The notes under the pieces: generated by a model | What the model was told of the DNA's origin: nothing | Database searches by the model: none | The model's input: the letters and a program-made list of their open reading frames with translations, nothing else | Position numbers and translations under genes: made by a program | In this document: one piece after another, positions 1 to 64,000 of the stretch | How the letters are laid out: every line of letters starts with the position of its first letter | Numbering within the stretch: position 1 is the stretch's first letter | IMG/VR virus record: IMGVR_UViG_3300038620_000126 | Location: 1-64,000 of that record | Reading direction: 5' to 3' (one strand) | Origin: a virus | Length of the DNA: 64,000 bases

Positions 1-1
1 T

Positions 2-2158
2 GGGTTATATGTAGTTACGGAAAACGGAACAATAACTGTTTTTGATGTTATTGATCCGTTTAACCCTGTAGAGGTTATTTCAACTAACATTGGATATTCC
101 CCTATAAAAAGATCATTAATTAAAGATGGTATCTTATATTTACCCGATCAAGAATCAGGTAATGATTTAATAAGATTTGTAAAACTTGAAGATTTCCGGG
201 TTTATAATCCTTATAATCAAGTTGTAAAGGGCAAAGTTCAAATTGGAGATAGTAATGCTCCTACCCTGTTGGGGGATGTTAGATTCAATAGTGGTAACAA
301 TCGTTTTCAAGGTTGGAATGGAAGCAATTGGATTAATCTTGACTATAACTTAGAGGATGGAACTACTAACAACTCTAGTTTGAGATGGGACGGAAATAAT
401 TGGGTGGAAAATACTCAAGTAATATTAACCGATTCCGGAGGCATCAATGCAGGTGAGCCAAGCCAAAACACAATATCCGTAAGTAGTTTCTTTGGATTTT
501 CATCTTCAGCAATAGGGTCAGGAAATGACGCCTCAGGCGAACTTTCCTTGACCATAGGTTTAGATAATGTTGCTGCAGGTAATTATAGTGTCGCCCTAGG
601 TCATAAAAACGAGTCATCGGGAAATAATTCTTACGCAACAGGGTTTAATAATGTTGCTTCAGGAAATTATTCTTTCTCAACTGGCAATACCAACATTGCA
701 TCAGGTGAAAGTTCGATCGCCTTAAACGAAGAGACTCTATCTAGGTCTTACGGAGAAGTTGCGCTAGGTCTTTATAATACCGATTACGCCCCAAACGGTG
801 CGGCCTCCTTCGATCCAGATGATCGTTTACTTGTCATCGGAAATGGGGATTCTAATACTAATAAAAAAGATTCTTTAATCGCCTACAAACGAGGCGATTT
901 CCAATTTAGTAATAGCATTAAAGTTGGTGATATTCCTAGCACGGGAAATCAAACCCTAAATGGAGGAGAGATTCGTTGGAATGGTTCTAATTTTCAAGGA
1001 TATAAAAATGGGAGTTGGGTAAACTTAGATGTACAGTTACCTCCCGGAACTGAAAACCAAACAGTAAGATACGATAGTAATAATAAATTAGTAAGTAATG
1101 ATAAATTACTATCTAATAGTGCTGGAAGTATCAACGCTGGAGATACTGGAAATAATCAAGTAAATTCTAATACTCCTTCTTTTACTTTCGGCAGTTCAAG
1201 TGATTCATTGGGATATTATTCAATAGCTATAGGAGTAGGTAGTGTGGCTTCAGGAAATTTTGCAGTAGCCATGGGACAAATTAATCAGGCATTGGGAGAT
1301 CATGCAGTAGCTATGGGTTTAGATAATACGGCCACAGGAAATCAAGCAGTAGCTATGGGTGAAAGTAATGAGTCTTCAGGAATTCATGCAGTAGCTATGG
1401 GTTCACTAAATACGGCCACAGGAAATGAAGCAGTAGCTATGGGAAGAAATAATCAGGTCTCGGAGAATCAAGCAGTAGCTATGGGTTTAGATAATACGGC
1501 ATCGGGAAGAGGTTCAGTAGCTATGGGTTTAGAGAATACGGCTTTGTCTAACGGTGAATTTGTATTAGGGTTGAATAATGATAATAGCAATTACAATAAT
1601 CCTGATAATGTTAGTTGGCAAGCCGAAGATAGATTATTCGTTATTGGAAATGGTCAAGATAGTAATAATAAAAGTAACTCTTTAGTTTCCTACAAGAGGG
1701 GAGATTTTCAATTTACTAATAATATTAAAATTGGAGATATTCCTTCTACAGGTAATCAAACCCTAAATGGAGGAGAGATTCGTTGGAATGGTTCTAATTT
1801 TGAAGGTTACAACGGTTCTAATTGGAAAGTCTTAGATGTTACTATCAATGATTTTCAACGAGATATTTACTTAGAACAAGTTACTGAAAAAACATACACA
1901 ATTATACTTGATCAAAAAATTCAAGTAAATCTGATAGAAGTAACTACTCTAACCGATTCTGGTAATTGTGATCTAGATTTCAAAATCAACGGTTCAACAA
2001 TCTTAAGTTCCGTATCCGCTGATGGCAGTGCTAAGAACACTGTTTCACCATCTAGCACTACAACTCTCAATGTAGGAGATAAATTAGAAATGGAAGTTAA
2101 AAATTCAACCCTTCCCGAGGGTCTAGCGGTATCTATCAAAATTGATCCTGCTCCATAA
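2..2158 (+). CDS. Tail fibre / trimeric adhesin-like protein, 5' partial
   Basis: The reading frame is open from the left edge, so the gene starts upstream; the ATG at 269 is internal. Residues from about nt 2 to 180 look like a beta-propeller/LVIVD-type segment (YVVTENGTITVFDVIDPFNP). Then come two blocks of YadA-head-like repeats with the unit xxxAVAMGxxNxAxG (nt 520-720 and 1190-1540). Each block is followed by a motif of the type GGEIRWNGSNFQGYKNGSW. The C-terminal ~100 residues form a beta-rich cap. YadA-like heads are trimeric host-adhesion domains, so a distal tail fibre or receptor-binding role is likely. A 48-nt exact direct repeat (947-994 and 1754-1801) shows recent internal duplication. 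Confidence 0.75.
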   Translation, partial: GLYVVTENGTITVFDVIDPFNPVEVISTNIGYSPIKRSLIKDGILYLPDQESGNDLIRFVKLEDFRVYNPYNQVVKGKVQIGDSNAPTLLGDVRFNSGNNRFQGWNGSNWINLDYNLEDGTTNNSSLRWDGNNWVENTQVILTDSGGINAGEPSQNTISVSSFFGFSSSAIGSGNDASGELSLTIGLDNVAAGNYSVALGHKNESSGNNSYATGFNNVASGNYSFSTGNTNIASGESSIALNEETLSRSYGEVALGLYNTDYAPNGAASFDPDDRLLVIGNGDSNTNKKDSLIAYKRGDFQFSNSIKVGDIPSTGNQTLNGGEIRWNGSNFQGYKNGSWVNLDVQLPPGTENQTVRYDSNNKLVSNDKLLSNSAGSINAGDTGNNQVNSNTPSFTFGSSSDSLGYYSIAIGVGSVASGNFAVAMGQINQALGDHAVAMGLDNTATGNQAVAMGESNESSGIHAVAMGSLNTATGNEAVAMGRNNQVSENQAVAMGLDNTASGRGSVAMGLENTALSNGEFVLGLNNDNSNYNNPDNVSWQAEDRLFVIGNGQDSNNKSNSLVSYKRGDFQFTNNIKIGDIPSTGNQTLNGGEIRWNGSNFEGYNGSNWKVLDVTINDFQRDIYLEQVTEKTYTIILDQKIQVNLIEVTTLTDSGNCDLDFKINGSTILSSVSADGSAKNTVSPSSTTTLNVGDKLEMEVKNSTLPEGLAVSIKIDPAP
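947..1801 (+). repeat. 48-nt exact direct repeat inside the fibre gene (947-994 and 1754-1801)
   Basis: The two copies are identical over 48 nt and encode the same NQTLNGGEIRWNGSNF segment. They bracket the second YadA-like block, so recombination between them would delete or duplicate that block in frame. Confidence 0.85.
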
Positions 2159-2171
2159 AATAAAATAAGTT

Positions 2172-2795
2172 ATGCTATTAACTAATCGACATCAACATGT
2201 ATATGCTTTAAGTTTTAATGGAACCGATCAATATGTTAATAACTTTGGAGAACCTGATGACTTTTTTGGTTCTTCGGACTTTACATTGTCCTTTTGGGCT
2301 AAGTTAGATGATAATAGTCGGGCCGTTGATATTATATTAGATAAAGGTAATATAACAGTTAAGTTTGAAAGTTCGATTACTATTTCGACAACCGATTATA
2401 AATCTCTTACCATAGATTTAAGCGATACTAATGGTAATAATACCATTATCAATTTTGGTTATGCTAAGGTAGGAAGTCTGCAAGTTGATAACCACTTTCA
2501 TTACTATGTGTTTCAAAAAAACGGTAACGATCCAACTAACTTTACTCTACATAGAGATGGTATTGCTATAGATAATAATGTTTATACTGCCAAGAAAATT
2601 ACTAATAACGTTGGGTCTGCTATTAATGATTTAACGAGTGCTTCTTCTTTAAGGTTAGGATATGACGGAACTGATTATTTTAAAGGGTACTTAGATGAAA
2701 TATTAATACAAAAAAGTTTAGTTACTTTAAATCAAATTCAAGATAGATTTAACAATTTTCAAGGGGCCTATATATCATCATTGGCTAATCTATAA
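2172..2795 (+). CDS. LamG/concanavalin-like domain protein, N-terminal half of an interrupted gene
   Basis: This is one LamG-type jelly-roll domain: a FNGTDQYVNNFGEPDD opening strand, a FTLSFWAKLD strand, and LRLGYDGTDYFKGYLDEILI near the end. Such domains bind carbohydrate in phage fibres and adhesins. The frame ends at a TAA (2793-2795), but the same frame continues without another stop into the domain at 2937-3680. The intervening 47 codons encode a matching linker (AHWLFNHNSGSTLEDRSINN). The original product was probably a two-domain protein of about 500 residues. Whether the TAA is a mutation, an assembly error or a readthrough site cannot be told from the sequence. Confidence 0.65.
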   Translation: MLLTNRHQHVYALSFNGTDQYVNNFGEPDDFFGSSDFTLSFWAKLDDNSRAVDIILDKGNITVKFESSITISTTDYKSLTIDLSDTNGNNTIINFGYAKVGSLQVDNHFHYYVFQKNGNDPTNFTLHRDGIAIDNNVYTAKKITNNVGSAINDLTSASSLRLGYDGTDYFKGYLDEILIQKSLVTLNQIQDRFNNFQGAYISSLANL

Positions 2796-2936
2796 GCCCA
2801 TTGGTTATTCAATCATAATTCAGGTTCTACCCTTGAGGATAGAAGTATTAATAATTATAATGGAACTTTACAAAATTACACTTCCAGCGAAACAAGTGTT
2901 GGCGGTGGAGCATGGGTCAAACACAGAGAAAATAAG

Positions 2937-3680
2937 TTGAACAATTGCATATCTTTTGACGGGAGTAACGATCAAATAGATTTCCCTACCGCTCCTAGTG
3001 ATATATTTGGTAAATATTACGATCCCTATTCCATAACTTTTTGGGTGTACCTTAACAGTACAACGCCCGGGGTCTATTATGGTATTTTGGGCAATAGAAC
3101 GAGTGGCGGGGATCCGGGTCTATCTATTGCAATAGCCAATTCCAATGAATTCGTATTTGACTTTTTAGGTACAAACGGAGAACAAATAATATATAGAAGA
3201 GACTTGGCAACTTACTTTGTAGCAGGTTGGAACTTTGTAGCATATGTTAGAGACGCAGCGAATATATCTGGACGTGGTAATGCTAATATATTTATCAATG
3301 GTACTTTTACACCTGTAGGCGCCGGTGGAGATACACTACCACCTTCGTCTGGAACGGATTTCTCTTCAAGTAGTTTGCTAAGAATGGGTTATCGACAAAA
3401 CTTTAATAGATATTTTAATGGAAAATTAAATGACTTCATAATTCAAAAGAACTTAGCGTTGGATGAAAAAGAAATAAGACATCGATATAATAGTGGATGG
3501 GGTAATAATCCGGGAAACTTAGATAACTTAGAAGTTTGGTGGCGAATGAATCAGTATCTTTTTGATGAATCTAATAATCCATCAAACACCAAACTTTTGG
3601 ATTTCAGTAATAATAACATAGAAGGAGATATGTATAATTTCGCAAATAACCCATTCGAAAGAAACAATAGTAACTTATGA
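2937..3680 (+). CDS. LamG/concanavalin-like domain protein, C-terminal half of an interrupted gene
   Basis: This is a second LamG-like domain (ISFDGSNDQIDFP, YSITFWVYLNS, LLRMGYRQNFNRYFNGKLND), followed by a NLEVWWRMNQYLFDES tail that aligns with the linker after the first domain. It lies in the same frame as the upstream half and is separated from it only by one TAA. The nominal TTG start at 2937 is a weak choice, because coding similarity begins well upstream at about 2796. The stop overlaps the next ATG (TTATGA), suggesting translational coupling. Confidence 0.6.
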   Translation: MNNCISFDGSNDQIDFPTAPSDIFGKYYDPYSITFWVYLNSTTPGVYYGILGNRTSGGDPGLSIAIANSNEFVFDFLGTNGEQIIYRRDLATYFVAGWNFVAYVRDAANISGRGNANIFINGTFTPVGAGGDTLPPSSGTDFSSSSLLRMGYRQNFNRYFNGKLNDFIIQKNLALDEKEIRHRYNSGWGNNPGNLDNLEVWWRMNQYLFDESNNPSNTKLLDFSNNNIEGDMYNFANNPFERNNSNL

Positions 3681-3964
3681 ATCAATACGCATTATTAACT
3701 ACTGAACAGGCGGATACCCTTGCCAATAATTTAGGGAGTAAACTGTCTGATAATTATTTTGCTGTAACTAATAGTTTTTCGGAAAAACTATTTAGCACAC
3801 AAACCGATTCTAAAGGAGAATTCTTAACAAAAGAAATTAAAGTTTGGATAGTAATTGAAGATGATTTTAGTTCTTCTGATGTAACAAGTATTAAAAATAC
3901 AGGTGGAACTGTTTATAACAATTCCACTGATTTGAATAATTATATTAATAATTATTATAATTAA
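3677..3964 (+). CDS. Small protein of the fibre module, function unknown
   Basis: 95 residues, overlapping the stop of the LamG gene by 4 nt. It has a short mixed helix/strand sequence with a KVWIVIEDDFSSSDVTS segment and an Asn/Tyr-rich C-terminus. I do not recognise a family. Its position between LamG and fibre genes suggests a fibre accessory or assembly protein, which is inference only. Confidence 0.6.
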   Translation: MNQYALLTTEQADTLANNLGSKLSDNYFAVTNSFSEKLFSTQTDSKGEFLTKEIKVWIVIEDDFSSSDVTSIKNTGGTVYNNSTDLNNYINNYYN

Positions 3965-3971
3965 ATAAATA
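3963..3971 (+). promoter_or_regulatory. Late-promoter-like AAATAAATA
   Basis: Lies 12 nt upstream of the ATG at 3984. It overlaps the stop codon of the preceding gene. Confidence 0.5.
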
Positions 3972-3983
3972 TGTAAAAAGTTA

Positions 3984-6329
3984 ATGTCTGCATATTCACA
4001 AAGACAAAAAACATTAAGTTATAGTGATTTTGTAAATTTATATAATAATTTTGAATTGGTTAAGGGTACTATTTATTGTATTCCTTATTATATTGAACAT
4101 GAAATTCCAAATTCCAATGGGGTTATTAATACTTCAAATGTAGAACATCTTTGTATTGAAGCATTATCTGAACAAAGTTATAATACTAATGTTAGATCAA
4201 TTGAATTTTCCCAAGACATTATTGAATGGACACATGAAAAGTTATACAAAGATAGTTTTAACAATACTTTAAGTTCTAGAGGTACAATAACATATAGACA
4301 TGATACTATTAGAAATATAAGTGCTTACGAAGATTTTAGAAATATAGTTTTAAGACGTTACTTAAGTAACAGTTTTACAATTAATGGGTTTAACTTTTTT
4401 GTAAACTTAACAGACAGTGAAAGTTCTTCTTTTGAAGATTATCCTATGATAGATAATCAAAATGATAAAATTTTAAATGTACACATAGATCCTGTTTTTA
4501 GTTCTAATGGGGAAAAAGTTGTAAGCAACAACTTAATTAAAGATGATAACAATCTTTTTATTTCTAATATAAAATTAAAGTCTACAGTTAAAGACTGTTA
4601 CGTAACAATACTAGATAATTCAAATATTGCAGGTAATGGTATATCGAATATAGAAATTGTTCAATCTTCTAATATTTTGCTTACATCTTCTTCTAATATT
4701 AGTATAAATTTATCTGATAATCTTAACATTGTAAATTCTTTAGAAGTATCACTTATAGATGTAAAGTTAGATGAAATAAGAGATTCAGAAAAACTTTATT
4801 TAGTTTACCAATCGGGAACAGGTGGTAATTTAAACAATTTAATTGATTCACATGGATTGGGATCTAACATATCCCAACTTGAAAATAATTCTTTTAATAC
4901 ACAAAACTTAATTAGTGAAGGATTTGTAAGAGTGGGAGACGTTCTTTCAAGTTATTCTCCAACTGAGGGTGATTTAAGATGGAATGGTTCTAACTTTCAA
5001 GGCTATAAAAATGGAAACTGGGTAAACTTAGATAGCCAAGGAACCGCGCTACCTGCCGGAACTCAAGATGGATCGCATCTAAAGTGGGATACCGGTAATT
5101 CCGAGTGGATAGAAGATCAACGAATTATTACCAAAGATTCTGCAACTTCTAGTAACTTAATAATAGAAAACGGAACTTCTGATATTCCTGGTGTCCCTAC
5201 CCTTGATAGTTCAGGTATTAAAAATACAAATGTTAATTCAGGGGAAATCTTTGGCCTGTTAAATTTTGATCTTTCAGGACAAACTAGAGGTATTCTGGCA
5301 GGTTACACTAGTCAAAATAATCCTAATGAGGGAACCAGATTATTTTTGCAGGAAAACTATGATAATTCTTCGGGAGAGATAGAATTATCAATTAATTCTA
5401 ATGGTTCTGGCTTTGGTTCATTTTCAGGTAATTACGATACCAAAATGAATATGTCTATTGGTGGATTCAATTTAGATTATGAAGATAATGGAGAGGGCTT
5501 TTCTTCAAACTTAAAGTTATCCAATACAATAGACTTCACCCTCAATAATTCTATTGATGACAATAAGTCGTCTTTTAAATCTGATAATACTTTTACTGGG
5601 TTCTTTAGAAGTAATGATTCTCTTACTAAAGAAACCGTTTTTAAGGCTTTTCCGCAAGGCGAAGCAAAAATTGCAGGAAATGATGGTTCTGATAGATTTG
5701 AAGTTGAATATACACCTACTAAAATAGAATGGGATGTATTTTCTTCATCGGATGTATATCGAGTTGAACAAACAGTAAATAATTTTAGGTTTTATAATCA
5801 AATTCAAATAGGTGGACTTCAGCAAAACGTTTCTCCCGTTGAGGGAATGGTTCAATGGAATGGAAATAATTATCAGGGTTATAAAAATGGAACCTGGGTA
5901 AATTTAGATGAAGTAAATAGATTAGAAACTCAAACATTACAGTTTGACTATACTAACCTTCAATCTTCAAGTAACACTGCAACGTACAACTTAGGAAAAT
6001 TAGATAATTCTATAAGTTCAGCCGTTCATATAGTTTCTATTATAATATATAATGAGGCTTATTCAACTACCTCAAGTTCTCAATTGAGGTCTATTCGTTT
6101 ATATAAAAATAGTCTTGAACTTATTCCATCTACTGATGTATCAATTAACTTTTTAAAGTCTTATAATTTATCATTAGATTATTCTTCTGATTTTTTAAGA
6201 GCGAATGATGATATATTTGTTGAATTAACTTCTGATGGTATATTAGATACAACCACTCTAACGTCTGGAAAAACAGATGTTCAAGTAGAGTATGTAAAAT
6301 TATCAAACATAATAAATAATCAACTATGA
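3984..6329 (+). CDS. Large tail fibre protein
   Basis: 781 residues. The N-terminal ~300 residues are unique, perhaps the attachment part. Two copies of the RWNGSNFQGYKNG-type motif (nt ~4966-5035 and ~5842-5910) mark domain boundaries, the same motif as in the 5' partial fibre gene. The segment between them is rich in short beta strands, and the C-terminal ~110 residues form another beta-rich unit. The modular motif sharing supports a fibre or baseplate appendage role. It is preceded by a late-type AAATAAATA and ends overlapping the next ATG by 4 nt. Confidence 0.7.
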   Translation: MSAYSQRQKTLSYSDFVNLYNNFELVKGTIYCIPYYIEHEIPNSNGVINTSNVEHLCIEALSEQSYNTNVRSIEFSQDIIEWTHEKLYKDSFNNTLSSRGTITYRHDTIRNISAYEDFRNIVLRRYLSNSFTINGFNFFVNLTDSESSSFEDYPMIDNQNDKILNVHIDPVFSSNGEKVVSNNLIKDDNNLFISNIKLKSTVKDCYVTILDNSNIAGNGISNIEIVQSSNILLTSSSNISINLSDNLNIVNSLEVSLIDVKLDEIRDSEKLYLVYQSGTGGNLNNLIDSHGLGSNISQLENNSFNTQNLISEGFVRVGDVLSSYSPTEGDLRWNGSNFQGYKNGNWVNLDSQGTALPAGTQDGSHLKWDTGNSEWIEDQRIITKDSATSSNLIIENGTSDIPGVPTLDSSGIKNTNVNSGEIFGLLNFDLSGQTRGILAGYTSQNNPNEGTRLFLQENYDNSSGEIELSINSNGSGFGSFSGNYDTKMNMSIGGFNLDYEDNGEGFSSNLKLSNTIDFTLNNSIDDNKSSFKSDNTFTGFFRSNDSLTKETVFKAFPQGEAKIAGNDGSDRFEVEYTPTKIEWDVFSSSDVYRVEQTVNNFRFYNQIQIGGLQQNVSPVEGMVQWNGNNYQGYKNGTWVNLDEVNRLETQTLQFDYTNLQSSSNTATYNLGKLDNSISSAVHIVSIIIYNEAYSTTSSSQLRSIRLYKNSLELIPSTDVSINFLKSYNLSLDYSSDFLRANDDIFVELTSDGILDTTTLTSGKTDVQVEYVKLSNIINNQL

Positions 6330-7594
6330 AAATTAGCAATTTACCTAAAAATTCAAGAACAGTAAAAGTAGAACTTGACTATACTGATTTTGTTTATAAA
6401 TCAGTTCCTGTATATAATTTTCAAGATACATCTTTAGTAACAGATTTTATAAAGATAGGTGATGCGGGTGAAAATGTAGTTAGTGGTTTTTTTGAAGTTA
6501 CCGAAAATTTTACTAATGCTCAACAAGATGAATATTCATTTGATTTAATATTCCAAGATAATGCTGGTGTTGATGTTTTTTTTAACTCCGGTTTTTATAG
6601 TGCTGAACTATCTCCATCTTTGACATCGAAAACAGAGTTTTTATTGGAAGAAAATTATGATTCAACAAAGTTATTATTTCAAAATCATTTAGGTGTTTTT
6701 GTAAGAGCCGCAATAAACCTTGGATCAGATTCTTTTTCTCCTTCAGATTTTATTAACTTAATTCAAGGAAAAGCAAGACTATTTTTTAATTTAGAAACTT
6801 TTATTGATTATTCAGAAAATTCCTTTAAAACAGAAGATGAAGTTATTAACTTTTTCAACATTAATAAAGGTTTTAATTTTACACTTCCACAAAGTTTTAG
6901 TACAGTAGAAATAATTAAAAGTTCCGGCCGTAGAGTTGCTATACCACATTTTAACTTTTCTTGTTACGAGAATCCTACTGTTAATTATTCTGTTATATCT
7001 GGAAACTCTAACAACATAGAAATAAATGATCCTCTTTCTTCTTTTCCATCTAATGTAGCAGCAAATACTTTATTAGGTGAAGATAATAGTATTGAAGATA
7101 ATGGATTTTTATTAGAAGTTAAAGCAGATACAAATGCAAATGTGGGAGACACTTTTTCTGTAGAATTTGAAGGATCAGCATGTGGAACAAGTGATACGAC
7201 AGTTGTAAATTTTCAGGTTATTGCAGAACCTGATTTAATTGATATTAACCTTTTACAGGAGGAAGATATTAATTCTCAAGATGAACTAGTTATTAGTGAT
7301 CCATTTTCTGCCAGTCTTGTATTTCAGGTTCATGTTGATAGAAGATTTTGTTATGATAACATAAATATAGATGTTTCTAATAGCAACTTACCACAAGGGG
7401 TTACATTAGGATCAACTTTTCCTATTTTACAATCTAAATTTGATCCAAATGATTACTTTATTGATTTTTTAGTAAATGAAAATCAAACAATTCCCGGTGA
7501 TACTGGGAGCATAACTTTTGAAGCAACGGGGTGTAATGAAACAGTTAGTTTAACTGTTCCAGTTGTTGTACAATCAGGATACTACTACAGTTAA
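6326..7594 (+). CDS. Virion protein with Ig-like C-terminal domains
   Basis: 422 residues. The C-terminal half contains at least two similar beta-sandwich-type segments with paired cysteines (FSCYENPTVNYSV...EGSACGTSDTTVVNF, then RRFCYDNINI...FEATGCNETVSLTVPVVV). This resembles the Ig/cadherin-like add-on domains of phage structural proteins. The N-terminal half is unrecognised. The start overlaps the preceding fibre stop (ATGA), so the two are likely co-translated and act in the same appendage. Confidence 0.6.
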   Translation: MKISNLPKNSRTVKVELDYTDFVYKSVPVYNFQDTSLVTDFIKIGDAGENVVSGFFEVTENFTNAQQDEYSFDLIFQDNAGVDVFFNSGFYSAELSPSLTSKTEFLLEENYDSTKLLFQNHLGVFVRAAINLGSDSFSPSDFINLIQGKARLFFNLETFIDYSENSFKTEDEVINFFNINKGFNFTLPQSFSTVEIIKSSGRRVAIPHFNFSCYENPTVNYSVISGNSNNIEINDPLSSFPSNVAANTLLGEDNSIEDNGFLLEVKADTNANVGDTFSVEFEGSACGTSDTTVVNFQVIAEPDLIDINLLQEEDINSQDELVISDPFSASLVFQVHVDRRFCYDNINIDVSNSNLPQGVTLGSTFPILQSKFDPNDYFIDFLVNENQTIPGDTGSITFEATGCNETVSLTVPVVVQSGYYYS

Positions 7595-7608
7595 AAAATA
7601 ATAAAAAT

Positions 7609-8337
7609 ATGCTTAAAAAACAGTATGTATTGGTTTTATCGGATGGAAGAAGTGGAACACACTTATTAATGGACAAACTTTCTTCTTCTCCAAAAATTAA
7701 AAGTGGAGATGAACTGGTAGGAAGTAATTGGGGAGGGAATGACTTAGAAGGAGATGAATATTTAAACTTTATTAAAAACAATGTGATTTCTTATTATGAA
7801 TCTCTTAAACCTCCTATAATAGTTACTTCTATAATTTTTTCAAAACTTATTAACAAAAATATAACTTTACATGATATCATTTCTTTGTTTCCGGATGAAA
7901 GCAAAATAATTATATCCACCAGAGAAGATCAAATTAATAGATTTACAAGCCTACAATTAGCCAGAAAAACTAAAAATTATACTAACTCTATAAACTATAA
8001 TAATGAAAAAGTTGAACTGGATATTTCAGATTTATATGTAGAAACACTAAAACAGTTTATATCTTTAAAAGAGTTTTGTAAGTTTGTTTTAGAAAATGGA
8101 AGAGATGCCAAAATATGTGAATATGGTGATATAAATGATATAGAGGAACTTAATTTTTATTTAAAGTGGATAGGCGTCAAAAAACCAGTTTCTGAAAAGG
8201 ATGTTAATAACAATTATCAAAAACAAGAAAGAAGGGATATAAAAGATAGAATTTCAAACTACGATCAATTAAAAAAATACAATCTTTTTAATAAAATTAA
8301 TAATCTTTTTAATAAAATTAAAAAATGGAGAAATTAG
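7609..8337 (+). CDS. Sulfotransferase-like protein
   Basis: 242 residues. The N-terminus has a first strand followed by SDGRSGTHLLMDKL, the 5'-phosphosulfate-binding loop pattern (GRSGTxLL) of PAPS-dependent sulfotransferases such as the Stf0 group. A later strand and loop, KIIISTREDQINRFTSL, resembles the 3'-phosphate-binding region, where Arg-Asp or Arg-Glu then Ser is usual. The enzyme would transfer sulfate to a glycan or other surface molecule. It overlaps the glycosyltransferase gene by 13 nt, so the pair probably act on one substrate: a virion fibre glycan or host surface sugar. The acceptor is unknown. Confidence 0.65.
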   Translation: MLKKQYVLVLSDGRSGTHLLMDKLSSSPKIKSGDELVGSNWGGNDLEGDEYLNFIKNNVISYYESLKPPIIVTSIIFSKLINKNITLHDIISLFPDESKIIISTREDQINRFTSLQLARKTKNYTNSINYNNEKVELDISDLYVETLKQFISLKEFCKFVLENGRDAKICEYGDINDIEELNFYLKWIGVKKPVSEKDVNNNYQKQERRDIKDRISNYDQLKKYNLFNKINNLFNKIKKWRN

Positions 8338-9872
8338 AAAAAATTTATTGTATAAATCTTGAAAAGCGTCAAGACAGACGCCAACATATGGAACAGCAAT
8401 TTCAACGTTCCAATATAACAAACTATGAATTTGTAAAAGGATACGATGGAGAATGGCTCCCCAAAAGCATAAGATGGGGAATGGGCGCAAATTATTATGG
8501 TGAAAAATGTAGAAATAAACTAGCCTGCCTTTTTAGTCATTTAGAAACATACATGAAAATTATAAAAAATAATCACAAGTATGCAGTTGTATTAGAAGAT
8601 GACGTTTATTTATGTAAAGACTTTGAAATAAGATTAAATTACCTAATCAATAACTATTTACCGCCAGATTGGGACTTAGTATTTTTAGATAATCCAATAG
8701 GATTTAGAAACCTTTATAGTAGGTTCGAATGGACAAACCCTTACACATTAAGAGTAACCAGAGCACATGGTAATTCAGCCATGCTTCTTAATACCCAATT
8801 TCTTAAGAACTTAGTTCCTAGAATGCAAAGATTGGAAAATTACAATGATGTAATTAAAAATAGAGAATCTTTCAACTTTAGATATTACTTATTTTTACCT
8901 ACACTTGCTTATAGCCAAGAAATGTATTCAGATAACGATCCCAATCCGGGAAAAGATAAAAAACTATATCATTTTACTGATTTAGGGTTTGAAGACAAAT
9001 GGGATTATAGTAAAGATTCCTTAGAATTAAAAATCAAAAAAGATCAAGAAGCATTAGAAAAAGGCAAAAAACCATCTCCCGCCAATAATGACTATGCTCC
9101 TAAAGTTGAAAAACCGTCTAAAAAATCAAAAAAAGTAAGAAAAAAACTTAACTCTACTGAAGGGGGGTGGACTAATCTAAATTATAATGATATTGATAAA
9201 ATATATTACATTAATCTTGACTTTAGAACAGATAGAAAAAATGAAATGGAAAAAGAACTTAAAAGAGTTGATATTGAAGCCGAAAGATTTCCTGCTATCT
9301 ATGGAGATAAATTTAGGCCCAAAATACCTGCAAGGAATTATGGTGTTATTACCAATTATCAACTAGCCACATTGGTTACCCATAAAAGGGTTATGTGTAA
9401 AGCATTAGAAGATGGGTGTAACATAGCCATGATGCTTGAAGATGACATTGAATTTTGTGATGATTTTAAGGAAAGGCTTTCTAATATAAAAATTCCGAAC
9501 GATTGGGATTGTTTATTATTATCTTATACTTGCAATTCAAACTTTCCGGGTTTTGAGTGGATTACACCTAATGTTGCAAAGGCTCAAAGGGTGGATGGAC
9601 TTCATACTTACATTATGAAAAGAAATTTTATGGAAACCTTTTATGAAAGATATAGAAAACAAAATCCAATGGCCCCAAATGACCACATAATTCATCTTTT
9701 AATGCCCGATTTTAACATTTACTTACTTTTTCCTTTTTTTACAAAACAAAGAAACGGATATTCAGATAATAAACAATTAGGAAGGGAAGACTTAAATTCA
9801 AAATATCCTCATTTTAGAAATTATCTTAAAGATTGGAATAATTCAGACTATTCAAAAGGTTCCAAAGGCTAA
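8325..9872 (+). CDS. Tandem-domain glycosyltransferase, family 25-like
   Basis: 515 residues with two homologous GT25 (LPS-biosynthesis type) domains. Domain 1 is at residues ~3-240 (KIYCINLEKRQDRRQHME; VVLEDDVYL). Domain 2 is at ~290-500 (KIYYINLDFRTDRKNEME; AMMLEDDIEF). The EDD motif expected for metal and nucleotide-sugar binding is kept in both. A basic Lys/Pro-rich linker (~245-280) joins them. GT25 enzymes usually add galactose or related sugars to LPS or glycoproteins. Its position next to fibre genes and a sulfotransferase suggests glycosylation of virion fibres or remodelling of the host envelope. Confidence 0.8.
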   Translation: MEKLEKIYCINLEKRQDRRQHMEQQFQRSNITNYEFVKGYDGEWLPKSIRWGMGANYYGEKCRNKLACLFSHLETYMKIIKNNHKYAVVLEDDVYLCKDFEIRLNYLINNYLPPDWDLVFLDNPIGFRNLYSRFEWTNPYTLRVTRAHGNSAMLLNTQFLKNLVPRMQRLENYNDVIKNRESFNFRYYLFLPTLAYSQEMYSDNDPNPGKDKKLYHFTDLGFEDKWDYSKDSLELKIKKDQEALEKGKKPSPANNDYAPKVEKPSKKSKKVRKKLNSTEGGWTNLNYNDIDKIYYINLDFRTDRKNEMEKELKRVDIEAERFPAIYGDKFRPKIPARNYGVITNYQLATLVTHKRVMCKALEDGCNIAMMLEDDIEFCDDFKERLSNIKIPNDWDCLLLSYTCNSNFPGFEWITPNVAKAQRVDGLHTYIMKRNFMETFYERYRKQNPMAPNDHIIHLLMPDFNIYLLFPFFTKQRNGYSDNKQLGREDLNSKYPHFRNYLKDWNNSDYSKGSKG

Positions 9873-9954
9873 AAGTTGATGATTTTTAAGATTCACTTCA
9901 CAAATAAATAATAAAAAAAAATTATAAACTTAAACAGACTTAAAATTATACTTC

Positions 9955-10456
9955 AGTTAATTGATGGTCAAGATCTAACTTAACTCTACATGTTAGTGGT
10001 TTTGTTGCTTTTATTGATGGCCCAAAAATCAAAATACCGGCACTCTTTGGGCTTACGAAAATGTTAATTCGAGCGTCACCTCCGAAGTGCCCATTTTTAA
10101 GTTTGAAAAATGTTGATACTTACAATTGACTAGTAAAACCCGTTAACTTTAATTTAACAAGTGCTAATGGAAGTGGTTTTGTTAGATATAGACTTTATCC
10201 CCAACCCACACTTACGGGCGCTAATTTTTCCAGTGTAGATCCTAATTCTTTTTCAAAAATTGATACAAGTGCCACTGGTTTATCTGGAGGAAAGGTATCA
10301 TTTCAATTTGTGATCCTTATTGGAACTCATAAAGTAATGGATCTAACGGATTCTATATTTGATTCGTTCAAAATCAGTAAAGACGATACTATAACGATAA
10401 CAGCAGAACATACAGGACCAGCCACACCTGCGGTAGGTATTGTTATTAACTGTTAA
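9955..10456 (+). pseudogene. Decayed tail-fibre fragment
   Basis: No intact frame longer than 60 codons starts with a normal codon here, yet the translation is plainly protein-like. About nt 9970-10125 reads LTLHVSGFVAFIDGPKIKIP and then stops. The next frame, nt ~10130-10456, reads ...GSGFVRYRLYPQPTLTGANF through TITITAEHTGPATPAVGIV and ends in Cys-stop. The beta-rich, Thr/Gly-rich style matches fibre C-termini. I read it as a frameshifted, start-less remnant of a displaced fibre gene. It converges with the minus-strand gene at 10453. Confidence 0.5.
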
Positions 10457-11106
10457 CTTCTTCTGTTAGCTTGGTATTTTTGAAATATTTGAGCTAATGA
10501 TTTTCCTTTTATTTGTTGACTTTCAAGCATTGAAACTTTAGCCCAATCTTTATAAGTTATAATTTCAGGATTAGTTAAAAAATTTGAGTGAATATAACTT
10601 CTTGTTGCAAATTCAAACCCCGTTCCTGCAAGTAACTTTTTAATTTCATCATAATCTATTTTAATGGGTTTTTGAGATTGTGGTTTACCCTGTTCTATTA
10701 AAAGTTCATTATATTGAATTTGATATTTAAATCTATTGTAAATTCTATCAAGTATAATTATTCTTTGTTTTCGGGGGATAAAGTGAAAATTTATTCCAAA
10801 TTCTTTTACGGTGTTTTGATTTTCAGAAAGTCTTTGCTCTAGTGATAAAACCAGTGGAAATTTATCATAAAATTCATTTTTTAATGGTTTTTTATGATTA
10901 TATCCAAAAAAATAAAACTTTATTGGTGAAAAATATTTTAATCCCATTTGATAATATCTTTCTGATAAAGATTTAGTATTTTGTCCTTTTACGTATATTT
11001 TATAAAACCAACGTTTTACATCTGATTCTAAGGCAGATGTACTTTTATATTCATTAATTAGTTTTTCGAGTTCAATTGATGGTGCTTCTAAGTTAGTTTC
11101 AGGCAT
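10453..11106 (-). CDS. Putative virion-associated protein, function unknown
   Basis: 217 residues. A central segment (FPLVLSLEQRLSENQNTVKE, then GINFHFIPRKQRIIILDRIY) resembles a pattern I associate with T4-like baseplate or tail proteins: a buried hydrophobic strand, then G-[IL]-N-[FL]-H-[FY]-[IL]-P-x-x-x-R. I cannot name the protein with confidence. It is mostly basic and contains no membrane segment. It is divergent from the small gene at 11144. Confidence 0.55.
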   Translation of the reverse strand: MPETNLEAPSIELEKLINEYKSTSALESDVKRWFYKIYVKGQNTKSLSERYYQMGLKYFSPIKFYFFGYNHKKPLKNEFYDKFPLVLSLEQRLSENQNTVKEFGINFHFIPRKQRIIILDRIYNRFKYQIQYNELLIEQGKPQSQKPIKIDYDEIKKLLAGTGFEFATRSYIHSNFLTNPEIITYKDWAKVSMLESQQIKGKSLAQIFQKYQANRRS

Positions 11107-11124
11107 TGCTTATTAATTAATTTG

Positions 11125-11133
11125 AAATAAATA
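11125..11133 (+). promoter_or_regulatory. Late-promoter-like AAATAAATA
   Basis: Lies 10 nt before the ATG at 11144, followed by an A-rich leader. Confidence 0.5.
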
Positions 11134-11143
11134 CTAAAAAACT

Positions 11144-11335
11144 ATGCAAAAAGATTTATTTACATATGAAGATGTTGAAAATATCCGTACAATAAACGAA
11201 TTAATTCAATCATACTGCAACAAAACATCTACAGACTTTAATAATTTAACAGAACTAGAAAAAGAAGAAATTTATAAAAAATACTTACATGAAAATAATA
11301 ATCAAAATACTAATAACAAGTTTTTAAATTCTTAA
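11144..11335 (+). CDS. Small acidic/Asn-rich protein, unknown
   Basis: 63 residues with no recognisable domain: predicted helices (YEDVENIRTINELIQSYCNK, LTELEKEEIYKKYL) and an Asn-rich tail. The late-type element just upstream supports a real gene expressed with virion genes. It is convergent with the next gene, with only 1 nt between the stops. Confidence 0.5.
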   Translation: MQKDLFTYEDVENIRTINELIQSYCNKTSTDFNNLTELEKEEIYKKYLHENNNQNTNNKFLNS

Positions 11336-11336
11336 A

Positions 11337-11534
11337 TTAATCGTTTAATTGATTGTAATTTTCATATAAGTTATCATCATTTTCAATATCTTCATTTTCT
11401 TCATCTTCTTCTGCTTGTGTATCACTTACATCGTCATATTCATTATATCCTTCATTAGAAGATAGGTTTTTATAACTTCTAAAATGTGGATTATTCAAAA
11501 GCATTTCGCTTTTGTCATATTTTTCATTCTTCAT
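11337..11534 (-). CDS. Small very acidic protein, unknown
   Basis: 65 residues. The C-terminal half is almost entirely Asp/Glu/Asn (DTQAEEDEENEDIENDD). An A-rich leader with TTAAATAAAA precedes the ATG, a weaker version of the late motif. No family recognised. Confidence 0.5.
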   Translation of the reverse strand: MKNEKYDKSEMLLNNPHFRSYKNLSSNEGYNEYDDVSDTQAEEDEENEDIENDDNLYENYNQLND

Positions 11535-11551
11535 AGTTACTTGTTTTTTTT

Positions 11552-11980
11552 TTATTTAAGTTCGTTTGAGTAATACATTGAACTTTCATAGGTTGTATCT
11601 ACAGAAAAGCTATCAATATAACCAGATGGTATAGATGTATCATCATATGATCCTCTTATAATTTCTTCTATTATTACCGCAATTTCATCATTATTTGTAA
11701 CATCAAATTCTGAACTTGCTTTCATATTTACTTTAATTCGATTTCCCATTATTTCGATTTTCCCGCTGGACTTAACTGGAAAGTAGGATTTAATACGCTC
11801 CTTAACATAATCAAAAAAATCACTTGTATATCTTTCAGATTCTAATTCACTATTAATATTAACATCAATTTTAAATTCTAAATATTCTGATTGTGACTTA
11901 ACAGCCTCCGCCAAAAACTGATTAAATGTTTTTACTCTATTTTTTTTAACTTTATAAAAATCAGTTAATTTATTTTTCAT
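11552..11980 (-). CDS. Putative internal head protein with capsid-targeting N-terminus
   Basis: 142 residues. The N-terminus contains TFNQFLAEAV, whose LAE|A junction matches the prohead-protease site (L/I)xE and the shape of the T4 internal-protein targeting sequence. The mature part is a mixed alpha/beta domain (YLEFKIDVNINSELESERY; GKIEIMGNRIKVNM) of unknown role. Predicted to be packaged in the prohead, cleaved and perhaps injected with DNA; this is inference from the signal alone. A late-type element lies upstream. Confidence 0.6.
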   Translation of the reverse strand: MKNKLTDFYKVKKNRVKTFNQFLAEAVKSQSEYLEFKIDVNINSELESERYTSDFFDYVKERIKSYFPVKSSGKIEIMGNRIKVNMKASSEFDVTNNDEIAVIIEEIIRGSYDDTSIPSGYIDSFSVDTTYESSMYYSNELK

Positions 11981-11991
11981 TACTTTTTTCT

Positions 11992-12000
11992 TATTTATTT
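11992..12000 (-). promoter_or_regulatory. Late-promoter-like AAATAAATA (minus strand)
   Basis: Lies 11 nt upstream of the start at 11980 and divergent from the tail-tube promoter at 12045. Confidence 0.5.
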
Positions 12001-12044
12001 AAGTTTTTTCAAAAATTGTTTAGAAACCTTATTTTTAGAAAAAG

Positions 12045-12053
12045 AAATAAATA
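12045..12053 (+). promoter_or_regulatory. Late-promoter-like AAATAAATA for tail tube
   Basis: Lies 16 nt before the ATG at 12070, with an A-rich leader between them. Confidence 0.55.
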
Positions 12054-12069
12054 AGAAAAAAAGAAAACT

Positions 12070-12642
12070 ATGGCTAGCTTACCTCATTATACGAACTCAA
12101 AAGTATCAATGTCAAACGATGAACCCGCATTTCTTAATCGGTTTAAAGTTTACATTGATTTACCTGAAGCACTGCGTTCCAAATACCCAAATCGCGAAAT
12201 TTGGATTGAACAAGTGAAAAAGATTTCGGGTCTGGAAACCGATAAACATCCAGGGACTGGTGCTGAACAACGTTTTGAATTTGCTCAACGCCGTTTTCCA
12301 AAGTCATTACCCGAAAGCACCACTGTTGATCTTGAGATGGAGTTTGAATGTAACATTAATGATCAAGGTGAATTTTATCCCTATAATGTTTTTCAAGACT
12401 GGTCTTATTCAATTTACGATCCTAGGACTGGTGCAATGGGATTAAAGAAAGATGTTGTTGGTTCAATGGAAGTTCTTTGGTTCCGTAAAGATGGTAAAGT
12501 ATTTAAGAAGTATGTATTTCCCGAAATTTGGGTTTCGGAGGCACTCAATGCTCCAGAACTAGATTATACAAGTGAAGATATATTTGTACTAAGTGTTAAG
12601 TTTGCTGCAGACTACTTTAAGATTCTTGATGTTGAACGTTAA
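12070..12642 (+). CDS. Tail tube protein, gp19-like
   Basis: 190 residues, close to the usual size of T4 gp19-like tube proteins (about 160-200). Features are an N-terminal strand (FLNRFKVYIDLP), a central STTVDLEMEFECN strand, a FQDWSYSIYDPRTGAMGLKKD loop typical of tube monomers with an xPxTG turn, and a C-terminal IFVLSVKFAADYFKI strand. Tube subunits stack as hexamers to form the DNA conduit inside the contractile sheath. Codon use is more GC-rich than its neighbours, as expected for a highly expressed structural gene. Late-type promoter upstream. Confidence 0.8.
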   Translation: MASLPHYTNSKVSMSNDEPAFLNRFKVYIDLPEALRSKYPNREIWIEQVKKISGLETDKHPGTGAEQRFEFAQRRFPKSLPESTTVDLEMEFECNINDQGEFYPYNVFQDWSYSIYDPRTGAMGLKKDVVGSMEVLWFRKDGKVFKKYVFPEIWVSEALNAPELDYTSEDIFVLSVKFAADYFKILDVER

Positions 12643-12656
12643 AATTTTGATTTTTT

Positions 12657-12664
12657 AATAAATA
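12657..12664 (+). promoter_or_regulatory. Late-promoter-like AATAAATA
   Basis: Lies 10 nt before the ATG at 12675, immediately after the tail tube gene. Confidence 0.5.
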
Positions 12665-12674
12665 GAAAAAAGTT

Positions 12675-13388
12675 ATGCAAAAAGGAGTTTTATCTTACAG
12701 GGAATTTCTAAATGAAAGTAAAATACCCACTGTTAAAAAGTACAGGGATAGAGAAACCATTTACAATTATGAAAAAGCAAGCAAACGTAATTATATACTA
12801 AAGCAAATTTATGATAAAGGTTTTTTAACAATTGAAGAGTTAAATAATATAGCCGAAAAACCCCATGCTTCATGGTTTAGTAAAAATAAAGATTTTGTTC
12901 GTTCAGAATTTATTCGTGGGCGTAGAGTGTATAAACTTACACGCTGGGGGGAAAAATTGGTTGAAAAAGTTTATGGATTAAATGAGGGTTTTAGTATTAA
13001 TGATAGTATTTTTAATGAAAAGTTAGTAGAACCATCATATTATAAAGGTGATTCACCTGTGAGTTATAATTTTTGGAACCCCAAGTTACTGGCAGATGAT
13101 GATAACGAACTAAACAGACCCTATAAAAAACATAAAGACTTAGCTAAAGAAATTGAAGATTACTATAATCAAAGTAAATCAAAGTTTCGTTATAAAATGG
13201 ATGTTTATAAAAATCAAGTTGTAAATAAAAGTGGTAAAGTTCAAATTAAAAATAAAACGCGCATTCAAAAGATTAAAAATTCTGTAAGATGGATTATCAA
13301 AAATGTTATGCCATATAATAAAGTTCCAAAAGATCATGAATATGAAACTGCATTGAACTTTTTAATGGCTAATAGTCAGAAAAAATAA
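12675..13388 (+). CDS. Putative internal head protein with winged-helix-like domain
   Basis: 237 residues. The N-terminus has LSYREFLNES (LNE|S), matching the capsid-targeting/protease-site signal seen in other genes of this window. Residues ~35-90 look like a winged-helix fold: helix-turn-helix (ILKQIYDKGFLTIEELNNIA) followed by strands around RGRRVYKLTRWGEK. The rest is Lys-rich. Known biology: T4 internal proteins carry a ~10-residue signal removed by gp21. Inference: a packaged DNA-binding protein that could enter the cell with the genome. Confidence 0.6.
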   Translation: MQKGVLSYREFLNESKIPTVKKYRDRETIYNYEKASKRNYILKQIYDKGFLTIEELNNIAEKPHASWFSKNKDFVRSEFIRGRRVYKLTRWGEKLVEKVYGLNEGFSINDSIFNEKLVEPSYYKGDSPVSYNFWNPKLLADDDNELNRPYKKHKDLAKEIEDYYNQSKSKFRYKMDVYKNQVVNKSGKVQIKNKTRIQKIKNSVRWIIKNVMPYNKVPKDHEYETALNFLMANSQKK

Positions 13389-13391
13389 ATA
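13383..13391 (+). promoter_or_regulatory. Late-promoter-like AAATAAATA
   Basis: Lies 9 nt before the TTG start at 13401 and overlaps the upstream stop codon. Confidence 0.5.
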
Positions 13392-13400
13392 CTAAAAAGT

Positions 13401-15500
13401 TTGGCAAACGGAGATTTTGGAAATTCAATTTTTGTAGTACTCAACGATTTTTTGTTGCTTGAGTACACTTATGCAGATTTTAATAATCCATTTACAGTAC
13501 AAGCTGAAATAGGACAAGTTGATAGTCCGGGAAATTTTTATATTTTTCAAAACGGTTACTTTGATAATACAAATTTTGTATCAAACACACCTTTAACACC
13601 TAGAACAAACAATGTACCTGAGCAAATGGTATTGCCTATTAATACCAATCGTTGGGTACTAAATTCAAATAAAACATCAATTCCGTTTTGGGAATCTGAT
13701 AGTAATATTAATCCTGAATTTCCAGCACTAACTTTAAATAACCCTATTAATGTTGTTTATGATAGAGTTAGAATTCATTTAGCATCTGGTTGGAATTTTA
13801 CTGATGTTCAAGGCATAATACCATATGTTCAGGTTTTTGAAAATTCTCAAAATTATTTAACACTTGCAAGTCTTGTACATGAAGATACAGATGATTGGTT
13901 TACTTATAATTCAGATTCTTTTTTATACAATGAAACTTTATTTGATAGATATTTAGAATTTTTAGTTCCTAGCACTCGTGAATTAATTAATGACTATCAA
14001 AGCGCACCTAAAAATGTAAAACCAGATACACTGGCAGCTAAACTTTCTAGTGATGGAAGGGGGTTAAAAGTTGGAAATCCTATATACATAGGTGTTTTCT
14101 TAGTTGAAAGATCATTTCAGCAAGACGGTTTTACTTATTATGCAACTAGTGAACAATTTGAAACTGCCGTCAATCAACAAGACCAGTTTGGTGATTTATT
14201 TGCTGAAATAAGAGAAAGTGAAAATGGAGATTATTTTGAATATGAAATGAGACAGGGTGGAAATTCTATTGAAAATTTTATTTTTTCTCAAAATGCACTT
14301 CCAGAAAACGACTATGTAATTTTACACACTCTTAGGGTTTTGGAGCAAGTGGGGGCACAAGAAATTGAAACTTATAATTTTTCAAACATTCAAAACTCTA
14401 GCTTTGATTCTCCAAACTTTTTTAGACCCATATTAAAATATGCAGAAAATTCGCCTGCATTTTCAATTGAATATCAAGCTACACTTTTTAATCAACTTGG
14501 TGGTAATTCAATGAATCGAAAAGCAGATATAACTTGTACCACACCAAATAAATATGGTCAACAACTGCTTAGGATACCATTAACACCCGTTACTCCACAA
14601 AAAGTTTACAATAGAGTAACAGAAGGTAAAAATATTACAATATCAGATGAAACAACTAGACCAACTACGGTTCGATATTTTCCATCGTTTATTGAAAAAC
14701 AGAAAATAGTTACTCAAAATAAATCATTATCTGTAAATTCACAAGGAGAAATTGTAGAAGAAGGTACGGATGATACTGAAATTCTTTATGGTCAAGGTAA
14801 AGCTTTAATTTATATGAGTCCTTTTGATAATTACCTTGGTTTTACGCTCTATACTAAGAAATCAGATGGATCAGTAACACCGATTAATTTAAGCTTTAAT
14901 TCTGAATATTATTTGGTTTTTGTTGATAATTCGGATTCCAATGTTTATATAAAAGCAAAAGAAAATCAGGACTTTGCCAGAGAAGAAGGTGAATTATATT
15001 TTGTTGTTTCAAAAGAGAACTCCCAAAGGATTGTAAACTTTAATAATAGAGAATTTTACATAGTTGTTATGAATGAAGAATCTGGATTAGAAAGTAACAT
15101 CTATTCAGGAAAATTTACAAATAGCCTTGAAGATATAGAAGCTAGGGATGAATCTGAAAATGTAAGTGGTGGACAAACACAAAGTTCCACACAAAATCAA
15201 CAAAGTGGACAAAATAACCAACAGGGAAATCAATCATCAAATAACCAGTCATCCAGCCAAACACAAACAAATTCCAACCAAGGTGATAGTGTATCAGTAG
15301 ATACTGCCATAAATAACTTAAACAAAAAGTCTGCAACCGTTCAATTGTCAGAACAAGAAAAGAAAAACTATGATAAGCTAAGCCAAAACCAAATTCCAAA
15401 TGTTTCTATTTCAGAAACTAGTGAAAACGAACTAAGTGTTAAAGGTATGATTAAACAACAAAACAAGCGTAAAGCATCTAACAATCAAAACCAAAACTAA
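13401..15500 (+). CDS. Large structural protein, probably tail/baseplate
   Basis: 699 residues with a TTG start chosen because it sits just after the late-type element. The N-terminal 580 residues are beta-rich with many short strands (FTVQAEIGQVDSPGNFYIF; YLVFVDNSDSNVYIK). Residues ~590-640 form a low-complexity Gln/Ser/Asn linker, and the tail is charged. It sits directly after the tube gene and the putative internal protein. I do not recognise a named T4 homologue; size and composition suggest a baseplate wedge or appendage subunit. Confidence 0.55.
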   Translation: MANGDFGNSIFVVLNDFLLLEYTYADFNNPFTVQAEIGQVDSPGNFYIFQNGYFDNTNFVSNTPLTPRTNNVPEQMVLPINTNRWVLNSNKTSIPFWESDSNINPEFPALTLNNPINVVYDRVRIHLASGWNFTDVQGIIPYVQVFENSQNYLTLASLVHEDTDDWFTYNSDSFLYNETLFDRYLEFLVPSTRELINDYQSAPKNVKPDTLAAKLSSDGRGLKVGNPIYIGVFLVERSFQQDGFTYYATSEQFETAVNQQDQFGDLFAEIRESENGDYFEYEMRQGGNSIENFIFSQNALPENDYVILHTLRVLEQVGAQEIETYNFSNIQNSSFDSPNFFRPILKYAENSPAFSIEYQATLFNQLGGNSMNRKADITCTTPNKYGQQLLRIPLTPVTPQKVYNRVTEGKNITISDETTRPTTVRYFPSFIEKQKIVTQNKSLSVNSQGEIVEEGTDDTEILYGQGKALIYMSPFDNYLGFTLYTKKSDGSVTPINLSFNSEYYLVFVDNSDSNVYIKAKENQDFAREEGELYFVVSKENSQRIVNFNNREFYIVVMNEESGLESNIYSGKFTNSLEDIEARDESENVSGGQTQSSTQNQQSGQNNQQGNQSSNNQSSSQTQTNSNQGDSVSVDTAINNLNKKSATVQLSEQEKKNYDKLSQNQIPNVSISETSENELSVKGMIKQQNKRKASNNQNQN

Positions 15501-15509
15501 CATAAAAAA

Positions 15510-15530
15510 CCCCAGCATTAAATGCTGGGG
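15510..15530 (-). terminator. Intrinsic terminator for the 15557-16285 gene
   Basis: A perfect 8-bp stem (CCCCAGCA / TGCTGGGG) with loop TTAAA. The run of six A's on the plus strand just left of it gives a U-tract for minus-strand transcripts. There is no T-run in the plus direction. Confidence 0.75.
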
Positions 15531-15556
15531 GTCTGGCAAACAGGTTTACTTAACAC

Positions 15557-16285
15557 TTAATCTAACCATCCAAAACCAGAAAAATAGTCATTTTCTTTTG
15601 CATAACCCCTTTCCCGTGCAAAGTTTTCTGCTAAGTTGGCTAAACACATTTTAATAGCCAAACTTTGATGAAACAATGCCTCTAACGGTGTTCCGTCCTT
15701 TCGATATTTTCGTACTGTTTTCATATCAAAAAGAGTGTAAACCAGATAGTTTGTAAATTCTGGTTGTGTGACTATCGCAAAGGCCCTGGCTACTTTTTGT
15801 AATTTCTTTTTTCTCCCATCATAACGAAAGCGAACAAAACCACATCCACCACCAATTAGTTTACCTCGCTTTTTTGTAGATCCACCGTTATAAAATGGAT
15901 CATCGGAAACTATGGATTCAATACCTAGTTCTTCTTCAACTTTCGCTTTTACTCTATCCAAATTAGATAGAATATAATCCTCGAATTCACGTTCAACAGT
16001 TCCTTTAGGATAGAGACCGTTGATAGCTTTATCTTTCCCCTTTTTGCTTTTTACTAGGGATGCTGCTCTAGCATTAGCCGCTCTAGCGGGACGTTCCTTT
16101 TTACCATTACTGGTTTTTTGGTTTTTGTTCGAACCTTTGTTCGAACTTTTTTTACCTGCTGCGATTTTTTCACTCGCTTCTTTGCGAGTGATTTCCACGT
16201 TTCTCCATTCACCCCCATATATGCAATATAGAGCGAACTTTTGCTTTTTTGTAGCTGGATCGCCTGGATTTTTTACAGTGTCCAT
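15557..16285 (-). CDS. Early protein, unknown (DUF3072-like N-terminus?)
   Basis: 242 residues. It begins with a short PATKKQKFALYCIYGG segment resembling the PATxKQ small domain found in many phage and plasmid proteins. A Lys/Ala/Ser-rich linker (~35-85) follows, then a basic folded domain (GCGFVRFRYDGRKKKLQKVA; LAENFARERGYAKEND). The latter looks nucleic-acid-binding or structural, but I cannot identify it. Expressed from a strong host-type promoter rather than a late element, so probably early. GC is higher than in flanking late genes. Confidence 0.6.
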   Translation of the reverse strand: MDTVKNPGDPATKKQKFALYCIYGGEWRNVEITRKEASEKIAAGKKSSNKGSNKNQKTSNGKKERPARAANARAASLVKSKKGKDKAINGLYPKGTVEREFEDYILSNLDRVKAKVEEELGIESIVSDDPFYNGGSTKKRGKLIGGGCGFVRFRYDGRKKKLQKVARAFAIVTQPEFTNYLVYTLFDMKTVRKYRKDGTPLEALFHQSLAIKMCLANLAENFARERGYAKENDYFSGFGWLD

Positions 16286-16322
16286 AGTTCTGTTTTGCTT
16301 TAATATTTAACCTTTTCTACTG

Positions 16323-16353
16323 CTAATATAATCAAAAAACTAATACGTGTCAA
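16323..16353 (-). promoter_or_regulatory. Host-type early promoter
   Basis: On the minus strand: TTGACA, 17-nt spacer, TATATTAG. The leader that follows (CAGTAGAAAAGGTTAAATAT) is nearly the same as at the promoter of the next gene to the right. Confidence 0.75.
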
Positions 16354-16394
16354 GCAACGAGTAGAAAAATTTTAACTTTTCTAAACAATTAAAA

Positions 16395-16421
16395 AACCAC
16401 CACTGATTTACAATGGTGGTT
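16395..16421 (-). terminator. Intrinsic terminator for the 16473-16757 gene
   Basis: Stem AACCACCA / TGGTGGTT with an 11-nt loop. The A-run at 16391-16396 gives a U-tract on the minus strand. Confidence 0.65.
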
Positions 16422-16472
16422 TGTCCAACTTATAAAAAAAAACATTAAAACATAAAAAATAGAATACCGATT

Positions 16473-16757
16473 TTATTCACCAAGTGCAGGTTGGCGAATA
16501 CTAATTTCTGAACCGGGTGTACCGTTATAACGCCGCCGATATTTTGTAGCAGCATGTCGATAGCGCCACTCGGCGCAAATTTTTGAATCTTTCACCTTTT
16601 CATTTGAAGGTGATTCAAATAAAACATATTTGAATCCATCAATTTGAATTTGCTTTGGCGCTTTCCATTCGTTATTTAGCCCCAATTCTTTTGTTGAAGC
16701 CCCCAGAATCCTTGGAAAACTAACAAGTACGTGAAATTGGTTTTCGGAAAAGTTCAT
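16473..16757 (-). CDS. Early small protein, unknown
   Basis: 94 residues, basic, with Trp/Tyr/Arg-rich C-terminus (EWRYRHAATKYRRRYNGTPG). No family recognised. It has its own host-type promoter and terminator, the architecture of an independent early gene. Confidence 0.55.
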   Translation of the reverse strand: MNFSENQFHVLVSFPRILGASTKELGLNNEWKAPKQIQIDGFKYVLFESPSNEKVKDSKICAEWRYRHAATKYRRRYNGTPGSEISIRQPALGE

Positions 16758-16790
16758 AGTTGGTTAGCTTTAATGTTTAACTTTCTAATG

Positions 16791-16821
16791 CTAATATAGT
16801 AAAAGTTTTAGCTCATGTCAA
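16791..16821 (-). promoter_or_regulatory. Host-type early promoter
   Basis: On the minus strand: TTGACA, 17-nt spacer, TATATTAGCATTAGAAAG. Twin of the promoter at 16323-16353. Confidence 0.75.
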
Positions 16822-16875
16822 TAGTTGTAACAAAAAATTGACAAAAGCAAAGTTGTTTACTTATTTTTAATGTTA

Positions 16876-16884
16876 AAATAAATA
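16876..16884 (+). promoter_or_regulatory. Late-promoter-like AAATAAATA
   Basis: Lies 15 nt before the TTG start at 16900, with an A-rich leader. Confidence 0.5.
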
Positions 16885-16899
16885 TAAAAAACAATAAAA

Positions 16900-17253
16900 T
16901 TGAAAAAGAAAAAAGTAGAAACTTTTAATGAGTATTTAAATAACTTAAATGAAAGAACGCTCACACATTACGATATTGAAAAAATTTCAAAATCTAAACC
17001 ACTTAAAGATCTTTTAGAATCTTTTGGTGTAAACCAACTAAGTAAAGATGAAAAGTATCACCTCTATGCATATTTATATCACGGAATTAGAAATGAATTA
17101 GCAAACCCAAGTTCAAGACTTCGTAAAAAACTTGAACGAGAAGGTGAATCTAATGCTTCATCAGTAATATCTTATGTTGGAATGTTTGAAAGTCTTTTTG
17201 AAGACTTAATGTTAAAAAATAAACCACCAAAAGAAAACCGTAGAAGCTCTTAG
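16900..17253 (+). CDS. Small protein with degenerate capsid-targeting N-terminus
   Basis: 117 residues with a TTG start. The N-terminus reads VETFNEYLNNLNER: the TFNEYL part matches the targeting motif, but the expected Glu is displaced (LNE three residues later). The remainder is helical and charged, with no domain recognised. Possibly a diverged internal head protein. Confidence 0.5.
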   Translation: MKKKKVETFNEYLNNLNERTLTHYDIEKISKSKPLKDLLESFGVNQLSKDEKYHLYAYLYHGIRNELANPSSRLRKKLEREGESNASSVISYVGMFESLFEDLMLKNKPPKENRRSS

Positions 17254-17284
17254 TTATTAATAAATTCCAAATTAAAAAGTTGCC

Positions 17285-17398
17285 ATGTACACAAACTATA
17301 AGAAGAAAACCGTTGTTACTCAATATACGACTATTGTAAAAGAAAGACTTGCATCTAGCACAAAAAACCAAAAAGTAAAGCATGGTAAAAAGAATTAA
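17285..17398 (+). CDS. Very small basic protein, unknown
   Basis: 37 codons from ATG (MYTNYKKKTVVTQYTTIV...) to TAA. It is Lys-rich (calculated by eye as strongly basic). It overlaps the following ATG by 17 nt in another frame, which suggests coupled translation. There is no homology to lean on, so this is a tentative call. Confidence 0.35.
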   Translation: MYTNYKKKTVVTQYTTIVKERLASSTKNQKVKHGKKN

Positions 17399-17789
17399 AG
17401 ATAGAGCCGATGTTATTGATGCTTTAAAGTCTGGAAACACAATTAAAGTAACTAACAAAGAAACAAGAAATACATTTCAGTTTAGAGCCAGAAAACGAAA
17501 CCTCTCTGGAAATGAATCTTATTGGATTGATATTTTTATAAAAGGAAACTTTCAATACTTAGGAATTTTAGAAAAGCTGGAAAACAAAAATTGGGAGTTT
17601 CGCGTTACGAAAGAAAGCTATGATGTAAACATGGCACAGTCTGCTTTTGAATGGCTTATAAATTTTGTGCAGGATGAATCTATCAAATGGCCCGAAAAAC
17701 TAAGAGTAAGCAGACTACCTAAAAGTGATGAAGTCCCACAACAAAAAAATAGACCTTGGTTAGCCAAACCAAGAAAAAGAACTTGGTAA
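17382..17789 (+). CDS. Hypothetical protein, paralogue of 58244-58837 without the zinc module
   Basis: 135 residues. The domain at ~10-95 (ALKSGNTIKVTNKETRNTFQ...YLGILEKLENKNWEFRVTK...AFEWLINFVQ) has the same layout as the N-terminal part of the protein at 58244. The cysteine-containing C-terminal module of that protein is absent here and replaced by a Pro/Lys-rich tail. Function unknown. Confidence 0.55.
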   Translation: MVKRIKDRADVIDALKSGNTIKVTNKETRNTFQFRARKRNLSGNESYWIDIFIKGNFQYLGILEKLENKNWEFRVTKESYDVNMAQSAFEWLINFVQDESIKWPEKLRVSRLPKSDEVPQQKNRPWLAKPRKRTW

Positions 17790-17832
17790 TGTTTTGACAT
17801 AATAAATTTTGTAACAGTAATCTTTAATCAAA

Positions 17833-18909
17833 ATGAAAAAAGAACTTGACTACCATGATGTTACTATTTACTCTAGAGAAGTATCAAGCGTATTTACAAG
17901 ACATCACGTTAGCGTTTATAGTAAATGTAAAATAGGAGAACGTGAATATAGTATTGTTCCTATTTTAGCATCTCCTATGTATGATGTTTGTGGAACTGAG
18001 CTAGCATACTATTTGTGTAAAAATAATCACATTGGTGGCGTTTTACATAAATTTTTAAACGAAGTAGATATTACCAAGTTTTTTATTAGATGCAGTGAAA
18101 GAAATAAAGCGCAACCAATAGCATTATCTGTACCACTTGTTACAGGAATAGAAGAAAAATTAAAAAGCTTAAAAAAGTCAATAAGTGATTATTTTAAGAT
18201 TACCAACAATAAACCACTAAACCTTGTTATCTGTTTAGATACTGCAAATGGAGCTAGTACATTAGTTTCAAAATCTGTAAACTATGTTAAAAATGAATTA
18301 AAAGAAATTCAAGATAAGTATCCTTCAGAATTTAATTATGAATTAATGTCTGGCAATGTTTTAACAAAAGAAGGTGCAGAACACCTTTATAGCTTAGGTT
18401 GTAAGTTTGTACGTGTATCAGTAGGAGCGGGCAATGTATGTAGAACAAGTCATAATACCGGTATTTATAGACCGCCGATTAGTGCAATTAAGGAAATTGA
18501 TAAATGGCGTAGAAAAAGTAACTTAGATGACTTCTATCTAATTGCCGATGGTGGTATTGATTCCAGCAGCAAAGCAATGAAAGCATTTGCCGCTGGTGCA
18601 GATTTTATAATGATGGGCAAAGCTTTTGCCGATTGGGGTATATCAAACGCACCCATAAAAAGAAAGCTTTTTGGAAAACCCAGAAAAATATACCGGGGTT
18701 CAGCTAGTGCTGAAATAGCAAGAATATCAAATCCACAAGAACAAAAAATTATAGAGGGTACTAAAACACTATTGCCACGTAAGAACCAAACAGAATATGA
18801 AGACTTTTACTCTCAGTTTATTGGTGCTATAAAGTCAAGCATGTCTTATTGCAATGCAAGAACATTCGATGAATTCAAAAAAAATTCTATACTGGTAAAA
18901 AAATCTTAA
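17833..18909 (+). CDS. IMP dehydrogenase/GMP reductase family enzyme, probably GMP reductase-like
   Basis: 358 residues, close to GuaC length and lacking the CBS domains of IMPDH. Visible motifs: substrate-barrel segment DTANG (~136-140, cf. DSAHG), MSGNV (~172), catalytic loop SVGAGNVCRTS with the conserved Cys at ~203, phosphate-binding LIADGGI (~245) and GADFIMMGKAFA, and YRGSASAEIA. GMP reductase converts GMP to IMP with NADPH. In a phage it could salvage host guanine nucleotides and rebalance purine pools for an AT-rich genome. The distinction from IMPDH rests on length and loop pattern only. Confidence 0.8.
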   Translation: MKKELDYHDVTIYSREVSSVFTRHHVSVYSKCKIGEREYSIVPILASPMYDVCGTELAYYLCKNNHIGGVLHKFLNEVDITKFFIRCSERNKAQPIALSVPLVTGIEEKLKSLKKSISDYFKITNNKPLNLVICLDTANGASTLVSKSVNYVKNELKEIQDKYPSEFNYELMSGNVLTKEGAEHLYSLGCKFVRVSVGAGNVCRTSHNTGIYRPPISAIKEIDKWRRKSNLDDFYLIADGGIDSSSKAMKAFAAGADFIMMGKAFADWGISNAPIKRKLFGKPRKIYRGSASAEIARISNPQEQKIIEGTKTLLPRKNQTEYEDFYSQFIGAIKSSMSYCNARTFDEFKKNSILVKKS

Positions 18910-18920
18910 AAGTAAGATTT

Positions 18921-19658
18921 TTAAGTTACCATTACTATAAAACTTGGGGGTTGCTGATCATTTAGTATTTCCTGTTCTATATTTTGTTGTTCTTCTTTAC
19001 CTTCTTCTACAAGATATGAAAGATTAATACTAGCACCCCCAATTAGTTGCATTTCAACATAACCAGCTAAGTTTTTACCACTTAATTCTTTAACTTTACC
19101 TATCATATATCTTTGGAATTTTTCATCTTCATAAAGCGATTCTAAGGGTATATCAACATAAGCTTTCATAACTAGTGCTTCATCTGGGTCTCTTCCTATT
19201 ATAACCAAATCATTAGTGTTATTGTTATACTGAAAACGGACTTCTTTAACAATGTATTTAGATGCCAAATCCCAGAAACTAAATTGTGCAGTTCGGTATA
19301 AAAGTGTATCAGAATCAAAGGGTGAAAAATATGCTTCACCCATTATAAATTTGTTTGCATCAAAATCATCATCAGGTGGTGAATTAAAAAACCCAGAACT
19401 TGTTTCCTGTACATCATCTACAGCCCTTACACACTTTGGAAGTTTAATTTTTCTTTTTTCTCGGAACTCTTTGGTGTTAAACTTTTCTTCAGGTATAATA
19501 ACATACTCAGGTTGAACTGCTTCTTCCCAATGTTCATAAAACCAATTTGAAACACGATTAATTACAGAATCAAATTGTTTGGCTTTTATTTTAATAGGAA
19601 ATTCACATTCTGCTGCAATGTTATCTTTTATTAGTTCTAAAAATTCTGTTTTTGTCAA
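18921..19658 (-). CDS. Putative neck/connector virion protein
   Basis: 245 residues from a TTG start (minus-strand TTGACAAAAACAG) placed just after a late-type element. The sequence is helical at the N-terminus (FLELIKDNIAAECEFPIKIK), with Trp/Tyr-rich segments and a hydrophobic strand near the end (AGYVEMQLIGGASINLSYL). Its expression signals, and its place shortly before the tandem genes and terminase, suggest a neck or completion protein. No specific T4 homologue is claimed. Confidence 0.5.
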   Translation of the reverse strand: MTKTEFLELIKDNIAAECEFPIKIKAKQFDSVINRVSNWFYEHWEEAVQPEYVIIPEEKFNTKEFREKRKIKLPKCVRAVDDVQETSSGFFNSPPDDDFDANKFIMGEAYFSPFDSDTLLYRTAQFSFWDLASKYIVKEVRFQYNNNTNDLVIIGRDPDEALVMKAYVDIPLESLYEDEKFQRYMIGKVKELSGKNLAGYVEMQLIGGASINLSYLVEEGKEEQQNIEQEILNDQQPPSFIVMVT

Positions 19659-19670
19659 TTTCTTTTTTGT

Positions 19671-19678
19671 TATTTATT
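19671..19678 (-). promoter_or_regulatory. Late-promoter-like AATAAATA (minus strand)
   Basis: Lies 12 nt upstream of the TTG start at 19658. Confidence 0.45.
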
Positions 19679-19688
19679 AAAAGTAGTT

Positions 19689-20057
19689 ATGATAAACATC
19701 AAAAAACGTAAAAAAATATACTATGATTCAGATAGTAAATATAAAACTGTAAATCACATATCTCACTTTAAAATGCCTCCAACCGTAACTGAAGATTATT
19801 ATGACAATGTTTTAATTAAACCTACGATGCTTGTATATCATAATAGTTATATTGTTAGTGTAGATTTTCTTATTTTCACTATAGATGGATTTGTTTCCCA
19901 TAATTTATTTGGTCCATGTTTAGTAGCTTTTGGGGCATCACTATCATATGAGTTTAACTATTATGGAAAAACGGTTTCTTATGAAGAACTAAAAAATATA
20001 AAATTAAAAAATCGAATTAAAGAAACAAGTAACAAAAGTAGTTATGATAAACCGTAA
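19689..20057 (+). CDS. Tandem paralogue 1, unknown
   Basis: 122 residues. Basic N-terminus (INIKKRKKIYYDSDSKYKT), conserved core DYYDNVLIKPTM, FGPCLVAFGASLSYEFNYYG and C-terminal YEELKNIKLKNRIK. There is no signal peptide or membrane segment. The last residues (SSYDKP) are encoded by the same bases as the start of the next copy, so the two genes overlap by 14 nt. Confidence 0.6.
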   Translation: MINIKKRKKIYYDSDSKYKTVNHISHFKMPPTVTEDYYDNVLIKPTMLVYHNSYIVSVDFLIFTIDGFVSHNLFGPCLVAFGASLSYEFNYYGKTVSYEELKNIKLKNRIKETSNKSSYDKP

Positions 20058-20406
20058 AAAAAAGAAAAAAATATTGTATGATTTATTTGTATATTTAGAT
20101 AGTGAACTTAAAATTGTTTTACAAATAACGGTGGACTATCTTAAGGAAAGATCAAAAGGTTATTACAACAGTCTTACTATAAAACCTTCGAGGTTTGTCC
20201 ATTACGATGGTAATATTACTAAAATAGTTTTTACAGTTCTTATTTTGGGTAATAATTGTGTTATTTCTGAAATTCACAATTCATTTGGTCCATGTATTAT
20301 AGATTTTGAAGCATCAATGACTTATGAATTTGCTTACTGTGGAAAAATGGTTTCTTATGAAGAATTAAAAAACATAAAATTAAAAAATCGAATTAAAGAA
20401 AAGTAA
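20044..20406 (+). CDS. Tandem paralogue 2 (diverged), unknown
   Basis: 120 residues. It keeps the basic start (INRKKKKKILYD), the FGPCIIDFEASMTYEFAYCG block and the SYEELKNIKLKNRIKEK end. The central part is strongly diverged from copies 1, 3 and 4, implying an older duplication or relaxed constraint in the middle. Confidence 0.6.
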   Translation: MINRKKKKKILYDLFVYLDSELKIVLQITVDYLKERSKGYYNSLTIKPSRFVHYDGNITKIVFTVLILGNNCVISEIHNSFGPCIIDFEASMTYEFAYCGKMVSYEELKNIKLKNRIKEK

Positions 20407-20417
20407 CAAAAGTAATT

Positions 20418-20795
20418 ATGATAAACATCAAAAAACGTAAAGAAATATACTATAATTCAAATAGTAAACATAAAACTGTAAATCATATAGTTCATTTTAA
20501 AATGCCTCCAATCGTAACTCAAGATTACTATGACAATGTTTTAATTAAACCTACGTTGTTTGGATATACTGCTAGTAAGATTGGCGTTGCAAGTTTTCTT
20601 GTTTATACTATAGATGAACTTGTTCACCATAACTTATTTGGTCCATGTTTAGTAGCTTTTGGGGCATCACTATCATATGAGTTTAACTATTATGGAAAAA
20701 CGGTTTCTTATGAAGAATTAAAAAATATAAAATTAAAAAATCGAATTAAACAAACAAGTCACAAAAGTAGTTATGATAAACATCAAAAAACGTAA
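20418..20795 (+). CDS. Tandem paralogue 3, unknown
   Basis: 125 residues, close to copy 1 at both ends but with a different central segment (FGYTASKIGVASFLVYTIDE). The 3' end overlaps copy 4 by 23 nt. Confidence 0.6.
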   Translation: MINIKKRKEIYYNSNSKHKTVNHIVHFKMPPIVTQDYYDNVLIKPTLFGYTASKIGVASFLVYTIDELVHHNLFGPCLVAFGASLSYEFNYYGKTVSYEELKNIKLKNRIKQTSHKSSYDKHQKT

Positions 20796-21126
20796 AAAAA
20801 TATACTATGATTCAGATAGTAAACATAAAACTGTGAATCACATATCTCACTTTAAAATGCCTCCAATCGTAACTGAAGATTATTATGACAATGTTTTAAT
20901 TAAACCTACGATGCTTGTATACCATGATAGTTATATTTTTGGTGCAAGTTTTCTTATTTTCACTATAGATGGATTTGTTTCCCATAACTTATTTGGTCCA
21001 TCTTTCATATTTTTTAAGGTATCACTACCATATGAATATGAATTTGGTTATTATGGAACATCGGTTTCTTATGAAGAATTAAAAAACATAAAATTAAAAA
21101 ATCGAATTAAAGAAAGAAATCACTAA
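20773..21126 (+). CDS. Tandem paralogue 4, unknown
   Basis: 117 residues, nearly the same as copy 1 for the first ~75 residues, then diverging (FGPSFIFFKVSLPYEYEFGY) before the common SYEELKNIKLKNRIKE end. Ends 23 nt before the terminase start. Confidence 0.6.
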   Translation: MINIKKRKKIYYDSDSKHKTVNHISHFKMPPIVTEDYYDNVLIKPTMLVYHDSYIFGASFLIFTIDGFVSHNLFGPSFIFFKVSLPYEYEFGYYGTSVSYEELKNIKLKNRIKERNH

Positions 21127-21133
21127 ATAAATA
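21125..21133 (+). promoter_or_regulatory. Late-promoter-like AAATAAATA for split terminase
   Basis: Overlaps the end of tandem copy 4 and lies 16 nt before the GTG at 21150. It gives this half-gene its own transcription start. Confidence 0.5.
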
Positions 21134-21149
21134 CTAAAAAAATTATTAA

Positions 21150-23057
21150 GTGGTTCGAAATTTTTTAATATGGATTATTAAAACTTTAATAGTTTTAGTA
21201 AATTCATTAAACTATTGTATTAATAAAAAAGATAAAAAACTGTGGGATTCTATACCTGTATCTGACTGGTTAGTGCATACTGAAGGGGGGTATGTAAAGC
21301 TTAATGAAGTCCACTTAACAAGACCCTATAAAATACATACAATTCGAACGAAAGATTATAGTTTAAGTTGTGCAGATAATCATTTAGTTTATAATGGTAA
21401 TAAATTATTTAATGTTAGTGATTTGGTTGTGGGTTCAGATGTTTCAACTTTTAATGGAATTCAAAATATTGTAGATATTGAAAAGAGCTTGTTTTATTCA
21501 AATATGTTTGATATAAGTGTTGAATCTACAAGTTACAAACCACACTCATATTATTCGTCTGGGATTTTAAGTCATAATACCGTTACTAGTGCTATATATT
21601 TTGCATGGTATAGTATATTCAATTCTGATAAAGTTTTAATGCTTTTGGCTAATAAAGAACGCACGGCTAAAGAGCTAATTTCCAAAACTTCAACTGTTTT
21701 AGAAAATTTACCATTTTTTCTTAAACCCGGAATTATTGAAAAAAACAAAAAGCAGTTAATTTTAGATACAAATTCTAAAATAACATCTGAAACCACAACT
21801 GAAAATTCAGCTAGAGGTGATACTGTACACGTTTTGTATATGGATGAATTTGCATTCGTTCCCGATAACATTGCCAGAAACTTTTATACATCTGCTTATG
21901 CTACCATGTCTTCAAGTGAAATAGCGCAAATTATAATTACATCAACACCAAATGGTAAAAACACCTTTTATGATATATACTCAAATGCTATAAACGGTAA
22001 AAATGTTTTTAAGCCAATACGTGTTGACTGGTGGCAAGATGATAAAAAAGATGACAACTGGTTTTGGGATACCCTTGCTAACTTTAATTATGATTATGAT
22101 AGATTCAACCAAGAATATGGAAACCAGTTTGTATCTGGTAATAAAGTTTTGTTAGAAACGAAAACTTTAAAGCGAATGCAAAAGATGAAATCCAGTTATG
22201 TTTTTAAGCAAATAGATGCGCTAGATGATCTTGGAACCCAAACAACAGCTTTTGATTACTCTGACTTAGTCTGGCATCCTAAATTTAATATAGAAGAACT
22301 TACAAACCCTGATAGTTATTTTGTTTTTTCTGTTGACTTGTCAAGTTCATTAAATCAAGATTATAATGTTGTTAATATATTTAAGGTTATACCTTTTACA
22401 AAAAGTAAAATAAATTCAATCTTAAATTTTTCGGGAGAGCAGGATTTTTTTGGGTTGCTACAAGTTGGAATGCTTCGTTCTAATACAATCAGTTTTGATG
22501 ATTTAACATCTATTGTTTATATTCTTTCAACAAAGTTAATAAATGATGATAATGTAAAAATTGTTGTTGAAATGAATCACAGAGGAGATGAATTTATTTA
22601 TAGATTAGATACAATTTTCGGTGATTGGAATGACTTTGGTTTACATAAAATTGCTAACTTTAAACACACTAAAGATGCAAAACGTGAAAAACCGGGTATA
22701 AAGGTAACAAGCACTAATAAAGCTCTTATATGTAAAAAGGGTAAAGAAAGTATAGATAACAACAGAATATTAGTAACTGAAACCATGAGTTTTGAAGAGA
22801 TTTCTAATTTTGGTAAAAATGAAAGTGGAACTAAATTTGAAAGCAGTGTAGGAACTATGGATATAGCTATGACGGTAATGAATGTTGCCAATATTTTTGA
22901 AACAAGTGATTGGCAGGTTCTTACTGGTGAATTGTTTGAAAAAATGGATAGTGAATTTGTTAACTTAGTAAATGAAAAAATGGGGGATACAAGCGAGTAT
23001 CAAAGTAATGAAGATTTGTTTAATATAAATCTAACCACAAATAACAGAATAAATTAA
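21150..23057 (+). CDS. Terminase large subunit (gp17-like), C-terminal part fused to intein C-fragment
   Basis: 635 residues. Residues ~1-143 are an intein C-terminal region: a strand pair around DWLVHTEGGYVKLNEVH, a block-B-like SLSCADNHLVYNGNKL, LFNVSDLVVGSDV, a block-F-like NMFDISVES, and terminal SGILSHN. The residue after Asn143 is Thr144, which starts TVTSAIYFAW, aligning with T4 gp17 just after GK of Walker A. The terminase then has Walker B YMDE (~230-233), coupling motif TSTPNG (~264-269), and nuclease acids near D396 (SVDLSSS), E474 (VVEMN) and D571 (TMDIAM). The ~165-residue N-extein and the intein's first block with its nucleophile are missing from this ORF. A packaging motor would need trans-splicing with a partner encoded elsewhere. 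The GTG start is the only plausible one after the promoter. Confidence 0.85.
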   Translation: MVRNFLIWIIKTLIVLVNSLNYCINKKDKKLWDSIPVSDWLVHTEGGYVKLNEVHLTRPYKIHTIRTKDYSLSCADNHLVYNGNKLFNVSDLVVGSDVSTFNGIQNIVDIEKSLFYSNMFDISVESTSYKPHSYYSSGILSHNTVTSAIYFAWYSIFNSDKVLMLLANKERTAKELISKTSTVLENLPFFLKPGIIEKNKKQLILDTNSKITSETTTENSARGDTVHVLYMDEFAFVPDNIARNFYTSAYATMSSSEIAQIIITSTPNGKNTFYDIYSNAINGKNVFKPIRVDWWQDDKKDDNWFWDTLANFNYDYDRFNQEYGNQFVSGNKVLLETKTLKRMQKMKSSYVFKQIDALDDLGTQTTAFDYSDLVWHPKFNIEELTNPDSYFVFSVDLSSSLNQDYNVVNIFKVIPFTKSKINSILNFSGEQDFFGLLQVGMLRSNTISFDDLTSIVYILSTKLINDDNVKIVVEMNHRGDEFIYRLDTIFGDWNDFGLHKIANFKHTKDAKREKPGIKVTSTNKALICKKGKESIDNNRILVTETMSFEEISNFGKNESGTKFESSVGTMDIAMTVMNVANIFETSDWQVLTGELFEKMDSEFVNLVNEKMGDTSEYQSNEDLFNINLTTNNRIN

Positions 23058-23070
23058 ATAAAATAAACAA

Positions 23071-23619
23071 ATGCAATCGAATTTTAAATTACCAGCATTT
23101 CTAATTAATTACGATCTTAATCCATTAAATTGGATTAGAAAATTTTTTATAGACGTAAATACGTTTCTTTTTATAAAGAAAACGATAAGAGAAAACAAAG
23201 ATACACCCGAATGGGCTAGCTATAAATTAGTTTATAATGAGTTTGGTGTTATCGGTATGGTAGTTAATATACCTCAAGAAGTACAACTTCGTGCAGAAAG
23301 AGAAAATACTAGAATGTATGGTAAAAATGAAACATGGCCTAACATAAAGGAAGAATACTACAGGTATATTGTTGAAGAAATATCTCCACTTGTTCATGAT
23401 TACTTTGTACGAATCGATTTACACTCGGTTTTAGAGTTTGAAGTGAGGAAAATTGAAGAACAGGGTGCATGTTCTTATCTGGTACTATTCATGCCCAATT
23501 ACCTTATACTTAGGTGGAAAAACATTTTTAGATTATTTGGGTTTTCGGCTATTCTTTATTATCTTGAAGTTAGATTTGGCTTTTTAACATCTATCTGGAA
23601 TTTTCTTTACTGGAACTGA
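23071..23619 (+). CDS. Hypothetical protein downstream of terminase
   Basis: 182 residues. It contains a possible zinc- or metal-free helical core (IKEEYYRYIVEEISPLVHDY) and a strongly hydrophobic C-terminus (YLVLFMPNYLILRWKNIFRL and on to the end). This could be a membrane-associated tail. No family recognised. Confidence 0.5.
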   Translation: MQSNFKLPAFLINYDLNPLNWIRKFFIDVNTFLFIKKTIRENKDTPEWASYKLVYNEFGVIGMVVNIPQEVQLRAERENTRMYGKNETWPNIKEEYYRYIVEEISPLVHDYFVRIDLHSVLEFEVRKIEEQGACSYLVLFMPNYLILRWKNIFRLFGFSAILYYLEVRFGFLTSIWNFLYWN

Positions 23620-23756
23620 TTTTGGTGCTAGAATAGTTATAGGTCTAGTTAAAGGAAGTGTAACCAACTACATGTTTTCCAGTCAAATTCTTTGCATTTT
23701 CGGTTAGTTTTTATTATATTGAAGTCAGATTTGAATAACATAAACTTATTTCAACT

Positions 23757-24242
23757 ATGGGAGAATTTTTGAATGTTGATCGGTATATTCATGAAGCTTT
23801 TGGATCTGAAAGCGATCCTGAATGGGGTTTAGAGCTTCACGATGAAACTTTGGCTTCGCTTAAAAAGTTTGGCGTTATTAAGGATTATAGAGATGAGATA
23901 GATATTTTTGATCACTCTCTTATCGAAGCTTCTCAACGTCTTCCTAATAATCTACTACTTTCTCTTAATCATGAAAGTATCGGCTTGTATGAAAATGATG
24001 GAAAAAATGTTAGCTTAGATACTTTGTTCGGAGAAAAAGACTGGGCGTATTTTAATTTTAGTGATGTTGCATCACTTGATTTGGGATCAGCTAAAGGTTT
24101 GTATTGTCGCCATAAAGATGATTCACCGTATAAAGATCTAATCATTGTAGAGGGAAAAACAGTAAAAAGTTGGCCCGGAGGCGCAGCAGCTAAATTCCAT
24201 ATTTACGATGCAGAAGACTTGGTGCGCTATATAAACACGTAG
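23757..24242 (+). CDS. Hypothetical cytosolic protein
   Basis: 161 residues, acidic, soluble-looking, with a regular alpha/beta pattern (NNLLLSLNHESIGLYENDGK; DLIIVEGKTVKSWPGGAAAK). Codon use is more GC-rich than in the flanking genes, and the gene lacks a late element, so it may be early. The 137-bp gap before it contains a weak TTTG...TATATTG promoter-like pair (23691-23721). Function unknown. Confidence 0.5.
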   Translation: MGEFLNVDRYIHEAFGSESDPEWGLELHDETLASLKKFGVIKDYRDEIDIFDHSLIEASQRLPNNLLLSLNHESIGLYENDGKNVSLDTLFGEKDWAYFNFSDVASLDLGSAKGLYCRHKDDSPYKDLIIVEGKTVKSWPGGAAAKFHIYDAEDLVRYINT

Positions 24243-24274
24243 TTTAATTTGTATTAACTTAACTTGATTGGATT

Positions 24275-24448
24275 ATGATTGTTGCAGCTATAATAACTAC
24301 ACTAGCTTTAATTTACCTTGTTAAAACTGCTTTTAATATTTACAAAGAAGGCGGTTATGAAAAACTATTGGTATATGACACGTTAGTTTTTGCCATTATT
24401 TGTGTATTTGTATGTAATACTTTTCTGATTTTGACACTTATTTTTTAG
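24275..24448 (+). CDS. Small two-helix membrane protein
   Basis: 57 codons from ATG to TAG. Two hydrophobic segments (IVAAIITTLALIYLV and LVFAIICVFVCNTFLILTLI) are separated by a short charged loop (NIYKEGGYEK). That is a helical hairpin layout compatible with a holin, antiholin or other small inner-membrane protein, but nothing specific supports lysis. Followed by a terminator. Confidence 0.5.
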   Translation: MIVAAIITTLALIYLVKTAFNIYKEGGYEKLLVYDTLVFAIICVFVCNTFLILTLIF

Positions 24449-24478
24449 TAACAAACCTTTGTCTAATGTTAATTTAAA

Positions 24479-24510
24479 ACGGAGTGATTTTTTATTCACT
24501 CCGTTTTTTT
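24479..24510 (+). terminator. Intrinsic terminator
   Basis: A 9-bp stem (ACGGAGTGA / TCACTCCGT), an 8-nt T-rich loop, then a T-run. An A-run on the left side may also let it act on minus-strand transcripts of the convergent gene. Confidence 0.8.
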
Positions 24511-24529
24511 ATGTGAGTTTATGAATGGT

Positions 24530-25636
24530 TCACTTTATCCAACCTAAGTTTTCTATAATTTCAAAACTTGTTATAATGTAAGCTGCATAACTCAGAAAAC
24601 TAACTATAAAAGTATATCCCGGTATTATAAGTTCCATCAATGGTATTATAATAGCTTTCTTAAGCGCTTTTTTTGTACCCATTTCAGCAATATAACTTAC
24701 AATCTTAGGAAAATAGTGGAATTTAAAGGGACCTGGACCATCTAGTTTATTTGCTATAAATTCTGATGCTTTATTCATTCCTTTTTCAAGGTTTTTTCCA
24801 TAAAAATTTGCAAGATCAGCAAGCCAACTAAAAGGAGGAACTTTTGCAGATATATCATGAACAACTTTTCCTATCCAACTGTGGCTTCCACCGCCCTCTT
24901 TAATAAGTTGTTCCTTGTCAGATTTAATTTCAGTAACTAGTTCATTCCAGTTTCCTTCATTAATAATATGTATAAATTTTTCTTTTAGGCTTTTGTTAAG
25001 AGATTCATTACTTTTATTTTCTTTTTCATCTTCAAAAGCATCTTTTAATCCTGGTTCAATTTTATTCTTAAACGTTTTATCTATATCTCCTTTAAATTTT
25101 TTACCTACATGAAATACTTCATCTTTTGCGTTTTTTACTTCTTCTACTATTATTTTTCTTTTTTCTTTCATATCTTCATCACCTACGCTTTCTATCTTTT
25201 CTTTAACTTTTTTGGTTGCATTTTTAATATTAACACCTGCGATTTTTAACATAGTTTTCCTATCAAATGAAAATAGTTTTTTTAGTTCATCAAATTGTTC
25301 TTTAATAAAGTTTTTAAACTTTTTAAAACTTTCTGCTGCCTTTTTAAGTTTATTAGCAACTGAATCTTTAATGTCTTTAAATTCTTTACTTTGAAGAAGT
25401 TTATCTAAACTTTTTTGAACAACGTTTTCTGTAAGGGTATCATCAATCATTATCCCATCCAACTTACGATACACTTTTTTACTGGATCGATTTAATTTTT
25501 CAACAAAGTGAATTTCTTTGTTTGTTAATTCACCCGAATTTAATACAAAACTTTCTGATAGGTATTGAATGTTTCTTGTGTATTTACTTAAGTTTTGTTT
25601 TTCACTTATAAATTCATCAAATGTTTTAAGTTGCAT
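24530..25636 (-). CDS. Putative internal head protein with hydrophobic C-terminus
   Basis: 368 residues. The N-terminus LKTFDEFISEKQ matches the capsid-targeting signal (ISE at the cleavage position, though Lys at P1' is unusual). Residues ~60-235 are Lys/Glu-rich, probably long helices or coiled coil. Residues ~295-360 contain hydrophobic stretches (KAIIIPLMELIIPGYTFIVS; FLSYAAYIITSFEII) able to form a membrane hairpin. Inference: a packaged protein delivered with the DNA that could insert into the host membrane. Late-type element upstream at 25651. Confidence 0.6.
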   Translation of the reverse strand: MQLKTFDEFISEKQNLSKYTRNIQYLSESFVLNSGELTNKEIHFVEKLNRSSKKVYRKLDGIMIDDTLTENVVQKSLDKLLQSKEFKDIKDSVANKLKKAAESFKKFKNFIKEQFDELKKLFSFDRKTMLKIAGVNIKNATKKVKEKIESVGDEDMKEKRKIIVEEVKNAKDEVFHVGKKFKGDIDKTFKNKIEPGLKDAFEDEKENKSNESLNKSLKEKFIHIINEGNWNELVTEIKSDKEQLIKEGGGSHSWIGKVVHDISAKVPPFSWLADLANFYGKNLEKGMNKASEFIANKLDGPGPFKFHYFPKIVSYIAEMGTKKALKKAIIIPLMELIIPGYTFIVSFLSYAAYIITSFEIIENLGWIK

Positions 25637-25650
25637 TTTTTACTTTTTTT

Positions 25651-25659
25651 TATTTATTT
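25651..25659 (-). promoter_or_regulatory. Late-promoter-like AAATAAATA (minus strand)
   Basis: Lies 14 nt upstream of the start at 25636 and is divergent from the plus-strand element at 25682. Confidence 0.5.
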
Positions 25660-25681
25660 ATTTTATTTAAAATATAGATTG

Positions 25682-25689
25682 AATAAATA
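25682..25689 (+). promoter_or_regulatory. Late-promoter-like AATAAATA
   Basis: Lies 21 nt before the ATG at 25711. Confidence 0.45.
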
Positions 25690-25710
25690 ACAAAAAGAGG
25701 TAAAAAATAT

Positions 25711-28700
25711 ATGCCAGCTTCAAATTCTTTTTCAGACATGCTAACGCAATTGTCTAGAAACCAAAAAAACGTTTTAGAAATACTAAGGTCTTTATCAAAG
25801 ATAGTTCGTTCAGATAAAGAAAATGTTGAAATTAACGTTGAAATAGATGATGGCTCTGTACAAACTTTTAAGGTTCCATCTACTGGGTTTTTGTTAGATA
25901 GAATACAAAGAGCTGAAAAATCAATTGAAAACTTAAGTGGATTAAATCAACGTGAAAGTAACATTAGGCTTCCAGATGGTTCTTTTCGTAAAGTTATTGT
26001 CTCTAGACCACCATCCAGTCCAAGCAAACTAACCAACTTAGAAACCCCATCAAGATTTAACATTCAAAACAACTGGTTTTTTGAACAATTTCTAAATCCG
26101 CAGATATTTGTAAGTTTTGATGGTGGAAATCAAATTCCTGTAGAAGCTACTCAAATAGCCTATAAAAGGTTTATTCTTCAACTCAATACTGATCAGAAAC
26201 AACAATTTTATGACAATAATATTGATGGGCGAAATGATATAAGTTATAATCAATTTTTAATAAATTTACAAAACAACGGAATTCAGTATTTTGTAGATGA
26301 AGATACAATAGACTTACCATTAAATATTCTTACTTATAAAGGAAACTTTGGTCTTGTTAGTAGTTTTACAGAAAAAGTAACTGAAATAGTTGATGGAGAA
26401 GAACAGACTGTAACGCGTAGAAAGTACAAGCTTTCAACATTAGAGTATCAAAATAACATAACTGGTGAATTTTTAAATCTTAAAGTGAATGATTCACTTT
26501 TACTTAACAAAGATAAAGCAACCAGATTTCAAATTAAAAATATTGAACCCGATAGGAATGTAGTTGAACTAAAAAGACTTGAAGGTTTTGAAACACCTAG
26601 CATTGGGGCAAATACTTTCTCAATATCGTCTTCAATATATTCAAATCAAAAAATTCAAATTCCAATAGGCTTTGACGAGTACAATGTTGTATTCATGAAG
26701 CCCGTTAGTCCCAACTTTCAAATTGCTGCAAATGAATGGTCTGATGGGGTTGCTTTTTATAGTAATGACTTAGTCATTAAAGATGGAAATGTAGATAAAA
26801 ACTTTGAAACATTTTATAAAGAAAATGTTTTAGATTTTGGAAAACAAATAATGGATTTTGCGGAAAACCAGACTATTCCATCGAGTGAATCTGTTTTGCC
26901 TGATCCTCCATCAATAAGTCAAGATAATTTTCGGGTTGTATCTGTTAATGACCATAAAGAAAATTCTGGCAACCAGCAAGAAATCGAACGAAAGTTCAGG
27001 CGAAAAAACCAACTAAAGTCTGAAATAGAAGAATTAGAACAAGCAATTGATAAACAAAAAAATAAAATAGCTACTAAAAATTATAACAGTTCATCAGAAA
27101 GACAAAAAGATGTATCCAGAAAAAATGAACTTATTAGTGAAAAAAATTCAAAAACTAATCTTTTTAATTCCTTAGTTACAGAACTTGCAAGTTTTTATAG
27201 AGAAGATGGTGAAGTGCTTAAAAAGAAATATAGAATTAGAGGATTTTGGGAGATACCTGAACCGAAAGAAACAAAAAGCACTAAACCACAAGAGATAGTT
27301 CAGTTTCAATACAGATATAGATATTTAGGACAGGATGGAAATTCTTCTGGTGCACAGGAGTTTAAGTTTCAAGATCAAAGTGGGGTTGAAAAGCAGGGTT
27401 CGTTTTCCAACTGGATTGAAGTTAAAACTCCGTTTAGGGAAAGAATAGTAGATCCCGATACTGGTGAAAAAGTTTGGAAAACTCAAAATGAAAATGATTC
27501 TGATGAAAATAACATAAATCAGTTAGATATTCCAATAACACAAAATGAACAAGTTGAAATTCAAATAAGGTCAATAAGTGAAGCTGGTTATCCACAAGAC
27601 CCAGCTAAATCCGAATATACTGAAAGTGTTATTGTAGAATTTCCAGAAGAACTGCAACAACAAAATCAAGATTCCATAAGAGATCAAGTTCTATCTGAAG
27701 AGTCAAAAGTTCAATTTTCACAAGAATTAAATGCTCGTGGAATCGATCAACACTTAGAAGATCAAACTGTTCAAAATGAACAATTGATTGTTCATAAAGC
27801 GGATACAATAGATTCCCTCTTTAAAAGAACAGATGGAAGTATAATTAATTTGTTTGATAAATTGAAACAAATGGAGGAAGAAATTACATCACTTCAAAAT
27901 TCGCTTGGTAATGTTATAGGGTCTATTGAAGTAAGCATAGTAGATAATGATAATAACGAATTTAGTGTTCAAAATAATTCACTGGTTAAAATATTTTCTG
28001 GTTATTATAAAGATATTGTGAATACTTTTTCAATTAAGAAGGGGGCTATTGTAACTAGAGTTTATAATATTGTTATAAAAAATGTTTCAGCAACGCCTAT
28101 TGAACTTCTTAGTTACTTTGCGGGTAATAGAGAAACTAAAGTTCCTAATTATGATGCAAATAAAGTTCAACAAGGTGAACAACCAACTGATTATAGGCTT
28201 AGACAGTATGGAAAAACACCAATTGGTTTAACAGGATTAGAACAAGCTAATGTATTAAATGAAAATAACATTGATAAATCTACTTCTCTTGATAGTTCTG
28301 AAAAGTTATATAAAAATATAACACCTTTTCAGTCTGCTCAAAGTAAAGGACAATTTATTTATTCCCGATTTAATGATGTGGGCCTTACTGAAAATCTTTA
28401 TATAAAAGATTCAACAAACATTAATAATAATGGATTTTTAGTTCCAGACTTTACTGGTTCACAAAATACAGCCGGTTATATATGGGATGGAACTTTTGAT
28501 TCAAACACAAACCTACCTAACGGAAATGGAAACAAAACCGATTTTTGTGTTCATGTAGACCACCCAGAATTACAACAATCTAATCCAGCCACTGGTGAAC
28601 CAAAAGGTAAAATTCTTAATATTTTTCAAAGTTCACCTAGTAACTATGAAAAAGAATTTAGTTTTATTCCACCTGAATATATTAACACCAATGATGTTAT

Positions 28701-29229
28701 ACAATATCCAATTATTTGCCATTCACAATTTTTCAATATACCATCGGATGAAGCAAATGGAAAAAAACAATTAGCATATTTTTCAAGAGATAATAGTAAC
28801 AATTATTATAACACTTCAACTGGAGAAATTGATTCTAGTAATATTGCAAATGATGATCTAAAAGCCATGCCTAGGAAGTTAGGTTTTTATGAAAGTGATC
28901 AGTATCTTATAGGTTCAAATACTTGTGGATCATACTTATTTTTGGCTCCAGCCCAAATGACTAATATTCAAGTAAATAAAGATAACTTTCTTGGTGTTAA
29001 AGAAGTTGAAACCGGGGATAGCGCTGCGGTTAATATACCTATTGTATTTCAGGCCAGATTAACAGATTACGATGGTTCTAGCAATACTGGTTTTGGAAGG
29101 ATAGGTGGAAAAGACGGTTTAACCAATGTAACTTATTCTAAAAAGATTGGAATTGATATTCAGCTTAGAAATAATGAACTCTTTTCGTTTGACTTTGAAA
29201 CTTCTATGACTTATAAGCGCGAATCATAA
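25711..29229 (+). CDS. Very large structural protein, probable baseplate/whisker component
   Basis: 1172 residues. In order: an N-terminal helical segment (MLTQLSRNQKNVLEILRSLS); a beta-rich region to ~410; a coiled coil at ~430-500 (KSEIEELEQAIDKQKNKIA); a Fn3-like segment (VEIQIRSISEAGYPQDPAKS) near 630; a second coiled coil (LFDKLKQMEEEITSLQNSL) near 725; and a beta-rich C-terminal domain of ~400 residues. This architecture fits a trimeric baseplate or collar/whisker protein. No single T4 gene matches by eye. Late element upstream, terminator downstream. Confidence 0.6.
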   Translation: MPASNSFSDMLTQLSRNQKNVLEILRSLSKIVRSDKENVEINVEIDDGSVQTFKVPSTGFLLDRIQRAEKSIENLSGLNQRESNIRLPDGSFRKVIVSRPPSSPSKLTNLETPSRFNIQNNWFFEQFLNPQIFVSFDGGNQIPVEATQIAYKRFILQLNTDQKQQFYDNNIDGRNDISYNQFLINLQNNGIQYFVDEDTIDLPLNILTYKGNFGLVSSFTEKVTEIVDGEEQTVTRRKYKLSTLEYQNNITGEFLNLKVNDSLLLNKDKATRFQIKNIEPDRNVVELKRLEGFETPSIGANTFSISSSIYSNQKIQIPIGFDEYNVVFMKPVSPNFQIAANEWSDGVAFYSNDLVIKDGNVDKNFETFYKENVLDFGKQIMDFAENQTIPSSESVLPDPPSISQDNFRVVSVNDHKENSGNQQEIERKFRRKNQLKSEIEELEQAIDKQKNKIATKNYNSSSERQKDVSRKNELISEKNSKTNLFNSLVTELASFYREDGEVLKKKYRIRGFWEIPEPKETKSTKPQEIVQFQYRYRYLGQDGNSSGAQEFKFQDQSGVEKQGSFSNWIEVKTPFRERIVDPDTGEKVWKTQNENDSDENNINQLDIPITQNEQVEIQIRSISEAGYPQDPAKSEYTESVIVEFPEELQQQNQDSIRDQVLSEESKVQFSQELNARGIDQHLEDQTVQNEQLIVHKADTIDSLFKRTDGSIINLFDKLKQMEEEITSLQNSLGNVIGSIEVSIVDNDNNEFSVQNNSLVKIFSGYYKDIVNTFSIKKGAIVTRVYNIVIKNVSATPIELLSYFAGNRETKVPNYDANKVQQGEQPTDYRLRQYGKTPIGLTGLEQANVLNENNIDKSTSLDSSEKLYKNITPFQSAQSKGQFIYSRFNDVGLTENLYIKDSTNINNNGFLVPDFTGSQNTAGYIWDGTFDSNTNLPNGNGNKTDFCVHVDHPELQQSNPATGEPKGKILNIFQSSPSNYEKEFSFIPPEYINTNDVIQYPIICHSQFFNIPSDEANGKKQLAYFSRDNSNNYYNTSTGEIDSSNIANDDLKAMPRKLGFYESDQYLIGSNTCGSYLFLAPAQMTNIQVNKDNFLGVKEVETGDSAAVNIPIVFQARLTDYDGSSNTGFGRIGGKDGLTNVTYSKKIGIDIQLRNNELFSFDFETSMTYKRES

Positions 29230-29232
29230 AAA

Positions 29233-29261
29233 AAACCTCAACACTTTTAATGTTGAGGTTT
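29233..29261. terminator. Bidirectional terminator
   Basis: Stem CCTCAACA / TGTTGAGG with a 7-nt loop, with A's on the left and T's on the right. It separates the convergent structural gene and MoxR gene. Confidence 0.8.
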
Positions 29262-29288
29262 CAAATACAAACATCAAAACAAACCTAA

Positions 29289-30593
29289 CTAATTGGATTC
29301 TGAATTTGAAGATGAACCCGAAATTGATAAAATAAGGCTTATTAGCTCCCAGTCCTTTGAACTGCATTTCTTTTTGATTTTATCAATTTCTTGTTTTTGT
29401 TGCTTAACGAGTTCCTGTTTAGCTTCATCAAATGATATGTTACTATCATCTGCCCTATCCTGTATATTTTCATCGCTAGAAATTTCAATTGCTTCGGTCA
29501 TTTCGAAGATTAAGTCGTTTATCTTTTCGCTTTTTGCGATGTTATTATACAGGTCTTCCCACATTTTTTGCATATGTTCTTCATATGCATAATCATGCAC
29601 AAAATTGGAAATACTTTTAATGTTTTTCACTGTTAATTTGGATGCAGTTTTGTAATCACATAAGTGTTTACTAAGAACCTGCTCCATTAAGTCAAAAACG
29701 TACCCCTTTTCAATATCCTTGTTTTTGAATTTTTCACCACTTTCGTTGTAGTTTAATACATCTTGAAGTGTGATTTTTTTCAAATTTCCTAGGAAAACTG
29801 AAAATCCGTGATACGCTGATCCTATATAAGACATACCAACGCTATTAACCTCAGATTTTACTGATTTTGGATCATTGGCTTTATCACCTAGTTTGTAGTT
29901 AAGGTAAGCCGAAAGCATTTCCCAACTTCTGGGTGTAGCAAATTGACCAGATGCTTTTTGGGCGTCTTCAATGCTGTATATTTTATCCGAATTTTGATAG
30001 AGATAGTCTCTAATCAATGGATTCACGTTTGCTTTTTCAGCCCAATTAAGCCATTCTTTTGTATTTTCTTCAATCGGGTGGTAAATCAACCTGTTTCTTA
30101 AAGCCGTGTCGAACTCTTCAACGTCTGTGCCGTCTTCTTCGCCTAAGTTACCCGTGGCAACAAAGAAAACATTATCGTTAAATTGAAAAGAACCAGCAAT
30201 CCTACGCTCTAACAATATTTGAAGAGCTGCATTCCTCACTGACAGCGGCGCACGGTTTAACTCCTCAAACACAATAATTGTTGGTTTTTTGTTAGCTTCT
30301 AGTGCCCACGAAGGAACTGCATATGAAAATGTGTAATATGCATTACCATTATCATCATAGTTTACATCAGAATCTGGACGTGGATACAGTCCAACATCGG
30401 TTTCATCCAACATTGATAAGCGTAGGTCTAAATACGCAAAACCTAGCTTATCTGCCAGTTGTTTAACGATTTGGGTTTTACCCACACCTGGTTTTCCGTG
30501 TAAGTAAAGCACGCCCATTTGTGGTGCCATTTTGTACCAAAGCTTTGCTTCAGTATTCGTTAATTTTTCAATGTCCTTTTTTGTTAGATTCAT
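29289..30593 (-). CDS. MoxR-type AAA+ ATPase
   Basis: 434 residues. Walker A GKPGVGKT at 33-40, Walker B IIVFEELNRAP at ~105-115 (E-E-L-N-R-A-P is typical of MoxR/dynein-type AAA+), a sensor-like FFVATGN (~145) and an arginine-finger-like ALRNRLIYHP. MoxR ATPases remodel or activate client proteins and are usually paired with VWA-domain partners. Here the divergent gene at 30789 encodes such a partner. Transcribed from a host-type promoter, so probably early. The target is unknown. Confidence 0.85.
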   Translation of the reverse strand: MNLTKKDIEKLTNTEAKLWYKMAPQMGVLYLHGKPGVGKTQIVKQLADKLGFAYLDLRLSMLDETDVGLYPRPDSDVNYDDNGNAYYTFSYAVPSWALEANKKPTIIVFEELNRAPLSVRNAALQILLERRIAGSFQFNDNVFFVATGNLGEEDGTDVEEFDTALRNRLIYHPIEENTKEWLNWAEKANVNPLIRDYLYQNSDKIYSIEDAQKASGQFATPRSWEMLSAYLNYKLGDKANDPKSVKSEVNSVGMSYIGSAYHGFSVFLGNLKKITLQDVLNYNESGEKFKNKDIEKGYVFDLMEQVLSKHLCDYKTASKLTVKNIKSISNFVHDYAYEEHMQKMWEDLYNNIAKSEKINDLIFEMTEAIEISSDENIQDRADDSNISFDEAKQELVKQQKQEIDKIKKKCSSKDWELISLILSISGSSSNSESN

Positions 30594-30634
30594 ACTATAA
30601 CTGTTTTGACGGTTTTAAATTAAAAACTACTTTG

Positions 30635-30665
30635 CAAATATATATAGAAGCTAACTACAAGTCAA
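30635..30665 (-). promoter_or_regulatory. Host-type early promoter for the MoxR gene
   Basis: On the minus strand: TTGACT, 17-nt spacer, TATATTTG, an exact Bacteroidetes-type TAnnTTTG -7 box. Confidence 0.7.
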
Positions 30666-30788
30666 GTCTCAAAAAGAATTTTTTTATTCTGAACAAAAAA
30701 TTTGCTTTTGGTTTGTATTTGGCAAATTTTTGTCTTAGTTTAGCGTTTGAAATTGTAAATTATTCTTAAACCTAAAATAGTTGTATTT

Positions 30789-32282
30789 ATGTCAATTGAA
30801 ACAAAAATGGAAAAGGGAGAACAAAACATTGTTAGTGGCCGCAGAAAAAAACTTCCTCAAAGATTTTCCTCTGTTGTTGAAGAATTACTTTTTAGTTACT
30901 CACACATTAAAAGTAATACTGAATACTATGCTTGGTTTGCTCTATATCTTGATATTGTAGAAACAGATCAAATACCGACCTGCGCGGTAACAGTTAAAGA
31001 TGGAAAACCCGTGTTTCTTTACAATTCTAACTTCGTTAACAATGAACTAACACAAGAAGAATTCAACTTTGTGTATTTTCATGAAGTTATGCACTTAATT
31101 CTTGAACATGTTTCAAGGACTTCAAGAAACAACCATGATTCACATCTTGCAAATATCGCACAAGATTTAATTATCAATGAATTAATTGCACAGGATAAAA
31201 GTATATTCCGTATTTGTGAAACACCAAAGGTAAGAAAAACCGATAGTGATGGAAACATTACTAGCGAGGTTAATAACAAAAAAAGTAACGAAGATGCGGC
31301 TAATGGTTTGTTCTTAACAAGGGATATACCAAATTACGATGGGAAATGGATATATGAGCACGTTTATAATTATCTTTTGAACCTGAAAGAAAAATATGAA
31401 AAAATCTTAAGTGATGTTTCGGGTGAAAAAACCCAAAACAATGGGGGTGATAGTGGCGAAAATAGTAACGAGAATGGAAACACCGAAGCTGGAGAAAACG
31501 AAAGTGAAAGTGGAGATAATAAACAAAGCAACGAAAACTTAAAGGATAAAATCAAGTCGCATCCAGATTGGGTTCCTGATATGGAAGTCTTAAGTGCTGG
31601 TGATAAAAAAGGACAAACTATAGACGTTCACGTCTTAGATGATTTAACCGAGGAAGAAATAAACCAACTTAATGTAGAAGTTGGAAAGGTTATTTACGAC
31701 ATGAAAAACAGGGGGATCAATGCTGGTGAATCTATTCAACAGATTATTGACTTGCACAAACCAAGTAAAAACTACTTTAAGGAACTAAAGCGCAAATTGG
31801 GTCAAATAAAAGATAATTCAGGTGTTAAACACCATACCTATAAAAAACCTAATAGGAAGTTTCCTGCCTTAAAAGGAAAAGTAAAATATATTGATGAATT
31901 TAACGTTGTTCTTGATACATCAGGATCGATGTATGATACAGTTCAAAAGGTTATTTCAATCCTAAATGTTAAGGGTGTTGTTGTAAATCTTATTGAAGCT
32001 GATTATGAAGTTCAAAAAGTAACAAAAATTAAATCACCATCTCAACTTAAAAACTTTAATCTTCAAGGTTTCGGTGGAACGGATATGAATCCTGCACTTC
32101 GAAATATTGAAAGCGACAAACAATTAAAGGGCAATCCTACTGTTGTAATAACAGACGGTATGTGTCCTATGATTGACTTTAATGGGATTAAAAATGGTTT
32201 ACTTATTTATACGGAGTGTGAACCGGAAGTAACAAATGATGTTGGTATAAGCAAAACTTACGTTGACCCCGAAAATGTTTAA
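30789..32282 (+). CDS. Metallopeptidase-like/VWA protein (DUF2201-type), MoxR partner
   Basis: 497 residues. The N-terminal domain has HEVMHLILEH (~98-107), a zinc-binding HExxH site. Residues ~205-245 are a highly acidic Glu/Asn/Gly linker. The C-terminal VWA domain carries the MIDAS motif VVLDTSGSMYD (~372-382) and later FGGTDMNPAL and VVITDGMCP. This two-domain layout matches putative metallopeptidase-VWA proteins found next to MoxR ATPases. A joint chaperone, protease or host-modification role is inferred. Divergent from the MoxR gene. Confidence 0.8.
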   Translation: MSIETKMEKGEQNIVSGRRKKLPQRFSSVVEELLFSYSHIKSNTEYYAWFALYLDIVETDQIPTCAVTVKDGKPVFLYNSNFVNNELTQEEFNFVYFHEVMHLILEHVSRTSRNNHDSHLANIAQDLIINELIAQDKSIFRICETPKVRKTDSDGNITSEVNNKKSNEDAANGLFLTRDIPNYDGKWIYEHVYNYLLNLKEKYEKILSDVSGEKTQNNGGDSGENSNENGNTEAGENESESGDNKQSNENLKDKIKSHPDWVPDMEVLSAGDKKGQTIDVHVLDDLTEEEINQLNVEVGKVIYDMKNRGINAGESIQQIIDLHKPSKNYFKELKRKLGQIKDNSGVKHHTYKKPNRKFPALKGKVKYIDEFNVVLDTSGSMYDTVQKVISILNVKGVVVNLIEADYEVQKVTKIKSPSQLKNFNLQGFGGTDMNPALRNIESDKQLKGNPTVVITDGMCPMIDFNGIKNGLLIYTECEPEVTNDVGISKTYVDPENV

Positions 32283-32305
32283 CAATCAGATACAATTCCG
32301 ACATT

Positions 32306-32384
32306 AAATCCTGAAGCCTTTCAAATTTGTTAAAAAGTTGTAGTAAGAACAACTAAAGTTAAGGTTTGAAAGATTTCAGGATTT
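32306..32384 (+). ncRNA. Long nested hairpin, terminator or structured RNA
   Basis: The outer arms 32306-32325 and 32365-32384 pair over 10 + 8 bp with one 2x2 internal loop. An inner 6-bp stem (AGTTGT / ACAACT, 32336-32354) closes a 7-nt loop. A T-rich run follows the right arm. It could be an elaborate terminator for the VWA gene or a small structured RNA; only the secondary structure is visible. Confidence 0.5.
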
Positions 32385-32418
32385 TTACTATTTTATTACA
32401 TAACTATTTAACATAGAA

Positions 32419-32427
32419 AAATAAATA
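32419..32427 (+). promoter_or_regulatory. Late-promoter-like AAATAAATA
   Basis: Lies 14 nt before the ATG at 32442, opening the neck/portal gene run. Confidence 0.55.
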
Positions 32428-32441
32428 CATAAAAAAACACT

Positions 32442-33107
32442 ATGGCTTCTGTCCACAATCAAATACTAGTAAGTATGGTTTCACATTTTACTGGTATAAA
32501 AAATTTGAATGTTTCATGGGATAATGAACTACAAAAGTACAATTGGAGATCACTTGATTCAAACCCCCAAACAAATGTAAACGGTGTAATAGAAAAATCA
32601 ACAAAAGGAGGATGGATTATATATTCTAACTATGAAAAAACATCAAATATTGAATACTTTATTGAAGAGAACCTTATGAATGCAGCAACAAAAGTAATAG
32701 AAATAAGTAGATTAGAATCAAAGTATGAATTTGAGTTAATTTCTAAAGAGGATTTTAAAAACCAACTTATACAAACAATAGCAGAATTTCGTGTTATTGA
32801 AACTTCTATAGTTTCTAATACGTTAAAGCTTTTGTCATATGACTTTTATAAAGAATTATCAATGCATTTTTATGATTTGGTTACAAACCTGTTATATGAT
32901 AAAGGTGAATTTATTGAAATAGAAGACTTTTCAGATATTGAAGAAGATTCTAATTCGACAGAAGTTTATACATTAGAAGAACTTGCCGATAACTTTAGTG
33001 ACTATGCTTCACACGAACACGAAATACCATATGGCCATAGTTTTATATTGGAAAATACAGAAAACGTAATAACAGAAACAGGAACTTATTTTATTAATTT
33101 AAACTAA
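32442..33107 (+). CDS. Putative neck/tail virion protein, unknown
   Basis: 221 residues. The first 80 residues are beta-rich (LNVSWDNELQKYNWRSLDSN; GGWIIYSNYEKTS), then helices, ending with an acidic stretch (IEIEDFSDIEEDSNST). First gene of a late run that leads to the portal, so a head-tail connector or tail completion role is plausible. No homologue recognised. Confidence 0.5.
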   Translation: MASVHNQILVSMVSHFTGIKNLNVSWDNELQKYNWRSLDSNPQTNVNGVIEKSTKGGWIIYSNYEKTSNIEYFIEENLMNAATKVIEISRLESKYEFELISKEDFKNQLIQTIAEFRVIETSIVSNTLKLLSYDFYKELSMHFYDLVTNLLYDKGEFIEIEDFSDIEEDSNSTEVYTLEELADNFSDYASHEHEIPYGHSFILENTENVITETGTYFINLN

Positions 33108-33121
33108 AAAAAGTATATAAT

Positions 33122-33712
33122 TTGAGTATATTAGGATTAAGAGAAAATTCATTTAAGATAAGGCTTCCAAAAGATTTCTTTTTTGAAGAAGTTGAAAATT
33201 TTTGGAAACCAAATATTAAAAATATTGGAATTGATTTTGATAGCTTAACTGAGTTTATGAACTCTCAAATTCAGTCCATTACGGTTCCTGAATTTAATAT
33301 GACAAACTTACCCGAACAAATTCGAGAAGGTGGAAGAACTTACAAGCATGCCAGTTCAACACCTCCAATGAACTTTTTTGAAAAAAGTATTAATCTTTCA
33401 ATAAAGTCTACTGAAGGGCTACTTACCTATTGGGTAATGTTTGATCAGTTAACGCAATACCTTTCACACGTTGAAAACACTCCTTATTTGCCACCCCTAA
33501 CAGTAGATATTCTTGATAATAAAGGTTATGCTTATTATACAATGATATTTGAGCAAATAATATTTCAGGGGCTATCTACTATAGAACTTTCAAAAGATTC
33601 AAATTCACCCACATTTAAATCTTTTACATCCACTTTAAGTTACAACAAAATTAAAATCAATTTTAGAAACGGAACTCAAAGTTCTAATTACAAAGATATT
33701 TTTAAAAACTAA
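33122..33712 (+). CDS. Putative tail-tube-fold structural protein
   Basis: 196 residues with a TTG start. Tube-like features are an N-terminal FKIRLPKDFFF strand, a central MNFFEKSINLSIKSTEG strand, and a paired YAYYTMIFEQIIFQGLSTIE / FKSFTSTLSYNKIKINF at the end. This pattern resembles gp19/gp54-type proteins, so a baseplate-tube initiator or second tube protein is possible. The assignment is by fold impression only. Confidence 0.5.
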   Translation: MSILGLRENSFKIRLPKDFFFEEVENFWKPNIKNIGIDFDSLTEFMNSQIQSITVPEFNMTNLPEQIREGGRTYKHASSTPPMNFFEKSINLSIKSTEGLLTYWVMFDQLTQYLSHVENTPYLPPLTVDILDNKGYAYYTMIFEQIIFQGLSTIELSKDSNSPTFKSFTSTLSYNKIKINFRNGTQSSNYKDIFKN

Positions 33713-33723
33713 TTATTTGTTTT

Positions 33724-34158
33724 ATGCAAGAAGAAACACAAAAAATTGAAAATTTAGTTTATAAAACCTATAATGAATTTAGTGAAAATGATATAACTGG
33801 GTTTAGGCACTTTGTTATAAACAAACTTGATGAATTAAAAGAAACTTTTTCACATGCTGGTGAAAACTTTTTAAATTTGATACTTGAAAAGGCGGAGGAG
33901 TTTGAAGAGTATGAAGTTTGTGAAGCCATTATAAGAGTTAAACAGGAAATAAAAAATTACTACGGATTTAATAGTGGTGAACAAAGTGTTAGTAATGAAC
34001 TTCTTGAAAGTTATAAAAAAATTATAAATTCAAGTAGTAAAATTGAAAACGATGAAAAGCCAGCAATTGTTCAATTATATGTAACAATTTCTATTATGAT
34101 CATAGTTTATAAAACTGGAATTGATGTAATTTTCACATACTTCAAAAACTTTGAATAA
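33724..34158 (+). CDS. Helical protein between tail and portal genes, unknown
   Basis: 144 residues, mostly helical and acidic (IENLVYKTYNEFSENDITGF; ENFLNLILEKAEEFEEYEVC), with a hydrophobic segment (IVQLYVTISIMIIVYKTGID). No family recognised. Shares the late run with its neighbours. Confidence 0.5.
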   Translation: MQEETQKIENLVYKTYNEFSENDITGFRHFVINKLDELKETFSHAGENFLNLILEKAEEFEEYEVCEAIIRVKQEIKNYYGFNSGEQSVSNELLESYKKIINSSSKIENDEKPAIVQLYVTISIMIIVYKTGIDVIFTYFKNFE

Positions 34159-34161
34159 ATA
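34154..34161 (+). promoter_or_regulatory. Late-promoter-like AATAAATA for portal
   Basis: Lies 17 nt before the TTG start at 34179. Confidence 0.5.
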
Positions 34162-34178
34162 AAAAAAAACACAAAAAA

Positions 34179-35858
34179 TTGGCAGGATTTTTAGATAATA
34201 TAACATCTGGAATTGTAAAGCCTATATCTGATGCGTTTAAGCGCCTTAGTTCTGCTGGGCTTCAATATAAAGATCAAGTAATACAAAATTCTATTACGCT
34301 TGAACAAGAACCTGGAAGTGCAGGAAATAGAACGAATCGTTTTAACTTTGGAGACAACCAAAATGATATTGATCCATCATATGCAGAATTTCTAAACAAT
34401 GCCGCACTAGCAGATTATAACTTTAAAAAGTATGTTCCCTTTTTTGATAATGACTATGCATCAAAACGAAGTGAACTTCAAAGATTTTCAATGAATGGTG
34501 AAATTGATTTTATTCTTTCTACATTATCAAATGATTCAATCGTATTTGACACAGAAAACAAATTTTGTTATGTTGATACTTCAAAATTAGAAGACTATTC
34601 AGAAGAGGTTCGAGAAAGTGCCAGAAACAGGTTTGAAGAAATTTATACTTTGTTTTTTGGTTATTCAGATATGCCTTATAGATATTATCGTCAATGGTTA
34701 ATAGAGGGTGTTATTGCTTTTGAAATTGTTTATGACGATATAGCAACCCCCAGTCAAATTATCGGTTTTCATGAGGTTGACCCCGTTACATTAAAACCCG
34801 AAATCCGACAAGAAAATGATGGTAGTTTTTATAAGGTTTGGGTACATGATCAAAATAGTTCAAATTATGGAAACGCACGTAGTACAGCAAATCAAAAAGA
34901 ACTTTATGACAGTCAAATAATTTTTATTTCTTTTGGAACACCGAACCAAACAACTCGTGTTTCATATGCAGAAACCCTTGTACGTTCTTATAATCTTCTT
35001 AGAATTATGGAACACAGTCGGGTTATTTGGAACTTGATGAATTCAAGTTTTCGATTAAAAGCTGTTGTTCCAACGGGTTCCGTTTCTGGTCATAAGATGC
35101 GTCAAAAAGTTTCCGAATTTAAAAATGAATGGAAAGAAGATATTCACATAGATGATGATTCAGGTGAAATATCTGTTAATGGACAGCCCAACTTTCCATT
35201 CCATAAAACATTTGTAATACCCTCAGCAGGTGGTGAACAAGTTGAAATTGACTCTATGAATTTTGAAGGGCCTGATCTTTCAAATATGGAAGCGGTTAAA
35301 TGGTTTCGTGATAATCTTAGACGTGATTCAAAAATTCCCTTTGAACGTTTTGAACGTGAACAAGGTGGCGGAGAATATACAATGAACGTCGAAGGCATTG
35401 CACGGGAAGAAATGAGATATAACCGTTTTATAAACCAACTTAGAAGTACATTTGAAGAAATTATACGTAAACCTTTGTATCATCAAATGTTGCTGGATTA
35501 CCCTCAACTTCAAGATGATATGACTTTCCAAAGTAAGTTGGGCATTAAATACAACAGAAATAATCTTTTTGAAGAAATGAAAAAAGCTGAACTGGTTAAG
35601 AGGGAAGTTGAAACTATATCAACAGTTCAAAATAATTTAATGGAAGAAGGTGGTGAGCAACCTTATATTCCAACAGAATGGGCAATAAACAAATTCTTAA
35701 ATCAGTTTACAGAAGAAGAAATGGAAGACCTCAAAGAAGCCAGAAAAAATCGTGAAATACGAAAGAAAAAAGAAGAACAAGGTGAAGGCGAAGGAGAAGC
35801 TGGAGCCGGAGCTGAAGATATGGGGGGTGATGAAGGAGGCTTAGATATTGGACTTTAA
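34179..35858 (+). CDS. Portal vertex protein, gp20-like
   Basis: 559 residues, near the T4 gp20 size. Recognisable segments are the wing and stem region (DFILSTLSNDSIVFDTENKF), the adaptor-type QIIGFHEVDPVTLKPEI, a long helix with SYAETLVRSYNLLRIMEHSR, an acidic-basic run before FERFEREQGGGEYTM, and EGIAREEMRYNRFINQLRS, the most conserved block of T4-type portals. The C-terminus is low-complexity Glu/Gly/Lys. Forms the dodecameric DNA entry ring and docks the terminase. TTG start fixed by the promoter position. Confidence 0.85.
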   Translation: MAGFLDNITSGIVKPISDAFKRLSSAGLQYKDQVIQNSITLEQEPGSAGNRTNRFNFGDNQNDIDPSYAEFLNNAALADYNFKKYVPFFDNDYASKRSELQRFSMNGEIDFILSTLSNDSIVFDTENKFCYVDTSKLEDYSEEVRESARNRFEEIYTLFFGYSDMPYRYYRQWLIEGVIAFEIVYDDIATPSQIIGFHEVDPVTLKPEIRQENDGSFYKVWVHDQNSSNYGNARSTANQKELYDSQIIFISFGTPNQTTRVSYAETLVRSYNLLRIMEHSRVIWNLMNSSFRLKAVVPTGSVSGHKMRQKVSEFKNEWKEDIHIDDDSGEISVNGQPNFPFHKTFVIPSAGGEQVEIDSMNFEGPDLSNMEAVKWFRDNLRRDSKIPFERFEREQGGGEYTMNVEGIAREEMRYNRFINQLRSTFEEIIRKPLYHQMLLDYPQLQDDMTFQSKLGIKYNRNNLFEEMKKAELVKREVETISTVQNNLMEEGGEQPYIPTEWAINKFLNQFTEEEMEDLKEARKNREIRKKKEEQGEGEGEAGAGAEDMGGDEGGLDIGL

Positions 35859-35886
35859 TTTTTTTGGAACTTAAATTTATATAAAA

Positions 35887-36276
35887 ATGAGTTTTTATCA
35901 GGAAAAAACCAAAACTGTAGAAAATCTTGATAGTTCTACTTGGGATAAATTAGTAGAAGATGTTGCAAACAAAGTAATGGAAAAAATTGAAATTGTAAAC
36001 GAAAATCAGGATGAGCAAAGTGAAGAAGCATCTAATTCTGATAACAAACGTAAGTATCCACTTAACTTTCTTAACAAAAAACTTAAACTAACTTATAAAG
36101 ATAGGCATGATCCAAACCTACTATTAGTTATATTTTTAATAGAAGTATTAGAACGTGAGTTTGGAAAGGGACATGATTACTTGTCTCGTCTTAGAGACAA
36201 CTATAAATTTGAATTTGATGATGAAACGCTTTATTCAAGACTGGAGCAAGTATTAACAAACCAATCAAAAAAGTAA
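35887..36276 (+). CDS. Small acidic protein after portal, unknown
   Basis: 129 residues, helical. Residues ~45-60 are Glu/Ser/Asn-rich; the C-terminal half (PNLLLVIFLIEVLEREFGKG) is a folded helical domain. Its position after the portal is where T4 encodes scaffold accessory proteins (gp67/68), but no sequence match is visible. Confidence 0.5.
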   Translation: MSFYQEKTKTVENLDSSTWDKLVEDVANKVMEKIEIVNENQDEQSEEASNSDNKRKYPLNFLNKKLKLTYKDRHDPNLLLVIFLIEVLEREFGKGHDYLSRLRDNYKFEFDDETLYSRLEQVLTNQSKK

Positions 36277-36282
36277 AAAACT

Positions 36283-36612
36283 ATGTCAACTGAAAATCAA
36301 GAAGAACAAAATCAAAATAGTTTAGAAAATCTTACTGATTTAATATCGGAAAACGAGTATAATGAAATCATGGATTTAATAAATCGCTATCAACAAAATT
36401 ATCAAGATGCCACTAAGCTTAATAATGATGCTAATGAAATTCAGCAAAGGTATCAAAAGCTTCAAGACAAAATACTTAGGGACAAGAGGGATGAAGAAGA
36501 GCTTTTAAGCAGATTAAAAAGTAAGTATGGAGATTTTAATATCAATATAGAAGATTTCGCACAAAATAGTGAAAATGAAAATTTAGAAAGCTATGAACAA
36601 AATGATGGTTAA
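36283..36612 (+). CDS. Small coiled-coil protein, unknown
   Basis: 109 residues, acidic and almost wholly helical, with a heptad-like segment (DANEIQQRYQKLQDKILRDK). Starts 6 nt after the preceding stop, so probably co-transcribed and co-translated. A prohead-core role is possible by position only. Confidence 0.5.
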   Translation: MSTENQEEQNQNSLENLTDLISENEYNEIMDLINRYQQNYQDATKLNNDANEIQQRYQKLQDKILRDKRDEEELLSRLKSKYGDFNINIEDFAQNSENENLESYEQNDG

Positions 36613-36623
36613 TCATTTAATTG

Positions 36624-36632
36624 AAATAAATA
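36624..36632 (+). promoter_or_regulatory. Late-promoter-like AAATAAATA
   Basis: Lies 13 nt before the ATG at 36646. Confidence 0.5.
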
Positions 36633-36645
36633 TATAAAAACTAAA

Positions 36646-37368
36646 ATGGCTCAAATTATACCATCTACAACTGGAGATATAGTTCTTAATCAAATTAATA
36701 ATAAGTTAATTCTATTTGATAGGAATTTAAGTACATATGCTCCCTATATTAATGAAGAAATTATAGATACATCAACTGGTGATGTATTATATACTATAGA
36801 TCAATCAACTCCCCCAATTGCAGGAAAACTTCAAAATTTATCATTAGTTCCTGGTTTTGATAATCTAGGCAATCCTACAAGATTTGATACTATAAAAGGC
36901 GAATTTGTATTTGATGCCGATAACGGAACAATTTACAACTTATATGGTCTCCCAATAAATTATTTGTACTTTATATCCGATAATTTTGTTGCACATCCTG
37001 AAACAATTTTTAATGCTGGCTATAATCAAATAAAGTTAAACAGCAGTGAACCAAATACACAAACAAAAAGTTTTAAGCAGTACATTGTAACTGAAAACAG
37101 TTCAACTGCAACAACTACTGTTAATAAACTCTATAATCCCAACAACCAAGAAGTTACAAATTCAGGAATTGTAACTGTTAGCTCAGGTGGTTCTGTTTCA
37201 ATTTCTAGTTTTCGAACAGAAATAACAGTTGAATTAGATTTTGATAGAACCCAACTTGATGATTTAATTGAAGGTGGTTGGACGGCTGAAATAAAAATAG
37301 AGTTTAACGGTGATTTTATACTTTATAATATTCCATTTTCCAGTAAACGGCAGATTAGCCAACCATAA
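36646..37368 (+). CDS. Virion protein, unknown
   Basis: 240 residues, beta-rich with Asn/Thr-rich loops and no membrane segment. The final strand set (ITVELDFDRTQL; WTAEIKIEFNGDFILYNI) looks like a beta-sandwich. Late element upstream. Its stop overlaps the next ATG by one base (TAATG). Confidence 0.5.
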   Translation: MAQIIPSTTGDIVLNQINNKLILFDRNLSTYAPYINEEIIDTSTGDVLYTIDQSTPPIAGKLQNLSLVPGFDNLGNPTRFDTIKGEFVFDADNGTIYNLYGLPINYLYFISDNFVAHPETIFNAGYNQIKLNSSEPNTQTKSFKQYIVTENSSTATTTVNKLYNPNNQEVTNSGIVTVSSGGSVSISSFRTEITVELDFDRTQLDDLIEGGWTAEIKIEFNGDFILYNIPFSSKRQISQP

Positions 37369-39065
37369 TGAAAATCAAAAAGATTCAATTTAAGAATATA
37401 GCGTCTTACGGAGAGCGTCTTCAAACAGTAACATTTCCAGAATCTTCTAATGGATTTTATCTTATAACCGGAGAAAATGGTTCGGGAAAATCCACAATAG
37501 GAAATGTTATTGTTTTAAGCATGTATGGAAGAATAGGGAAAACTGGCATTAAGAAGGACGACATATCAAATCGAATTAATCAAAATGGATATACTTATAT
37601 CGAGTTTGAAACTCAAAGTAATGAAGTAGCAATTGAAAGATTTTTTAATCCACATAAAGAGGCCAATATTTATGTAGACGGCGTTAACATTAAAGATAAT
37701 TTGCCTTCAAGCAAAAAAGAAAGAGAAAAATACATTGAAAATGAACTACTTAATTTCCCTTTTTATCTTTTTAACAGCTTAATAACACTTTCTGTTAATG
37801 ATTTTAAGTCATTTGTAAAAATGTCAAAAAGTGATAAAAAAATGATTTTTGATAAAATATTTGGATTTGGAATCATTAACGAAATGCAGGAACTGGTTAA
37901 CACTAAATTAAAAGATGAAAGGTCTCGCTTAGATCAGTTAAACAGCGAAATAAAAACAACAGAACATAATATTGAAAAAACACAAGAAAAACTTAATCGG
38001 TTTTTTGAAAAGGTTAGTGAATCTAATGCACAAAAAATAGAGGAACTTAAAAGCAAAGCCAAAGAGTTAAAAGATCAAAAAGAAAATTACATTTCCAAAG
38101 TAAATCAATTAGAAAAAGAAGTTGAAAATAAAGATTACGAAATATCAGATATAAAAGAGAAAATATCAGCCCTAAAAAATAGAATTGATAATAACAACAA
38201 ACAGTTAAAACTTCTTAATAATGATAGATGTCCAGAATGTGAAAGTGATCTTAACACCAATTATCATATAAGCAAAAAAGAGGAATTAAACCTAAGTCTT
38301 GAAAATGATAAAAAAAGACTAGAAACTTTAGAAACGAATCTACAAGAAATTAAAGATACCAAAAAAGAAATAAAAAGCCGTTATTCTGAATCGCTAAACT
38401 ATCTTAATGAGTTAAAGTCTCAAGTAAAAAGTTATATTGATAAAATTAAAGAATTAAAAAGCAGTTCTGAAAACGATGAAAACACGCAAAACTTAAAGGA
38501 TATTATTTCATCCTTAGAACAGGAAAATAAAGAAAAAAGAAACAAACACAAAAATATTAATTACAGACTAAACTACTTAAAGCTATTAAATGATGTTTTA
38601 AGTGATGGTGGAGTAAAGACCGAAATGATTAAAAGTATTTTGCCACATTTAAACAACGAACTTAAAATAAACACATCTCTTTTAGAGTTGCCCTATGATA
38701 TAATCTTTAATTATCAGTTTGAAACAGATGTTTATCAAATGGGATACGCAATAGATGTAAATACACTCTCAACTGGAGAAATGAAAAAGTTAGATTTTGT
38801 GTGTTTACTTTCTGTTATAAAAATTCTTAAATATAAATATCCTAAAATTAACACATTGTTTCTTGATGAAATATTTTCAAGTTTAGATAGCGAATCAATA
38901 AAGTCTGTCTTGCATATACTTTACACAATAACAAATGAATTTGATATTAACATAATGGTTATTAGTCATTATAGCTTACCCGATGACCTATTCACAGAAA
39001 CTTTAGAAGTTTCTAAAGACAAGGGGTTTAGCGAAATAAACTTCAAAAGCAAAAAAAAGAATTAA
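37368..39065 (+). CDS. 46: Recombination endonuclease subunit, SbcC/Rad50-like (T4 gp46)
   Basis: 565 residues, the T4 gp46 size. Walker A TGENGSGKST at ~34-43, a long coiled coil (~165-430) interrupted by a zinc-hook CPEC (~288-291), the ABC signature LSTGEMKK (~466) and Walker B/D-loop LFLDEIFSSLDSE (~500-512). With gp47 it forms the Mre11-Rad50-type nuclease for recombination-dependent replication and host DNA degradation. The gp47 partner is not next to it in this window. The location after a late virion gene with a one-base overlap is unusual for a recombination gene. Confidence 0.9.
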   Translation: MKIKKIQFKNIASYGERLQTVTFPESSNGFYLITGENGSGKSTIGNVIVLSMYGRIGKTGIKKDDISNRINQNGYTYIEFETQSNEVAIERFFNPHKEANIYVDGVNIKDNLPSSKKEREKYIENELLNFPFYLFNSLITLSVNDFKSFVKMSKSDKKMIFDKIFGFGIINEMQELVNTKLKDERSRLDQLNSEIKTTEHNIEKTQEKLNRFFEKVSESNAQKIEELKSKAKELKDQKENYISKVNQLEKEVENKDYEISDIKEKISALKNRIDNNNKQLKLLNNDRCPECESDLNTNYHISKKEELNLSLENDKKRLETLETNLQEIKDTKKEIKSRYSESLNYLNELKSQVKSYIDKIKELKSSSENDENTQNLKDIISSLEQENKEKRNKHKNINYRLNYLKLLNDVLSDGGVKTEMIKSILPHLNNELKINTSLLELPYDIIFNYQFETDVYQMGYAIDVNTLSTGEMKKLDFVCLLSVIKILKYKYPKINTLFLDEIFSSLDSESIKSVLHILYTITNEFDINIMVISHYSLPDDLFTETLEVSKDKGFSEINFKSKKKN

Positions 39066-39116
39066 ACTAATTTAAAAATATCATAAACGTTATAAGATAG
39101 TGATTTCTTTTCACTG

Positions 39117-39145
39117 CCATCAAAAAATTAAAAATTTTTTGATGG
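39117..39145. terminator. AT-rich inverted repeat, possible terminator
   Basis: CCATCAAAAAATT pairs with AATTTTTTGATGG over 13 bp with a short A loop, between the gp46 stop and an early promoter. It lacks a flanking T-run, so terminator function is uncertain. Confidence 0.45.
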
Positions 39146-39151
39146 TAACTC

Positions 39152-39180
39152 TTGACAAGAGTTCTCCTTTTGCCTATATT
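39152..39180 (+). promoter_or_regulatory. Host-type early promoter
   Basis: TTGACA at 39152-39157, 17-nt spacer, TATATT at 39175-39180, then GCGGCTAGAAAGTTGATAAC. The leader resembles those of the twin early promoters near 16.3 and 16.8 kb. Confidence 0.75.
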
Positions 39181-39247
39181 GCGGCTAGAAAGTTGATAAC
39201 AAAAGAAAAGACTAACTTTAATTAAACCATTAAAAACTTTTTCTACT

Positions 39248-39502
39248 ATGTATTATCTGGGAGTTTACCAGCAAGATGAAGAAAGGAATGTTTTTTACTT
39301 CACCAGCAACCAGCGCGACCGAGATCAGGCGGTTGCTGCGGCTAAATCAGAAGGCTATAGTACGGCTTTTCCAACTACTAGAGAAGAGGTTATCACCCAA
39401 CAGGGTGGAGATCAAGTTTATCATTGTTCTTTCGTTACTCCCTCCGAAAATCGGCAAAACTCCTTCGCTTTTTGGACGGCCGGTTTTGCACGTGTCCTTT
39501 AA
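39248..39502 (+). CDS. Early small protein, unknown
   Basis: 84 residues. Begins with beta-type YYLGVYQQDEERNVFYFTSN, then a helix (DRDQAVAAAKSEGYSTAFPT) and a second strand. Codon use is clearly more GC-rich than in the late genes. An overlapping frame at 39276-39569 is longer but lacks a normal amino-acid pattern; this frame is preferred because it starts right after the promoter leader. Confidence 0.55.
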   Translation: MYYLGVYQQDEERNVFYFTSNQRDRDQAVAAAKSEGYSTAFPTTREEVITQQGGDQVYHCSFVTPSENRQNSFAFWTAGFARVL

Positions 39503-39593
39503 AAACGTTTTTCTAGGGGGTCAAAAATTGCAAATTTTTGGCATAACCTGTCTTAGCAGTAAGCAATAAAACATTTACTCAACTTAAACTTTT

Positions 39594-40094
39594 ATGATTA
39601 TGAATCCTTTGGAAAAATTAGAACAAGCACAACAAAATTTAAGTGCCGCTCAAGAAGAAGTAGTAGAATCGTTTTTAGATTATGCCTTAGCGGAAGGGCG
39701 AGAATTTTCCAGCAAACATTATATGGACGAAATTGAACCCCACGACTGGATATTTTACGCTATCACCCGTAGGCAGGTGGTGCAAACCTTAATTGAGCAT
39801 TACGACTTGCTGGCACCCCAGATTAAAAACTTACTGGCTAAGCGTGTGCCTCGATCAGATATGCATACAAAAAAGATGTTTGAACTTTTCCAGCGAAGTG
39901 ATCTGAATGATGGTTATCAACAAGGTATTGAGGCATCCGAATTGCACGATATGCTGGAATATAACCGAATGGCCAGCAAAGTAGATAGCCCTGCATGGGC
40001 CATTGATTTGCTCCGAGCCCGATTGGGTTATTTGCTTATTTTGCAGGAAAGAGAAGATGAAAAACTAGCAAGCAGTTTTATTTTTAGTAAGTAA
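39594..40094 (+). CDS. Early helical protein, unknown
   Basis: 166 residues (start ATG at 39594, alternative ATG at 39600), acidic and helical (EKLEQAQQNLSAAQEEVVES), with no recognised domain. It shares the higher GC of the preceding early gene and lies between the early promoter and a terminator, so the two form an early operon. Confidence 0.55.
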   Translation: MIMNPLEKLEQAQQNLSAAQEEVVESFLDYALAEGREFSSKHYMDEIEPHDWIFYAITRRQVVQTLIEHYDLLAPQIKNLLAKRVPRSDMHTKKMFELFQRSDLNDGYQQGIEASELHDMLEYNRMASKVDSPAWAIDLLRARLGYLLILQEREDEKLASSFIFSK

Positions 40095-40119
40095 AGTGAT
40101 AAATGCTAGTTAAGCATTT

Positions 40120-40150
40120 AATCGGGGGCAAAACGTCTCCGATTTTTTTT
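40120..40150 (+). terminator. Intrinsic terminator of the 39.2-40.1 kb early operon
   Basis: A short GC stem (AATCGG / CCGATT) with partial extension (GGGG / CTCC), followed by eight T's. Confidence 0.65.
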
Positions 40151-40160
40151 AACACTTCTA

Positions 40161-40190
40161 TTGTAAAAATTTCAAATTATTATAACTTTG
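40161..40190 (+). promoter_or_regulatory. Bacteroidetes-type promoter
   Basis: TTG at 40161 and an exact TAACTTTG (TAnnTTTG) at 40183-40190. The ATG follows 9 nt later, so the transcript would be nearly leaderless. Confidence 0.6.
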
Positions 40191-40199
40191 TAACTCCCT

Positions 40200-40631
40200 A
40201 TGACAACAAAAGTAACAATTATAGCAAAAGAAGAAGATGATGGTACAATTAAAGGTTTTACTTGCCTTGGTAATGAACCTATTAATACAAGGGGTTTAGT
40301 TCTTTGTGATTATTATTCTGATGAGAACAAATTAAATGACTTAATTAAACTTGGAACTTCGCAACACTTAAAAGAAGAAAGAAAAAATTGCAATCTAACT
40401 AAAAGTTCTCAGGGTATAGCTTATTATTGGAATAACAAATTAGAACTACTTTCCGAAGCTAGAGAATCTTTTATATTTGATTATGTATACTTGTATGATA
40501 GTAGAAAAAGATGGCTAGTTTATAATAAAAAAAGAAAAAAACTTTTATCTTTAAATAGAGTTCTAAATTTTATATACCCCAAAAGAGTTATGTTCAAACA
40601 ACTAAAAGCCTCGATTGAATCACGTCGTTAA
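40200..40631 (+). CDS. Early basic protein, unknown
   Basis: 143 residues, Lys/Arg-rich at the C-terminus (NKKRKKLLSLNRVLNFIYPK), with an N-terminal strand pair (KVTIIAKEEDDGTIKGFTCL). No family recognised. Its stop overlaps the convergent giant gene by 4 nt. Confidence 0.5.
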   Translation: MTTKVTIIAKEEDDGTIKGFTCLGNEPINTRGLVLCDYYSDENKLNDLIKLGTSQHLKEERKNCNLTKSSQGIAYYWNNKLELLSEARESFIFDYVYLYDSRKRWLVYNKKRKKLLSLNRVLNFIYPKRVMFKQLKASIESRR

Positions 40632-43600
40632 TTAAAAACTGTTATCCACTTCTTTTTAAATGTTACATCATCATTATAATTCGTATCAAAAATTCTAACT
40701 TCTACACTGTATTGTCCACTACGTTCAAATGTGTAGATAAAGTAATCTAAGTTGTTTACTTGAGCAATAAGCTCACCATTTAGTTCTTCATCAAACAGTT
40801 TCCAAATTATGTTGTGCCTCCCCGGTATTTTGCTTTTATCTGGAACCAATACTATTGGAGCCATAGTTGGTATAGAAATAGTGTTATCATAAAATCTAGT
40901 TTCGCCTAGATTAAATGAATTATCTAACGCTTTTGCAAATTCAAAACTTTCAAGATGGTCAACTCTTACATTCCAGTTCTGAATTTCAAAATCCAAACTT
41001 TCTATAGGTTCGTTTCCAAGTGAATTAAAACCCCTTATGTTAATGGGGCCTTTTAGTCCAATAAAGGCACTTCCTTTAGTTCCAGTATATCTAGCAACTG
41101 CATGAATGTAAGTTGATATATCCTCTTGACTTTTGGGTTCAGCTATAGGTCTCGCGGTGTATTCAAAATCTTTTATACCATCTGCTTGTGAGTCAGATAG
41201 TATTTTTGCAATGGTGGTATAGTCATTTTGTTTTACATTATAAACAGGGAAACCATTAAATGTATTTGAAGATCCATTATAGGCTTTGAACCGTCCATTG
41301 TTGTTAATGTAATATTTTTCGGGTATTGTATAAGGTTCTTTCCCACCGACTTGAATAGATGCACCACTGGAAATATTATCTACTTCAAATCCAGCGGCCG
41401 TTTCACCATGTATATCAAAATATTCAAAACTTACATGTTTTAAGTTGTTAATGGGTGCTCTAAAAAATTCATTAATTTCAAATCCAGTTCCAAAGTTTTC
41501 TGGTCTGTTTTCAATAGTATTTGAAAATATGTAATTAACTCCATTCAAACTTTCGGTTTGAATACTACTTGGAACTTCGCGATTTTCTGGATCTTGTAAT
41601 GGTTTATTTAGTGGTGAAAAAAGTTCTCTAATAGGATAATCATTATTTTTAATAGTATTGATTTCTGGTTTGAAAAATCTAGTAAATGCAAGAAAATCGG
41701 CTTGCTTTGATGAAACATCAATATAGTCATATTTTGTTTTATACGATGTTCCCCCATATCCATTAAACAGTTTTAATGTTACAGTATATTTTCCTTCATA
41801 CGGAAGTATAACCATATAATCTCTAAGATCGTAAATTGTGCCTCGCCTGCTAAATGAAAATGATTTGTTTGGTTCATTTGGAAATGTTTTTTCTACTATC
41901 CATTCCATTTCACGAAAACTACCAATACCAATATTTTCAATACTTGCAAGGTTGGAAAGTGGAAAACTACTATAAACTTCTACCAAACTGTTTTGATCTG
42001 GTTGAGTATCTATAAATATTGTTTCCTCATTTGGCCTTAGTCTAAATTCATATACTATATAGTCTCCACTAATTTGATTTCCATTTTCGTCTATAGCTGG
42101 ATCGGTTACTGGTGTAGTGGTTCTGTCATAAAGGTTAAAATACAGAACACTACCATTTACAAACCACCGTAAAACCGCAGGATCAGTATTGGGTTGAAAT
42201 AAAGAACTATTTTGATTACTAACATTTAGATCTTCCCATCCACCTGCAAACGGAGGTGCTCCAGAAGGCTGTGGAAATTCAATAAAAGCTTTTACAATAG
42301 TAAAGTTACCATTACTATCTTTGAAAGGTTTTGAAAAGTTAATTCCGGGTCTAAGGTTACCAAATGTTTCTGTAAGACTTTCTATGGGTGATGTTTCATT
42401 TTCAACAAGATCAGCAAGTTGAATAAAACTCATATCCAAATCTTTTATAGGAACTTCAAAAGTTGTATTTTTTAGTTTTAGTGGAAAACCGACAGGGATT
42501 CCTTTTTCATTTTGTAATTCAACTGACTCTTTGTTTATATTGTTATAAAATGCTATCCGATCATCTGAAACTCTACTTAACGGAAAATCAAAAATAGGTT
42601 TTTTTTCAATTAATTGTTCTTTGGAATTAACTTTTAGTATATAATTTGATGGTATTCCCTTAAATTTGTTAGAATAGCCATACTGACTTTTCAATAAATC
42701 TGAATTTGGTTCAATTAATTCAATAATATAGCCCTGCCCATCTTTTTCAATAACTTCTGGATATAGTGGTGAGAAAAATTCACTTTGCACGTAATCTTTA
42801 TACTCAAAATTTGTTCTAAACTTTAGGTTAGTCCATTCTGAAAGCGTTCCACTATAGTTTACTCTAACGCGAACTGTTAACCCCCTATCTGATGGAAGAT
42901 TAGAAATTGCAAACTTTGTTTGTGTAGAACTTCCTGATGCAACCACAAGTCCTTGATTATCTATAACTTCGTATTCATAATTTGTTACTGTATTAGCATG
43001 AGAATAATTTTTAAGTTTTAAAGTTAGTTTATAATTTGAGTTAGTTTCTATCAATTCAAATATTCTAAGATTTTGAATGGGTGGATTCGGATCATTTAGT
43101 ATTCCATCGTATAATAAAAGTGATGTAGGTGGTGATATAAAACTATTTTTTCCAGATCCGAATTCTGCTTTTAGTGTTACTTCATTGAATACAACACCAG
43201 ATTCTAAATTAACTTTAATTTTATTATTTGGATACAATTCTGTTTTACCTGATAGATTAGGTGTTGTATTAATCGTGTTAATACCTTCAAAAATTGGTCT
43301 TAAATCTTGAATATATCCATCAGTGCTTTCAGCATGAAACTCTGGATTAAGCGACTGATCAATTCTTGATACTCTATTGTTTGAAGTCCATTTTCTTTGA
43401 TTATAACTTGAAAAGTAAATTGCTTCACCAGTTATGTTAATTATTTGAGCATTTAATGGTAAAAACTGTTCCTGTAACTTTTCTCTAAGGCCATAAAGTT
43501 TTATGAGAACTTCCTCGTTTGTAAAGTCAAATGCTTCTTCTGTTTCTGGAAGACCGAACCGAGTAAATTCACCATCCACAACTCTATTAATATCATAAAA

Positions 43601-44914
43601 TAAACCAAATTTTGAAGTTTTTTTATATTTACTGTTTGGTAAAAAGTTGAAGTTTTCAAAATCTAGTCTTTCATTCAGTACAATATCTTGAATAAGAAAC
43701 TTTTTATAATTTTCATCCTGCATATCCACGTTTAACCAGTACTCTTTAAGGGATAAAGATTCATTATAACCAAAAAAGTTTATTGCATTTAGAACACCTC
43801 TATAACTACCTAAGTATGAATAAATGTTTTCAAATTCAAGCATTAACTCCTTTCTTTTCTGGTTAATAAGTTCATAGTCTGGCTTTGATTCCCAAACATC
43901 TGCATCGCGAAATATATAAGATTCATCTTGAGGTAGTTCTTTTCCAAAATTACTTAAAAGTGTTTTAAGTCTTTCATCTTCATCTACAGTTTGACAGTAT
44001 ACATCAATTTCAGCAATTCGTTTTCCATTATTTTGGTCTTCTATAACTAATGTTCTTGAAAACTCATTTTCAACTTCTGAAGTAAATCCTAAGTTAATTT
44101 GAAGTGGTTGTGTTCTTAAATTACTTATGCTTTTTATTACTTCATTGGAACCACATTCATCATTATAAACAAATTGTAAATTCCAATTTGGATCATAATC
44201 TAATTCATAATCCACTTCTTGAAATTTTGAAATTATCGGACCAACACCAGCCTGTTCAACACATTGTATATTTTCCGTGGTCGGTGTAACATCTAAAATG
44301 GGGTTCAATTGTTCGGATGTTATATCATAGAAAAAGAAGTTATCTTTATTTTCTTCTTCAAGGAAATAAACTTTTATCATTTGAGTTGTATGGCAATTAT
44401 GAATGTGAGGATACCCCCAATCAAACTGTTCATTAATGTCAACAAAGTTTGGGTTATCAACAATTCTTGGATTTTGAACAATATCAACACTTACATTGCC
44501 ATTTGTACAAGCTTTAAGTTTAAAGGTTCCATTTGAAATATCATTTAGTGTTTTTCCAAATGGTATATGAAATTCATCTGCAATAATTACAAAACGATTA
44601 TCATTACGAATAACATTAGCAGCTAGATTAAATTCTTGTGATATACGTTCACGAACTTTTTTTAGATAATCTGTAAAGGATTCACCCGCCTGCCAAAGCA
44701 CACCTTCATTTGGACCAATAGATGGACATGGCATTCCCTCAGGAACTAATGTAAAACCCGTGTTTACTTGACTGGGAAAATTGCCTATTGGATCTACTTG
44801 TATTGTAAATGAATAGTATCTTTTTCCACTTGTGCTACTTGGAGTATAAACAATTTGTTGATCTAAACATACCTCTATATTGTCAGTATGTAATAATTGA
44901 AATTCGTTTGCCAA
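40628..44914 (-). CDS. Giant baseplate/tail structural protein
   Basis: 1428 residues from a TTG start placed 8 nt after a late-type AATAAATA. The N-terminal ~600 residues are mixed (LHTDNIEVCLDQQIVYTPSS; ELMLEFENIYSYLGSYRGVL). The rest contains several PKD/Fn3-like beta-sandwich units (YKLTLKLKNYSHANTVTNYE; EGKYTVTLKLFNGYGGTSYK; YTFERSGQYSVEVRIFDTNY). Length and layout suggest a wedge protein comparable in role to T4 gp7 or gp10, or a collar appendage; identity is inferred. Confidence 0.6.
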   Translation of the reverse strand: MANEFQLLHTDNIEVCLDQQIVYTPSSTSGKRYYSFTIQVDPIGNFPSQVNTGFTLVPEGMPCPSIGPNEGVLWQAGESFTDYLKKVRERISQEFNLAANVIRNDNRFVIIADEFHIPFGKTLNDISNGTFKLKACTNGNVSVDIVQNPRIVDNPNFVDINEQFDWGYPHIHNCHTTQMIKVYFLEEENKDNFFFYDITSEQLNPILDVTPTTENIQCVEQAGVGPIISKFQEVDYELDYDPNWNLQFVYNDECGSNEVIKSISNLRTQPLQINLGFTSEVENEFSRTLVIEDQNNGKRIAEIDVYCQTVDEDERLKTLLSNFGKELPQDESYIFRDADVWESKPDYELINQKRKELMLEFENIYSYLGSYRGVLNAINFFGYNESLSLKEYWLNVDMQDENYKKFLIQDIVLNERLDFENFNFLPNSKYKKTSKFGLFYDINRVVDGEFTRFGLPETEEAFDFTNEEVLIKLYGLREKLQEQFLPLNAQIINITGEAIYFSSYNQRKWTSNNRVSRIDQSLNPEFHAESTDGYIQDLRPIFEGINTINTTPNLSGKTELYPNNKIKVNLESGVVFNEVTLKAEFGSGKNSFISPPTSLLLYDGILNDPNPPIQNLRIFELIETNSNYKLTLKLKNYSHANTVTNYEYEVIDNQGLVVASGSSTQTKFAISNLPSDRGLTVRVRVNYSGTLSEWTNLKFRTNFEYKDYVQSEFFSPLYPEVIEKDGQGYIIELIEPNSDLLKSQYGYSNKFKGIPSNYILKVNSKEQLIEKKPIFDFPLSRVSDDRIAFYNNINKESVELQNEKGIPVGFPLKLKNTTFEVPIKDLDMSFIQLADLVENETSPIESLTETFGNLRPGINFSKPFKDSNGNFTIVKAFIEFPQPSGAPPFAGGWEDLNVSNQNSSLFQPNTDPAVLRWFVNGSVLYFNLYDRTTTPVTDPAIDENGNQISGDYIVYEFRLRPNEETIFIDTQPDQNSLVEVYSSFPLSNLASIENIGIGSFREMEWIVEKTFPNEPNKSFSFSRRGTIYDLRDYMVILPYEGKYTVTLKLFNGYGGTSYKTKYDYIDVSSKQADFLAFTRFFKPEINTIKNNDYPIRELFSPLNKPLQDPENREVPSSIQTESLNGVNYIFSNTIENRPENFGTGFEINEFFRAPINNLKHVSFEYFDIHGETAAGFEVDNISSGASIQVGGKEPYTIPEKYYINNNGRFKAYNGSSNTFNGFPVYNVKQNDYTTIAKILSDSQADGIKDFEYTARPIAEPKSQEDISTYIHAVARYTGTKGSAFIGLKGPINIRGFNSLGNEPIESLDFEIQNWNVRVDHLESFEFAKALDNSFNLGETRFYDNTISIPTMAPIVLVPDKSKIPGRHNIIWKLFDEELNGELIAQVNNLDYFIYTFERSGQYSVEVRIFDTNYNDDVTFKKKWITVFN

Positions 44915-44922
44915 TTTTTTTA

Positions 44923-44930
44923 TATTTATT
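44923..44930 (-). promoter_or_regulatory. Late-promoter-like AATAAATA (minus strand)
   Basis: Lies 8 nt upstream of the TTG start at 44914. Confidence 0.5.
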
Positions 44931-45000
44931 CAAATAAAAACTTTACTATATTCTTAAACCAAAACTACCATTAATACGCTTTAAATATTCATCAACTTTA

Positions 45001-46365
45001 TTAAACTATTACTCTACCTTCAACATCAGAAACAGCTTTAACATCTTCTTTTGTGAAATCTTTTTTATTTTCATCACAAATAAAATCACCCCCAACTTTT
45101 TCAGGAGCACCTTCAAGGGATGTTAAATTATTACCAAAACAATCAAAATCACCCCCAACTTTTTCAGGGGCACCTTTAAGAGATGTTAGACTATTACCAA
45201 GACAATTAAATTCACCCCCAACCTTTTTAGGTGCATCTTCAAGGGATGCTAAATTGTTATGGGAACAATCAAAATCACCCCCAACTTCTTCAGGTGCACC
45301 TTCAAGTGTTGTTAATTTATTACCAGAACAATCAAAATTACCACTAATATATTTAAGCCTGTAATTGTTTATAATTTTTTTATAATTTTTAGGGTTGAAC
45401 TTTAAATTTACATTACCTTTAATGTTAACTATATTTCCATCTATTTCAAATGTCCCATCAACAACATAATTTAATGTTTCTTTTGGGCTTGAAGAGAAGC
45501 TATTTATATCATAAGATTTAAATTTATCAATAACATCTTTCTTAAAAAATACGGCTTGTTCAGGTTCATTGGGATGAATAAACCAGTCTTCACCTTTATC
45601 AATAAAACCTTCAATATCCAAGTCCAAGTAAATTTTTGTTTTAAATTGTATACTTTTATCTTCTCGTAAAGCTAAATCAACATAGTTATTTACAAAAAAC
45701 CAAAGTGTTTCAACCGTTGGTTGATAATTTTTAGTATTACGCATTATAGTATGACTTAATTCATTCCATTTTGCTGAATATTTTCTGGAATATGTTAAAC
45801 TATTTAAATTAGTTTTCATTTTTTTAAAACTTTCTTTTCTTTCTGATTTATTATTTGATTTCATAGCTTTTATATAGTTAAACAATAAATCGAAAGCATC
45901 TTGTGGAAGATTATTTTTTAATTTCTTGTTAGACTTACAAATTTTGTAGAACTTTTCAATATGTTTAAGAACTTCAGAATCATGAGTTAAAATTTTACCT
46001 TTTTGAATTTTGTTTTCTTTAATTTTAAATAAGTGAATTACATTAGACATATTAGGAATAAAAGGATAAAATCGTTCTAATCTTTCTTTAATTTTTTCAT
46101 TAGGAGTACTATTTGTAAAACCTGCTGTTATCCTATTATAATCTTCTTTGTTAAAAGGGTAAGCATAATATCCAGCGGGTGTATTATAACCAGTAAAAGG
46201 ATTTATAAATGTTACAGTATTTTTCCGTCGAAATGAAATAAACCAATTATCTAAACTGTCATTTCCAATAGTATTTTTAATAAATTCAACAATGTTTATA
46301 TCTCTATTGACTTCAGGGTTTCTTCGCTTTTCCGTTAAGTAATTTTGAAAAGACTTTAAACGCAT
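45001..46365 (-). CDS. Putative internal head protein with C-terminal leucine-rich repeats
   Basis: 454 residues. N-terminal targeting signal LKSFQNYLTEKRR (LTE at the cleavage position). Residues ~15-310 form a folded domain including YNTPAGYYAYPFNKEDY, a motif seen in other T4-like phage proteins. Residues ~345-435 are five ~21-residue LRR-like units of the pattern GGDFDCxxNxLTSLEGAPE. LRRs are protein-binding solenoids. Inference: a packaged, injected effector that binds a host protein. Paralogue of 46665-48326. Confidence 0.65.
   Translation of the reverse strand: MRLKSFQNYLTEKRRNPEVNRDINIVEFIKNTIGNDSLDNWFISFRRKNTVTFINPFTGYNTPAGYYAYPFNKEDYNRITAGFTNSTPNEKIKERLERFYPFIPNMSNVIHLFKIKENKIQKGKILTHDSEVLKHIEKFYKICKSNKKLKNNLPQDAFDLLFNYIKAMKSNNKSERKESFKKMKTNLNSLTYSRKYSAKWNELSHTIMRNTKNYQPTVETLWFFVNNYVDLALREDKSIQFKTKIYLDLDIEGFIDKGEDWFIHPNEPEQAVFFKKDVIDKFKSYDINSFSSSPKETLNYVVDGTFEIDGNIVNIKGNVNLKFNPKNYKKIINNYRLKYISGNFDCSGNKLTTLEGAPEEVGGDFDCSHNNLASLEDAPKKVGGEFNCLGNSLTSLKGAPEKVGGDFDCFGNNLTSLEGAPEKVGGDFICDENKKDFTKEDVKAVSDVEGRVIV
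45080..45350 (-). repeat. ~63-bp coding repeats (LRR units)
   Basis: Five in-frame units with recurring TCACCCCCAACTTTTTCAGG and related sequence on the plus strand. They diverge slightly from unit to unit. Confidence 0.8.
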
Positions 46366-46377
46366 TTTTAATTTTTT

Positions 46378-46650
46378 TTATTTATTTAAGTTATATTCTT
46401 TTATTACATTTTTAGTATCATAGTTAACATTATTAAAAATCTTATTGTCATCTAAATCAAAAGCTTTAAGTTTTCCTTTTATATTATAACCGAATTGTTC
46501 TGAATGGGCATTTCTACCTGAACCCCCACGCCTCAAAAAAGTTAATTCTTTTTTATTGAGATTCATTTGTGATTTTAACCAATCAAGAAAAGGTTTATAA
46601 TCTGTTTTCTTTTTTGATTTTACATAATCTTTGAATTTTTCTAGTTCCAT
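46378..46650 (-). CDS. Small basic protein between the two LRR genes
   Basis: 90 residues. It starts LEKFKDYVKSKKK, which recalls the targeting signal but lacks the Glu. It has a FLRRGGSGRNAHSEQFGYNI loop and a folded tail. It begins 15 nt downstream of the LRR gene to its right (minus-strand order) and is probably in one transcript with it. Confidence 0.5.
   Translation of the reverse strand: MELEKFKDYVKSKKKTDYKPFLDWLKSQMNLNKKELTFLRRGGSGRNAHSEQFGYNIKGKLKAFDLDDNKIFNNVNYDTKNVIKEYNLNK
46379..46387 (-). promoter_or_regulatory. Late-promoter-like AAATAAATA (minus strand)
   Basis: Lies 13 nt upstream of the start at 46365, overlapping the 3' end of the 46378 gene. Confidence 0.5.
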
Positions 46651-46664
46651 TAAACTGATTTTTA

Positions 46665-48326
46665 TTAAGTGTCAATAAATCCACTAACATCTATAACATT
46701 TTTAATTTCTTCTACTGTAAATTCTTTTTTATTATCCATGATCATAAAACCACGGACCTTTTCGGGTGCGCCTTTAAGAGATGTTAAGTTATTATGAGAA
46801 CAATCAAACACCTTTTCAACTTCTTTGGGGGCACCTTCAAGAGATGTTAATTGATTATTAGAACAATCAAAACCTTTTCTGATATAATTAGGAGCACCTT
46901 CAAGTGTTTTTAATTTATTATCAGAACAATTATAGTCACCTCCAAAGTTAAATCCTTTTTGCTCAAATCCAACTTCCTTCGGCCCCCCCTTTAAACTTGT
47001 TAATTTATTATCAGAACATACAAAATTTCCAATAATTTTTTGGGGACAACTTTCTAAAGATTTTAGTTTATTATTAGTACAGTCAAGATCACCACCTATT
47101 TCATTTGGTAAACCTTTTAATGTTTTTAGATCATTAGATTTACATTTTACATTTGTCTTTACAGTTGAAATGCCTTCTAATGTTTTGAGTTCGTTTAAGT
47201 TACATACAAATTCACCATCAACTTTTTTGGGGCATCCTTCTAAAGATTTTAATTTATTATTAGAGCAGTCAAATTTTCTTCCTACATATTCAGGAATTCC
47301 AATTCTTAGAAGAGATGTAATACCGATTGCTTTACAAATAAAACTTCCAGTAACATTACCAAATTTATACTTTTCTGTAATTCTATAAAAATCTGCTTTA
47401 CTATTAAAAAATACATCTCCATCAACATTAATTACATTGTTTTCTTTTATTTCATATCTTCCACGTATTACTTTATTAAGTAAGTTGTTTATGTTACCCA
47501 CAAAATCTATTATGTCGTAGGAATAAAGATTTTCAATAACATCTCTAGTAAAAAATATAGCCTGTTCGGGTTCATTGGGATGAATAAACCAGTCTTCACC
47601 TCTATCAATAAAACCTTCAATACCTAAATCCAAATAAATTTTTGTTTTAAGCTGCGCTCCACCAGTTTTCACTAAGTCAACATAATTATTTATAAAAAAC
47701 CAAAGCATTGAAACCTTTTTCTGTTTTTTAATAACAAGTTTTAACTTACTCCACATTTGATCCATTTCATAATCATTTGGTTTTATATTTTCAATTAATT
47801 CACTGACTTTATTATAGTCTTTTTCTTGATTCACAACAACTTCTAACAAGTCAAAAGCAGCCTGCGGAAGGTTATCTTTTAATATTTTCTTTGTTTTACA
47901 AATTTTATAGAATTCTTTAATATGTTTAAAAGCTTTTGAATTTCTTGTTAATATTTTTCCACTTTTAACTTTTTCTTGTTTGATCTTGAATAGATGAATT
48001 ATGTTAGAACCCCTTGGAAAAAATGGGTAAATATCTTTTATTTTAGTTTTAACTGAACTGTTATCGCTACTTTCATCATATTTACTTAGTAATTCATTAT
48101 AGTCTTCTTTATTAAATGGATATGCATAATATCCAGCAGGAGTATTATATTCGGTAAAAGGGTTTACAAATGTTACAGTATCTTTTTGTCGAAATGAAAT
48201 AAACCAATTATCCAAACTATCATTTCCAATAGTATTTTTAATAAACTCAATTATGTTTATATCTCTATTAACTTCAGGGTTTCTTCGTTTTTCTGTTAAG
48301 TATTCATAAAAATTTAATAACTTCAT
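46665..48326 (-). CDS. Putative internal head protein with long leucine-rich-repeat region
   Basis: 553 residues. The N-terminus LLNFYEYLTEKRR matches the targeting signal (LTE). The next ~290 residues are clearly paralogous to 45001-46365 (shared IGNDSLDNWFISFR and YNTPAGYYAYPFNKEDYN). The LRR region (~315-530) has about ten units (FDCSNNKLKSLEGCPKKV type), twice as many as the sister gene, so repeat number evolves quickly. Same inferred role as a packaged effector. Confidence 0.65.
   Translation of the reverse strand: MKLLNFYEYLTEKRRNPEVNRDINIIEFIKNTIGNDSLDNWFISFRQKDTVTFVNPFTEYNTPAGYYAYPFNKEDYNELLSKYDESSDNSSVKTKIKDIYPFFPRGSNIIHLFKIKQEKVKSGKILTRNSKAFKHIKEFYKICKTKKILKDNLPQAAFDLLEVVVNQEKDYNKVSELIENIKPNDYEMDQMWSKLKLVIKKQKKVSMLWFFINNYVDLVKTGGAQLKTKIYLDLGIEGFIDRGEDWFIHPNEPEQAIFFTRDVIENLYSYDIIDFVGNINNLLNKVIRGRYEIKENNVINVDGDVFFNSKADFYRITEKYKFGNVTGSFICKAIGITSLLRIGIPEYVGRKFDCSNNKLKSLEGCPKKVDGEFVCNLNELKTLEGISTVKTNVKCKSNDLKTLKGLPNEIGGDLDCTNNKLKSLESCPQKIIGNFVCSDNKLTSLKGGPKEVGFEQKGFNFGGDYNCSDNKLKTLEGAPNYIRKGFDCSNNQLTSLEGAPKEVEKVFDCSHNNLTSLKGAPEKVRGFMIMDNKKEFTVEEIKNVIDVSGFIDT
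46750..47380 (-). repeat. Coding LRR repeat array, about ten units
   Basis: Units of ~60-66 bp in frame, with recurring TTATTATCAGAACA / TTATTAGAACAATC patterns on the plus strand. Confidence 0.75.
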
Positions 48327-48343
48327 TAAACAAACTTTTTAAC

Positions 48344-48352
48344 TATTTATTT
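48344..48352 (-). promoter_or_regulatory. Late-promoter-like AAATAAATA (minus strand)
   Basis: Lies 17 nt upstream of the start at 48326. Confidence 0.5.
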
Positions 48353-48370
48353 AGTAATTGCATTTTTAGT

Positions 48371-49930
48371 TTAGTTGTTAGTCATTTTCCACTTAATTTT
48401 ATCAGTACTATAAATTTTTTCATATCCCATTTTTTTCATGATTTCAGATTCTGTATTATTACTTACAAAACTTTGATCTAGCTTAAATTTTTGTTGTATT
48501 CTTTTTTTAGAAAATGCAGATTTATGAATACGTTTATCACTTTTATAATATGAATAATCTGGTTTAGTTTCATACACTTTTTGAAAACCTAACTTTTGAT
48601 ACATATCTCCTGTAAACATTGAACTATCAGAAAAACTAATAATTTTTTCTGGATTATAATTTTTAACAAAATAATTAAATAGCTTACTAGAACCACCAAT
48701 AACATTTGTGTTAAGAATCGTAGCATATCGAGTAAGTTCCCAAACATCTTCTTTGTTTTTTGATGTTGATATATTTCTAGTTCTTTTGCTAAAACTCATA
48801 CAAGCTACCAGTCTTGTTTTATAATAAAGACCAAAATTTAATTCATAAAAAGAATTTAAACCTTGAATGTGATTTAATTTATAAAACTTTTTGATTTCTT
48901 TTGGATTGACTTTTAACACACTACATTTTCTAGCATATACTTTATTTTCGGTTTTACCAATTGCATTTTTTATAAGCGACTTTACTATATCTGTTTTGTA
49001 TTGCCAGTCATCTTCCCATACATGTATTAACCTGTATCCAGCTTTTTTGCAAAGATCTGTTTTTCTTTTATGGTAATATTTGTCATTTAAAAACTTATGT
49101 GAATGATAGTATAATCCATTGAATTCAATTGCTAATTTATAATTTGGTATTACAATATCAAGTTCATAAGGACTGATAAGTTTTTTATCATTAAAAAGTA
49201 ATTCATTATAATTTATTAAAGAAGTAATATAATTTTTTAGTTGCATTTCGCCCTTAGAAGTATATCTTTGACGTTTGTTATAACAAAGTGGAACACCATC
49301 ATTTAACAACTTATTAACTTGATTTTTATTAATAGAAAATTGATTCTGTGTGCAACTACAATCATGACACTTTAATGTAATAGAGTTGGATTCATTTTTT
49401 AAAATTTTATAATTATCTTTTAATTTTTCATAATTATTTTTTACCCATTCACTTAACACTTTTTCTTTTATATACTTTGATTGAGATGGTACTTTTGTGC
49501 CATATTTTTTAAGATTTGTGTTTTCTCTTTTTGCTTTAATTTCTTCAATTTGGTTGGGATTCTTAACTCCATACTTTTTAAGCAGTGTGTTTTCTTTAGA
49601 TTCTTTAACCGAATTGTCTTGAGAAATATTAGTAACATTATAACGATTTTGATTTGTTGCTTCTCTTTTTTTGTTTGTTATATTCTTTCCTTTTTTACGG
49701 CAATCTGAACTGCAAAATTCAGCAAATTTCTTTTTTTCGTTTATCCACTTTGTTTTTAATCCACACCATTTACATGTTGGTAAAGACTTTAATCCGTTTT
49801 TATACAAATAAAACTTTTGTGAAGTTGTTAAATCTTCAGATTTTTCTACATCACTAAAGTAATCTTTTGTATTATCTTCAAAGTATTGTCTATGCTTTTT
49901 ATATCTAAAATCCAGATTATCCATTTTCAT
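48371..49930 (-). CDS. Free-standing homing endonuclease, Vsr-like (EDxHD-type)
   Basis: 519 residues. Zinc-finger-like cysteines at the N-terminus (CKWCG ... FCSSDC). Several short ~30-residue DNA-binding repeats follow (LLKKYGVKNPNQIEEIKAKR, NLKKYGTKVPSQSKYIKEKV). The nuclease core is YELDIVIPNYKLAIEFNGLY with HSH, then KAGYRLIHVWEDDW, the Vsr/restriction-like fold. A GNAT-like C-terminal region follows (HIQGLNSFYELNFGLYY; IISFSDSSMFTGDMYQKLGF). Vsr-like homing endonucleases are known from phage group I introns and from fractured, split-intein genes. The start codon lies inside a 154-bp duplicated segment. Confidence 0.8.
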   Translation of the reverse strand: MKMDNLDFRYKKHRQYFEDNTKDYFSDVEKSEDLTTSQKFYLYKNGLKSLPTCKWCGLKTKWINEKKKFAEFCSSDCRKKGKNITNKKREATNQNRYNVTNISQDNSVKESKENTLLKKYGVKNPNQIEEIKAKRENTNLKKYGTKVPSQSKYIKEKVLSEWVKNNYEKLKDNYKILKNESNSITLKCHDCSCTQNQFSINKNQVNKLLNDGVPLCYNKRQRYTSKGEMQLKNYITSLINYNELLFNDKKLISPYELDIVIPNYKLAIEFNGLYYHSHKFLNDKYYHKRKTDLCKKAGYRLIHVWEDDWQYKTDIVKSLIKNAIGKTENKVYARKCSVLKVNPKEIKKFYKLNHIQGLNSFYELNFGLYYKTRLVACMSFSKRTRNISTSKNKEDVWELTRYATILNTNVIGGSSKLFNYFVKNYNPEKIISFSDSSMFTGDMYQKLGFQKVYETKPDYSYYKSDKRIHKSAFSKKRIQQKFKLDQSFVSNNTESEIMKKMGYEKIYSTDKIKWKMTNN

Positions 49931-50076
49931 ATGTTTTTGTATTTATTTGACCTTTGACGTTAAAGATAATAAAAAGAAAAGTATTTTACAAAAGTTTAAA
50001 AATAAAAAACCCGTTCAACAATAAAACTAAACTGGTTTTTAGGTTTAGTGGTGGTTAGATTAGAGGAAATCAACAC
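49923..50076. repeat. 154-bp direct repeat, left (decayed) copy
   Basis: Ungapped match to 50673-50826 at an offset of exactly 750, with 8 mismatches by eye. Minus-strand content in order: last four codons and stop of the capsid gene (VDFL), terminator stem (eroded here), AAATAAATA element and the ATG of the endonuclease. Confidence 0.9.
49940..49948 (-). promoter_or_regulatory. Late-promoter-like AAATAAATA for the endonuclease (minus strand)
   Basis: Lies 9 nt upstream of the ATG at 49930, within the duplicated segment. The copy at 50690 is identical. Confidence 0.5.
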
Positions 50077-50155
50077 TAGTGCTAGGCAATTTGAAAATTT
50101 GAACGATCTTAGAAAGGCTATTAACAATTTTTCTATTACTTTTATTTTAATTTGT

Positions 50156-50186
50156 TTGACAATTTACAACCATTTCTGTATATTTG
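50156..50186 (+). promoter_or_regulatory. Host-type early promoter inside the 750-bp insertion
   Basis: TTGACA, 17-nt spacer, TATATTTG (exact TAnnTTTG). The best consensus promoter in the window, pointing against the surrounding late genes. Confidence 0.8.
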
Positions 50187-50279
50187 AAGTTTAAATCACT
50201 TAAAACTTATTTAAGTGGTGGTCGCTATTTTTTAATTTCAAAATTATTTTCAATTATGTAAAATCGAGTGAGAACAACT

Positions 50280-50501
50280 ATGAAGTACAACGCAAAGAAT
50301 ATTCTAGAAAAAATTAAAATCTTTTATTATAAATTAAAGGAGTGCTGGTTCATTTTGAAACAGCCTTATGAAGAAGAAAATCAACCTGAAGAACCAGACG
50401 TTATTGATTGGTTAGAAGTAATTGATAATCATATAGATTGTGCAAGACACCATACAATGCAAGCAAAACAAAAAAATAGAAGCGCTAGAAAACTTACATA
50501 A
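50280..50501 (+). CDS. Small insertion-encoded protein, N-terminal part
   Basis: 73 residues from ATG at 50280 (a GTG at 50268 is possible). Helical and charged (ILEKIKIFYYKLKECWFILK; DWLEVIDNHIDCARHHTMQA). It ends after an A7 tract where the frame of the next ORF takes over with sensible protein sequence. The gene may be the first half of a frameshifted 130-residue gene. Function unknown; expressed from the early promoter. Confidence 0.5.
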   Translation: MKYNAKNILEKIKIFYYKLKECWFILKQPYEEENQPEEPDVIDWLEVIDNHIDCARHHTMQAKQKNRSARKLT

Positions 50502-50670
50502 TAATAATGTAGTAAAAATATATCTATATAAACTATATGGTAAACGTCTAACTGATATAGCGACAAATCTTTATGATCCAGCATATACTACACTTGATAA
50601 AAACAATTCGGAGTTAATTGAAATAAAAAATCAACAATTTGACGCACAAAAGAAAGAACAAAACTATTGA
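50440..50670 (+). CDS. Small insertion-encoded protein, probable frameshifted C-terminal part
   Basis: Its GTG start and first residues overlap the previous ORF in another frame. Meaningful sequence begins near KKIEALENLHNNNVVKIYLY, directly continuing the upstream protein if one A in the tract at ~50467-50473 is skipped. Either two overlapping genes, or one gene with an indel or recoding site. Confidence 0.4.
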   Translation: MQDTIQCKQNKKIEALENLHNNNVVKIYLYKLYGKRLTDIATNLYDPAYTTLDKNNSELIEIKNQQFDAQKKEQNY

Positions 50671-50672
50671 CA

Positions 50673-50826
50673 ATTTTCATATGTTTTTGTATTTATTTAA
50701 CCTTTGACGTTAAAGATAATAAAAAGAAAAGTATTTTACAAAAGTTTAAAAATAAAAAACCCGTTCAACGATAAAGCTGAACGGGTTTTTAAGTTTAGTG
50801 ATGGTTAGATTAAAGGAAATCAACAC
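50673..50826. repeat. 154-bp direct repeat, right (functional) copy
   Basis: Holds the real 3' end of the capsid gene and its intact terminator. Partner of 49923-50076. Confidence 0.9.
50757..50792 (-). terminator. Intrinsic terminator of the capsid gene
   Basis: 8-bp stem CCCGTTCA / TGAACGGG flanked by A-run and T-run, so usable in both directions. The left repeat copy has lost several pairs of this stem. Confidence 0.8.
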
Positions 50827-52630
50827 CACCAGCATCAGATGTTACGTCGAACGTAAGATAAGAAGTTTCTGGATACTTACCTGCCTCCGTGATAGCAGCG
50901 CGAGACTTAACTGCAATCTTTGGAGCCATAGTACCTTCAGCAATAGTGCTAATCGATTCTGCCATAAGGTATGGCATAAACTTAATTCCAGGTTCTTCAT
51001 CGCTTCCCTTACGCATAACGCAAACGCGAGAATCATTCCACTGCATGTTAGCATCACTATAAACAGTAACACCGAATACAGTACCATGAGGACTTACACT
51101 TGAGTTAGCTTGATCAAATGTATTTTGGAAGCTTGATGGCATGTAACCAGCAACATCTACCATACTCTGAGTTAAACGTCCACTCATAACAGCGCAATTA
51201 CCAGGTCCAATACGGTTGCGGTGATGCAAGAAACTTGCAACAGCACCAATGGTTCTTGGAATTCTCCGTTGAATGGTTTCTTGGTTTTCATACAAGGTTG
51301 TGGTACCAGTGAAACCCAAAGCGTTTGCAGGTTGACCTGCACTAGTTGGGAACGTTGCTAGTGTATTATCTTTACCCGGGTAGGTTGAATAAACACCATT
51401 ATTACCAATGTGTAAGTTGAAGTCCGATCCTTCAGTTTTGTAACTGTTAATATGGTTAGTCCAACCTAGTGCCATTGCGCGTCCAATCAGTGCTTTACTA
51501 AAGCTTTGAGTAAGCTCATTAACACAAGCACTTTCAGACATACCAACAGCATCAATACCCCAAATGGATTGATAGTCTTGGATTTGTTCAGTCTTCAATG
51601 GTAAAGCAATTTGGAAAGTTTCTGCTTCTACCAAACGGCTGAACATTTCCATGCCCAGTTCGCGATAATAGGTATTTTCACCAGTTTCGCGACTCATTGG
51701 GGAAGCATATGGACCTGCGTTAGCACCACTTGCATTACTGTTTGTGTATTGGCCAGCTTCAAAACCTTCAAAGTTAAGAGTAAAATCATCATTGTCTTGA
51801 GAACCAGCACCACTAAATCCGGGAATGTGGTTAGTAAGTGCAGTTGCCAGTTCTGCTCTAACGCCACCAAGCGCATTACTATCAGCAACAACACTACCAC
51901 CACTAGTCGGATCAAACAACCGATAACTTGTAGTGGTTCCCGTAAATACATCACTAATAGCCAAATTACCTGCGTTATTAGTGTATTGCACACGGAAAAT
52001 TGGATCAGGAGTAATACGATGCTTACCTAAGAAAGTCAAGGTCATAACTGTTTGGTTACTACCACTGCTTTCTTGAACTTCGTATTGCCGACCTTTAACC
52101 AAGCTATCAATAGTGCTTTGAGAAAGGTTATTGACAGCAATAACATAAGGAGCATTTTGTTTGCCCTGACCACGAATTTGACCACCAGCATAATTGTACT
52201 CTAGATAAGGCAACATAATTGCAGGCTTATCCATAGGGATAACAGGGAAAAGATCAAAAGCTGGTGTTTCAGCAGCAACCTGAATTGATACAGGAAGGGC
52301 AGCAGGGAAAACATCACCAGACCCCGTGTTACCACGATAAAACACATTTTGTGTAGAACCTTGTGGACCTGCAATTGAATTACCAGCACCATATTGTGCG
52401 GGGTTTGAAGGAGCTTGAACAGCACCAATACCATTAACATTACCCAAGGAAGCAGAAGTTTGACCAGCTTCGTTCAAAGGACCCATTGCACGTTTTGCAT
52501 GGTTATGGCAATATTGGTACAGCCACTGCCTACGGGATTCAGATAGTTGACTAGTATCAATGTTCATACTTTGCAACACTGGATCCCATGTTTCTTTTAG
52601 TTTTTGACTACTGAAGTCTTTAATAAACAT
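50810..52630 (-). CDS. 23: Major capsid protein, gp23-like
   Basis: 606 residues. The N-terminal ~54 residues are a helical propeptide ending PLNE|AGQTS, matching the gp21-type cleavage site (T4 cuts gp23 after residue 65). HK97-type body features include FDLFPVIPMDKPAIMLPYLEY, the E-loop region, the long helix around LTQSFSKALIGRAMALGWT and the A-domain end MPYLMAESISTIAEGTMAPK. The codon use is the most GC-rich of the late genes, as expected for the most abundant protein. Residues 52-110 share a motif with the protein at 62740. Forms the capsid hexamers; no separate gp24 is seen here. Confidence 0.9.
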   Translation of the reverse strand: MFIKDFSSQKLKETWDPVLQSMNIDTSQLSESRRQWLYQYCHNHAKRAMGPLNEAGQTSASLGNVNGIGAVQAPSNPAQYGAGNSIAGPQGSTQNVFYRGNTGSGDVFPAALPVSIQVAAETPAFDLFPVIPMDKPAIMLPYLEYNYAGGQIRGQGKQNAPYVIAVNNLSQSTIDSLVKGRQYEVQESSGSNQTVMTLTFLGKHRITPDPIFRVQYTNNAGNLAISDVFTGTTTSYRLFDPTSGGSVVADSNALGGVRAELATALTNHIPGFSGAGSQDNDDFTLNFEGFEAGQYTNSNASGANAGPYASPMSRETGENTYYRELGMEMFSRLVEAETFQIALPLKTEQIQDYQSIWGIDAVGMSESACVNELTQSFSKALIGRAMALGWTNHINSYKTEGSDFNLHIGNNGVYSTYPGKDNTLATFPTSAGQPANALGFTGTTTLYENQETIQRRIPRTIGAVASFLHHRNRIGPGNCAVMSGRLTQSMVDVAGYMPSSFQNTFDQANSSVSPHGTVFGVTVYSDANMQWNDSRVCVMRKGSDEEPGIKFMPYLMAESISTIAEGTMAPKIAVKSRAAITEAGKYPETSYLTFDVTSDAGGVDFL

Positions 52631-52675
52631 AATTTTAGTTTTTTTTATTTTTTGTTTTTTTGCGTTTTTTTGTTT

Positions 52676-54982
52676 TTAACGCGAACGGTACTTTAGATTT
52701 TCTTTTAATAGTTTGAGACCATCTTCATATCCCAATTCATTAGTGCTTTGCTCTTGTGCACTTTCATAAATACCGTTGTTACGACTTAGTCCTTGAAAGT
52801 TTTGCGATGATTTTGATTTTGTATCATTCACAATTGAATTAGACTTCCAGAACTTGTTAATTTTGTTTTGAGAATCGAAATTCCAAATTTTTGCCTGATT
52901 GTGAATTTGATTACGTTCACTCTCAGATAAGTTGTTCCAAACATTTACATATTGCTTGGGCATATTTTTTATGTAGCTTGGGGCATTTTGATCGCTTTCA
53001 TAAACCCTTCTACAAACTTCATAAATTTGATTTGGGTGATAAACTTGATTCTTAGCAATCTCATCTGAAACAATTTGCTTTTGTGCACTGGACAATCCAT
53101 AGAAAAACTGTTTCTGATTTTCTGAAAGCATTCTAACAAATGGATATAGTTCATCAACTGATTCTGAATAATGCCTTGAATAAGTTTGATTTGCTGCTTC
53201 TAATGCATTATCTACAGTTTCATCAATACTTTCAATTTCAATTGAATCACCCAATTGATAGTGTTCCGTAATACCAGATTCATTCAGTGATTCTGCTATT
53301 GTTTCCGTATAATTAATGCTACTTTCAACACTAGGTTGTATTACATCTTCCATGTAACTTCCAATTGCTTCAATATTTTCTTTTAGTTTATCTGAATAAT
53401 TAATGCTACCTTCTAGGTATGGCTTAATTTCATCTTGTGTATAATCAATCAAATCATTAGTTCTTTCTGCAATGAATTCTGAATAATCTCTATTGCCTTG
53501 AATATTTTCACGAAGTTCTTCAGTATAATCAACAATGTGGTTTACATGTTCTGCAATGTTTTCGCTATAATTAATAGCACTTTCAACATTGGGGCGAAGT
53601 TCACCGTCCATATATTCACGGTTGTTGTGTATACCTTCTCTTAATTCGTTTTGGGTATAATCAATAAGTTGATTGGTTGTTTGACCAATAGCTTCGGTAT
53701 AACTAACTAGTTTATTGAATTTATTTTCAAGTGTATCAAAAGCATTTTTTATCTGCTTCGAATAGGCATTAATTTCATTTTTCAACTCTTTTATAGAGTT
53801 GTCATTTTCGAAAGTGTTGTTTTCTGCATAACCTGCAACACTATCAATTTTATTTTCAATATCTTCAAACGCTTCATTAATTTTTCTACTATGTTCTTCC
53901 AAATAGTTTGAAATTTGTTCAATTTTGCGTTGTTGATATGAATTTTCTGGAACTTTAGAACGTAGGTTTTTAATTTCTTTTTCTACATTTCTAAAATTTT
54001 TGTTGTGGGCTTCTGCGAGCCTGTCAACTTTTTGCTTTAATTTGTTTGTGGTTTTTTCAGTTTCGTAACCCATTTCTTTTAGTTTATTTTTTGTTTTATT
54101 TATTTCATTTGTTTTATTTATTTCATAATTTAAATTTTCTTCTTCAGATTCATATTCTTCATCTTCAAAGTTTTCTGATTCAAAGTTTATACGATCTATC
54201 ATTCTTTGAACCCTATTAACTTGTGATTCATTTAATGTATAGATAATTTGATTTCCATAGTCAGAATCCAAACCAAAATCTTCATTTATAATGGTAAGGT
54301 CATCTGCATCATTTACAACACCCAATCTTGGTTCATAGTCAAAGCTTGAATAAAGTGAACTATAGTTTTTATTGTTCTTTTCAGCAAGTCTTTGAAGTTG
54401 ATTATCAAGTGTTTTATAATATTCTCTATATTTTTGGCGGAGTTCTTCTCCCTCTTGAACTTGAGAAAGTTGAGCGCCCGAAAAACCGGGAACTGATACT
54501 AAATCATACGTAAAAATCTTTTTAATTTTTACTTTTTTATCATTTCCAACTTGACCTGCTGCTCTCGATGATATGTATAGCGGAACACCAGCATCAACTA
54601 AGTTTCTAGCCTGCTCCCCGTATATAGTGGGGAGTAAGCGAATTCTACCTTCAATTGTATTATTTTTCTTATTATACCAAACATTTTCAACTTTATGAGA
54701 TGCATTTTGAAGTGAAATATCAAAACCTTCTGGGTGATCCATTTCACCCAACAAAGCATTCTTTTTAGCCCTTTCTTGAAGTTGCCCTAACTGGTTTAAG
54801 TATTCCTGTTTTTCATAAATTCGATTATTATCGTTTTCTTTATCAAGTTCTGCAAAAGTACCTTCTAAAATGTAGTCTTTTGTCTTTTTATTTTCATTGT
54901 TACCTTCATTTACAAGCTCAATGTTAGAACTACTTTTTTCCAGTAAAAAAATCCATTGGTTATCATTTGTCTTATTAGACAT
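52676..54982 (-). CDS. 21: Prohead protease (gp21-like) fused to scaffold-like coiled-coil protein
   Basis: 768 residues. Residues ~1-175 are the protease: LLGEMDHPEG with the catalytic His (~83) and YISSRAAG with the catalytic Ser (~138/139), then TYDLVSVPGFSGA. T4 gp21 is only about 212 residues. The remaining ~580 residues are acidic and helical, with repeated units of the form NYSExIAExxNxLIDYTxE (~400-610), probably a prohead core. Candidate self-cleavage sites occur inside it (RLAE|A, SLNE|S). Fusion of protease and scaffold would fix their stoichiometry. Sits between the capsid and the internal-protein cluster. Confidence 0.8.
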   Translation of the reverse strand: MSNKTNDNQWIFLLEKSSSNIELVNEGNNENKKTKDYILEGTFAELDKENDNNRIYEKQEYLNQLGQLQERAKKNALLGEMDHPEGFDISLQNASHKVENVWYNKKNNTIEGRIRLLPTIYGEQARNLVDAGVPLYISSRAAGQVGNDKKVKIKKIFTYDLVSVPGFSGAQLSQVQEGEELRQKYREYYKTLDNQLQRLAEKNNKNYSSLYSSFDYEPRLGVVNDADDLTIINEDFGLDSDYGNQIIYTLNESQVNRVQRMIDRINFESENFEDEEYESEEENLNYEINKTNEINKTKNKLKEMGYETEKTTNKLKQKVDRLAEAHNKNFRNVEKEIKNLRSKVPENSYQQRKIEQISNYLEEHSRKINEAFEDIENKIDSVAGYAENNTFENDNSIKELKNEINAYSKQIKNAFDTLENKFNKLVSYTEAIGQTTNQLIDYTQNELREGIHNNREYMDGELRPNVESAINYSENIAEHVNHIVDYTEELRENIQGNRDYSEFIAERTNDLIDYTQDEIKPYLEGSINYSDKLKENIEAIGSYMEDVIQPSVESSINYTETIAESLNESGITEHYQLGDSIEIESIDETVDNALEAANQTYSRHYSESVDELYPFVRMLSENQKQFFYGLSSAQKQIVSDEIAKNQVYHPNQIYEVCRRVYESDQNAPSYIKNMPKQYVNVWNNLSESERNQIHNQAKIWNFDSQNKINKFWKSNSIVNDTKSKSSQNFQGLSRNNGIYESAQEQSTNELGYEDGLKLLKENLKYRSR

Positions 54983-54998
54983 AGTTTTATTTTTTCTT

Positions 54999-55007
54999 TA
55001 TTTATTT
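54999..55007 (-). promoter_or_regulatory. Late-promoter-like AAATAAATA (minus strand)
   Basis: Lies 16 nt upstream of the protease ATG at 54982, within AATAAATAAATA. Confidence 0.55.
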
Positions 55008-55021
55008 ATTATAAAATAAAA

Positions 55022-55041
55022 AAGCGGCTTTGTAGCCGCTT
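55022..55041 (-). terminator. Intrinsic terminator
   Basis: 8-bp stem AAGCGGCT / AGCCGCTT with a 4-nt loop and an A-run to its left (U-tract on the minus strand). It ends the 55081-55479 transcript before the protease promoter. Confidence 0.75.
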
Positions 55042-55080
55042 AGAATTTGACTTTTAGTAAGTATTTCATTAAAGTGTTAA

Positions 55081-55479
55081 TTAATCATCATCTTCTTCAC
55101 CCAAACCATATCTATCCTCTAACTCTTCCGCTGCTCCTTCTATTCCATAACTATCTTTCATTTCAGCCGTTTCAATAACATGTTTCATAACTTTTTCTTT
55201 TAATGAACCACCATCTTTATCTTCTGCAGCATCTAACAGTGCCATTAAGTCATTTTCAAATTCTAAATCAAATTCATCTGCTGCATCTTTCATAGCATAT
55301 TCAAGTGCATCATCTTTTACATTGTCTGCCACTGCGTCTGCTATATCATCAATATCAAATTCGGAAAATGCTCTGTTAGAACTTAAATTAAATTCAAGTT
55401 CTTCATTTATCTTCTTTTTATTTTTTGAAATTTTATTTTCTTTGATAAATTCATTAAATGTAGGTAGTTTACTTCTCAT
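55081..55479 (-). CDS. Putative acidic internal head protein
   Basis: 132 residues. N-terminus LPTFNEFIKENK (IKE|N) is the clearest form of the targeting signal. The rest is strongly acidic and helical (SEFDIDDIADAVADNVKDDA; ends EEDDD). Possible prohead-core or packaged protein. Confidence 0.6.
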   Translation of the reverse strand: MRSKLPTFNEFIKENKISKNKKKINEELEFNLSSNRAFSEFDIDDIADAVADNVKDDALEYAMKDAADEFDLEFENDLMALLDAAEDKDGGSLKEKVMKHVIETAEMKDSYGIEGAAEELEDRYGLGEEDDD

Positions 55480-55534
55480 AATTATTGTTTTTGTTATTTA
55501 TTTAATAAAAAAAAATCCCACTTCAAAAGTGGGA
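55446..55534. repeat. 89-bp header repeat, copy 1 (partner 56261-56349)
   Basis: One mismatch in 89 nt at an offset of 815. Minus-strand content: upstream terminator, AAATAAATA element, ATG and the first ~12 codons including the TFNEF signal. Confidence 0.9.
55495..55503 (-). promoter_or_regulatory. Late-promoter-like AAATAAATA (minus strand)
   Basis: Lies 15 nt upstream of the ATG at 55479, inside the header repeat. Confidence 0.5.
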
Positions 55535-55537
55535 TTT
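55514..55537. terminator. Bidirectional terminator of the 55581-56294 gene
   Basis: Stem TCCCACTT / AAGTGGGA with a short loop, A's left and T's right. Identical to the one at 56329-56350. Confidence 0.75.
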
Positions 55538-55580
55538 TATAAAATGTTTAATTTATTTTTGTAGTTTAGTAAAAACTTAA

Positions 55581-56294
55581 CTACAGTATAGTTTCCATCA
55601 TATTCTTAACATCTTTTTTGTTTTTAACAGGTTTATTGTAACCTGTAATTGCTTTAATATACTGTATAGAGTGTTTGTTATCAGGATCCAGTAAATCTTC
55701 AAGTCCAGGATCGCCCATTTTATATCTATTGTACAATTTACTTGAAAAATACATAAACGCATCACCAACTGCATTTTTTACTTTTGCTCTTATGGTGTTT
55801 ACTTTATCTTTTATAATGTTATCTACATCGGGTTCATTTTTTATTAATTTACTACTTACCTTTTTAACTGCATCATTAAGTGCAATAATAACTTCAGTTG
55901 CAACTCGTTTCTTAGCAAAGTCTTGAATAATACTTTCAACTTTATCTTCATTATCACCAAAAATTTCAGGCTTTGTTTTTTTATGCCGTTTTGCAATACT
56001 CTCAAAGAGATCGTTAAAAAAATCTATTGTTACTTTTTCAGTAAAGCTTTTAATAAGGTCATTCAATTTTTCAACTTTGTCTTCAGATCCACTTCTTTTA
56101 ATTCTAGTTACTTCATCTTTATAAACTGATAATAAAGATACGTCACCAGAATCAAGTGACTGTAACATATGCTTTGGTGCATGTTTTAGTAATGGATGAT
56201 TAACTGCATCTTGTATAACATCTGGCATATCACTTTTAGCCATGTTTTGATTTTCAGTAATAAATTCATTAAATGTAGGTAGTTTACTTCTCAT
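55581..56294 (-). CDS. Putative internal head protein
   Basis: 237 residues. N-terminus LPTFNEFITENQN (ITE|N), identical at the DNA level to its neighbour's signal over 89 bp. The mature part is Lys/Asp-rich and helical (EKLNDLIKSFTEKVTIDFFN; VDNIIKDKVNTIRAKVKNAV). No other domain recognised. Confidence 0.6.
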   Translation of the reverse strand: MRSKLPTFNEFITENQNMAKSDMPDVIQDAVNHPLLKHAPKHMLQSLDSGDVSLLSVYKDEVTRIKRSGSEDKVEKLNDLIKSFTEKVTIDFFNDLFESIAKRHKKTKPEIFGDNEDKVESIIQDFAKKRVATEVIIALNDAVKKVSSKLIKNEPDVDNIIKDKVNTIRAKVKNAVGDAFMYFSSKLYNRYKMGDPGLEDLLDPDNKHSIQYIKAITGYNKPVKNKKDVKNMMETIL

Positions 56295-56349
56295 AATTAT
56301 TGTTTTTGTTATTTATTTAATTAAAAAAAATCCCACTTCAAAAGTGGGA
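56261..56349. repeat. 89-bp header repeat, copy 2
   Basis: Same composition as 55446-55534; it carries the signal, promoter and upstream terminator for the adjacent gene. Confidence 0.9.
56310..56318 (-). promoter_or_regulatory. Late-promoter-like AAATAAATA (minus strand)
   Basis: Lies 15 nt upstream of the ATG at 56294. Confidence 0.5.
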
Positions 56350-56350
56350 C
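56329..56350. terminator. Terminator of the 56357-57019 gene
   Basis: Same TCCCACTT / AAGTGGGA stem as at 55514; an A-run lies on its left. Confidence 0.7.
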
Positions 56351-56356
56351 TTTAAA

Positions 56357-57019
56357 TTATGGATTTAACCGTTTTCCGATTTCAATAGCAGAACGTTTTT
56401 CTGACATTGAAAGTCCACTGATAGTTATTAGCCTTTCGTTAGGAATAATGGATTCGAATATAAAAGGACGGTTATTTACTGTAGAATGCATTTTTCCATC
56501 TTTACCGAATTTTGGGTAACCTACTTCTTTAATAACGCCCTTTTTACCTCTACCCGGATAACCATCTCGACACTCATTAGTGCTAATTAGGTAATATTTA
56601 CCTCCAGCGTCAGCAAAAGCTACAGAATCTTGTTTAAAGTATTCACCCAGTTTTGTTAAGGTATCTAGTAAATCTCCCGTATTTTCCTTATCAACTACAA
56701 AAAAGGATTCTTCTAATTCTTCTGGTTTTTCGTCCTTTTTTGGAGGATAATTTTTATAAAAAAGTCCTTTAATTGGCGTAACACCATAGTTCAAATACAA
56801 TAGCCTTTGTTTTAGTGTTGAATTGCGGATTTTATTTTCTTCTTTTGTATAGGGATCTCCACTTTGACAATCATCAGTTTCACGAAACGCGGTTATAACA
56901 CCGGTATCGTGATTTTTATAGTGTGTCCACAACCTAGATAATCCTGATTCGTTAATCTGATCAGATTTGCTAATTTTCTTTGCCATTGTAACGCTGTTTT
57001 TTTGATTCAATCGACTCAA
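56357..57019 (-). CDS. Conserved T4-like phage protein, unknown function
   Basis: The frame opens at a TTG (57019), but the ATG at 56988 (MAKKISKSDQINESG) is the likelier start, giving ~209 residues. The sequence has LSRLWTHYKNHDTGVITAFR, ESFFVVDKENTGDLLDTLTK, LGEYFKQDSVAFADAGG and a short acidic middle. This is the pattern of a small protein widespread in T4-like and other marine phages, described there only as hypothetical. INESG contains an (I)NE|S site but not the TFxEF pattern. No late element is evident upstream. Confidence 0.55.
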   Translation of the reverse strand: MSRLNQKNSVTMAKKISKSDQINESGLSRLWTHYKNHDTGVITAFRETDDCQSGDPYTKEENKIRNSTLKQRLLYLNYGVTPIKGLFYKNYPPKKDEKPEELEESFFVVDKENTGDLLDTLTKLGEYFKQDSVAFADAGGKYYLISTNECRDGYPGRGKKGVIKEVGYPKFGKDGKMHSTVNNRPFIFESIIPNERLITISGLSMSEKRSAIEIGKRLNP

Positions 57020-57100
57020 CTGTTAAACATTGTTAAGATCAAACAAGTTCCATGAACTATCCAAGATTGATGAGTTTATGCTTCATTTTATAAAAACAGT

Positions 57101-57682
57101 TCAATTAACACCAAGAACTTTTTTGATATCCTTAACAATTTTTTTAACTTTTTTGGGAACCTCTATTTTAATTTTGTCAACATCTAATTCACGTTCTACC
57201 TTTGCTGCTGTGTTTGTGTATAAAGTTTTCATTGTTTTAATATTTTTGTTAAGTTTACTGGAATTCACTGCTTCTGATGCTTCATCAGGATCAACAACAT
57301 TAATAAAAACTTCATAAACGTTTTCATTTTTATGATAAATAACTTCACTATAAAGAGCTGCTTTCTTTTTTTCAATTTTATCTAAAAACTCTTTTACTTT
57401 ATCACCTTTAGATGATTCATCAATTAACTTTTTCGTTGATTTTTGAGAAAGAATTCCAACATAGCTGTATGCATGTTTGTTTCGCTCAAGTCTTAAATTT
57501 TCTTTTTCAACAGTTTTAATTTTGTATTGTTCTTCATAAATATTTATAATACTTCTCATAATTAATGAAGCAAATTCTTCTGTAGGTGCTTTCATATTTG
57601 TAAGCACGCTATCATAAAGACCTTCTTTAACATTTTTATTTTCTTTAATAAATTGACTAAATGTAGGTAGTTTGTTTTTCAA
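57101..57682 (-). CDS. Putative internal head protein
   Basis: 193 residues from a TTG start. N-terminus LPTFSQFIKENKN (IKE|N). Lys-rich helical body with a beta hairpin (ALYSEVIYHKNENVYEVFIN) in the middle. It shares the LPTFxxFI signal with both neighbours, but its promoter lies on separate sequence. Confidence 0.6.
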   Translation of the reverse strand: MKNKLPTFSQFIKENKNVKEGLYDSVLTNMKAPTEEFASLIMRSIINIYEEQYKIKTVEKENLRLERNKHAYSYVGILSQKSTKKLIDESSKGDKVKEFLDKIEKKKAALYSEVIYHKNENVYEVFINVVDPDEASEAVNSSKLNKNIKTMKTLYTNTAAKVERELDVDKIKIEVPKKVKKIVKDIKKVLGVN

Positions 57683-57694
57683 AGCTGTTTTTTT

Positions 57695-58216
57695 TTATTT
57701 ATTTACTAGGAAAAATTCTACTGCATTTTTATAGTCTTTAGGAACAGAATTTTCAATTGTATCATGTATCCATTCCGATGCAAGCCATGTTAAAATTACT
57801 ATTTTTACTTCAGATTTAGTTAGTTCTTCAAATTTCATTTTTCCCTTTTCAGTTTTAAAAGTTTGATTATAATCTATTATTTCATTTTTTATGTAAATGT
57901 AAAAATCTTTAATTTTATTTCTACTAACTTCATATTTTTTATCAACTCTTTTTCGCATTATATCGTCTATTTCACTAAACATGTAGTCAAACGCCTCGCT
58001 GGGTTTTGGTAACTTTGAATCTTTTTTGTAGGTTTTTCCGTGTTTTGTTCGCTGCTTTTCTTTCATATGTTCTATATCATCAATAACAATAGAAGCGGTT
58101 TCTCTTAATCCACGTTTTATAAATCTTTTACTTTTATTTGTAATGTTAAAGGGGTTATCGTCGTATTCAAACGCTTCAAATAAAAATTCAGAAAAAGTTG
58201 GAATAAAGCTTGACAT
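57695..58216 (-). CDS. Putative internal head protein
   Basis: 173 residues. N-terminus IPTFSEFLFEAFEY (LFE|A, the canonical P1' Ala). The body is basic and helical (RGLRETASIVIDDIEHMKEK; VKIVILTWLASEWIHDTIEN). No domain recognised. Confidence 0.6.
   Translation of the reverse strand: MSSFIPTFSEFLFEAFEYDDNPFNITNKSKRFIKRGLRETASIVIDDIEHMKEKQRTKHGKTYKKDSKLPKPSEAFDYMFSEIDDIMRKRVDKKYEVSRNKIKDFYIYIKNEIIDYNQTFKTEKGKMKFEELTKSEVKIVILTWLASEWIHDTIENSVPKDYKNAVEFFLVNK
57696..57704 (-). promoter_or_regulatory. Late-promoter-like AAATAAATA (minus strand)
   Basis: Lies 13 nt upstream of the TTG at 57682, overlapping the 3' end of the upstream gene. Confidence 0.5.
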
Positions 58217-58229
58217 TCCTAGTTTTTCT

Positions 58230-58238
58230 TATTTATTT
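58230..58238 (-). promoter_or_regulatory. Late-promoter-like AAATAAATA (minus strand)
   Basis: Lies 13 nt upstream of the start at 58216. Confidence 0.5.
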
Positions 58239-58243
58239 AGAAC

Positions 58244-58837
58244 GTGAAACCAAAGCACATCGGTTTCTGTTCTTACAGTAGGAGGTTAAACATTAAACTT
58301 AGAAAAAAAATGAAAGACAACGTAAAAAAGTTCCAAAAAAAATCCGAAGCTCTAGATTTTATTGTTGGGGACAATTCCCTTTTCACAATTAAAAACATAA
58401 AAACGGGGAATCGCTTAACTTATAGGGTTAAGCGCCCCAAAAAAATTATTGATCAGAATAAAGAGCTTTACTTTGTTGAAGTTCTTAATTCTGAAAATTC
58501 GTATGAATATATTGGTTGCATGCAACTAAATCAAACCAATAATTTGTACTTTTTCAAACTAACAAAAAAGAGTCCTCGGCCATTAGATGATGCGGGTGTA
58601 AAGCCTATTCAGTGGCTTATAAAATACCTTCAAACAGACGGTAATGAACTTCACCCGTCATTGGAAATTTGGCACCACGGAATGTGTGGTAAATGTGGAC
58701 GGGAACTAACCGTTCCCGAATCCATAAAAGTAGGATTTGGACCACATTGCTATAAACTTGTTAAACCACAAGTTGAAGCAGAACTTAAATCTAAGCTCAA
58801 AAATTTGAGTAAAGAGCAAATAGAAACATTGCAATAA
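58244..58837 (+). CDS. Zinc-module protein (DUF6011-like C-terminus)
   Basis: 197 residues from GTG; the ATG at 58310 (MKDNVKKFQ) may be the true start. The N-terminal domain resembles the protein at 17382. The C-terminal module HGMCGKCGRELTVPESIKVG with a later FGPHCYKL is a CxxC...HC zinc-binding motif found in small domains of replication- or phage-associated proteins. Function unknown. Convergent with the structural gene, separated by no bases. Confidence 0.6.
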   Translation: MKPKHIGFCSYSRRLNIKLRKKMKDNVKKFQKKSEALDFIVGDNSLFTIKNIKTGNRLTYRVKRPKKIIDQNKELYFVEVLNSENSYEYIGCMQLNQTNNLYFFKLTKKSPRPLDDAGVKPIQWLIKYLQTDGNELHPSLEIWHHGMCGKCGRELTVPESIKVGFGPHCYKLVKPQVEAELKSKLKNLSKEQIETLQ

Positions 58838-60742
58838 TCAATTTCCCATCTTTCCAAAAAGCCCACCGTTTTCGCGAACATAGTTTCCAATCTTTTCTAT
58901 TTCGCCTCGGTGGGTTCTTTTATATTGCTCAGAAGTTTCTGCACCTTCAATTATACCATTGTGAATGGATTCAATATAATTTGAAGGTGTTTGACTGTAA
59001 TCCCGCTTTTCAATTCCATCGCCCCTGTCTTCAAATTCACCACGACTGGGGTTTGCTTGTTCACCAGCAAATTTTTCACTTGGTAATGTTCTATAAAGTT
59101 TACCAGTTCCTCGGTTAAACATAGATTGAATTTCGGCGCCATCTCGTGGTCTTCCATGTGCAAGTTCAACTTGTACACTCATTGATGTTGGAAAATCTTC
59201 AGCCCCCAAATCATCTGAAAATTGAAATATAGCCTGTTCACAAATTAAGTTACCAATCATCATAATTGGATTCATTGGATTTCCAACAACTAAATGCCAA
59301 TTACCAACTGGATTACCAGATATTAGTGATGGTAAAATAATAGCGTCTGGACGAGACTTTGCACTTTCCATATCAAGAAACATTTTAAGCCCACCACCAA
59401 TCATGCTTTTAATTTTATTCATGGTTTCTTTGGGGTCTGAAGACGGATCAAACATTGCTTGAAGATCCGTTTGTATAGAATCCGCAATATTTGAAACATC
59501 AGAACTTAAGGTTCTAAAGTATTCTTGATAATCACCAGCATAAAAACTTGACCAATCACCAAGAAATGGAACTTGTGGAACATCAGGAAAAAATCTTACA
59601 TCACCACCCCACCAAGGTGCATAATCATAACACAAAGCCAACATATTAGCAAGAACATCAAGCATTCCAACTTTTGGACTGATATTACCTCCTGCTGTAA
59701 GATCAAATTGAAAATTAATTTTTAAATTTTGTTGTTCAAATTCAAGACCTTTTTGCCGCTTTTTTGTGTTTTTAATAACATTTACGGGGCCATAAACAGC
59801 ATTAGGATGGGTTTTTTCGTATGCATCTTTACCATAAATTTGTTGAGCCTTTTTTGATCTTTGTGCAAGATCGCCCGAACCAGATGCTTGTCCAGAATAA
59901 AATGCAGTAACAGTTCTCAATGCACCTGAATTCGAAACAGAACCTGGCAGATCCGAAAAACCCGGAATTTTACCATCCTCTTCCCATACGTCTGATTCAA
60001 TATCCTCCCAATTGTACTTAGTTGAAAATTGCATTATTTCACTCAACTTATTTTCAGTCTCTTCACCAAAATAAGTTACAGCTTTTGCAACAGGAGGCAT
60101 ATATTTAACACCTTGAATTTCTGCATTTTTGTTAGTTACTGTAACAGGGCCTAAAGCATCTGTTGTTGGGTAAAGAAATCTTCTTAGTGTTATTAATCGG
60201 TTGTTTGGTATTTCGCCAAAATATCTTGCATAAACAAAATCTTTAGGTTGATAAGCAAATATTGGCCCAACCTTATCACCAAGATTATCAGAGCTAAAAT
60301 AGTTTAATATATTTTTTAGTGTTGGTTCAACATATTCTGGTTTTTGTATATCATTACCAGCTTCTTCTGAAGTATTATTGGGGTTTAGAAAGAAGTCATT
60401 AATTGAATGATAAGCATTTTTATCTTTTGCAAGACTAAAAATAGCAAAGTTGTTCATCATTGCTTTGCCACCCTTTACAACTACTCTGCCTTTTGCACCA
60501 GAACCCGAAACTTGATTCTTTACATCATCAAGACTATTAATTTGAATTATTTTATAAACTTCACTTGAACCGTATTGTTCATATGCTCCCTCGAACACTT
60601 CTTCGGGTATAATTCGTGGATTGACTTCATTTTGAAGGTCTTCATAACTATCAACATTTAATGCATCCCCATTAACACCCGGAAATACTACAGGCTCAAA
60701 CGAACTATTGCTTTCTCGTGCTTGGCTAAGTGATCCCTGCAT
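58838..60742 (-). CDS. Large virion structural protein (tail/baseplate type)
   Basis: 634 residues. Conserved-looking blocks are WHLVVGNPMNPIMMIGNLIC, QFSDDLGAEDFPTSMSVQVE, LAHGRPRDGAEIQSMFNRG and the N-terminal VFPGVNGDALNVDSYEDL. Late element upstream and the company of other virion genes support a structural role. The GNPMNP/HGRPRD blocks recall proteins annotated as structural in T4-like marine phages; which tail component it is remains unclear. Confidence 0.6.
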   Translation of the reverse strand: MQGSLSQARESNSSFEPVVFPGVNGDALNVDSYEDLQNEVNPRIIPEEVFEGAYEQYGSSEVYKIIQINSLDDVKNQVSGSGAKGRVVVKGGKAMMNNFAIFSLAKDKNAYHSINDFFLNPNNTSEEAGNDIQKPEYVEPTLKNILNYFSSDNLGDKVGPIFAYQPKDFVYARYFGEIPNNRLITLRRFLYPTTDALGPVTVTNKNAEIQGVKYMPPVAKAVTYFGEETENKLSEIMQFSTKYNWEDIESDVWEEDGKIPGFSDLPGSVSNSGALRTVTAFYSGQASGSGDLAQRSKKAQQIYGKDAYEKTHPNAVYGPVNVIKNTKKRQKGLEFEQQNLKINFQFDLTAGGNISPKVGMLDVLANMLALCYDYAPWWGGDVRFFPDVPQVPFLGDWSSFYAGDYQEYFRTLSSDVSNIADSIQTDLQAMFDPSSDPKETMNKIKSMIGGGLKMFLDMESAKSRPDAIILPSLISGNPVGNWHLVVGNPMNPIMMIGNLICEQAIFQFSDDLGAEDFPTSMSVQVELAHGRPRDGAEIQSMFNRGTGKLYRTLPSEKFAGEQANPSRGEFEDRGDGIEKRDYSQTPSNYIESIHNGIIEGAETSEQYKRTHRGEIEKIGNYVRENGGLFGKMGN

Positions 60743-60754
60743 TTAACTTTTTTA

Positions 60755-60762
60755 TATTTATT
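60755..60762 (-). promoter_or_regulatory. Late-promoter-like AATAAATA (minus strand)
   Basis: Lies 12 nt upstream of the ATG at 60742. Confidence 0.5.
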
Positions 60763-60778
60763 CTAATAACAAAAACAA

Positions 60779-61231
60779 TTAATTTTTTTCTACATTATCA
60801 TTTAAGCTTGTTTCTACATTTTTTAATTTCTTTTTCATTTTTTCAGGAAACATTTCTAATTCTTCATTTACCACTTTAAGGGGGATTTCTCGCTTCTTTG
60901 CATAATATAATTTTATCTCGTATGAAGGTTCCCAATCACTTTTTTCTTTTTCTGATTTTACGGTTTTTGATTTTGCAAATATAAATTTAGGGGTTCTTTT
61001 AAATTTTCTTTTTAGGGTAAAGAACCATGCAAGTGTAGCTTTATCTGGCTTAACATGTTTATTGTTTAATGCATTAGATTGAAGGGGATAACCCTTAGCC
61101 AAAAATCGATTTAACATAAACCAATTTTTTGATAACTCACTAAAAGACTTATTTTGAAAATTTTTAGGATTTTCAAAAAAATCTTTAATGTAAGCCATTA
61201 AATCATCGGACTTTTGATTTTGTTTTGCCAT
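60779..61231 (-). CDS. Basic protein downstream of the sigma-like gene, unknown
   Basis: 150 residues, very Lys-rich. The N-terminal helical half (FSELSKNWFMLNRFLAKGYP) is followed by a basic region and an acidic-basic tail. It is part of a three-gene minus-strand run with 61244 and 61813 and is likely co-expressed, so a replication- or transcription-accessory role is possible but unproven. Confidence 0.5.
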   Translation of the reverse strand: MAKQNQKSDDLMAYIKDFFENPKNFQNKSFSELSKNWFMLNRFLAKGYPLQSNALNNKHVKPDKATLAWFFTLKRKFKRTPKFIFAKSKTVKSEKEKSDWEPSYEIKLYYAKKREIPLKVVNEELEMFPEKMKKKLKNVETSLNDNVEKN

Positions 61232-61243
61232 AGTTTTTATATA

Positions 61244-61831
61244 TTAAATGTGCAATGTCATGTCTTTAGGAGCTGGTATTTTTCCCCCAAAATAAGGATA
61301 CAGGTCGTAAGTCAGTAACTTGTCATACCAACTTACAGGAAAATCCAATTCTTCATAGGATTCAAAATCATTAATATCATTAATATTGAATAATGGTTTG
61401 TTTATTCTAATTTTATATACTTTGAATCGAACTTTTTTTACTTCTGTATTAACTTCTATAACAAAGTTGTAAAGTTCATTAACATTGATACTAGTTAAAT
61501 ATTTATGAATAAAACTGTTACTTAATTCTTTGTTGTAGTAATAAGCAAATATATCTATTTTGTTGCCATTAGGTCGCCATCCGAATCTAAGAGATTTGTA
61601 GTGATGATGAATAAAAGCTACACCAAAAACTTTGTTTATTTGTGTTAACAAATATTGTTTTTCTTTATTCGAAAAATCAGATAGCACTTTATCACTTATT
61701 AAACAGTTTTCATCAAATCTAACAATTTTATGGTATATGAAATTATTCTTAAAACTGTCAAGTAAAATTTTAAAGTTTATTTTAGATGAATTTGATCTAT
61801 GGGTGTGTTCTTTTATAATATGTTTTGACAT
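61244..61831 (-). CDS. Hypothetical protein coupled to the sigma-like gene
   Basis: 195 residues, mixed alpha/beta (YKSLRFGWRPNGNKIDIFAY; KKVRFKVYKIRINKPL), ending YFGGKIPAPKDMTLHI. No name assigned. Its start overlaps the end of the sigma-like gene by 19 nt, a sign of coupled translation. Confidence 0.5.
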   Translation of the reverse strand: MSKHIIKEHTHRSNSSKINFKILLDSFKNNFIYHKIVRFDENCLISDKVLSDFSNKEKQYLLTQINKVFGVAFIHHHYKSLRFGWRPNGNKIDIFAYYYNKELSNSFIHKYLTSINVNELYNFVIEVNTEVKKVRFKVYKIRINKPLFNINDINDFESYEELDFPVSWYDKLLTYDLYPYFGGKIPAPKDMTLHI

Positions 61832-62412
61832 GATTGTTTTAGTGTTTCTGGTCTTTGTTTCAAAAAAGAATACAAGTTACTTAGCTTTTTAGAGACGGTG
61901 CTCTTATCTAAATGAAGTTTTTGAGATATTTCAGTTATCGTATAATCGTTTTCAAACATTAAAGATAAAATATATGTAGAATTTTCTATATCAAATTTGG
62001 ATCCCAAAAGTAATAATGTTAACTTTTCTTTGAATTCATTGTAATAATAACTTTCTTCATCTGTTAAATGGTTTTCAAACTCGTTCATTTCAAGTAAAGC
62101 GCAGTAAACTGATGCGCTTTTATGTTTCAATACTTTTCTCTTTGTACAGACAATAGCCCAGTTAATAAAATTCAACTTTTTCCAGTAATTAATAACATTG
62201 TGAAGATTTCCCATAAATTCTAAATAAGCATCACTTGTATCTTCAGTATTAAAGTTGTAATCTTTACAAATCTTATTTACAACCAAGTTTTTGTTATTAT
62301 GTGGACTTCCTAGTGCATAATATAATTTGTTAAAGTTTTTATCAGTTTTTTCAAGTTTATAATTTTCAGCTAATTCATTAATATATTGAATTTTTTCTGT
62401 TTTTTTACTCAT
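61813..62412 (-). CDS. Sigma-70-family-like factor, candidate late sigma (gp55 analogue)
   Basis: 199 residues, close to T4 gp55 (185). Residues ~25-100 are helical with a region-2-like pattern (TEDTSDAYLEFMGNLHNVIN; LNFINWAIVCTKRKVLKHK). Residues ~150-187 form a region-4-like helix-turn-helix (YTITEISQKLHLDKSTVSKK). A phage-encoded minimal sigma of this size would recognise a -10-only late promoter, in keeping with the repeated AAATAAATA. The assignment rests on pattern; the HTH alone would also fit another small regulator. Confidence 0.65.
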   Translation of the reverse strand: MSKKTEKIQYINELAENYKLEKTDKNFNKLYYALGSPHNNKNLVVNKICKDYNFNTEDTSDAYLEFMGNLHNVINYWKKLNFINWAIVCTKRKVLKHKSASVYCALLEMNEFENHLTDEESYYYNEFKEKLTLLLLGSKFDIENSTYILSLMFENDYTITEISQKLHLDKSTVSKKLSNLYSFLKQRPETLKQSCQNIL

Positions 62413-62442
62413 TTTTTGTTTTTAAATTATGTGTTTACATGG

Positions 62443-62450
62443 AATAAATA
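62443..62450 (+). promoter_or_regulatory. Late-promoter-like AATAAATA
   Basis: Lies only 7 nt before the ATG at 62458, implying an almost leaderless transcript. Confidence 0.4.
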
Positions 62451-62457
62451 AATTGAT

Positions 62458-62736
62458 ATGATCAAAGTTACAAAAACATATCTAGAAATAAAAGTCTGTA
62501 AAACAAAATATAGGCTTTTTCCTGCGTGGGTTAACAGCAAAAGACTTAAATGGCATGTTGACTTAGAAAGTAGACTTGTTCAGGTTTTAAATGGTAGGAT
62601 GTGGAAAATACAATTTGATAATGATATACCTAGATTTCTTTATAAAAACAAAACAGTTTACATTCCCAAAAACCACTATCATAGATTGTTAAAAGGTGAT
62701 GGGCACCTAGTAATTAAAATAAAAGAAATTAATTAA
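62458..62736 (+). CDS. Small basic protein, unknown
   Basis: 92 residues, strand-rich and basic (YRLFPAWVNSKRLKWHVDLE; KTVYIPKNHYHRLLKGDGHL). No family recognised. Convergent with the next gene. Confidence 0.5.
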   Translation: MIKVTKTYLEIKVCKTKYRLFPAWVNSKRLKWHVDLESRLVQVLNGRMWKIQFDNDIPRFLYKNKTVYIPKNHYHRLLKGDGHLVIKIKEIN

Positions 62737-62739
62737 CTT

Positions 62740-63618
62740 TTACTTATCTTCTGGATAATCAAAGTCATCCAAATCAACATCATAATCCCAATACTTAACC
62801 TTATCAAACTTTTCTTTATCTCTTAATAATGTTCTAAACGATTGTGGAGCATACTTTTTTTGAAAAAATCTACACCACTCATCATGTGGATTACAAAAAG
62901 CACTTGCTTCATCTACTTCTTCTGAAAAGGTTACTTTTTGTGGTTGATAGCGCGTTGAAATTTTGAATTCTGCAAAACCAGCAGGGGTTACATGTACATC
63001 TTCATTTGTGTGTTCAACCTTTTTCATGTACTTGCTGATTTTATCAATAAGGAATGGTTCTTCATCTGTTCTGCTTTCAAACCCTATCATATAAACACTT
63101 AGTTGGCGAACTTTTTTAAGACTTTTTATATAAATAATATGATCTTCAAATGGTTTTATAACATTATAAATTTTTTCTGGAAGTTTATCTTTTGGGTTCT
63201 TAACTTTTACTAAATATTCATTAAGTGTTTCTGGTACATAACCCTCACCAAGTACATGTTCATAATCTTCATAATTATCTTCTTCATCTTCGTCGTCATA
63301 CATTTTATCATTATATCCAAGGGGTGTGAGTATATCACCACTTCCAGTTTGTCCAGTATAAAAATCACCAGATGGTGCTTGAACTGGCCCCATACCACCT
63401 ACATTTGAAAGTGTTGCTTCATATTCACTAAGTTTCTTAGGCAGACCTTTTCTATCGGTTTCTGCATATTCTCTAGCTGTATCCATAGATACACCATCTG
63501 CTATATTTTTAACTTTTTTAGCTAAGCTATCACTTAATTCATCAAGATCCAATTCTCCTTGTTTATAAGCATATACCATTCCAAATAATCTTTGTTGTTC
63601 TTTACTCTTTGCTGGCAT
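62740..63618 (-). CDS. DUF3008-like protein sharing the capsid cleavage-region motif
   Basis: 292 residues. N-terminus PAKSKEQQRLFGMVYAYKQ is a DUF3008-type segment of small phage proteins. Residues ~63-100 (SNVGGMGPVQAPSG; TGQTGSGDILTPLG) closely resemble capsid residues ~63-110 (GNVNGIGAVQAPSN; RGNTGSGDVFP), both just after an (L)xE site. An internal ETLNEYL resembles the targeting signal. An acidic middle precedes a C-terminal alpha/beta domain. Probably a head protein processed by the same protease. Confidence 0.6.
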   Translation of the reverse strand: MPAKSKEQQRLFGMVYAYKQGELDLDELSDSLAKKVKNIADGVSMDTAREYAETDRKGLPKKLSEYEATLSNVGGMGPVQAPSGDFYTGQTGSGDILTPLGYNDKMYDDEDEEDNYEDYEHVLGEGYVPETLNEYLVKVKNPKDKLPEKIYNVIKPFEDHIIYIKSLKKVRQLSVYMIGFESRTDEEPFLIDKISKYMKKVEHTNEDVHVTPAGFAEFKISTRYQPQKVTFSEEVDEASAFCNPHDEWCRFFQKKYAPQSFRTLLRDKEKFDKVKYWDYDVDLDDFDYPEDK

Positions 63619-63631
63619 TAATTACTTTTTT

Positions 63632-64000
63632 TTATTTATTATTTTTATTTGATGACAAGTTATTTTCATCTAATTTTGAACTACCTAAATCTCTAGGCTT
63701 ATCATTATACAATCTATCTTTATATAGGGGATATGGAGTTTCTGCAACTTCTGGATCAACAAAAATTCTTGGTTTAATACCATCTTGCATTCTATGGCCA
63801 GAGTGTCTAGATTCTGTTGGATCAAAAGATGGTATATAAGATTCTACTTCAAAATTAATCTCCATACTGATTTCATCTTCTATTGGATAACTAAACTCAG
63901 AACGGGTTTCTCTACTAAAGTCTTCTTGAAGCCCCATTTGAACAGGGATATTCATGTTTTCAAAATTTATGTAAAACTCTTGAACTTTATAATAATTTCT
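63632..64000 (-). CDS. Virion protein, N-terminus beyond window
   Basis: The frame stays open through all 15 codons upstream of the ATG at 63955 to the window edge (YYKVQEFYINFEN), so the gene is partial. The visible C-terminal part has PIEDEISMEINFEVESYIP and a Pro/Asp-rich tail (RIFVDPEVAETPYPLYKDRL). It is followed by the late-type element of the next gene. The strand-rich end and context suggest a neck or tail structural protein; no name given. Confidence 0.55.
   Translation of the reverse strand, partial: RNYYKVQEFYINFENMNIPVQMGLQEDFSRETRSEFSYPIEDEISMEINFEVESYIPSFDPTESRHSGHRMQDGIKPRIFVDPEVAETPYPLYKDRLYNDKPRDLGSSKLDENNLSSNKNNK
63633..63640 (-). promoter_or_regulatory. Late-promoter-like AATAAATA (minus strand)
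   Basis: Lies 14 nt upstream of the ATG at 63618. Confidence 0.5.

What the first reader, a model, noticed from the sequence alone, without database searches (positions are those of the whole stretch)
21150..21600. Terminase encoded as the C-half of a split-intein (fractured) gene
The ORF starts with ~143 residues of an intein C-region ending SHN, then Thr144, which aligns with the residue after GK of the T4 gp17 Walker A. No N-extein and no intein block A with its Cys/Ser nucleophile precede it: upstream lie four unrelated tandem genes, and the half-gene has its own late-type promoter. Known: the AceL-TerL intein is a naturally, atypically split intein in a phage terminase with a very short N-fragment, and fractured phage genes with split inteins are established. 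Inference: this phage makes its packaging ATPase by trans-splicing, with the break close to the intein N-terminus and the insertion inside the P-loop, so neither half can hydrolyse ATP alone.
Basis: partly seen in the sequence, partly recalled or inferred. Interest (0 to 1): 0.92.

Follow-up and report, generated by a model that had tools for sequence, protein, structure and literature searches.

The report
Phage packaging motor gene in halves
This phage carries only the back half of its DNA-packaging motor gene, fused to the back half of a self-splicing protein element (a split intein), so the motor must be joined at the protein level from two separately encoded pieces; relatives show the matching front half, sometimes tens of kilobases away or on the opposite strand, but the front half lies outside the sequenced part of this phage.

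Summary
ORF 21150-23057 is an intein C-fragment (residues 1-143, ending SHN) fused to T4-gp17-like TerL, starting exactly after Walker-A Gly-Lys (Thr144). All catalytic residues visible in this half are intact. No N-half exists in the whole 110,246-b record (six-frame HMM; held-out N-halves score E<=1e-22), but the record is an open-ended fragment, so the N-half is probably off-contig. A late-promoter-like motif shared by the genome's genes precedes the C-half. Relatives settle the type: 14 distinct TerL genes of the same form, most with the complementary N-half (...RQxGK|C + intein block A), usually separated by a free-standing endonuclease gene; in three contigs the halves are 12.4 kb apart, 23-83 kb apart, or on opposite strands. 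Contiguous homologues carry a helical hairpin inside the intein (AlphaFold pLDDT 88); in split ones the break falls in its turn, so each half keeps one helix and IntN is ~52-76 aa, not 16-37. Trans-splicing itself, and the helices' role as a docking clamp, are inferred. Verdict: new variant of a known kind, a helix-bearing, genome-dispersed split-intein terminase.

The parts
21126..21133 (+). AATAAATA late-promoter-like motif, 16 nt before the C-half start
   Evidence: 44 of 58 copies in the 110-kb record lie sense within 80 nt upstream of ORF starts, 3.7% of the bases
21150..21578 (+). Intein C-fragment (IntC), residues 1-143 of the ORF
   Evidence: phmmer/hmmsearch to solved inteins VidaL, gp41-1, Cat; aligns to 15 related intein regions
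21153..21221 (+). Hydrophobic helix (VRNFLIWIIKTLIVLVNSLNYC..) = second helix of the hairpin that contiguous homologues carry inside the intein
   Evidence: aligns at hairpin residue 71 of the contiguous L111 intein; helix 2-24 in the AF2 model
21360..21395 (+). Intein block B (SLSCADNHLVYN; A-D-x-H invariant in the family)
   Evidence: alignment A1
21504..21554 (+). Intein block F (MFDISVESTSYKPHSYY)
   Evidence: alignment A1
21561..21578 (+). Intein block G (GILSHN: penultimate His, terminal Asn)
   Evidence: alignment A1
21579..23057 (+). C-extein: TerL from Walker-A Thr144 (+1 nucleophile) through Walker B D232-E233, coupling motif TSTPNG, nuclease triad D396/E474/D571
   Evidence: T4 gp17 alignment and 16-row alignment A4
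19689..21126 (+). Four tandem paralogous ~120-aa genes where relatives have the N-half or an endonuclease gene; not terminase or intein

Best explanation
The ORF is the C-half of a fractured terminase large-subunit gene. A separately encoded N-half (gp17 N-terminus to ...RQxGK, then intein block A beginning with Cys and ending in a helix) is made elsewhere in the genome. The two intein fragments dock, helped by pairing of the IntN-terminal helix with the IntC-leading helix, fold into one HINT domain, and splice, joining GK to T and completing the P-loop. Before joining, the Walker-A Lys and the Walker-B Glu are on different chains, so neither half can act as an ATPase; the C-half is under a late promoter. 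The arrangement arose by intein invasion of the P-loop, fracture at the hairpin turn by a homing-endonuclease gene, loss of that gene, and relocation of one half. Shown: the intein/TerL anatomy, the split class in relatives, the hairpin-turn break, the promoter motif, the absence of the N-half in 110 kb. Inferred: the N-half off-contig, splicing, docking by the helices, the evolutionary order.
For: Intein and TerL homology. Relatives with both halves: LR756500.1 and L012-L016, L076, L077, L080-L082, L092, L093, L095, L106, L107, L114, L119, L123. Halves separated: LR756501.1 by 12.4 kb; IMGVR 3300042330_000854, N-half 105206-105583 and C-half 20454-22250 of a 108,076-b contig; IMGVR 3300001592_000148, opposite strands, 85 b apart. 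Contiguous L111 intein: helices 50-68 and 74-91, pLDDT 88, Foldseek best match VidaL 6.5e-11; split C-halves start at hairpin residue 65-72 and N-halves end at about 69-80. Endonuclease ORFs between halves. Catalytic residues kept.
Against: No N-half found for this phage; no close relative of this C-half in IMG/VR, so purifying selection is not measured at close range. This TerL is divergent: it keeps 87 of 117 columns that are invariant in the compared relatives. Splicing and helix pairing are untested; the AF2 model of this C-half itself is weak in the ATPase part.
Confidence: 0.86

Rival explanations
1. The C-half is a decaying remnant; an intact terminase gene lies in the unsequenced part of the genome.
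For: Own N-half not found; LR756501.1 holds an extra TerL-like stretch with in-frame stops, so TerL duplicates occur.
Against: 635-codon ORF with all visible intein and TerL catalytic residues kept, a late promoter motif, and no other TerL in 110 kb.
Confidence: 0.07
2. Assembly break or chimera just upstream hides a contiguous terL-intein gene.
For: The record is a metagenomic contig.
Against: No N's; the start coincides with the start of 13 other split C-halves at the hairpin turn; own promoter motif and an in-frame stop before the GTG.
Confidence: 0.04
3. The N-terminal exon is joined at RNA level by a self-splicing intron, as for ICP1 terL (PMC10448857), not by protein splicing.
For: terL introns exist in phages.
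Against: No Rfam intron match in 15-27 kb; the intein blocks are in frame with TerL and end SHN|T.
Confidence: 0.02

Closest known systems
AceL-TerL / GOS-TerL atypical naturally split inteins
   Same: Split inteins in phage terminase large subunits, break on the N-terminal side, large IntC; the consensus intein Cat hits the family profile at E 1e-9.
   Different: IntN 25/37 aa after the first helix (S2) and Cys+1 (PMC11766414, PMC13014065); here Thr+1 inside Walker A, and in same-type relatives a longer IntN with an added helix.
VidaL split intein (PDB 6vgv)
   Same: Closest solved sequence and fold.
   Different: 16-aa IntN split at S1 (PMC13014065); no such hairpin described.
Fractured genes with split inteins and free-standing endonucleases (Dassa et al. 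2009, cited in PMC6892783)
   Same: Relatives have N-half, an MTES_1575-like endonuclease gene, then C-half.
   Different: In this phage no endonuclease and no N-half is next to the C-half; three relatives have the halves far apart or on opposite strands.
Cyanobacterial split DnaE (own knowledge)
   Same: Halves of an essential gene dispersed in the genome and joined by a split intein.
   Different: Bacterial replicative polymerase, canonical split site; unrelated lineage.
T4 gp17 terminase large subunit
   Same: C-extein homologous from T167 on, Walker B and nuclease triad kept.
   Different: T4 gp17 is one uninterrupted chain.

Membership tests
Naturally split intein (protein trans-splicing) | IntC with blocks B, F, G, His-Asn end and Cys/Ser/Thr +1 | tested here: met
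   ADNH, MFD...H, GILSHN|T
Naturally split intein (protein trans-splicing) | Complementary IntN with block A nucleophile in the same genome | tested here: inconclusive
   Absent from the 110-kb fragment; present in relatives
Naturally split intein (protein trans-splicing) | Splicing activity in trans | not testable with these tools
   needs co-expression of the two halves
AceL/GOS-type TerL split intein | IntN of 25-37 aa ending after the first helix; Cys+1 | tested here: not met
   Thr+1; IntC starts with an extra helix; IntN of same-type relatives 52-76 aa; reference values PMC11766414
Fractured gene with split intein and endonuclease | Free-standing endonuclease gene between adjacent halves | tested here: not met
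   Four unrelated tandem genes upstream; the endonucleases that lie between halves in relatives have no match at E<=1e-3 in this record. Met in at least 11 relatives
T4-type terminase large subunit | Walker A, Walker B, coupling motif, RNase H-like nuclease triad | tested here: met
   All but the GK side of Walker A, which must come from the N-half

The most novel reading that the evidence does not exclude
A class of naturally split intein that carries its own docking clamp: the break lies in the turn of an added helical hairpin, each half keeping one helix. The clamp lets the halves of an essential phage gene be scattered over the genome, even onto opposite strands, so making the packaging ATPase becomes a two-input step. 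Inteins of the same profile also sit in the P-loops of the clamp loader and SbcC of related phages.
Probability: 0.45. Interest if true: 0.78.

Novelty: new variant of a known kind. Interest (0 to 1): 0.64.

Why it matters
It indicates that an essential viral motor can be encoded as two unlinked genes joined by protein splicing, and gives a set of natural split inteins with long, helix-tagged fragments (plus contiguous relatives) from which the origin of the split and the rules of fragment pairing can be tested; such pairs are also of use in protein engineering. Annotation pipelines will call these terminases partial or missing.

Tried and rejected
N-half in this record: protein searches, HMM six-frame search at full sensitivity, IntN HMM (32), stop-read-through search with a 54-sequence HMM and leave-one-out controls; the weak top hit 57698-58228 (-) lacks GKC and is no terminase. 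Close relatives of this C-half, of its major head protein and of the tandem genes in IMG/VR: none, so the N-half contig could not be sought by sample. The mixed N+C alignment A3 misaligned helix 1 on helix 2 and was not used for folding. TATAAATA as late promoter: not enriched. AF2 of the lone C-half is poor in the ATPase part. Primary papers on GOS-TerL and on fractured genes not held.

Full report
Observation. The window is bases 1-64000 of a 110,246-b viral record with open ends and no terminal repeats. ORF 21150-23057 encodes 635 aa. Pfam, PHROGs and PDB place residues 144 onward in T4-type terminase large subunit, beginning at the Thr directly after the Walker-A Lys. Residues 1-143 are an intein C-part: VidaL matches at E 5e-4 by single sequence, and a family profile hits VidaL, gp41-1 and the consensus TerL intein Cat at 3e-12 to 1e-9. 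Block B (ADNH), block F and block G (GILSHN) are present, followed by Thr as +1 residue. Walker B D232-E233, the TSTPNG coupling motif and the nuclease acids D396, E474 and D571 are kept; the residue before D571, Asp in all compared relatives, is Met here. By the offset of the PDB chain, D571 aligns with T4 D542 (T4 catalytic numbering from own knowledge).

No N-half on the record. Protein searches, HMMs of N-halves and of IntN over all six frames at full sensitivity, and a 54-sequence HMM with stops read through find nothing above chance. The same method finds held-out distant N-halves at E 1e-22 to 1e-38, so a missed N-half is unlikely. The PHROG terminase model finds only this ORF. The record starts and ends in open frames and relatives reach 462-735 kb, so the N-half is most likely in the missing part: at least 21 kb upstream or 87 kb downstream.

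Relatives. tblastn to phage records and two kinds of scan of IMG/VR gave a family with the intein at the same GK^T (or GK^S) site. LR756500.1 (462 kb) has N-half (191 aa...LAARQTGK|CFFHN...), an endonuclease-like ORF, and C-half (38% identical to this one) in a row. The same order, with a 0.9-1.3-kb gap holding an endonuclease-like ORF, occurs in L015, L016, L076, L077, L080, L093, L106, L107, L114 and L119; L081 has a T5orf172 ORF instead. The ORFs are related to one another and two that were scanned end in a weak REase_MTES_1575-like domain. In L013 the N-half ends with ELDWNKDPKQTLKKCIKFLND, the last 21 residues of L015's endonuclease: a fossil of its deletion. On a tree of the C-extein, split, contiguous and intein-free genes are interleaved, with at least 7 label changes forced by well-supported branches for the split-helix type, as expected of a mobile element; this ORF branches deep.

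Dispersed halves. In LR756501.1 (735 kb) the N-half (623877-624374, -) and the C-half (609472-611493, -) are 12.4 kb apart. In a 108,076-b contig the N-half is at 105206-105583 and the C-half at 20454-22250, 83 kb apart or 23 kb if circular. In contig 3300001592_000148 the halves lie on opposite strands, divergent, 85 b between open frames, with endonuclease ORFs behind the N-half. For these, frameshift or RNA cis-splicing cannot explain the gene; assembly errors remain possible for single contigs. This phage fits that pattern.

The break. Two contiguous homologues (L111 with identical copies L101 and L117; L108) carry extra sequence after the first intein helix. AlphaFold2 of the L111 intein (pLDDT 88, pTM 0.83) shows two added helices, residues 50-68 and 74-91, on an intein fold; Foldseek's best match is VidaL (E 6.5e-11). 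Split C-halves, this one included, start at residues 65-72 of that protein and split N-halves end near 69-80, i.e. at the hairpin turn 69-73. So each half keeps one helix. Other split TerL inteins at the same site have a short IntN (31-49 aa) and no such helix on IntC (L081, L093, L104). The clamp role of the helices is inference. This ORF's leader (MVRNFLIWIIKTLIVLVNSLNYC) aligns with the second helix and is modelled as helix 2-24, at moderate confidence.

Expression. AATAAATA, a T4-late-like element, lies sense within 80 nt of ORF starts in 44 of 58 occurrences on the record, including those of the portal, prohead-protease and head-tail adaptor genes, and 16 nt before this ORF (gene names). 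The C-half is thus probably transcribed on its own, late. The four genes upstream are paralogues of one another, not terminase; the one scanned has no family match.

Known or new. Split TerL inteins (AceL, GOS) and fractured genes are known; AceL-TerL has IntN 25 aa and Cys+1, GOS-TerL 37 aa and Cys+1 (PMC11766414); natural short-IntN splits had been seen after strand 2 or helix 1 only (PMC13014065). A break in an added helical hairpin, insertion between GK and T of terminase, and phage halves dispersed or on opposite strands were not in the papers I could search; subscription papers were mostly not searchable, so prior description is not excluded. Hence: new variant of a known kind.

Noticed in passing
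window 19689-21126: Four tandem paralogous ~120-aa genes (44-81% identical to each other); the copy tested has no family match and no relative found in IMG/VR.
   Followed up: partly
window and L007-L009: AATAAATA motif strongly enriched just upstream of gene starts across the 110-kb record: candidate late promoter of this phage.
   Followed up: partly
L012:2869-4035, same in L013 and L019: Clamp-loader (gp44-like) C-half with the same type of IntC, +1 Thr at its P-loop: a second fractured P-loop gene in the same phage.
   Followed up: partly
L042:1764-3944: SbcC/gp46-like gene with a contiguous intein of the same profile inserted at the P-loop (GAGK|C...SHN|ST), while TerL of that contig is intein-free.
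   Followed up: no
L103:1419-4966, L093:4055-6340, L105:1764-5284: TerL genes that appear to carry a second intein or a further break nearer Walker B in addition to the GK^T intein (possibly three-piece terminases).
   Followed up: no
L002:7841-8653: TerL-like ATPase-domain paralogue with degenerate Walker A (SRQMGIS) directly downstream of the C-half in LR756500.1.
   Followed up: no
L071 (LR756501.1 700703-701047, -): Second TerL-like stretch with two in-frame TAA stops.
   Followed up: no
window 48371-49930 (-): Free-standing homing endonuclease (phrog_3339) next to the major head protein gene, with the same MTES_1575-like domain as the ORFs between split terL halves.
   Followed up: partly
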